Origin: a virus
Length of the DNA stretch: 23,288 nt
Direction: 5' to 3' (one strand)
Virus record (IMG/VR): IMGVR_UViG_3300032268_000072
Location: 1-23,288 of that record
Shown piece after piece: positions 1 through 23,288 of the stretch (within the stretch, counting starts at the first letter, position 1; the number at the start of each line of letters is the position of its first letter). The position numbers and the translations under genes are program-made. A model generated the notes under the pieces. It was given only the letters and a program-made list of their open reading frames with translations, was not told where the DNA came from and ran no database searches.

Positions 1-206
1 TTAAAGGATTGACCCTCACTAGTTGACCATGGTGTGAAGGGTGTGAAATGTCCTTTACGCCCTTTTAAGTTTCTAGTGACTAGAATTGTTACTGTTGGTG
101 CGCCTGTTTCTTCTTTGATGATTTGATGCGCTTTTTCTAATGCCATTGTCAAGGTGGAAAGATTTTCCACCTTCACAATTTGGTTAACTTTCTTTGCTTG
201 TTTCAT
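1..206 (-). CDS. Partial hypothetical protein, possible SprT-like N-terminus (3' end off window)
   Basis: A leftward reading frame starts with ATG at 206-204 and stays open for 68 codons to the window edge. An AGGAG ribosome-binding site (complement of 213-217) lies six bases upstream. The protein begins MKQAKKVNQIVKVENLS, has an amphipathic stretch (ALEKAHQIIKEETG), then a strand-like PTVTILVTRN followed by RKGHFTPFTPW. The pattern of a helix, a short strand and a Gly-His-Phe-x-Pro turn resembles, from memory, the N-terminal half of SprT-like metallopeptidase proteins of actinobacteria and their phages. The HExxH motif that would settle this would lie beyond the window. It is the only leftward gene and diverges from the structural operon, so it probably belongs to another transcription unit. 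The frame and start are well supported; the function is tentative. Confidence 0.7.
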   Translation of the reverse strand, partial: MKQAKKVNQIVKVENLSTLTMALEKAHQIIKEETGAPTVTILVTRNLKGRKGHFTPFTPWSTSEGQSF

Positions 207-225
207 TTTTTTCTCCTGTCGTGTC

Positions 226-244
226 TTAAGTCAATCTGACTTAA
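226..244. promoter_or_regulatory. Perfect 8-bp inverted repeat, candidate operator
   Basis: TTAAGTCA (226-233), ATC (234-236), TGACTTAA (237-244). The two half-sites are exact reverse complements around a 3-bp centre. The site lies between the predicted -10 box and the ribosome-binding site of the leftward gene. This spacing suits a dimeric DNA-binding repressor. A 3-nt loop is tight for an RNA hairpin and there is no U-run, so a terminator is less likely. The role is inferred. Confidence 0.5.
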
Positions 245-251
245 TAAACGG

Positions 252-281
252 AGGGTAATTCATACGATTATCAGTTGTCAA
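252..281 (-). promoter_or_regulatory. Candidate promoter of the leftward gene
   Basis: On the minus strand a consensus -35 TTGACA (complement of 276-281) is followed after 18 bp by TACCCT (complement of 252-257), a weak -10 that keeps the first two bases and last base of TATAAT. It lies about 45 bp upstream of the start codon at 206. Confidence 0.4.
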
Positions 282-621
282 CTACATTTGGCACATTTCT
301 TTGATTATAACGAAAACTTAATAATTGCCCCTGTGCCTGTGCTTATCTCACATAATGAGATGCCATTAAAGCAAAGTAAAGCGGGGGGGGAAGGCGGATT
401 ATATGACCGCTTAATTCTAGTAAGAGCACGCAACTCTTCCAGCATTGCATCACAATCCTCTTTGCTTTGCTCTGCCTTGCTCTGCCTTGTTGCAAATAGA
501 TGTGCGAGGTGCATGGTCTGCACCCCAGGGTTATTAAATGCGCTGCGTGTATGTGTATGTGTATCCACTTACATAACTTTGCTAGTCCTCGCCCCCCTCA
601 TTGTGGCTCTGACCTGCGCTT
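282..621. other. Apparently non-coding intergenic region with simple-sequence tracts
   Basis: I see no convincing gene here. Two overlapping open frames exist (288-650 rightward and 568-305 leftward), but neither has a good ribosome-binding site or recognisable sequence, and the rightward one is rich in Cys, Leu and Ser. The region holds a run of eight G (383-390), a tandem TTGCTCTGCC-type repeat (about 461-489), an inverted repeat GGTGCA/TGCACC with a 5-nt loop (508-524), and a TGTATG-type repeat (about 547-562). Confidence 0.55.
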
Positions 622-651
622 TTGTACATATTTGTACTGATTTACTATAGT
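622..651 (+). promoter_or_regulatory. Candidate promoter of the structural operon
   Basis: TTGTAC (622-627) and TATAGT (646-651) are separated by 18 bp and match the bacterial -35/-10 pattern at four and five positions. A second TTGTAC lies at 632-637. Transcription would start near 658 and give a leader of about 200 nt before the terminase gene. Another TATAGT at 703-708 lacks a well-spaced -35. Confidence 0.4.
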
Positions 652-669
652 GTGGCGTAAATCACATGG

Positions 670-865
670 ACAGAAGTGTCCGCTAAGGACCTTCTGGACA
701 CCTATAGTATAAGTGAGAGGCGAAATTGTCGGAGCCTCCGCAAGTTAACTACGACCCCCAAGGGTCGTCACCTAGTATTAGCCCTAACCTACGGGCTTCG
801 TTTGAACTTCGCCCTTCGGTTATATCTTTAGCCCAAGGCTCCCTACAGTCCGCCTTGGAGAACCT
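670..865 (+). promoter_or_regulatory. Hairpin-rich 5' leader of the terminase gene
   Basis: Several inverted repeats follow one another: GTGTCC/GGACAC (676-681 with 696-701), ACGACCC/GGGTCGT with a CCAA loop (751-757 with 762-768), GGGC (793-796) able to pair either with GCCC at 781-784 or with GCCC at 811-814, and CCAAGGC/GCCTTGG (833-839 with 852-858). CTTCG occurs three times at 796-818. The last stem includes the first two bases of the GGAG ribosome-binding site (857-860) five bases before the terminase ATG, so folding could limit translation. A packaging recognition site is an alternative. No known riboswitch was recognised. Confidence 0.4.
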
Positions 866-2725
866 ATGGAAAGAAAACGCATAACCTCCGCCTCGCATAA
901 AAGCGATGCCATAAAAAGGCAAATTATAGATTTCCTTATGCAGGGCTACTCAGTGCAGAAGGCTATGGATGCAGTAGGTCGCTCAGTTAAGACCTATGAG
1001 TACTACCGAAAGGTAGACTCTGAATTTTCTATTGCTGTAGACAAAGTTCGCTCTATGACAGCAAGAGGTGAGATAGGCAATGCAAGAGGGGAAGTACCAC
1101 CCTTCCCCCAGTTCTCCGAACAATACCTAAAAACCAGAGTTTTTAAACATCAGCAACATTGGATAGATTTATTAGAAGATAGACAGCCTACGGATGTCCA
1201 TAATTCTATAACCTACGAAAAAGGTGCACAGGATTTACTTATAGTAAACACCCCACCTGAGCACGCCAAGTCAACAACCATTACGGTCAACTATGCCGTA
1301 TACCGAATTTGCCAGAATCCCAATATCAGAATAATGATTGTGTCTAAGACACAGGCTATGGCGCAAAAGTTCCTGCTCTCCATCAAGAACAGATTAACAC
1401 ATCCTAAATATCAGGACTTACAATTAACCTTTGGACCTCCAGGGGGCTTTGAAAAAAATTCTGATTCATGGAAGCAGGACTTAATTTACCTATCCTCAGA
1501 GGCTCGTGACTCTGGCGAGAAAGACCCCACCGTACAGGCTATAGGTGTAAGGGGTCATATCTACGGTGCTCGTGCTGATTTAATTATCATGGATGACTGT
1601 GTGGACAATACCAACGCCCATGAATTTGAAAAGCAAATTGACTGGGTTCAGTCTGAGGTTATGTCCCGTATTGATGATAACAACGGCAAACTTTTAATTA
1701 TAGGCACTCGCCTACGACCAAGAGATTTATACTCTGAACTACGCGACCCCATGCGCTACCCAGATGAGTCCTCACCTTGGACTTACTTCGCACAACCTGC
1801 CGTATTAGAATTTAATGAGGACCCTGATAAGTGGGTAACCCTATGGGGAAAAACTAATCTACCACCCAACTCTGGTATGGGTAAACCTGATGCAGATGGT
1901 TTATACCGCAAGTGGGATGGGCAAGCGCTACATAAACGCAGGGCAAGATTATCTCCTAACTTATGGGCAATGGTCTACCAACAACAACAGGTGCATGAAG
2001 ATTCAGCATTTCCATCTGAGGCTATTAAGGGAGTTATCAACGGCGCTCGTAATATTGGGCGTATACCTAAAGGCAAGTCTGGTGTAAGACCTAACGGTAT
2101 GGATGGACTTATTACCATTGCTGGACTTGACCCAGCAGGCTCTGGCAACACCGCAGCCATCTGTATAGGTTTAGATATATCTACCCAGAAGCGTTACCTA
2201 ATAGATGTATCAAATGTGGCTGGCATGAAGCCAGATGAAATTAGAGAATTAATTAAAAACTGGACTGACGATTATCAGATTTCTGAGTGGCGAGTTGAGA
2301 AAAATGCTTTCCAAACGATGTTGACTCAGGACCGTGAGGTACGAGAATACCTTTCGTCACGAGGTGCAACATTGCGAGAACACCATACAGGTCAAAACAA
2401 ATGGGATACGAACTTCGGGGTTGCATCTCTGACGACACTATTCCATGGTTGGCAAGAAGGAAATGCTCTTATTGAATTTCCATCAAGCCATGCCTCTGAA
2501 GGTCTTAAAGCACTTATAGAACAATTAGTAACTTGGTACCCAGATGCACCAAAAAGTCAAAAGACAGACACAGTTATGGCGTTCTGGTTTGCAGAACTTG
2601 GATGTCGTGACAGAGTAGCAAATGCAAATTCCTTTGCCCGTACTCATAATAGTATCAATATGTTTCATACCCGTTATGACCGCTCACGACAGATGACTGT
2701 CCAACTAGACGACATATACTCATAG
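866..2725 (+). CDS. terL: Terminase large subunit with N-terminal HTH extension
   Basis: This is the ATPase/nuclease that packages DNA through the portal. The ATPase region shows a Walker A-like NTPPEHAKST (about 128-137), a Walker B LIIMDD (about 239-244) and a coupling motif IIGTR (about 278-282). The C-terminal RNase H-like nuclease shows AGLDPAGSG (Asp near 422), VEKN (Glu near 478) and KTDTVMAFW (Asp near 568), the expected three acidic residues. Residues about 13-60 form a helix-turn-helix-like segment (GYSVQKAMDAVGRSVKTYEY) of the type seen in small terminase subunits, and no separate small-subunit gene is seen in the window. The 619-aa length is rather long for the family, consistent with the extension. 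ATG at 866 has GGAG at 857-860. The portal gene follows after 12 bp. Confidence 0.95.
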   Translation: MERKRITSASHKSDAIKRQIIDFLMQGYSVQKAMDAVGRSVKTYEYYRKVDSEFSIAVDKVRSMTARGEIGNARGEVPPFPQFSEQYLKTRVFKHQQHWIDLLEDRQPTDVHNSITYEKGAQDLLIVNTPPEHAKSTTITVNYAVYRICQNPNIRIMIVSKTQAMAQKFLLSIKNRLTHPKYQDLQLTFGPPGGFEKNSDSWKQDLIYLSSEARDSGEKDPTVQAIGVRGHIYGARADLIIMDDCVDNTNAHEFEKQIDWVQSEVMSRIDDNNGKLLIIGTRLRPRDLYSELRDPMRYPDESSPWTYFAQPAVLEFNEDPDKWVTLWGKTNLPPNSGMGKPDADGLYRKWDGQALHKRRARLSPNLWAMVYQQQQVHEDSAFPSEAIKGVINGARNIGRIPKGKSGVRPNGMDGLITIAGLDPAGSGNTAAICIGLDISTQKRYLIDVSNVAGMKPDEIRELIKNWTDDYQISEWRVEKNAFQTMLTQDREVREYLSSRGATLREHHTGQNKWDTNFGVASLTTLFHGWQEGNALIEFPSSHASEGLKALIEQLVTWYPDAPKSQKTDTVMAFWFAELGCRDRVANANSFARTHNSINMFHTRYDRSRQMTVQLDDIYS

Positions 2726-2737
2726 AACAGGATTAGT

Positions 2738-4561
2738 GTGGCACTTTCTTTAGATGATATTAAAACAAATTATGACCGCTACAAGCAGGTTTTCTCTGAA
2801 AGAGATACCCGTATGGAGCAGGTTCTACTTGTTCGTAAGGGCAGGATGCGGGATGTATTCCCAGATTTATTTCCTGATGGTCCCTTTGAGAACCCTATTG
2901 TTGCAAATATGGTTGACATTGCAGCCCGTGATTTGTCTGAAGTTATTGCACCTCTTCCTGCCTTTAACTGCAATTCACCCACTATGGTTTCCGAAAAAGA
3001 ACGCAAGAAGGCTGATAAGCGTGAGGAAATTGTAAACGGAATTATAGATTTTTCCGATATACAAACCCAGATGTTTACTGCTGCTGACCGTTATGTGTCA
3101 TACGGATTTGTTCCAGCACAGATTGAAATTGACTTAGATAACAATATGCCAAGAATCCGTTTCTTAGATTCAGTAGGTTGCTATCCAATCGTTGACCGCT
3201 TTGGCAAAGTTCATGGCATGTATCAAAGAATTAAGAAATCACTAGCAGAGTTAATGGCTGCATACCCAGAGTATGCCCACTTGTTATATGACAAAGACTC
3301 TACCAATACAATGCTAGAGATTATTCGCTACCATGATAAAGACCAAGATATATTATTTGTTCCACAGCGCAATAACCTAGTTATTGACAGAGCACCAAAT
3401 CCTATTGGTGAAGTAATGATTCGTATTATTCAACGACCATCCCTTGACTCTGAGTCCCGTGGACAATTTGACGATGTACTTGCAATTCAAGTTGCTAAGG
3501 CTCGTTATGCACTTCTTTCACTTGAGGCTGCTACTAAAGCAGTTCAAGCCCCCCTTGTCGCCCCACGAGATGTAAGTGAGATTGCCCTTGGACCAGATTC
3601 CGTTATTAGAACTGACCGCCCTTCAGATGTTCGCCGACTCTCTATTGACATACCACCAGGTGCTTTCGCTCAACAACAGGTACTTGAAGGAGAACTTCGT
3701 TTAGGTTCTCGTTATCCTGAGTCACGCACAGGAAACATTGATGCCTCTATTGTTACAGGTCGTGGTGTGCAGGCTCTTATGGGTGGCTTTGATACCCAGA
3801 TTAAAACTGCTCATGCAATGTTTGCCCGTGCCTTTGTAGAACTTATTGGTTTAGCACTTAAGGTAGATGAAACAGTTTTTGGTGACACAGAAAAATCTTT
3901 GCGTGGTGTACGCAATGGAGTTCCATACGCAATTAAATATAAGCCATCTCGTGATATAGATGGTGATTACACTGTAGATGTCCAGTACGGACTCATGGCA
4001 GGTCTTGACCCTAACCGTGCATTAGTATTTGGTTTACAGGCTCGCGGAGATAAATTAATATCTCGTGACTTCCTGCGCCGTCAAATGCCGTTCTCTTTCA
4101 ATGCAACACAAGAAGAAGAAAAGGTTGACACCGAAGATTTACGCGATGCAATGAAGCAGGCTATTGCATCCTATGCACAAGCAATCCCAGCACTTGCATC
4201 ACAAGGACAAGACCCATCAGATATTTTGTACAAACTTTCTACCGTTATTAATGAACGCCAAAAGGGTACACCTATTGAACAGGCGGTATCTGAGGCGTTT
4301 CAGCCACAGAATCCCCCACCTGGAGCAATGATGACCCCTGATGGCGTAAGTCCCGAAATGCTTGGGCAAGCAGGTGCGGTCCCTCCAGGTGAGGGGCAAC
4401 TTCCTCAAGGTTTAAGTGCTACAGGTCGTATGCAAGGTGTTGCTGCTGGACAAATAACCCCAGGCGGTAGACCAGATGTTCAGTCGCTTTTAGCAAGTTT
4501 AACTCAGAGAGGTGAACCTAATCTTCAGGCTTCCCTCGTTAGACGACTACCAGTTGCATAA
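2738..4561 (+). CDS. Portal protein
   Basis: A 607-aa protein directly downstream of the large terminase, with the size and layout of a phage portal: the dodecameric ring at the DNA-entry vertex that docks the terminase and later the tail. The N-terminus is charged and helical. The segment around residues 53-85 (ENPIVANMVDIAARDLSEVIA) and the following beta-rich part (VSYGFVPAQIEID) are typical of portals, and the middle has long Ala/Leu helices (KARYALLSLEAATKAVQ). The last 80 or so residues are rich in Gly, Pro and Gln and probably flexible. The start codon is GTG at 2738 with AGGA at 2729-2732. I saw no sequence motif that is decisive alone; position, length and composition support the call. 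Confidence 0.85.
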   Translation: MALSLDDIKTNYDRYKQVFSERDTRMEQVLLVRKGRMRDVFPDLFPDGPFENPIVANMVDIAARDLSEVIAPLPAFNCNSPTMVSEKERKKADKREEIVNGIIDFSDIQTQMFTAADRYVSYGFVPAQIEIDLDNNMPRIRFLDSVGCYPIVDRFGKVHGMYQRIKKSLAELMAAYPEYAHLLYDKDSTNTMLEIIRYHDKDQDILFVPQRNNLVIDRAPNPIGEVMIRIIQRPSLDSESRGQFDDVLAIQVAKARYALLSLEAATKAVQAPLVAPRDVSEIALGPDSVIRTDRPSDVRRLSIDIPPGAFAQQQVLEGELRLGSRYPESRTGNIDASIVTGRGVQALMGGFDTQIKTAHAMFARAFVELIGLALKVDETVFGDTEKSLRGVRNGVPYAIKYKPSRDIDGDYTVDVQYGLMAGLDPNRALVFGLQARGDKLISRDFLRRQMPFSFNATQEEEKVDTEDLRDAMKQAIASYAQAIPALASQGQDPSDILYKLSTVINERQKGTPIEQAVSEAFQPQNPPPGAMMTPDGVSPEMLGQAGAVPPGEGQLPQGLSATGRMQGVAAGQITPGGRPDVQSLLASLTQRGEPNLQASLVRRLPVA

Positions 4562-4569
4562 GGAGGTGA
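4561..4569 (+). promoter_or_regulatory. Full-length Shine-Dalgarno of the 53-aa gene
   Basis: AGGAGGTGA overlaps the last base of the portal stop codon and lies four bases before ATG 4574. It matches the 16S rRNA 3' end over nine bases. The same nine bases precede the major capsid gene, so a high expression level is likely. Confidence 0.75.
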
Positions 4570-4573
4570 ATAA

Positions 4574-4735
4574 ATGAAGAAGTCCTTATCAGGAGGAAAG
4601 AAGCCTAAGAACCAAGGTTCAGCAGGCAAGGCTCCAACCCAGAAACCAATGTTGGCTAAGAAAGCATCATCAAAGGGTGGCAAAGTATATTTCTCAAGCA
4701 ATCCAAGCGGAACTCGCGGTTCACGCAGTAAGTAA
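4574..4735 (+). CDS. 53-aa strongly basic protein
   Basis: ATG at 4574 follows an ideal ribosome-binding site and the frame ends with TAA at 4733-4735. The 53 residues contain 12 Lys and 2 Arg and no Asp or Glu (MKKSLSGGKKPKNQGSAGK at the start, GTRGSRSK at the end), with many Gly, Ser and Pro, so the chain is probably disordered and binds nucleic acid or an acidic surface. I do not recognise a family with certainty. Its place directly after the portal gene and its strong ribosome-binding site suggest an abundant virion or assembly component, for example a DNA-neutralising peptide; this is inferred. The 68-bp gap to the next gene holds nothing else visible. Confidence 0.8.
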   Translation: MKKSLSGGKKPKNQGSAGKAPTQKPMLAKKASSKGGKVYFSSNPSGTRGSRSK

Positions 4736-4803
4736 TTAATAAACCTGAGTAAGTTTGAAAACTGCTCATAATATTCTAAACGCTCAAATGGCGGAAGGTA
4801 ATA

Positions 4804-5259
4804 ATGGCAAAGGCTAAAAACGAAAATTTTAAGGTGTCCGCAACAGGCGGTGCTGGAACTGATGGACAACCTGCAAGTTATGCAGCAGGTATTGATGGCG
4901 CACAAGATTTTTATGATTTACAAACTCAAGCAAAAATGTCAGGACAAAATACTGCTCTTAATTTAAAAGCATCTAATCAAACATTTGAACCTAAAATTGA
5001 TACAAGTGGAATAGTCCCACTTAATGCCCCTACTCAATATCCAGAAGAAGGTGTTGATACTGGAGGAATACTTGGACCAAATGCTGGTGAAGAAGTTATG
5101 GCAGCACCCGCTATGCTTCGTGCACAAAATAGTCAAGACATTGCACAGTTAGCAGCAAGTCTACCTTTTTACGCAAAGATTGCAGAAAGTCCAAACGCAT
5201 CAAATTCTTTTCGTAATTGGTACCGTTATATCCGTAGCCAAGTTGAAGGTATCGGATGA
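4804..5259 (+). CDS. Hypothetical 151-aa structural-operon protein
   Basis: The start is supported by GGAAGG at 4792-4797. The stop overlaps the next start by four bases (ATGA). The first 100 residues are rich in Gly, Ala, Asn and Gln with no clear hydrophobic core (TGGAGTDGQPASYAAG), while the last 45 look folded and helical, ending NSFRNWYRYIRSQVEGIG. There is no signal peptide or membrane segment. The gene lies between the portal-linked basic protein and the 1945-aa gene and is translationally coupled to the latter, so a partner or virion role is likely. I do not recognise the family. Confidence 0.8.
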   Translation: MAKAKNENFKVSATGGAGTDGQPASYAAGIDGAQDFYDLQTQAKMSGQNTALNLKASNQTFEPKIDTSGIVPLNAPTQYPEEGVDTGGILGPNAGEEVMAAPAMLRAQNSQDIAQLAASLPFYAKIAESPNASNSFRNWYRYIRSQVEGIG

Positions 5260-8200
5260 GTTGGGTTAAAAACCTTGGCAGTATGGCAAAGACGGTTGTT
5301 GACTTTACAGGAGTACCAGGTTTAATTAAAGATTTATCAACCTCTGGTAGCAACGATGACCCTTGGTATGTTGATGGTGTTAACTTTGTAAAGAACACAG
5401 TTAAAGTAGCAACAACCCCAGTTCGTGCTGCGGTTACTGGTCTATTTGCTGCTGGTGAGGCTTCATACGAACTTGGTGGGAAAGTACGCCGTGAAGGTGT
5501 TGAAGCAATCCTTGACCAGCCTTTCATGTATAACAAATTTAAAGCACCAGGTGAATCTTATTCGGATTACACATTGCGTGTAGAAAACGAAAAAGAAAAT
5601 ATTTCCCCGTTTCAAGCAGCACTTTCAGTGCTCTCTCCAGGTCGCACCTCTGGGGATAGAAGCGGTTGGTTCCAAGAGTGGACCGACAATAACCTTAAGT
5701 TTATGTCTACAGGTTTTGATGTCTTTAACCAAGAAGATAGAGATACAGCCTTTCGTGACCAATACACAGGAAAATTTCTTTCTGGTATCGGAGATTTTAC
5801 TACCTCGGTAATTGTTGACCCATTAACCTTTGCAGGCTTTTTAGGTAAGGGTGCAGTTATTATTGCCAAGGCTCCAATGCTTGACCAAATTCAAGGCAAA
5901 ACAGCCCGTGCTGTATTTGGAAAATTTGCCATGACTGAGGAACGATTAGATAATATTCTTATTGAAGCACTTGATGGTAAGGGTGGAGCACTTACTGACA
6001 TTGACTTTCTTGTTGGTAGTAACGCTAGTGAGCAATATAAATACTGGCGCAAAAAGAAAGTTACAAACCCTGATGCAATGGCATATTTGTTTGGTCGCGC
6101 TGCTAGTAGAGAAGAAGTTGTAGATACTTTCCGTGCTGTTATGTATCGTGACCCAAAATCTATTTCAACGATTGCTTCAAAAGACGAAGAAGCAGCCCTT
6201 ATTTTAGATGCTTCAAATCCAATTTCTCATCCTCAGCGGCAATTTCTTGAAGGTAAAACAGATGGTGATTTAATCACATCACAAGAATACAATCGCGCTA
6301 CTGGTTCATATATTACAAAGTTAACTGATGAAGCAAGTGAATCATACGACCAGCGTTTTGCAACTGCATTAGCAGATACTCGCACTGGTGGTCAATTAAA
6401 ATATGGATTTAGTCGCGGACCTTGGGAAGGCAAACTTGCCCAAAAATCAAAGAAAGATGCCCAGGCTGTATTTGCAGAAGCAGATAGCGTAATTTTTCAA
6501 AAAACTAGCCTTCACCCAATAATTAAAGTTGTTAATTACTTTACCAAAGAATTACCAAGTGGTGTATTTAATGTAAACGATGGCGATTCTTATATTGAGT
6601 TTAATGCTTTTTTGCGTGAGGCTAATGAATTATCTAAAGGTCGTTTTGGTGCCCAAGCAGCATATTTTGCTGAAAGATACTTAAGTGATATTTCTACTGG
6701 TGAAAGAAATGCCACTATTCAACGGGCTGAAAAGGCTGCAATGGCTACATTGTTTCCTAACTATGACCAACAAACTATAGATAAGTTATACATGGTTTTT
6801 GATGCTCGTAGAGCATCTAGAATTAATCAACACCGCAACCAAGGTTTTGTTTCTTATTTAGAAAACGGTCAAGTTGTAAATGCTATTTCTCCTATTTTAC
6901 AACGAGAGTCAGCCAATACTGTAATTATCGCAGATTTAAGAAAATTAAAGCGTGCGATTGATACGCATGAAAGTATATTACCAGGACTTTTAGATGGATT
7001 AAATATAGAAGATTTAACTTTAAGAACTAAAAAAGGTTTAAGTACTCTTGCTACATTTAATGACATTTTTAAAACTTCAGTTCTTATGCGTCTTGGTTAT
7101 ACTGTTCGTAACCTTACTGAAGCACAATTATCTATGATGGCTAAAGGTTTTGCCCTACCAGCAATGGTAGCAGCAGGTGGACCAGATGCAGTAAAACGAT
7201 TTTTTACTAATCGCAAGGTTGGTTTTAATAGGTTAATTGATAATGTAAATGTTTCTGCTGGCAGAATTGATGATATTCAAACTCTTAATTATCAGTTTGC
7301 TTCAGGCACGGACAGACTTCGTTCTATAGAAATGAGTAAAAAAGAACTTGCTAAAGCAGTTGCTGACCGCATTGGAGATTTAGAAAAAGATATATTTAAA
7401 TTACGCCTTACTCCAGGTGTAGGACCACTAACTGCAGAAGATGAAATTCGTACTCTTCGTGGCGTATTATCTGACTTAGAATCTGTAACTCTTTATCACG
7501 GTAGCGCAGATGCAGCATTTCAATTAAATGAAGCAAAGGTTCTTGCAACATCTGCATCCCCTGCAATCGCTAGTCGTTACTCTGAGGGTTTTACAATTCA
7601 CTCAACTGAAAATTATTTAGAAACACCAACAGGTCGCCCTGGTAAAATTACTAAAGTTTCTGAAAGTATACAAGATGCTCGTAAAACTTTACAACAAGCA
7701 CAAAGTAATTTAACCAAGGCTCAACAAGAATTAAATAGAGTTGGTAAAACTCAATGGGATGTAAATTTATTACAACAAACCATTGATGAACAAAAGGCTA
7801 TCATCAAGCGTGCTGGCGCTCGTGAGCGTTCATCCGAACGCCGTGCTGCTACATTAGATAATGCTTCAGATAATTTACTAACAGACATGATTGCAGCAAA
7901 AAATGCTGGTAAAGAAGTTGAGATTCGTGTACCTAAAGGTTGGCGAAAAGTAGAATCACTTGATTTTACACAAATTCGTCTTGCCGAAGAAGGCGTTTTA
8001 GAAGTTACTCCAGAGTTATTTCGCCGTTCAGTATTTCGCGTTAAAGGTGAAATGAATAAACCAGTACCAGTACGAGTATATGGTGAGGCTTTATATTTAA
8101 CTAAATGGTCTGATATTCCATTAGATTTGCGTGAATCTGCTTTTGGCGGAAGTATTAATAATTACAAGCAATGGACTAAGGACAAAGGTTGGAGTAATAA

Positions 8201-11093
8201 TAACGACCCTGTTGTTAAATACATGCGTGAAAAAGGTTTTGGTCGGATAGTTGTACAAGATGATGCTCGTGCTGGTGGAGTATCTAATATTGTATTACCA
8301 GAGGCAGTTGCTAAAACTGGTCGCCAACGAGCCGTAGAACGCAGTATTACTGAAATGAAAGAGCGTAGCGCAGTTCAGGCTGCTGAAGATTTACCAATTC
8401 TTGAATCTAAAATGGATACACCTAAACAACGCCGCCTTGCTAGAACTGCTGCCCGTAAAGCAGCCCGTTTAAAAGAAACTTCAGTTTCTCCTTATTACAC
8501 AAGAGAAAATGTTGATGCCATGATTAACAATGGCGTTGAAGATGCTGCTGAAAATTTAGCAAAACTTTATACAATGGAACATGCTTATCTTGATGACATT
8601 TCTAGCAGGCTAGGTGCTCGCATTGACCGTGCTGAAACTAATGCTGTTAAACAACGCACTGGTTATGGTTACAATGAAATGACAATTAATGGAGTTAAGT
8701 ATACTGTTCCAAATACTTTCCAAGATGCTACATGGTTTATGGGTCGCACATCTGCTGAAGATACTTGGAACGCATTAATTGGTTCACAAGAAATGGCATT
8801 TTCAACTGGCATGGGTGCTAGAACAGTTAGTATATTAAAACCTAATGACCCTAAATATTTTGAGGGTTGGTCAAATATACTTAACTTACATTTCCGTGAC
8901 CCTGAAACAGGAATAATGGACCCATTGGTTCGTAGGATTCTTGATGGTGAAACAGACCAAGATATTCTTAATTGGTTTACTCGTACAAAAGATGGTCGTC
9001 TTTATGCCAATGATACATATACAACTCCTCGCCAGGCTTATGGTTTAACAGCCATACGGGGTGGAGAGTTAGATGAAGATTTATTAGAAAAAATTAATAT
9101 TACCCGTGGTGCTGTAAAATTATACATACCTGATGAGCAAACAGCATTATTTCTTAGCACTGCTACTCCAGGCAATAAACCTTTATCTGGCGCTGAATTA
9201 CAAAATTATTTGCGTGAAAGATTTGGTGTTAACCCAGAAAACTTGCCAGACATTAATGGGTTACTTGTTACAAGTAGTAAAGAGTTTCGTGACCAAGAGC
9301 GTTTAATTGATACATTTAATCGCCGTGTTATGCGCTTTCTTGGTTCATTACCAGAAGATGTATTTGCCCGTCATCCATTAGCAGTATCTAATTATAATCG
9401 TCAGGTTAAAACAAACATACAGAATATTGCTGATGCTAAAGGCACAGATAAACTTACTGCAGAGGAAATTAACTCAGCCATAAGAGGCGCAAGAGAAGAT
9501 TCTCGCCGTATTGTAGAACAAACTTTGTTTACTATTGTCCGCCGTAGCCGTGCATCATCAAGCCAAATAATGCAATTAATGTTTCCGTTTTTTGCAGCCT
9601 ATGAAAACACAGTTAAGCGTTGGTCGGGTATTATTGCTGAAAATCCACAGGCTGTAACTACCGCTGCTCGTACTATTGCCCAAGTTGTTAATGGTCAAAC
9701 TGTTGTAGACCAAGAGGGAAATCGTATTACAGATGCTAAGGACTTGGCTGGTGGTAAATACGCCAACTTGGTAGTTCAAGTTCCACAAGGATTTATTGAC
9801 TCATTACCAAAAGATTGGCAAGAAATTGCTAACAACGCATTTAAGTCAGTAAATATACCACTATCATCATTAGATGTTATTACCCAAGGTCAACCTGGTA
9901 ATCCAGGCTTTGGTCCTTATGCTGTATTACCAGCCTACTTAATTTTACGCGCTCGCCCAGAATTAGAAGAAGCATTTAAACCTTTGTTTCCTGCTGGTCT
10001 GCCACAGTCTGCATCTAGTTTATTTACTCCAGCAGCCTTTCGCCGTTTATCAACCATGTGGACACAAGATGCGTTATATGTTCGTACATTTAATCAAATG
10101 TTAAGGTATGAAACCTATAACTATAATGCTGGTATCAGAACAGATGAGCCTACATTAGATGAAGTTACAGATAAAACAAATAAATTTTTTCTACTTCGTG
10201 CACTTGGTTCAATATCTTTACCATTTGCAATTAGCCCAGAAATGGATTTTTACCAACAGACTTTCCGTCAATTTTTAAATCAATATGGACCTGGCGAGGC
10301 AGAGGCTAAGTTTCTTGAAATGTACCCAGATTACTTTGAGGCTACAGTAAGTCTTTCTAAATCACCTGGCAGCCTAGAGTCTAATATGGATACAGTTAGA
10401 AACTTAAAGAAATTCCGTGGGCTTATGGCAGAAGCAGAGTCTTCTGATAATCCAGAGTTAATTGGGTTTCTTGCTAATGATTTTGATGGTCAGTATACAT
10501 TTAGTCAGGCAGCCTACCAATGGCAGTATCGCCAAGGTGCATATCCTGGTTCTAAAAATACTTATCGCCAAAACCGTGCTCCAGAAGAACTACTACGCGA
10601 TGCAGACATTAAGCGTGGTTGGACACAATTTAATTCATTAATGGGTCAAATTAATACTTACAAAATACAAAATGGCATTGTTGCTGATAGTGACCCCCGT
10701 ATGGATATTATCAATGGTGCAAAACAATTATGGGTTCGTTCTCAAGCAGAAGAAAATTTTGACTGGTACTCAGAGTACATATCTCCAGATAGAGGTAAGT
10801 ATGAGCGCCGTGCTCTTGTTTTAAAGAAGGCTTTAACTGATAAAAATTGGATGGCACAAAATGGTGACCGTTCAGTAGTTAAGGCTATGAGTGTATATCT
10901 TGACCTGCGTGACCAAATGGCTTCAGTATTAAAACAGCGCGAAAGGGCAGGTGGTTCACAAACACTTAGTGCAAAAAGTAATGCTGACTTAACTTATGTT
11001 TTTGAACAAGTTAGACAACAACTTATTGCAGAAAGTCCAGAGTTTGAACAATTCCTAAATAGATATTTTATAAACGATACGGTGGTAGTTTAA
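5256..11093 (+). CDS. Very large (1945 aa) virion-associated protein, possible internal/ejection protein
   Basis: One uninterrupted frame, a quarter of the window. Visible parts: a moderately hydrophobic stretch near 175-205 (VDPLTFAGFLGKGAVIIAKAP); helical regions with a TSVLMRLGYTVRNLTEAQ segment near 605-622; LYHGS at 746-750; a coiled coil at about 800-865; YGEALYL at 942-948; KYMREKGFGRI at 988-998; a basic patch (about 1050-1075); and MFPFFAAYENTVKRW at 1442-1456, which resembles the FPF-x-N segment of large polyvalent phage proteins. The HGS, YLT and GFGRI-type segments are in the order of an ADP-ribosyltransferase-like domain, but this is weak. No RNA polymerase, lysozyme or protease motif was found. 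Its place between portal and scaffold, and its size, fit a protein carried in the head and ejected with DNA. An alternative is a minor head protein. Confidence 0.75.
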   Translation: MSWVKNLGSMAKTVVDFTGVPGLIKDLSTSGSNDDPWYVDGVNFVKNTVKVATTPVRAAVTGLFAAGEASYELGGKVRREGVEAILDQPFMYNKFKAPGESYSDYTLRVENEKENISPFQAALSVLSPGRTSGDRSGWFQEWTDNNLKFMSTGFDVFNQEDRDTAFRDQYTGKFLSGIGDFTTSVIVDPLTFAGFLGKGAVIIAKAPMLDQIQGKTARAVFGKFAMTEERLDNILIEALDGKGGALTDIDFLVGSNASEQYKYWRKKKVTNPDAMAYLFGRAASREEVVDTFRAVMYRDPKSISTIASKDEEAALILDASNPISHPQRQFLEGKTDGDLITSQEYNRATGSYITKLTDEASESYDQRFATALADTRTGGQLKYGFSRGPWEGKLAQKSKKDAQAVFAEADSVIFQKTSLHPIIKVVNYFTKELPSGVFNVNDGDSYIEFNAFLREANELSKGRFGAQAAYFAERYLSDISTGERNATIQRAEKAAMATLFPNYDQQTIDKLYMVFDARRASRINQHRNQGFVSYLENGQVVNAISPILQRESANTVIIADLRKLKRAIDTHESILPGLLDGLNIEDLTLRTKKGLSTLATFNDIFKTSVLMRLGYTVRNLTEAQLSMMAKGFALPAMVAAGGPDAVKRFFTNRKVGFNRLIDNVNVSAGRIDDIQTLNYQFASGTDRLRSIEMSKKELAKAVADRIGDLEKDIFKLRLTPGVGPLTAEDEIRTLRGVLSDLESVTLYHGSADAAFQLNEAKVLATSASPAIASRYSEGFTIHSTENYLETPTGRPGKITKVSESIQDARKTLQQAQSNLTKAQQELNRVGKTQWDVNLLQQTIDEQKAIIKRAGARERSSERRAATLDNASDNLLTDMIAAKNAGKEVEIRVPKGWRKVESLDFTQIRLAEEGVLEVTPELFRRSVFRVKGEMNKPVPVRVYGEALYLTKWSDIPLDLRESAFGGSINNYKQWTKDKGWSNNNDPVVKYMREKGFGRIVVQDDARAGGVSNIVLPEAVAKTGRQRAVERSITEMKERSAVQAAEDLPILESKMDTPKQRRLARTAARKAARLKETSVSPYYTRENVDAMINNGVEDAAENLAKLYTMEHAYLDDISSRLGARIDRAETNAVKQRTGYGYNEMTINGVKYTVPNTFQDATWFMGRTSAEDTWNALIGSQEMAFSTGMGARTVSILKPNDPKYFEGWSNILNLHFRDPETGIMDPLVRRILDGETDQDILNWFTRTKDGRLYANDTYTTPRQAYGLTAIRGGELDEDLLEKINITRGAVKLYIPDEQTALFLSTATPGNKPLSGAELQNYLRERFGVNPENLPDINGLLVTSSKEFRDQERLIDTFNRRVMRFLGSLPEDVFARHPLAVSNYNRQVKTNIQNIADAKGTDKLTAEEINSAIRGAREDSRRIVEQTLFTIVRRSRASSSQIMQLMFPFFAAYENTVKRWSGIIAENPQAVTTAARTIAQVVNGQTVVDQEGNRITDAKDLAGGKYANLVVQVPQGFIDSLPKDWQEIANNAFKSVNIPLSSLDVITQGQPGNPGFGPYAVLPAYLILRARPELEEAFKPLFPAGLPQSASSLFTPAAFRRLSTMWTQDALYVRTFNQMLRYETYNYNAGIRTDEPTLDEVTDKTNKFFLLRALGSISLPFAISPEMDFYQQTFRQFLNQYGPGEAEAKFLEMYPDYFEATVSLSKSPGSLESNMDTVRNLKKFRGLMAEAESSDNPELIGFLANDFDGQYTFSQAAYQWQYRQGAYPGSKNTYRQNRAPEELLRDADIKRGWTQFNSLMGQINTYKIQNGIVADSDPRMDIINGAKQLWVRSQAEENFDWYSEYISPDRGKYERRALVLKKALTDKNWMAQNGDRSVVKAMSVYLDLRDQMASVLKQRERAGGSQTLSAKSNADLTYVFEQVRQQLIAESPEFEQFLNRYFINDTVVV

Positions 11094-11479
11094 TGGAAAA
11101 AGATAAACCTAAAACTGAATCAGGTACTCCAGCAGGTACTGGTACTGGCACTAAAGGTGGAATTGACTTAGAAGCATTAATGAAAACTTTTGCTGGTATG
11201 GGTGGAACTGTTAATGCAGGTCCAACTACTCAAGATGCTGAAGCAGCAGTTCAAAGTATTTACAGTCAAATGCTTGGTCGTAATGCTGCTGGCGCAGAGC
11301 GTAGCAGGGCTATTAGTAAATACTTGAGTCAATCAACAGATACAGATGCTGCTGGTCGCCAACAGGCTGTAATCTCTTTTGTTCAAGAATTACCTGAATA
11401 TCGTAACCGCCAAGAAAATTCTTATTTAGATGCTATCTATAATGAAATATCTAAAAATGTTCAAAGGACACAACGATAA
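11093..11479 (+). CDS. Hypothetical 128-aa protein, possible small helical virion protein
   Basis: The ATG overlaps the last base of the preceding TAA, as does the next gene with this one, so the three are translationally coupled. The first 45 residues are a flexible Gly/Thr/Lys-rich tail (GTPAGTGTGTKGG). The remainder is helical, with IYSQMLGRNAAGAERSRAI starting at residue 56, then KYLSQ, and a C-terminal helix VISFVQELPEYRNRQE. The YSQMLGRNAAG turn recalls DUF4214-like repeats, but the likeness is short. The context suggests a partner of the large protein upstream or of the 468- and 437-aa proteins downstream. Confidence 0.8.
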   Translation: MEKDKPKTESGTPAGTGTGTKGGIDLEALMKTFAGMGGTVNAGPTTQDAEAAVQSIYSQMLGRNAAGAERSRAISKYLSQSTDTDAAGRQQAVISFVQELPEYRNRQENSYLDAIYNEISKNVQRTQR

Positions 11480-12885
11480 TGGCAGTTAAACCAGATAATA
11501 CTTTACCTCTTGATGAACAACTACGCCAATTATACATAAGTTTAGAAAACCAAAGAAAAGCATTAACTAGACTTAAAAGAAATACAACAGCATACAATAA
11601 TGCACTAAAAGTTTTTAATACTACTCAAAGTAATATTACAGAACTTAATGCTAAAGTTAACGCAGGGCTTAAAACTAAAAAGACATCAAAAGAAAAAAAT
11701 AAACTTGATGCGCTTAATGATGCTTTAACTCGTGCACAAGAGTATGGTACTGCAGAGCAAGTTGAAAAAGCACAAAATGATTTAGATAAATTTTTAGGTG
11801 TAGAAACTACAACATCAACAGGCACCACAGAACTTCGTTATGGTCCAGGTGGAGAAAGTTTAAGACCTGGTTCTGCTGAGTATATTGCAGCAGCAGGTTC
11901 AACTACCAAACCAATAGTTACCTCAACTAAGACACCTGCCTCAACTACAAAACCTATTTCAACACCAACTGATGATGCAACAACAGATGCAAAACAATTA
12001 TGGGTTTCATACCTTCGTACAGTATTTAGCACCCTTGAGGATAAAACACAACAAGCAGAAATTAATAGAATATTTGATACCGCTGTTAAACAAAAATGGA
12101 CTGAACAAACCTTTATGGAAAACCTTAAGGGTACTTCATGGTGGCAAAATACTTCTCCTAGCCTTATTCAATTTTTCTTAGAAAGCAATGACCCCCGCAA
12201 TAGAGCCACATTTGCTGAAACTGTTGCAAATAAAGTAGATTCTATTGCTGCTAAATTAGAAAAACTTGGCATAGCACCTAGAACTGTTGACCCAATAACT
12301 GGCAAAGTAATTGATAATGCACAATACTTTAAAGGTATTGCTTTACAGGCTTATGAAAATAACTGGACTGACTCACAACTAGATAATTACTTATCAACTA
12401 AAAGTGATTTGATTTTTACTGGTGGTGGTGTTCTCGGTTCTTCTTTAAATCAGATTAACCAAACTGCATACTTATATGGAATTAATTTAGATAGCACTAT
12501 GAAAAATACCATTAACACATCTTTGCTTGACCCTATGGATGGTAGAGATGCTCAGTATTGGATTAATAGTGTTAAACAAATGGCGATTGATGCCCCACAA
12601 AATAAACCATTTTATGAATCTTTAAAAGTAGGAAAAAGTCTATATGAAGTAACTTCCAATTATCGCAATCAGATGGCTGGTTTACTTGAAGTTGACCCTA
12701 CCGCTATTACATGGAACGACCTGATGGGTAAAGTTATTGTTAAAGATACTGGCAATGCTCGTACATTTGCAGATTTTAACAAGGCTTTAAAGCAAGACCC
12801 AATATGGCAATACACTAAAAATGCAAAGGAAACCTATAGCAATATGGCTCTTGACCTTGGTAGAACATTTGGATATGTGGGTTAA
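11479..12885 (+). CDS. 468-aa virion-associated protein with coiled coil and Thr-rich linker
   Basis: Residues 1-110 are charged and strongly helical, likely a coiled coil (QLRQLYISLENQRKALTRL). Residues about 112-170 form a Thr/Ser/Pro-rich linker. The C-terminal part is folded and contains LKGTSWWQNTSPS near 217-228. A Trp-Trp-x-Asn-Thr segment of this kind occurs, from memory, in large structural proteins of actinobacterial phages. The protein ends LGRTFGYVG. There is no signal peptide. It is coupled by one-base overlap to the 128-aa gene and followed after two bases by the 437-aa gene. I infer a virion role, perhaps internal, from the operon position; no enzymatic motif is seen. Confidence 0.8.
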   Translation: MAVKPDNTLPLDEQLRQLYISLENQRKALTRLKRNTTAYNNALKVFNTTQSNITELNAKVNAGLKTKKTSKEKNKLDALNDALTRAQEYGTAEQVEKAQNDLDKFLGVETTTSTGTTELRYGPGGESLRPGSAEYIAAAGSTTKPIVTSTKTPASTTKPISTPTDDATTDAKQLWVSYLRTVFSTLEDKTQQAEINRIFDTAVKQKWTEQTFMENLKGTSWWQNTSPSLIQFFLESNDPRNRATFAETVANKVDSIAAKLEKLGIAPRTVDPITGKVIDNAQYFKGIALQAYENNWTDSQLDNYLSTKSDLIFTGGGVLGSSLNQINQTAYLYGINLDSTMKNTINTSLLDPMDGRDAQYWINSVKQMAIDAPQNKPFYESLKVGKSLYEVTSNYRNQMAGLLEVDPTAITWNDLMGKVIVKDTGNARTFADFNKALKQDPIWQYTKNAKETYSNMALDLGRTFGYVG

Positions 12886-12887
12886 TA

Positions 12888-14201
12888 ATGGCAACTAAAG
12901 AAGAAGTAGCGGCAGCGAAAGCAAAAGCAGCACAACAGGCGGCTTTGTTGGCATCTGCTAAAGAACAAGAAGCAGCAGCCCAAAAAGCACTTTCTGCATA
13001 CGGAACTCCATCAGAAATTGATTTTGCAAAAAATATTTCTCCAAGATTTACTGCAATGCAAGATATCGCAGAAAGAGTTTTAGCAAAAGCACCAACCAGA
13101 CCTGAAGTATTGAAAAATGCAGGAGTAACTTTAGACCAATTACAACAAACTTTTAATACAACGCAAGCAAGTGCTAATGAATATGCAGCAAAAGTCACTG
13201 GCATAACAGAGGCTGAACAACAATTAGCAGCAGCACAAGGACTTGTATCACAATACAGTACTCCAGTATATATTCCTAGCCCTGATATCACACTTGAAGA
13301 AATTCAAGCAATGATTGATGCTGCTCTTGCAAAGCAAAAAACAGAGTTACTTGGTGAGCAAAAAAAATTAGCAGAACAACAAAAGAAAACAGCCCTTGAA
13401 GAGTTTAAGGCTTCTTTAACTACAATGGGTCTAGCAGATTTAACAGATACTATTGATGAGTTTATTAAAAATGATTACACAGCATCTCAAATTAAATTAG
13501 AGTTACCTAAGACTACTGCTTACAAGACACGCTTCCCTGGTATGGAAGCACTTAAGACTGCTAATAGAGCAATTAATGAAGCAACCTACATTTCTAATGA
13601 GCGTGCTTACTTACAAACTTTACGGGCTTATGGATTAGATACTGCAACTCTTGGTAGTATTTCAGCCCTTGGAACATACATAGCCAATGAGGTTTCTCCT
13701 CGTGAGTTTGAAGAAAGAGTAAACCTTGCTTCTGATAGAGTTACTCAAAATCCAGATGTTCTTAATACTTTTAAATCTTATTATCCAGAGGCAGATAAAA
13801 GTAGTGTTGTTGCCTATCTTTTAAATCCTAAAGCAGGTATAGACCTTGTTAAGAAACAAGTTCGTGTAGCAGAAATTGGTGCTGCTGCTACCGCTGCTGG
13901 ATTTAAACCTACAACAATTAGTGCTGCTTATGGTGAAACTCTTGTACCAGATACTGGAGATAAAACTTTTAACACAATCAGAGCCGAGTTTCAAAAAGCA
14001 AAACAATTATCTGATGCTCAACGCAGTCTTTCTCAAATTGAAGGGCAAACTTATTCAGATGTTGAAGCCATTGAAGGCGTGGTTGGTGGAGATAGTCAGA
14101 AGTTACTTGCTTCACAACAAAGGGCAGAGCGTGAAATTGCTCGGTTTAGTTCCCGTAGTGGCGTAACAGGCTCAAGTTTAGGAAGTGGCATAAATGTCTG
14201 A
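12888..14201 (+). CDS. 437-aa virion-associated protein with YKTRFPGM motif
   Basis: The N-terminal 100 residues are Ala/Lys/Gln-rich helices. A second coiled-coil segment lies at about 145-180 (AKQKTELLGEQKKLAEQQKK). It is followed by a compact helical domain with DTIDEFIKNDYTASQIKLEL and YKTRFPGMEAL (from residue 212), then the YISNERAYLQTLRAYGL, SPREFEERVNLASDRV and VAYLLNPKAGIDLVKKQ segments. This ordered set is one I know from uncharacterised structural proteins of actinobacterial phages, where the YK-x-RFPGM element recurs. The C-terminus is Gly/Ser-rich. Its partners are probably the two genes upstream. Function is unproven; an internal virion protein is my preferred reading because scaffold and capsid genes follow immediately. 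Confidence 0.8.
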   Translation: MATKEEVAAAKAKAAQQAALLASAKEQEAAAQKALSAYGTPSEIDFAKNISPRFTAMQDIAERVLAKAPTRPEVLKNAGVTLDQLQQTFNTTQASANEYAAKVTGITEAEQQLAAAQGLVSQYSTPVYIPSPDITLEEIQAMIDAALAKQKTELLGEQKKLAEQQKKTALEEFKASLTTMGLADLTDTIDEFIKNDYTASQIKLELPKTTAYKTRFPGMEALKTANRAINEATYISNERAYLQTLRAYGLDTATLGSISALGTYIANEVSPREFEERVNLASDRVTQNPDVLNTFKSYYPEADKSSVVAYLLNPKAGIDLVKKQVRVAEIGAAATAAGFKPTTISAAYGETLVPDTGDKTFNTIRAEFQKAKQLSDAQRSLSQIEGQTYSDVEAIEGVVGGDSQKLLASQQRAEREIARFSSRSGVTGSSLGSGINV

Positions 14202-14301
14202 AGCATCAGGCAGTGAAAGTTTACACGCTGCTTTTGGCTATGACGAATATAAAGATTTTGATGAGGGATTAATTGTACCTTTTTTAACAATAGGACATTA
14301 A
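14194..14301 (+). CDS. 35-aa hypothetical protein
   Basis: ATG at 14194 overlaps the end of the 437-aa gene by eight bases and reads 35 codons to TAA (14299-14301). The product is acidic (HAAFGYDEYKDFDEGLIVPF) with no Lys-rich or membrane segment. GGAAG at 14181-14185 is a plausible ribosome-binding site eight bases upstream. Overlapping short genes are the norm in this operon. It is too short to assign; a chance frame cannot be excluded. Confidence 0.5.
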   Translation: MSEASGSESLHAAFGYDEYKDFDEGLIVPFLTIGH

Positions 14302-14437
14302 TCTTTAATTAATAAATAGAATCCCCACCCTGATATACCAGCCCAGGGGGGCGTAAAAGTCTGGTAGCAATAGCCGCAATAGTTTCCCCGAACTGCTGCG
14401 AGGATTGCGAATACAACCAATGAAAGGGAGAAGGTAG
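14302..14437 (+). promoter_or_regulatory. Leader of the scaffold-capsid genes with hairpin and possible promoter
   Basis: An AT-rich stretch contains TAGAAT (14317-14322), a possible -10 box with a poor -35 (AGGACA 14292-14297, 19 bp away). Directly after lies an inverted repeat: CCC-A-CCCTG (14324-14332) pairs with CAGGGGGG (14344-14351), an 8-bp stem with one bulged A and an 11-nt loop. No U-run follows, so it is unlikely to be an intrinsic terminator. No gene is seen. It may separate expression of the capsid genes from the upstream block. Confidence 0.35.
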
Positions 14438-14893
14438 ATGGCTACCAATTACTACGCAGACGATGAGGAAGATGACGACACAACAACTGATGTTGTTGGT
14501 CAACTCCGCAAAGTTAATCGCTCACTTGAAAAACGAGCAAAAGAACTAGAACAGGAGTTGTCAGGTCTTAAGTCACAGACTCGTCAGCGTACTGTTAAGG
14601 ATGTACTACAGGCTAAGGGATTAAATCCAAAGATTGCCGCACTCATACCACATGATATAGAACCCTCAGATGAGGCTCTACTCAAGTGGGTTGAAGAGTT
14701 TGGCGATGTTTTTGGAATCCAAACTTCTACGGAAGAAAAGCCTGCAGAGAAAAGTCCAGAAGTTAAGGCTCAAGCAAGAATCAATAACATAGTCGCCACT
14801 GGCTCCGCGCCAGATATTGACGAAGATGCGTTTGCAAAAATTGCAGGAGCAAAAACTCGTGAGGACTTAGACACACTCCTTGGCTTTAACTAA
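14438..14893 (+). CDS. Scaffolding protein
   Basis: A 151-aa acidic, helical protein immediately upstream of the major capsid gene, the usual place of the internal scaffold that directs procapsid assembly and then leaves. The N-terminus is very acidic (YYADDEEDDD). Residues 19-52 form a heptad-like coiled coil (VGQLRKVNRSLEKRAKELEQ), then a small helical part with LNPKIAALIPHDIEPSDEAL, a Glu/Lys-rich linker, and a C-terminal helix ending LDTLLGFN that could contact the capsid protein. The start is supported by GGGAGAAGG about four bases upstream. There is no protease domain. The family could not be named from motifs; the assignment rests on composition and position. Confidence 0.8.
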   Translation: MATNYYADDEEDDDTTTDVVGQLRKVNRSLEKRAKELEQELSGLKSQTRQRTVKDVLQAKGLNPKIAALIPHDIEPSDEALLKWVEEFGDVFGIQTSTEEKPAEKSPEVKAQARINNIVATGSAPDIDEDAFAKIAGAKTREDLDTLLGFN

Positions 14894-14918
14894 ATCCATT
14901 AAACATCAACCACTCACT

Positions 14919-14927
14919 AGGAGGTGA
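14919..14927 (+). promoter_or_regulatory. Full-length Shine-Dalgarno of the major capsid gene
   Basis: AGGAGGTGA lies three bases before ATG 14931 and is complementary over nine bases to the end of 16S rRNA. It is identical to the site before the 53-aa gene at 4574. Confidence 0.75.
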
Positions 14928-14930
14928 ACC

Positions 14931-16103
14931 ATGGCATATACCGACACCTCGGCTATTAGTGGTCTAGTACAGACCGCTTATGACCGTTATGTTGAATTTG
15001 CTCTCCGCTCTCAGCCGATGATTCGTGCTGTTGCGGACAAAAAGCCTGTACAACAGGCTATGCCAGGCAACTCCGTTGTATTCTCACTCTACAACGATTT
15101 GTCTGCTGCTACTTCAACGCTCACAGAAACAACTGACCCTGATGCAGTCGCATTAAGCAATGTTGACACCGTATCTGTAACTCTTGCAGAATACGGCAAC
15201 GCTGCTCTTGTAACACGCAAATTGCAGTTATTCTCACTATCCGATGTTGACCCTGCTGTTGCAGACATCATCGCTTTCAACATGGCTGACTCTCTTGATG
15301 TTGTAGCACAAAGTGCTCTTCGTCAAGGAACCAATGTTATCTATGGTGGAACTCGTACATCAACCGCAACTATCACAGCATCAGATACTGTTGACTCTGC
15401 TGATATTCGTAAGGTTGTTGCGAAACTTCGCTCAAACAAGGCTGTTCCTCGTTCAGGAAGCCTGTATTGGGTAGGTATTCACCCAGAGGTATCACACGAC
15501 CTTCGTGCCGAATCAGGCTCTATAGGCTGGCGTGACACCCACCAACACACTGATGCTTCTCTTGGCAACCTGTTCGCAGGTACAATCGGAACATACGAAG
15601 GCGCTTTCTTTGTAGAAAACGCACGCATGTTCTCTGCTAAGTCAGGCGCAGACCAGACCGCTCTTGCTACAACCACAGTAACTGTTGCTGGTGTATCAGC
15701 ACAGTTTACTATTGGTGTTGCTTCATCTGCAGTTATCGCAACTCGCGCTGAGGTAGGCGACAAGATTGCTGCAACTGGTATTGCATCTACTGCAAAAATT
15801 AGTGCAATCAGTACTACTGGCTCAACAACTACAATTACTGTAGATGTAGCCAATACTGCTGCTGTTACAGCAGGCGCGACAGTAACTGTTACTCCTGTAA
15901 CACGCGTATTCAGCACCCTTGTTTGCGGTAAGCAAGCATTGGCTGAAGCCGTATCACAGGAGCCAGGTGTCGTTATCGGTCCAGTTACCGATAGATTGAT
16001 GCGTTTCCGCCCAATCGGATGGTACGGTGTCCTTGGATGGAGCCGTTACCGTGAAGATGCGCTGTATCGCATTGAAACTGGTTCTTCAATCGCTGCTCTT
16101 TAA
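14931..16103 (+). CDS. Major capsid protein, N4-gp56-like, with inserted beta-rich domain
   Basis: A 390-aa protein after the scaffold gene with an ideal ribosome-binding site. The order of segments follows the N4-gp56 capsid family: N-terminal YDRYVEFALRSQPMIRAVADK, GNSVVFSLYNDL, TLAEYGNAALVTRK, FNMADSLDVVAQSALRQG, the central IGWRDTH...GTIGTYEGAFFVEN, and C-terminal VCGKQALAEAVSQ and GWYGVLGWSRYREDALYRIE. Between FVENARMF (to 234) and VFSTLVCGK (from 326) sit about 84 extra residues, Thr/Val/Ala-rich and beta-predicted (GDKIAATGIASTAKISAI), which read as a separate surface domain. The codons look richer in C at third positions than those of the 1945-aa gene, as expected for a highly expressed gene. 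It forms the icosahedral shell. Confidence 0.9.
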   Translation: MAYTDTSAISGLVQTAYDRYVEFALRSQPMIRAVADKKPVQQAMPGNSVVFSLYNDLSAATSTLTETTDPDAVALSNVDTVSVTLAEYGNAALVTRKLQLFSLSDVDPAVADIIAFNMADSLDVVAQSALRQGTNVIYGGTRTSTATITASDTVDSADIRKVVAKLRSNKAVPRSGSLYWVGIHPEVSHDLRAESGSIGWRDTHQHTDASLGNLFAGTIGTYEGAFFVENARMFSAKSGADQTALATTTVTVAGVSAQFTIGVASSAVIATRAEVGDKIAATGIASTAKISAISTTGSTTTITVDVANTAAVTAGATVTVTPVTRVFSTLVCGKQALAEAVSQEPGVVIGPVTDRLMRFRPIGWYGVLGWSRYREDALYRIETGSSIAAL

Positions 16104-16116
16104 TTGATTGACTGTT

Positions 16117-16136
16117 GGGCAGGAGCAATCCTGCCT
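16117..16136 (+). terminator. Hairpin after the capsid gene, possible attenuator
   Basis: GGCAGGA (16118-16124) and TCCTGCC (16129-16135) are perfect complements around a GCAA (GNRA-type) loop, with a possible extra G-T closing pair. It begins 14 bases after the capsid stop. The expected T-run is absent, so it is more likely an RNA-stabilising or partial-termination element that lowers expression of downstream genes than a strong terminator. Confidence 0.5.
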
Positions 16137-16161
16137 AATGGTGAGTCCACTAAGGAGGACT

Positions 16162-16422
16162 ATGGCAGAGTATTATTTCACTACCCCAACAATAGATGAA
16201 ACTCCCGCAGGTGAGCACATCCTTTTTGCTAGGTTTAAGTTAACCCGTGGCATAACCGTGCTTCGCATAAATGGGGTGTATTCTTCATACAGGTACCCAA
16301 GCCAGATACTAACCAATACGGCTGAGGAGTATTACCCAGGAGGTACAAAGACTTTGGTTAATCAAGCAACAGCCGATGAGTTAACTGCTCAGGGCTACGG
16401 AGCAAACATAACACCAGCATGA
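16162..16422 (+). CDS. Small head protein of 86 aa, unknown function
   Basis: I place the start at ATG 16162, behind AAGGAGG (16152-16158), rather than at an upstream in-frame TTG (16108) that would put the coding region through the hairpin. The product begins MAEYYFTTPTIDETPAGEH and is beta-rich (ILFARFKLTRGITVLRING), ending DELTAQGYGANITPA. Its length and position directly after the capsid gene fit a capsid-decoration, head-completion or head-tail joining protein, but no family motif decides among these. Its stop overlaps the next start by four bases (ATGA). Confidence 0.8.
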   Translation: MAEYYFTTPTIDETPAGEHILFARFKLTRGITVLRINGVYSSYRYPSQILTNTAEEYYPGGTKTLVNQATADELTAQGYGANITPA

Positions 16423-16670
16423 GCCTACATCAATTACAAGTACATCCAGAGTTTATTGAGGGTTGTTTTGGATGCAAAGTCGGAACATTACAATTAAGCC
16501 CAGGTGAAACAAACTCTCGTTTAAACATATCTACCCGTAAATGGGATAAAGAGTTACAAGCCTATAGAGATGCCAGAGCACAGGGTATTCAACCCGATGG
16601 CACAAGTATGAAGAAGATAGAACAAGCAGTAAAGATTTCAAATGAAACTGGAAAAGCATACGGAGTATAG
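16419..16670 (+). CDS. 83-aa conserved phage protein with CxxC pair
   Basis: Begins within the stop of the preceding gene (ATGA). The N-terminal part carries His9, Cys16 and Cys19 (VHPEFIEGCFGCK), a possible partial metal site although a fourth ligand is not evident. The C-terminal half is helical (KWDKELQAYRDARAQGIQ, MKKIEQAVKISNETGKAYG). I recall similar short proteins, with the AYRDARAQGIQP segment, near capsid genes of actinobacterial phages, without known function. The neighbours suggest a head-associated or assembly role. Confidence 0.8.
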   Translation: MSLHQLQVHPEFIEGCFGCKVGTLQLSPGETNSRLNISTRKWDKELQAYRDARAQGIQPDGTSMKKIEQAVKISNETGKAYGV

Positions 16671-16678
16671 GAGAAAAC

Positions 16679-16930
16679 ATGGCTGCTCGTAAACCGAAGA
16701 AACAACCCATTAAGCGTGTGCGTACAGTCAAAAATGAGGAACATACAGAACTAGAAATGTACTGTATATGGCTCAATGAATACTATCAATCATTATTAAA
16801 ATCTGGTTTTAAGTCCGATATAGCAATGGCGTTTGTTATGGACAAAGCATCATACCCACCATGGGTACAGTACAAACCAACTGAAGATGAGATTCGGCGC
16901 ATGTTTGATGAAGGGGATGGCGATGAGTAG
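16679..16930 (+). CDS. Hypothetical 83-aa protein
   Basis: ATG at 16679 follows AGGAG (16669-16673). The product has a basic N-terminus (AARKPKKQPIKRVRTVK), a helical middle with aromatic residues (LEMYCIWLNEYYQSLLKSGF), KSDIAMAFVMDKASYPPW, and an acidic tail (MFDEGDGDE). The alternation of a basic head and acidic tail is seen in other short proteins of this cluster. No membrane span or known motif. The next start overlaps its last eight bases. Confidence 0.8.
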   Translation: MAARKPKKQPIKRVRTVKNEEHTELEMYCIWLNEYYQSLLKSGFKSDIAMAFVMDKASYPPWVQYKPTEDEIRRMFDEGDGDE

Positions 16931-17012
16931 TCCTATTATCCCTGAGCCGATGTGGGGACTGCCCTCACCCACTGTAACTGATGAGGACATCTACGAAGAA
17001 GAGGATGAATAA
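16923..17012 (+). CDS. 29-aa acidic protein
   Basis: ATG at 16923 lies within the last codons of the preceding gene; the frame ends with TAA at 17010-17012, one base before the next ATG. The product starts MSSPIIPEPMWGLPSPTV and ends in Asp/Glu (YEEEDE). AAGGGGATGG at 16911-16920 could serve as its ribosome-binding site. The tight packing supports it as a gene, but it is very short and unassigned. Confidence 0.55.
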   Translation: MSSPIIPEPMWGLPSPTVTDEDIYEEEDE

Positions 17013-17013
17013 C

Positions 17014-17133
17014 ATGCCAGCACATTATGGAAATGAAATGATGAAATCAAAAGGCAAGAAAATGGCTAAGAAGTCAGGTAAGAAAATGGCTATGAAAAAA
17101 ATGGCTATGAAGAAAATGGGCAAGAAGAAGTAG
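17014..17133 (+). CDS. 39-aa Lys/Met-rich repetitive basic protein
   Basis: The frame runs from ATG 17014 to TAG (17131-17133). Fifteen of 39 residues are Lys and nine are Met. After MPAHYGNEMMKSKGKK the chain is a run of KKMA-like units that ends in three Lys. The DNA repeats AAGAAAATGGCTA at 17056-17068 and 17080-17092, so the gene seems to have grown by internal duplication. The sole acidic residue is Glu8. A protamine-like DNA-binding role is conceivable, as is a charged tag on a virion protein. The next gene begins on the last base of its stop. Confidence 0.7.
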   Translation: MPAHYGNEMMKSKGKKMAKKSGKKMAMKKMAMKKMGKKK

Positions 17134-17393
17134 TGGCAAAAGATTCAAGACTTGCAAGGGCTGGCGTATCAGGTTTTAATAAACCAAAGCGTACGCCAAG
17201 CCACCCAAGTAAATCACATGTAGTAGTAGCCAAGTCTGGCTCTCAAGTAAAAACAATTCGTTTCGGACAACAGGGTGTAAGTGGTGATAAAAAACCAACT
17301 GCACGACAAAAATCGTTTAAAGCACGACATGCTAAAAACATTTCCAAAGGGAAAATGAGTGCAGCATATTGGGCGGATAAGGTGAAATGGTGA
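17133..17393 (+). CDS. 86-aa basic conserved phage protein
   Basis: The start is GTG at 17133, overlapping the previous stop by one base; AAGAAGAAG upstream gives only a weak ribosome-binding site, so coupling is likely. The product is rich in Lys, Arg, Ser and Gly: SRLARAGVSGFNKPKRTP, then VKTIRFGQQGVSGDKKPTA, and a C-terminal SFKARHAKNISKGKMSAAYW ending KVKW. I know closely similar short proteins, with the FKARHAKN...AAYWA pattern, from aquatic phages, where they are uncharacterised. The His/Arg/Lys pattern suggests nucleic-acid binding; this is inferred. Confidence 0.8.
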   Translation: MAKDSRLARAGVSGFNKPKRTPSHPSKSHVVVAKSGSQVKTIRFGQQGVSGDKKPTARQKSFKARHAKNISKGKMSAAYWADKVKW

Positions 17394-17560
17394 AAGGTAA
17401 AGCATTTTGGGACAAGAAGAATCCAAACAAGACATCTACAAAACTGACTTCTGCACAGAAGGCTGCTGCCAAGGCTCGTGCAAAGGCTGCGGGTCGGAAG
17501 TATCCCAACCTTGTGGACAACGCTGCTGTAGCACGCAAGGTTAAAAAGAAAGGTAAGTAA
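17387..17560 (+). CDS. 57-aa Lys-rich basic protein
   Basis: ATG at 17387 overlaps the end of the previous gene by seven bases and the frame ends with TAA at 17558-17560, whose last base starts the next gene. A GGTG (17381-17384) precedes it. The product has 15 Lys and 3 Arg in 57 residues. It begins MVKGKAFWDKKNPNK, has a basic Ala/Lys helix (SAQKAAAKARAKAAG), and continues KYPNLVDNAAVARKVKKKGK. The AGRKYPNLVDN element is one I have seen in small proteins of uncultured phages. It is likely a helical nucleic-acid-binding or virion peptide. Confidence 0.75.
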   Translation: MVKGKAFWDKKNPNKTSTKLTSAQKAAAKARAKAAGRKYPNLVDNAAVARKVKKKGK

Positions 17561-17835
17561 TGGCAACAGGAACTGCAGGTAGTACATTTACTAGTGAACT
17601 TAATCGTTTAGCCAATGGTGGTACTTACCCTGCCCTAACCATTTACAAAGATGCACAAGGTGCTGCAAATGCCTACGCCAGTACATCTGGTTTAGGCATT
17701 ATTGCTGCCCTTAATCTTAAGGCAGATGCTAACCGCCAACCTAATAACTACAAAGGTTTAAATGCTATATGTAATGAACTTGCTAGTACCACCAATTTAT
17801 CAGCCGTAGTTGCTTTAAGGAGTATTAATATATGA
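17560..17835 (+). CDS. Hypothetical 91-aa structural-operon protein
   Basis: It starts on the last base of the preceding stop codon. The product begins MATGTAGSTFTSELNRLANG, has TYPALTIYKDAQGAANAYA, a small hydrophobic stretch GLGIIAALNLKA, and ends LNAICNELASTTNLSAVVAL. It is neutral and probably globular and helical, unlike the basic peptides before it. I recall similar short proteins just ahead of connector or tail genes in actinobacterial phages, of unknown function. Its stop overlaps the next ATG by four bases. Confidence 0.8.
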   Translation: MATGTAGSTFTSELNRLANGGTYPALTIYKDAQGAANAYASTSGLGIIAALNLKADANRQPNNYKGLNAICNELASTTNLSAVVALRSINI

Positions 17836-18725
17836 GTACCTTTACTCAACTAACAGACCGTGTAGAAGCGTTACTTCATGGCTATACAGAAAACACCGAG
17901 CCAACCTCATGGCTAACTACCAGCGCTACAACAGCATCAACTACTTTAACTGTTTATGATGCTACAGTAGTTGGGCGTGGTTATATTGAAATTGATGATG
18001 AAATTGTATTTGTTAATAATACAGACAATGTTGCTAACACCTTAACCCTTGCCCCATGGGGTAGAGCGCAGCGTGGTACTACTGCTGCAGCACATAGCAC
18101 TAATGCTAAGGTTACTGTAAGCCCATTGTTTCCACGACAAGAAATTAAAAATGCAATTAATGACACTATCAATGCTATGTATCCAATGGTATTTGCTGTT
18201 GCTTCCTATGATTTTACCTATGTAGCAGCACAGTATTCTTATTCAATTCCTGCTGCAGTAGAAAATATTTTAAGTGCTACCTATTCAATAGTTGGTCCAT
18301 CTAAAGAGTGGTTTCCAGTTCGTGCTTGGCAACTAGACCGAACTGCAGATACTACTGCTTTTGCTAATGGTAAAAGCGTATCCATATATTCAGAGGTAGT
18401 TCCTGGACAAACGGTACAAATTGCTTACTCTAAGCGCCCAACATTACTAAGCAGTAACAGTGATGATTATGCAACTATCACAGGCTTACCTTCATATTCA
18501 GAAGATGTGGTTATTTATGGCGCAGCCTTCCGTATGATTTCTTTCCTAGACCCATCACGACTTGGTTCTCAATCTGCCTCAGCAGATGTACTAGATGGCG
18601 TTAGACCTTCAGGCTCTGGTCAAAATGCTTCCAGATTTTTATTTAATATTTATCAACAAAGACTTAATGAAGTGGCGGATAACCAACGCCGTCAATACCC
18701 AATCCGTTCCCACTACCAAAGATAA
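17832..18725 (+). CDS. Head-tail connector/adaptor-like protein
   Basis: A 297-aa protein with two parts. Residues about 50-98 form a beta module (GYIEIDDEIVFVNN...WGRAQRGTTAAAHS) that also occurs in the next gene. The rest, from FPRQEIKNAINDTINAMYP, has the layout of a connector or tail-tubular A-type protein: an N-terminal helix, a beta-rich core (FTYVAAQYSYSIPAAVENI), and C-terminal helices with EDVVIYGAAFRMISFLDPSR and a charged end with RLNEVADNQRRQYP. No siphovirus tail-tube or tape-measure gene follows, so a ring between portal and short tail is likely. The family assignment is by layout and position, not by a diagnostic motif. Confidence 0.6.
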   Translation: MSTFTQLTDRVEALLHGYTENTEPTSWLTTSATTASTTLTVYDATVVGRGYIEIDDEIVFVNNTDNVANTLTLAPWGRAQRGTTAAAHSTNAKVTVSPLFPRQEIKNAINDTINAMYPMVFAVASYDFTYVAAQYSYSIPAAVENILSATYSIVGPSKEWFPVRAWQLDRTADTTAFANGKSVSIYSEVVPGQTVQIAYSKRPTLLSSNSDDYATITGLPSYSEDVVIYGAAFRMISFLDPSRLGSQSASADVLDGVRPSGSGQNASRFLFNIYQQRLNEVADNQRRQYPIRSHYQR

Positions 18726-18734
18726 GGTAAAATA

Positions 18735-20531
18735 ATGGCAGCAGGCGACCCAGGCTCAGTCAAGCGGAATTTCTCCTCAACCGCAGTAGAAACTTCGCTC
18801 GTATCATCAATAGGTTCACAAGCACAAGGACAATCAAACACAGCATTTATTGTCGCTTCTAATAGCGGTTTTCCATCAGTTCCTTTTACATTAATAGTTG
18901 ACCCAGATACCTCCAAAGAAGAGGTTGTAACGGTTACTGCTGCAAGCAGTACAACACTTACTGTTACTCGTGGTGAAGATAGCACACAAGGTGTAGCCCA
19001 CTCTGCTGGTGCTGTCGTAAGACACGGTGTATCTGGTAGGGATTTCCGTGAGGAACAAACCCATATTGCTGCTCGTGGTTATGATGCAGATTCTGCAATA
19101 CTTGCATTAGCATCCCAAACACATGTGCATGGTTTAGTAGCCGCTGACGGTAGCATAGTAGGCACAGATGCTTTACAAACTCTTACTCGTAAAACTTTAA
19201 CCTCTCCTACAATTACCAACCCAACCATTACTGGTGCTGGTGTTGATGCAAGTATTGTTTTTGAGGGTGCTACCGCTGATGCACATGAAACTACTTTAAC
19301 AGTAGTAGACCCAACAGCAGATAGAACAATTACTTTACCTAATGCAACTGGAACTGTAGCCCTTGTTGCAAATGTGTTAGCCCTTTCTGGTGGCACTATG
19401 TCTGGTGCCATTGCAATGGGTACTAGCAAAATTACAGGTATGGGTGACCCAACATTAGACCAAGATGCTACTACTAAAATTTATGTTGATACAATTTTAG
19501 GCTCTGCTACTGCAGCAGCAACATCAGCAACTTCTGCTGCTACAAGTGCAACTTCAGCAGCAACCTCTGCCACAAGTGCTTCTAATAGCGCTACTGCTTC
19601 GGCATCAAGTGCTTCAGCCTCAGCCACTAGTGCTGCTTCTGCCGCCACATCTGCTACTTCGGCTGCTGCTTCTGCTACCGCTGCTACAACATCTGCTACT
19701 TCTGCAGCAGCATCAGCAACAGCAGCAACAACAAGTGCAACCTCTGCTGCAAATAGTGCAACTGCCGCTGCCGCTTCCGTAGCCACTATTGGAACTTATG
19801 CAACAAGTGCTGCTACCTCTGCAACAAGTGCAGCAACATCAGCCACCTCAGCGGCTACCTCAGCAACTGCTGCAGCAACTAGCGCTACTAGCGCTGCTGC
19901 TTCTGCTACATCTGCTGCTGCAAGTTATGACAGTTTTGATGATAGATACTTAGGTAGTAAGACTTCTGACCCAACACTAGATAATGATGGTGGGGCTTTA
20001 ATAACTGGTGCTCTTTACTTTAACTCTGTAGTTGGAGCAATGAAGGTTTATGATGGTGCAGCATGGGATTTAGTAGCCCCTGATACATCTAACTTTGTTG
20101 ATAAGACAATCCTTACCGCTAAGGGTTCTATCATCTCAGCAAGTACGGCATCTACCCCTGTGGCTCTTACTGTTGCAGCAACCGATGGTTATGTACTATC
20201 TGTATCATCAGCAACTTCTTCAGGACTTGCCTGGGCAGCACCTAACCCTGGCGACATTACTGGTGTAACTGCTGGTACTGGTCTTTCAGGTGGTGGCACA
20301 TCAGGTGATGTAACCTTAAGCATTGATACAACCGTCACAGTAAATTTAAATACAGCACAAACTCTAACTAATAAAACAATATCAGGCAGCAGCAATACGC
20401 TATCCAATATTGGCAATTCATCCCTAACAAACTCATCAATTACCATCAATGGTTCATCTGTATCACTAGGCGGTTCTGTTACAATCGCTGGTGGAGCAGA
20501 TGAGATTATGGTATTGATGGGTGCTCTCTAA
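18735..20531 (+). CDS. Tail fibre with Ala/Ser/Thr-rich shaft
   Basis: A 598-aa protein. Residues about 50-98 share the beta module of the preceding gene (EEVVTVTAASSTTLTVTRGE...AHSAGA), followed by GRDFREEQTHIAARGYDADS, a likely attachment region. LTRKTLTSPTITNPTITGAG (from 150) and LTNKTISGSSNTLSNIG (from 544) are fibre-type beta repeats, and ATTKIYVDTILGSA precedes the shaft. Residues about 255-397 are almost only Ala, Ser and Thr in short repeats. The C-terminal part is Gly/Ser/Thr-rich with ITGVTAGTGLSGGGTSGDV and ends GADEIMVLMGAL. A trimeric fibre is likely. AAGG (18725-18728) is a modest ribosome-binding site. Confidence 0.85.
   Translation: MAAGDPGSVKRNFSSTAVETSLVSSIGSQAQGQSNTAFIVASNSGFPSVPFTLIVDPDTSKEEVVTVTAASSTTLTVTRGEDSTQGVAHSAGAVVRHGVSGRDFREEQTHIAARGYDADSAILALASQTHVHGLVAADGSIVGTDALQTLTRKTLTSPTITNPTITGAGVDASIVFEGATADAHETTLTVVDPTADRTITLPNATGTVALVANVLALSGGTMSGAIAMGTSKITGMGDPTLDQDATTKIYVDTILGSATAAATSATSAATSATSAATSATSASNSATASASSASASATSAASAATSATSAAASATAATTSATSAAASATAATTSATSAANSATAAAASVATIGTYATSAATSATSAATSATSAATSATAAATSATSAAASATSAAASYDSFDDRYLGSKTSDPTLDNDGGALITGALYFNSVVGAMKVYDGAAWDLVAPDTSNFVDKTILTAKGSIISASTASTPVALTVAATDGYVLSVSSATSSGLAWAAPNPGDITGVTAGTGLSGGGTSGDVTLSIDTTVTVNLNTAQTLTNKTISGSSNTLSNIGNSSLTNSSITINGSSVSLGGSVTIAGGADEIMVLMGAL
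19498..19925 (+). repeat. Ala/Ser/Thr repeat tract in the fibre gene
   Basis: About 140 codons are made nearly entirely of GCN, ACN and AGY/TCN triplets, giving units such as SAATSAT. The units vary in codon choice (GCA, GCT, GCC, GCG), so they are old or under selection at protein level rather than a fresh slippage array. The tract leaves long open frames in other frames and on the other strand that are not genes. Confidence 0.8.
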
Positions 20532-20548
20532 ACGAAAGGTAGTAACTA

Positions 20549-20851
20549 ATGGCTACAACAAGTAAAGCCCTATTCCGAGGGGCAGCATCAACATCAAGTG
20601 CAACGCTATATACCGTACCAGCATTAACAACTGCAGTGGTAACAAATATTGCTGTTGCTAATTCCGCAACATCTTCAGCAACATTTACTATATTGTTAGA
20701 TGATGTTGAGTTGCAAAAAGATTCAACTATTGAGGCTAACACAACAGCCTATATTGATTTAAAACAAGTGCTTGCTACTGGCAAAACAATTAAAGGTTTG
20801 GCATCTGCAATAACAGTAGACTTTCACATTAGCGGAGTGGAGATTGCCTAA
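20549..20851 (+). CDS. 100-aa beta-rich tail-associated protein
   Basis: AAAGG at 20536-20540 supports ATG 20549. The product reads as a small beta-sandwich: LYTVPALTTAVVTNIAVANS, SATFTILLDDVELQKDS, ANTTAYIDLKQVLATGKTI, ending ITVDFHISGVEIA. The same pattern occurs in short phage proteins next to fibres that may be fibre-tip or baseplate parts. No enzyme motif. It overlaps the next gene by one base (TAATG), suggesting coupled synthesis and a common location on the tail. Confidence 0.8.
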   Translation: MATTSKALFRGAASTSSATLYTVPALTTAVVTNIAVANSATSSATFTILLDDVELQKDSTIEANTTAYIDLKQVLATGKTIKGLASAITVDFHISGVEIA

Positions 20852-22089
20852 TGGCTATTAATAAATATCCTAGTTCAATAGCAGGATTACCAAAATCAAG
20901 CATTGCTTTAGTATTTAGTACTAGCACTCCAGGTGGCGCAGTAGGGTACGATGCAAATAGATTAGATTTTACATATAATTTTAATTTTCCTGCTGGTGTT
21001 GTTACTATACAAGGAAGTGATACCAATATTTCATCATATCCTTCTGCCGTGGCTTCAGGTGATAATTTTACTCCCGCTGCAAATAATTCTACTGTAATAA
21101 ATGAAAACGCTTCATCATCAAGTGTAATAACCGTAGCGGTTCCATCAAGATGGAGAACTGGCGGTACATTGGCTACTTCAAGTACTGCAATTACATCTGC
21201 TGCTTATGCTAACGGTCTTATTTTTGCTACTGTTAACCCTGTGGTAGGAAGAGTAAGTCAATTTTTTGTATCTACAAATGCTACAACCTGGACAGCAGGA
21301 ACCATAGGCACAGCAACTGGTGATAGAGCGTATGCAAGTGACGCATACGATGGAACTTATTACTGGATGGCTAATGGTGGAGATAGTACAATATATATAT
21401 CAACCAATGGAACTACTTGGACTACTAGATTTGGATATGCTGCTACTGGCATATTATATGCTGCTACTGCTCCAATGAAATATGTTGCATACAATAAATT
21501 AGGAACCGCTTCTATCCAAGTGTCAACCAATGGAACTACTTGGACTAGCAGATTAGACCCTAGTACTGGTGCAATTACCGATATGATTTATGCCAATGGA
21601 TGGTATGTTGGAAGTTGTAATAGTGCTATGATGATTACCTCAACAGATGGATTAACTTGGACTACTAGAAATGCTAACAGCAGTGGTAATAATATGACTA
21701 GTGTTGTTTACAAATCTCCATTTTATTATGCTTTTGCTTCAAACCTAATAAGAACTACAACAAATCCTACAACTTGGACTAGCAGAGCCACTGTATTTGG
21801 TGGTAGCAGTGTTGGTGGTATGACAGATGGAACTTGGTTAGTTGCCTTTGGCTCTGGCGGAACCGACTACCTAGTATCAAGTACTGATGGAACTGCCTGG
21901 CTTTCTAGGAATGATTCTGAAACTACTGCAATTGAGGTGGGAACTTATACAAATTCTACTATAGGATTTGTTGTAGTTAGGGCACCTTCAAGCGGTACTG
22001 CTACAACACGGTTTGCTCAGACTCCTGGCGGTACACCTAAATCACTAGACTCAGTTATGCTAAATTGTTACGGAGCATCCAACATATAA
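20851..22089 (+). CDS. Predicted beta-propeller with six Asp-box-like repeats, receptor-binding-type
   Basis: A 412-aa protein. Six S/T-x-[N/D]-x-x-T/A-W repeats begin near residues 141, 184, 225, 264, 303 and 344 (STNATTW, STNGTTW, STNGTTW, STDGLTW, TTNPTTW, STDGTAW), spaced 39-43 residues. This resembles the Asp-box turn of sialidase-type and related beta-propellers, although one residue shorter than the classic form, and suggests at least six blades. The first 110 residues (MAINKYPSSIAGLPK, then Ser/Thr/Asn-rich beta) probably attach it to the tail. No sialidase Arg triad was identified, so carbohydrate or protein binding is likelier than hydrolysis. Location next to fibre genes supports a host-recognition role; this is inferred. 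Confidence 0.75.
   Translation: MAINKYPSSIAGLPKSSIALVFSTSTPGGAVGYDANRLDFTYNFNFPAGVVTIQGSDTNISSYPSAVASGDNFTPAANNSTVINENASSSSVITVAVPSRWRTGGTLATSSTAITSAAYANGLIFATVNPVVGRVSQFFVSTNATTWTAGTIGTATGDRAYASDAYDGTYYWMANGGDSTIYISTNGTTWTTRFGYAATGILYAATAPMKYVAYNKLGTASIQVSTNGTTWTSRLDPSTGAITDMIYANGWYVGSCNSAMMITSTDGLTWTTRNANSSGNNMTSVVYKSPFYYAFASNLIRTTTNPTTWTSRATVFGGSSVGGMTDGTWLVAFGSGGTDYLVSSTDGTAWLSRNDSETTAIEVGTYTNSTIGFVVVRAPSSGTATTRFAQTPGGTPKSLDSVMLNCYGASNI
21400..21547 (+). repeat. 25-bp direct repeat in neighbouring propeller blades
   Basis: The 25 bases at 21400-21424 and 21523-21547 are identical and 123 bp (41 codons) apart, starting TCAACCAATGG and ending TTGGACTA. They encode the STNGTTWT segments of the second and third blades. 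Other blades have diverged, so this pair may be a recent duplication or gene-conversion event. Confidence 0.75.
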
Positions 22090-22102
22090 CAAGGGGAAAT
22101 AA

Positions 22103-22765
22103 ATGCATGTCAATTTAGTAATAGCAACACCTGGTCACTCAATGATAAGTGGATATGTTAAATGTCTAATGGCAACTATGGATATATTAAATCAAAATGA
22201 TATTTCAGTTGCTTGGACATCAGAGTATTCATCTAATGTTAGCGATGCTAGAGAGGTAACACTTGCTGGCACATTTCAAAATAGTTTAACTGAAACAAAG
22301 CCATTTGAAGGAAGATTAACATACGATAAAATACTCTGGATAGATTCAGATATAACTTGGGAGCCTGAAGATGTATTAAAATTATACAATTCAGATAAAG
22401 ATATTATATCTGGAGCATACCTTATTGCTACTGGAGATGTCATGGCTTACAAAGAAAAACTTGGTAAGCCATATTCTTATGATGAAGTAAAACAAATGAC
22501 AGAGCCAGTTGAAATTTATAGTGCTGGTTTTGGTTTTATTTGTTTTAAATCAGGCATATTTGAAAAAATGCCTCGCCCTTGGTTTCAAGCATTTCCAACC
22601 GAAACAGAGATAGATGGAAAACCTTATGTATTTAACATGTTAGGTGAAGATATTTCCCTTTGCCATCGTGCTAAATCTTTGGGTTTTCAAATTTGGCTAG
22701 ACCCAACAGTAAAAGTAACACATCATAAAACAGTTAAATTAACTTGGGAAGGAGTAAAACCTTGA
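22103..22765 (+). CDS. GT-A-type glycosyltransferase
   Basis: A 220-aa soluble protein. The N-terminal strand MHVNLVIATPGHSMISGYV, a DxD-type metal/nucleotide-sugar motif IDSDITW (Asp81, Asp83), and a C-terminal GEDISLCHRA (181-190) with DPTVKVTHH follow the GT-A fold of family-2-like transferases. A nucleotide-diphosphate sugar would be the donor; the acceptor is not known. No signal peptide or membrane span. The start has AAGGGG at 22091-22096. Being in the tail module it might modify a virion protein or a host surface sugar during infection. The fold is well supported; the substrate is unknown. Confidence 0.85.
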   Translation: MHVNLVIATPGHSMISGYVKCLMATMDILNQNDISVAWTSEYSSNVSDAREVTLAGTFQNSLTETKPFEGRLTYDKILWIDSDITWEPEDVLKLYNSDKDIISGAYLIATGDVMAYKEKLGKPYSYDEVKQMTEPVEIYSAGFGFICFKSGIFEKMPRPWFQAFPTETEIDGKPYVFNMLGEDISLCHRAKSLGFQIWLDPTVKVTHHKTVKLTWEGVKP

Positions 22766-22980
22766 AAGAAATAGGTAATCAAAGATACATAATTAATGAG
22801 GATTTTTCTATTAATGCTTGGTGGAAAACAGATGAAGAAGGAACTCCACCTTGGTTATATCAACCCCATCGGCTAGATGGAACACCTTGGGATTCTGCCG
22901 AAGAAGCAGAACAATGGTTTATTAGCGAACACACGCCCCAAGAGATTACAGAAGATGGTGCCGAAGATACTGTAGAATAA
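22762..22980 (+). CDS. 72-aa hypothetical protein
   Basis: I choose TTG at 22762, which overlaps the preceding stop by four bases (TTGA) and has AAGGAG at 22749-22754, over an earlier in-frame TTG at 22744 that would lie upstream of that site. The product begins MKEIGNQRYIINEDFSINAW, has WWKTDEEGTPPWLYQPHRLD, then DGTPWDSAEEAEQWF and an acidic tail. A Trp/Pro-rich small protein with a DGTPW-x-S-x-EEA element is known to me beside tail and glycosyltransferase genes in aquatic phages, but not its function. Confidence 0.7.
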   Translation: MKEIGNQRYIINEDFSINAWWKTDEEGTPPWLYQPHRLDGTPWDSAEEAEQWFISEHTPQEITEDGAEDTVE

Positions 22981-22984
22981 CAGT

Positions 22985-23288
22985 ATGTATATAAAACCTC
23001 ACCATATTTCATTTAACTATAATCAGCAAGTATTTGGTGGTACTGAGTATCAGGCTAAATATTTACATAAAAATGTAATAAGAAAACTACCTAAGTTAAA
23101 TAAATATCTTTCTATAATAGCCCCAGGTGTAATGCCTTATTATGATTTTATATTAAATCAACCTAAACAAGTTATATTGTGGTTACACAATAGTCCTAAA
23201 CAATTTGCTGAAGAACAATATAACTTTATTAAAAGCCCTGAGTTTGCAGATAAAATTAAATATGTAATTGCTTTATCTGAATCAGAAA
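22985..23288 (+). CDS. Partial glycosyltransferase, GT-B/family 4-like (3' end off window)
   Basis: ATG at 22985 follows the preceding stop after four bases and the frame stays open for 101 codons to the window edge. The start MYIKPHHISFNYNQQVFGGT includes GGTE-x-x-AKYLHK (18-28), the Gly-Gly-x-Glu loop of family 4-type transferases. It is followed by an internal strand VILWLHNSP (63-71) and VIALSESE (94-101), the usual end of the second strand pattern before the acceptor-side helices. The donor-binding half is not in the window. There is no strong ribosome-binding site, so coupling to the upstream gene is likely. Two transferases of different folds in a row suggest a short sugar-modification set. 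Confidence 0.7.
   Translation, partial: MYIKPHHISFNYNQQVFGGTEYQAKYLHKNVIRKLPKLNKYLSIIAPGVMPYYDFILNQPKQVILWLHNSPKQFAEEQYNFIKSPEFADKIKYVIALSESE

Follow-up and report, generated by a model that had tools for sequence, protein, structure and literature searches.

In a freshwater phage, what are the minute genes for strongly basic proteins that separate the capsid gene from that of the head-tail adaptor, and do their products travel with its DNA? The phage is represented by an IMG/VR record of 23,288 bases (here called the window, meaning the whole stretch analysed). The gene order runs from the major head protein (14931..16103, + strand; phrog_1357, E 2e-82), which forms the left border of the island, through three small ordinary genes, the four small genes a29, KM39, b86 and b57, and a gene of 91 aa, to the right border, an SU10-type head-tail adaptor (17832..18725, +; PF24175 at 35.3 bits, cut-off 27), and then to tail-fibre genes. 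The acidic peptide a29 (16923..17012, +) has 29 aa and a net charge of -9 and is conserved in two near relatives, L002 and L006. KM39 (17014..17133, +; 39 aa, net +14) is rich in Lys and Met and belongs to a family ending ...KKMGKKK; b86 (17133..17393, +; 86 aa, net +18) starts at GTG and is an alpha/beta domain by prediction, ending in ..FKARHAKNISKGKMSAAYWADKVKW; b57 (17387..17560, +; 57 aa, net +16) is Lys-rich with two predicted helices. A further small protein, b53 (4574..4735, +; 53 aa, net +14), contains no D or E and is encoded directly 3' of the portal gene (2738..4561, +; phrog_104, E 5e-20). A probable head scaffolding protein (14438..14893, +) was recognised through weak matches to phrog_172 and phrog_648. 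The small basic genes sit within the virion module, both here and in near relatives.

All five small frames had been reported in a sequence-only reading of this DNA, and an ORF check found each of them with the same position, length and charge. The ORF finder begins the 39-aa frame at 16981; we place its start at 17014 because the homologue in relative L004 begins MPAHYGKEM. The start codon of b57 overlaps the final codons of b86 (ATGGTGA), which suggests translational coupling. The frames are very short, and those of the K/M type are of low complexity, as might be expected of spurious or non-coding frames. Set against this, the frames are kept in relatives, and the purifying selection that the earlier reading had asked about was found. 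When each relative was compared with the window by NG86, b86 gave the lowest dN/dS of the region (0.044-0.069), with values of 0.14-0.29 for b57, 0.14-0.33 for a29 (two pairs) and 0.06 for KM39 (one pair only); the capsid protein gave 0.13-0.20 and the adaptor 0.08-0.21. For b53, 72 homologues were found 3' of the portal gene, sharing the conserved motif KKPxNQG(S/T)AGK..GTRGS, and 151 close pairs gave a pN/pS of 0.26. The KKMGKKK tail of the K/M family stays constant while its AAA/AAG and GGC/GGT/GGA codons vary. Purifying selection together with conserved synteny refutes the notion of spurious frames for b86, b57 and b53, and for the set as a whole it can practically be dismissed.

The clustering of the small frames was then compared with chance expectation. 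Relatives were collected through the 86-aa protein and all window genes were mapped onto them, giving 40 syntenic loci (the window included) that each contain b86, the adaptor and g83a, the gene after that of the major head protein. A small basic ORF was defined as one of 30-140 aa with K+R of at least 25% and a net charge of at least +8. From g83a to the adaptor, the + strand of these loci holds 128 such ORFs (1.67/kb) and the - strand none; dinucleotide shuffles of the interval led us to expect 11.9. The + strand of the remainder of the 40 loci holds six (0.015/kb). The cluster is not due to chance.

The ORFs of the island fall into at least eight basic families, which replace one another between phages: the K/M-rich family, DUF6496 (42 bits, cut-off 24), families typified by 'RAGAILAAGARKAS', 'SSGxRKxH..LRKDGR' and 'MSVKGEKYKSKK', a DUF5872-like family, b57 and b86. 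The DUF5872-like family corresponds to phrog_14910 and phrog_17747; one member scored 24.9 bits, short of the 27.5 cut-off. Although the DUF6496 and DUF5872 proteins occupy the same island in relatives as the window's cluster, they are sequence families distinct from its small proteins and none was seen in the window's own island. In two loci (L033 and L038) b57 and b86 lie in reversed order 3' of the portal gene, the slot that b53 occupies in the window. Wherever DUF5872-type proteins and b86 occur together, they are on the same strand, including in unrelated phages (L002-L450, e.g. L263 3145-3569), and their distance is usually within 500 bases, the HMO-2011 group and the MAG set excepted. 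Of the 20 DUF5872-type records among the collected phages, 10 also carry b86 against 0.02 expected, a figure inflated by related records; phages with both span Roseobacter, Synechococcus and SAR116 hosts. In the literature, no paper was found that linked DUF6496 or DUF5872 with the other terms searched.

Both b86 and b57 belong to existing protein groups. b86 matches phrog_7595 over its full length (E 1.4e-36; residues 3-86 on profile positions 5-96 of 96) and b57 matches phrog_34011 (E 8.4e-27). We regard the two as members of these groups, whose entries give no function and are silent on location or mechanism. A tblastn search with b57 returned nothing from the phage collection, probably through the low-complexity filter, the PHROG match being strong. 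The best Foldseek matches of b57 were histone folds, at E 1.9 or worse and with a VIA Z of at most 4.5, and sequence profiles gave no histone match; we make no claim that it is histone-like.

The distribution of b86 is wide. It is encoded in at least 598 IMG/VR stretches and in 54 records of the phage collection, among them Roseobacter podoviruses (SIO1, P12053L and the CRP series), HMO-2011, the cyanophages S-CBS2 and KBS-S-2A, and Vibrio phage D274; in SIO1 the gene is present but unannotated. Identity is 50-93% across unrelated podo-, sipho- and T4-like phages. For the near relatives recent horizontal transfer was rejected as the cause of this high identity: synonymous sites of b86 are strongly diverged (pS 0.56-0.82), and the identity therefore reflects constraint. 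All 52 matches in a bacterial genome collection were in metagenome-assembled bins, which fits phage contigs binned with bacteria.

The invariant residues of b86 are N, K, G, RH, SA, YW and W. AlphaFold2 confidently predicts a compact folded alpha/beta domain (pLDDT 90.8, pTM 0.77) with a short helix, a beta hairpin and further helices. No solved relative was found by sequence or by fold, the PDB matches (baseplate ORF59 and ribosomal L24) being non-significant at E about 0.2. Among predicted viral structures, it resembles small phage proteins, one XkdF-annotated and one ChaB-annotated protein, ICP1 ORF125 and a Tunisvirus protein. Weak Pfam matches among 53 b86 members were to DUF5754 (36), Phage_tail_tube_init (25) and DUF6321 (14). 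In the literature we found two papers that name DUF5754 and no mention of DUF6321. The window's own b86 scored 14.4 bits against DUF5754 (PF19058), under the curated cut-off of 27.4, and the best of the 53 members reached E 7e-4. None of the three names was adopted, as the scores are below the curated cut-offs, but these families are possible remote relatives.

The sequence-only reading had proposed that the small proteins neutralise the DNA in the head as a protamine-like set. Four genes encode proteins of 39-86 aa with net charges of +14 to +18, and b53 lacks any acidic residue, features that would suit condensation and neutralisation of the packaged genome by bulk charge. The arithmetic points the other way. 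One set of the four basic proteins carries +62 in 25.5 kDa, and half-neutralising a 40-kb genome (about 80,000 phosphates) would take about 640 sets. With 16.4 MDa of protein for a genome of 25.9 MDa, such a copy number is implausible. Furthermore, b86 is a predicted folded domain with specific invariant residues rather than a charge-only polymer. We consider bulk neutralisation very improbable.

The best-known small basic proteins that a phage packs and injects together with its DNA are the internal proteins of T4, described mostly from T4-like phages. Those encoded by T4 ipII and ipIII start with MKTYQEFIAE. The first ten residues of IPIII suffice for head entry; targeting involves residues 4 and 7, and processing involves residues 8 and 10 (PMC9026906). 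On T4-like contigs, several b86 homologues start with an N-terminus of this type: MKKFKQFAEE/KDPRLARAGV in L191, MKTFKTFCEE/KDSRLDKAGV in L198, MIKFRDFINE/EKDSRLKQAGV in L243 and MLTFKEYLKE/TEAQLKAAGV in L395, where the stroke marks the predicted cleavage. In all four, positions 4 and 7 are aromatic and position 10 is E; the homologue in L194 has Leu at position 7. The start sites in L191, L194, L198 and L395 are supported by the preceding gene, which ends within two bases of them. The b86 core starts immediately after the predicted cleavage Glu and, judging from these sequences, cleavage there would free almost exactly the solo form of b86. The L395 contig encodes gp23 (7.5e-140), the T4 scaffold (1.5e-64) and the gp21 protease (2.6e-36), and the gp21 protease is also present on that of L243. 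In the initial set of seven T4-like contigs, 18 of 131 genes have a strict form of the propeptide motif, compared with 11/872 and 3/1115 elsewhere. The T4-like marine contig L191 has an unbroken run of small genes at 4930-8642 whose products start with T4-type targeting sequences; one reading frame of the run (6491-7387) has a weak ADP-ribosyltransferase match, recalling T4 Alt.

These propeptides bear on whether the proteins ever enter a virion. They might instead be late intracellular nucleic-acid-binding proteins, acting in packaging, transcription or host takeover, with the propeptide fusions a special adaptation of T4-like phages; the basic charge would suit such a role, and 352 of 360 b86 loci have no targeting signal. 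Nevertheless, where the phage has the propeptide system, b86 nearly always carries it. T4-type neighbours accompany seven of the eight propeptide-bearing loci against one of the 352 others (seven with both features, one and one discordant, and 351 with neither; L243 and L391 are one contig entered as two rows). This table is partly circular, some T4-like markers having been drawn from the L191 neighbourhood, a circularity from which the gp21 and gp23 results are independent. Seen from the T4-like side, seven of eight loci carry the propeptide on b86, and the exception, L259, has the close variant MILDSFKKFLEEKD. On balance a purely intracellular role appears quite unlikely.

A second association with the head came from Vibrio phage ICP1. 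Within the ORF set searched, the b86 profile matches residues 190-264 of ICP1 gp125 (E 2.8e-5), a protein whose residues 37-160 are an XkdF/Peptidase_S78_2 domain scoring above cut-off. The C-terminal domain of this capsid protease resembles b86 in profile and structure across nearly all of its length but is fused to the protease and shares about 30% identity with b86. A paper on the ICP1 capsid does not mention gp125. No XkdF protease was found in the window's near-identical relative, P12053L, HMO-2011 or ct2KA10. In Methylophilales phage Melnitz-3 (L303 4342-6294), a protein of 650 aa starts with MKKFSEIIEA and ends in a b86-like domain; it also has a cytidylyltransferase-like domain and DUF5824, and may be an enzyme that travels inside the head.

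On the capsid protease, the domain may act only in the prohead. Extended to b86 and its companions, this would make them head-assembly factors that bind scaffold or protease and aid encapsidation, and that are absent from or minor in the mature virion, the domain in ICP1 being the part through which the protease is encapsidated. The fusion to an XkdF-type protein and the adjacency of the window genes to capsid, scaffold and adaptor genes are both consistent with this. On the other hand, propeptide-bearing internal proteins of T4 remain in the mature head (PMC9026906), and not every b86 gene has recognised capsid genes nearby; those of P12053L and SIO1, for example, come last in the structural module. 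We judge a role confined to assembly to be unlikely.

The reading that we favour, with a probability of roughly 60%, is that the cluster encodes small internal-head proteins of the T4 type, which accompany the DNA and are probably ejected. The suggestion in the sequence-only reading that the proteins reside in the head or are ejected with the DNA thus gains indirect support, from T4-type propeptides on b86 homologues within arrays of propeptide genes on T4-like contigs, from the b86-like domain that ends the ICP1 capsid protease and from the position of the window genes in the virion module, whereas its protamine-like neutralisation is not supported. For the window's own phage we infer the head location; for b57, KM39, b53 and a29, charge, position and conservation suggest it. 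In the literature searched, which included few subscription papers, we came across no virion proteome that names b86; small proteins are often missed. Under the favoured reading, the small basic proteins would be made late. In T4-like phages the propeptide would take b86 into the assembling head; in the window's phage entry would occur by binding to scaffold, portal or DNA. The proteins would remain with the packaged DNA, in numbers from tens to a few hundred, and would probably be ejected along with it. Like T4 internal proteins, they would help to organise the genome, to eject it or to protect it early on, rather than neutralise it in the manner of protamines.

The likeness to IPI, IPII and IPIII (and Alt) of T4 is that of a small, basic, variable, head-associated set. 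The T4 proteins are basic, with a copy number of about 360, and one of them, IPI, is an inhibitor of a restriction enzyme (PMC9026906); some island proteins could shield incoming DNA in a similar manner. The b86 homologues on T4-like contigs share the type of 10-residue N-terminus and adjoin genes that have it, but their mature parts showed no match to T4 proteins. The window's b86 begins VAKDSRLARAGV and has no N-terminal propeptide extension, and no gp21-type prohead protease (PF03420) was detected in the window or in a near-identical relative of 39.9 kb, possibly incomplete. In addition, b86 is far more conserved than the internal proteins are said to be (PMC9026906). With neither propeptide nor protease seen, the window's b86 would at most work like a T4 internal protein, and we do not file it as a member of that group.

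Small basic internal head proteins are already known; what is new is that phages outside the T4 group appear to have an island of such genes, exchangeable among themselves and including one that is hyperconserved from lineage to lineage. The data suggest that many non-T4 phages carry an equivalent exchangeable set of which one member is conserved across unrelated lineages. More tentatively, b86 could be a portable module for head entry or genome companionship, found solo in podo- and siphophages, preceded by a propeptide in T4-like ones and joined to the capsid protease in those like ICP1, and anchoring a shared pool with DUF5872, DUF6496 and b57 that is exchanged as cassettes among aquatic phages. 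If this were true, few small virion proteins of tailed phages would be as conserved as b86, which is still unnamed. Many 'hypothetical proteins' of marine and freshwater phages, growable isolates included, become a set that can be tested in virions.

Several other features of the window were noted. The leader 5' of the terminase gene (640-865) has an unusually good predicted RNA fold (MFE -77 kcal/mol, z -4.0) and no match in Rfam, and from about 215 to 865 there is no convincing gene. Between the portal and scaffold genes, 5256-11093 encodes a protein of 1945 aa related to phrog_10618, a group without assigned function; it is possibly a large ejected protein. A relative of the adaptor is present in Streptomyces phage FlowerPower, and the tail-fibre-like protein encoded at 18735-20531 contains a long stretch of Ala/Ser/Thr repeats.

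Follow-up and report, generated by a model that had tools for sequence, protein, structure and literature searches.

What does a 412-aa protein with regular repeats, encoded in the tail module of a virus, do for the particle, and could it be the protein that recognises the host? The whole stretch of DNA analysed here (the window) is a virus record of 23,288 bases that holds a head and tail module, with genes for terminase, portal, 1945-aa protein, capsid (PF13252), adaptor, fibre, 100-aa protein, propeller gene and phrog_1574 gene. A first-pass annotation had proposed the propeller gene to encode a six-repeat beta-propeller for host recognition. The part of the module that concerns us is as follows.

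17832-18725, plus strand: SU10-type adaptor (PF24175 match).
18735-20531, plus strand: tail fibre (phrog_38058).
20549-20851, plus strand: conserved 100-aa gene (phrog_1276), directly 5' of the propeller gene and the constant flank of the exchange site described below.
20851-22089, plus strand: propeller cassette gene, 412 aa, without Pfam or PHROG match.
22103-22765, plus strand: gene 3' of the propeller gene (phrog_1574; weak glycosyltransferase match).

The ATG of the propeller gene overlaps the stop codon of the 100-aa gene as TAATG. The encoded protein matched nothing in Pfam (E 0.1) or PHROG, and nothing in phage records by tblastn. Its sequence matches in the PDB were rejected as chance-like; a profile search against the PDB gave weak matches, in which designed WD40-type and kelch propellers were mixed with antibodies. 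Elsewhere in the window, the fibre contains an Ala/Ser/Thr-rich stretch with 21-nt and 42-nt tandem repeats (19631-19751), and the unassigned region before the terminase gene (250-860) contains a G run and simple-sequence patches, without a convincing gene.

Six turns of the form S/T-x-N/D-x-x-T/A-W were found in the protein, at residues 141, 184, 225, 264, 303 and 344 (in order STNATTW, STNGTTW, STNGTTW, STDGLTW, TTNPTTW and STDGTAW), with spacings of 43, 41, 39, 39 and 41 residues. In 20,000 shuffles of the protein the maximum was three motifs, and 18,393 shuffles contained none, which confirms the six repeats 39-43 residues apart that had been read from the sequence. The motif had also been described as one residue shorter than the Asp box. 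This is correct, because the classical 8-residue box (S/T-x-D-x-G-x-T/S-W/F), by which membership of the BNR/Asp-box repeat family (PF02012) and of the sialidases would be judged, is absent from the 412 residues, and the protein has no Pfam match to that family.

A profile search of viral contigs revealed at least 202 relatives of the propeller protein among 599 candidate stretches and returned 78 loci; cellular relatives were weak only (19 loci, 24-34% identity). An earlier structure model from a 6-row alignment was poor (pLDDT 50.9). With a 32-row alignment, in which W101 is nearly invariant, AlphaFold2 gave a model of moderate confidence (pTM 0.68, mean pLDDT 66.9) with 28 strands arranged as seven four-strand blades. 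Block means of pLDDT were 61-92 across residues 101-390; the model is not reliable for residues 1-98 or for the last 19. The predicted elements, all on the plus strand, are listed here; blades 1-6 are placed by model and motif together.

20851-20877: N-terminal anchor peptide, residues 1-9, MAINKYPSS, with Pro at residue 7.
20878-21150: N-terminal region, residues 10-100, model pLDDT mostly below 50.
21154-21174: outer strand of split blade 7, residues 102-108, just after W101 (model).
21190-21303: blade 1, residues 114-151, motif STNATTW at 21271-21291.
21328-21435: blade 2, residues 160-195, motif STNGTTW at 21400-21420.
21448-21555: blade 3, residues 200-235, motif STNGTTW at 21523-21543.
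21574-21672: blade 4, residues 242-274, motif STDGLTW at 21640-21660.
21694-21786: blade 5, residues 282-312, motif TTNPTTW at 21757-21777.
21805-21909: blade 6, residues 319-353, motif STDGTAW at 21880-21900.
21934-22017: inner three strands of split blade 7, residues 362-389, without motif (model).

In the model, blade 7 is split between residues 102-108 and 362-389, so that the N- and C-terminal strands would close the ring. Most of the 32 alignment rows had been chosen from 51 candidates that had passed a filter keeping mainly chains with six motifs, and we therefore repeated the blade count without this filter. The starting set was 107 non-redundant frames. Contig ends truncated 27 of these and another 46 exceeded 560 aa; the count covers the other 34, window included: 19 had six motifs plus an upstream W/F, five had seven motifs without it, three had seven motifs with it, and seven were other. 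The seven-blade layout, as six motifs plus the W/F strand or as seven motifs without it, is thus present in 24 of the 34 viral genes. It follows that the annotated propeller stands with its six motifs, and that its six blades become a predicted seven, of which the split one carries no motif.

Structure comparison pointed the same way. The best Foldseek match of the model was YCF48 (E 1.4e-9, 14-18% identity), a seven-bladed photosystem assembly factor; despite this likeness to YCF48/HCF136-type propellers, no shared function is implied. The best VIA-align match was virginiamycin B lyase, which is seven-bladed (Z 29.1, 2.6 A over 280 residues), and the sixth was a chain titled 7-bladed designer protein (Z 26.6). 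In a viral structure library, 226 models matched at E 0.001 or better. These predictions bear out the propeller fold and support the view that the protein encoded at 20851-22089 is a seven-bladed propeller.

Could such a propeller be an enzyme that trims the host surface, for instance a sialidase-like protein, a lyase or a depolymerase? Virginiamycin B lyases are its closest VIA-align matches, and Asp-box-like turns are typical of glycosidase propellers. However, the protein contains no histidine, no classical Asp box and no Pfam match, its best Foldseek match is a photosystem assembly factor, and fold matches at 5-10% identity hold no functional information. We therefore regard an enzymatic role as unlikely.

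An indication of function came from what other viruses encode at the same place. There were 107 loci with the 100-aa gene; six without a readable ORF after it left 101, and dropping L002 (a duplicate of the window) and L079 gave 99 ORFs in 77 clusters, window and L001 included. In L079 (6303-6657) the 100-aa gene itself is duplicated, the second copy lying directly after the first. By simple composition and pattern rules, the bodies of the 77 clusters were 49 glycine-rich, nine propeller-like, nine of a short SIQRG type and ten other; these frequencies are not those of nature, because loci entered the set through a match to the 100-aa protein or the adaptor. Pro at residue 7 is kept in 67 of the 77 cassette clusters, and an F/Y/I/V/L-Pro anchor is present in all nine propeller-like ones.

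The edges of the replaced segment could be placed closely. L036 and L039 encode 100-aa proteins that are 94% identical, followed by unrelated cassettes: at the DNA level the two loci agree by 84% between -325 and +5, are unrelated across the propeller, and agree again, by 80%, from 4 bp past the propeller stop, showing that homology can end at the start codon and restart 4 bp after the stop. The stretch replaced in L036 is longer than the first cassette gene of that locus. In L008 and L009 the stretch between -329 and +20 is 90.6% identical, and the sequences part beyond it. Over 78 distinct loci, mean DNA identity was 0.50-0.57 from -30 to +30 and 0.30-0.34 beyond. Near-identical cassettes (dS 0.05) stand behind diverged 100-aa genes (dS 0.97) in L013/L075, with the reverse pattern in L042/L043 (0.08 vs 1.05) and L053/L055 (0.14 vs 1.34). 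Judged by these pairs, exchange at the site runs in both directions, and the main mode of variation observed in the comparison is replacement of the whole gene. The kept part may extend beyond the anchor. A short 'FxxGxYxI'-like stretch in residues 10-100 may recur in glycine-rich cassettes, and hhalign between the N-terminal regions of propeller and glycine-rich cassettes, for sequences picked by eye, gave 92.8% with the anchor and 35.8% without; controls without the anchor gave at most 0.5% in two control sets and 1.4% in the best of 100 column shuffles. This is weakly suggestive of an N-terminal domain common to both body types.

These observations bear on another structural reading, in which the propeller would be a nozzle-type protein lining the tail channel. 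The window adaptor matches SU10_adaptor, and no other nozzle was identified within the window; in SU10, as passages of PMC9509320 describe, the nozzle protein has a seven-bladed propeller and lines the channel. A nozzle of this type would be a conserved, essential channel protein beside the adaptor, and what is found instead is a position at which most relatives carry unrelated proteins, which argues against an essential channel protein, while the 100-aa gene and the anchor stay as the body changes. Moreover, a chain of 412 aa seems too short to house the platform and nozzle domains of SU10 as well. A nozzle thus seems improbable, slightly more so than an enzyme. A receptor-binding protein fits the locus better: the kept N-terminal attachment, exchangeable distal body and fixed tail-module position of a modular receptor-binding protein or adhesin are all found here. 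Choice of the bacterium is the role to be expected, because relatives swap the propeller for unrelated proteins with the same attachment tip.

In order to assess variation within the gene, we compared it with L001, its only close allele (protein 82% identical, equal length, gapless alignment); a search of viral contigs with two exact DNA patterns recovered L001 alone. The propeller gene showed a dS of 0.125 and a dN of 0.117 (dN/dS 0.93), whereas dN/dS was 0.23 for the 100-aa gene and 0.17 for the phrog_1574 gene. The nonsynonymous excess over the 100-aa gene gave a Fisher P of 0.008 for this one allele pair. Uniform sequence, with no excess of variation over neighbouring genes, would have spoken against the first-pass annotation; an excess is present in this pair. 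Either relaxed constraint or selection could give a dN/dS near one. In an exploratory comparison, the differences from L001 fell on 22 of 78 residues of the B-C and D-A loops versus 7 of 63 of the A-B and C-D loops (P 0.02). Among 17 hand-picked pairs two were identical; each of the other 15 had a higher dN/dS in the cassette than in the 100-aa gene, the margin being slight in L026/L039, the second propeller pair (0.28 vs 0.23). The fibres of window and L001 are saturated at synonymous sites in parts and near-identical in their last 67 aligned codons, as are the genes downstream of the propeller, which suggests one recombined block around the cassette.

Tail genes for host recognition are the main phage targets of diversity-generating retroelements, according to parts of PMC10743442, and the propeller gene might be such a target. 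However, no reverse transcriptase (PF00078) was found in 32 records, which are fragments or of unstated completeness, and the differences between window and L001 are distributed along the gene rather than in one C-terminal patch. We give a retroelement very little probability.

The first-pass annotation had further proposed, from an identical 25-bp block in two adjacent blades, that blades are being duplicated or converted as a way to vary binding. The repeats in question, with an inverted pair found inside the same gene, are these.

21400-21424, plus strand: 25-bp exact direct repeat, first copy.
21523-21547, plus strand: 25-bp exact direct repeat, second copy.
21753-21769, plus strand: perfect 17-bp inverted repeat, arm 1.
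21962-21978, minus strand: perfect 17-bp inverted repeat, arm 2.

The 25-bp block is genuine and above chance, its length being reached in 11 of 5,000 synonymous-codon shuffles. It is no trace of a recent whole-blade duplication, because the DNA of blades 2 and 3 agrees at only 50% of positions over its whole length and L001, with no exact direct repeat longer than 11 bp, lacks the block. We rejected a recent blade duplication in the window gene, as the gene is of equal length and gapless against L001 and identity between blades is at most 0.50. Seven blades is besides the commonest layout in the wider viral family. Ongoing duplication as the way to vary is therefore not supported, whereas exchange of short tracts within the gene may occur.

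Evidence for such exchange was found in other repeats. The 17-bp inverted repeat was reached in 1 of 600 synonymous shuffles and is absent from L001. In the window gene, 152 of 1,236 nt lie in repeats of at least 14 nt, versus 0 of 1,236 in L001, and neither of two nulls (1,000 runs each) reached 152 nt. In ten other window genes, nine had no nucleotides in such repeats and the fibre had 111 nt, a value attained in 16 of 200 shuffles of the fibre itself. The gene might accordingly vary by short templated exchange between its own blades, inverted copies included, more than by cassette replacement. We hold this to be rather doubtful, although less improbable than the enzyme: the observation was made post hoc, two alleles with no outgroup give no direction, assembly effects are possible, and among the seven propeller cassettes besides L001 only L026 (6/200) and L040 (4/200) exceed synonymous shuffles at 5%. 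Replacement of whole cassettes remains the preferred account of the main variation. As an addition to it, there is some chance, a modest one, that the propeller also varies by short direct and inverted copying between its blades, without a retroelement, given the 14-25 bp tracts at which the window allele departs from L001 and matches the gene elsewhere. If true, this would be self-templated variation of a receptor-binding surface while the seven blades stay.

Two details of these tracts were noted. Both 17-bp arms (21753-21769 and 21962-21978) carry differences from L001, at positions on which their match to each other depends. The tracts 21435-21448 and 21456-21469, offset by 21 nt, match over 14 bp; the first departs from L001 at 9 of its 14 sites and looks as if copied from the second.

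Blade duplication may nevertheless hold in other viral propellers, because blade-level DNA repeats are extensive there: in eight of ten examined, at most 1 of 100 shuffles reached the observed repeats, and in L164 and L183 more than 60% of the gene lies in repeats. In L164, L183, L185, L192, L171 and L229, 22-63% of the gene is in repeats of 14 nt or more, far above synonymous shuffles. These six are a better place for studying blade duplication.

Taken together, unrelated bodies on one anchor, excess amino-acid change and enrichment of differences in one loop set give good, though indirect, support to the host-recognition role first proposed, and the tail propeller is likely to be receptor-binding. 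We consider it probable that a phage of freshwater actinobacteria here carries an exchangeable tail adhesin, with the propeller as its distal head, attached by its anchor, binding by its loop face and varied by whole-gene replacement. The N-terminal peptide M-x-I-x-x-F/Y-P would attach the protein to a constant part of the tail, the partner probably being the fibre, the 100-aa protein of the preceding gene, or both. The body is predicted to be a seven-bladed propeller whose blades of ~40 residues carry short Asp-box-like turns and whose ring closes where N- and C-terminal strands pair; it would probably bind a host surface sugar or protein with the face of its B-C and D-A loops. Host range would be changed mainly by recombination that replaces the whole gene between kept flanks, a replacement seen in the comparison of loci, and faster amino-acid change inside the gene, shown for one pair, would add finer variation.

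The host group is indicated by the nearest cultured relatives by adaptor, OX376640 and OX376641 (48% identity), which are LanE43-AprE7 and LanE43-AprF5; phages of these names infect 'Ca. Planktophila', as stated in parts of PMC10202952. Both have the gene order of the window: the adaptor is followed by the fibre, then by a protein that has 108 aa in these phages (phrog_1276 in E7), then by adhesin-like genes. E7 also has a glycosyltransferase-like gene downstream. They differ in that the gene at the same place is glycine-rich, with another anchor (SLKTG...LVGN), in place of the propeller. In LanE43AprE7 (L163, 9793-12101) three consecutive genes have a common SLKTG...LLVGN-type N-terminal anchor and different bodies, which suggests tandem adhesin cassettes with a second anchor type. 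WhiB, treated as an actinophage marker in passages of PMC10202952, was present in 22 of 32 relatives' records searched; none was found in the window's own fragment.

The exchange site is thus defined by a 100-aa gene, a nine-residue anchor and a swappable body, so that host-recognition genes become findable by position in uncultured phages, and a seven-bladed propeller is added to its interchangeable bodies. To our knowledge, receptor-binding proteins of phages of abundant freshwater actinobacteria are uncharacterised. Which surface molecule each body binds is a directly testable question with the cultured Planktophila phages. A literature search of partial coverage, by title and abstract, found no paper on this gene family or site.

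Among named families, DUF6242 (PF19755) gave sub-threshold matches in five of eight propeller cassettes scanned (L001, L026, L039, L067 and L074), and two DUF6242-named phage proteins were among the 50 viral fold matches listed; however, the cut-off is 29 bits, the best relative reached 23.6 bits, and the window protein had no match. The propeller cassette of L074 (706-1911) stands above the Pfam cut-off for EPTP (28.4 vs 21 bits), a family of propellers known from animals. T-even gp38-type glycine-rich adhesins and modular tail fibres likewise combine a conserved attachment part with an exchangeable distal adhesin and vary distally, whereas here, at one site, a peptide of about nine residues is followed by glycine-rich bodies in some phages and by propellers in others. 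Gp45 of the S. aureus phage phi11 is a receptor-binding protein with a propeller closed by N- and C-terminal strand pairing, as predicted for the window protein, but it has five blades in a much larger trimer with stem and tower, on another virion type and host (PMC4901313, in the parts consulted). The same parts describe a seven-bladed propeller at the tail periphery of phiKZ, gp131C, with a proposed role in receptor binding; it belongs to a large myophage baseplate and is compared with the window protein by fold and proposed role. Contractile injection systems combine conserved anchor domains with variable fibres (passages of PMC12923769). In marine phages, hypervariable islands for host recognition contain tail fibres and glycosyltransferases (parts of PMC7029224; see also PMC3909814); they are large, in contrast to the gene-sized cassette with defined edges found here. 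Modular phage adhesins, some with propeller heads, are therefore already known; what is new is one site in actinobacterial phages that takes propeller and glycine-rich bodies interchangeably.
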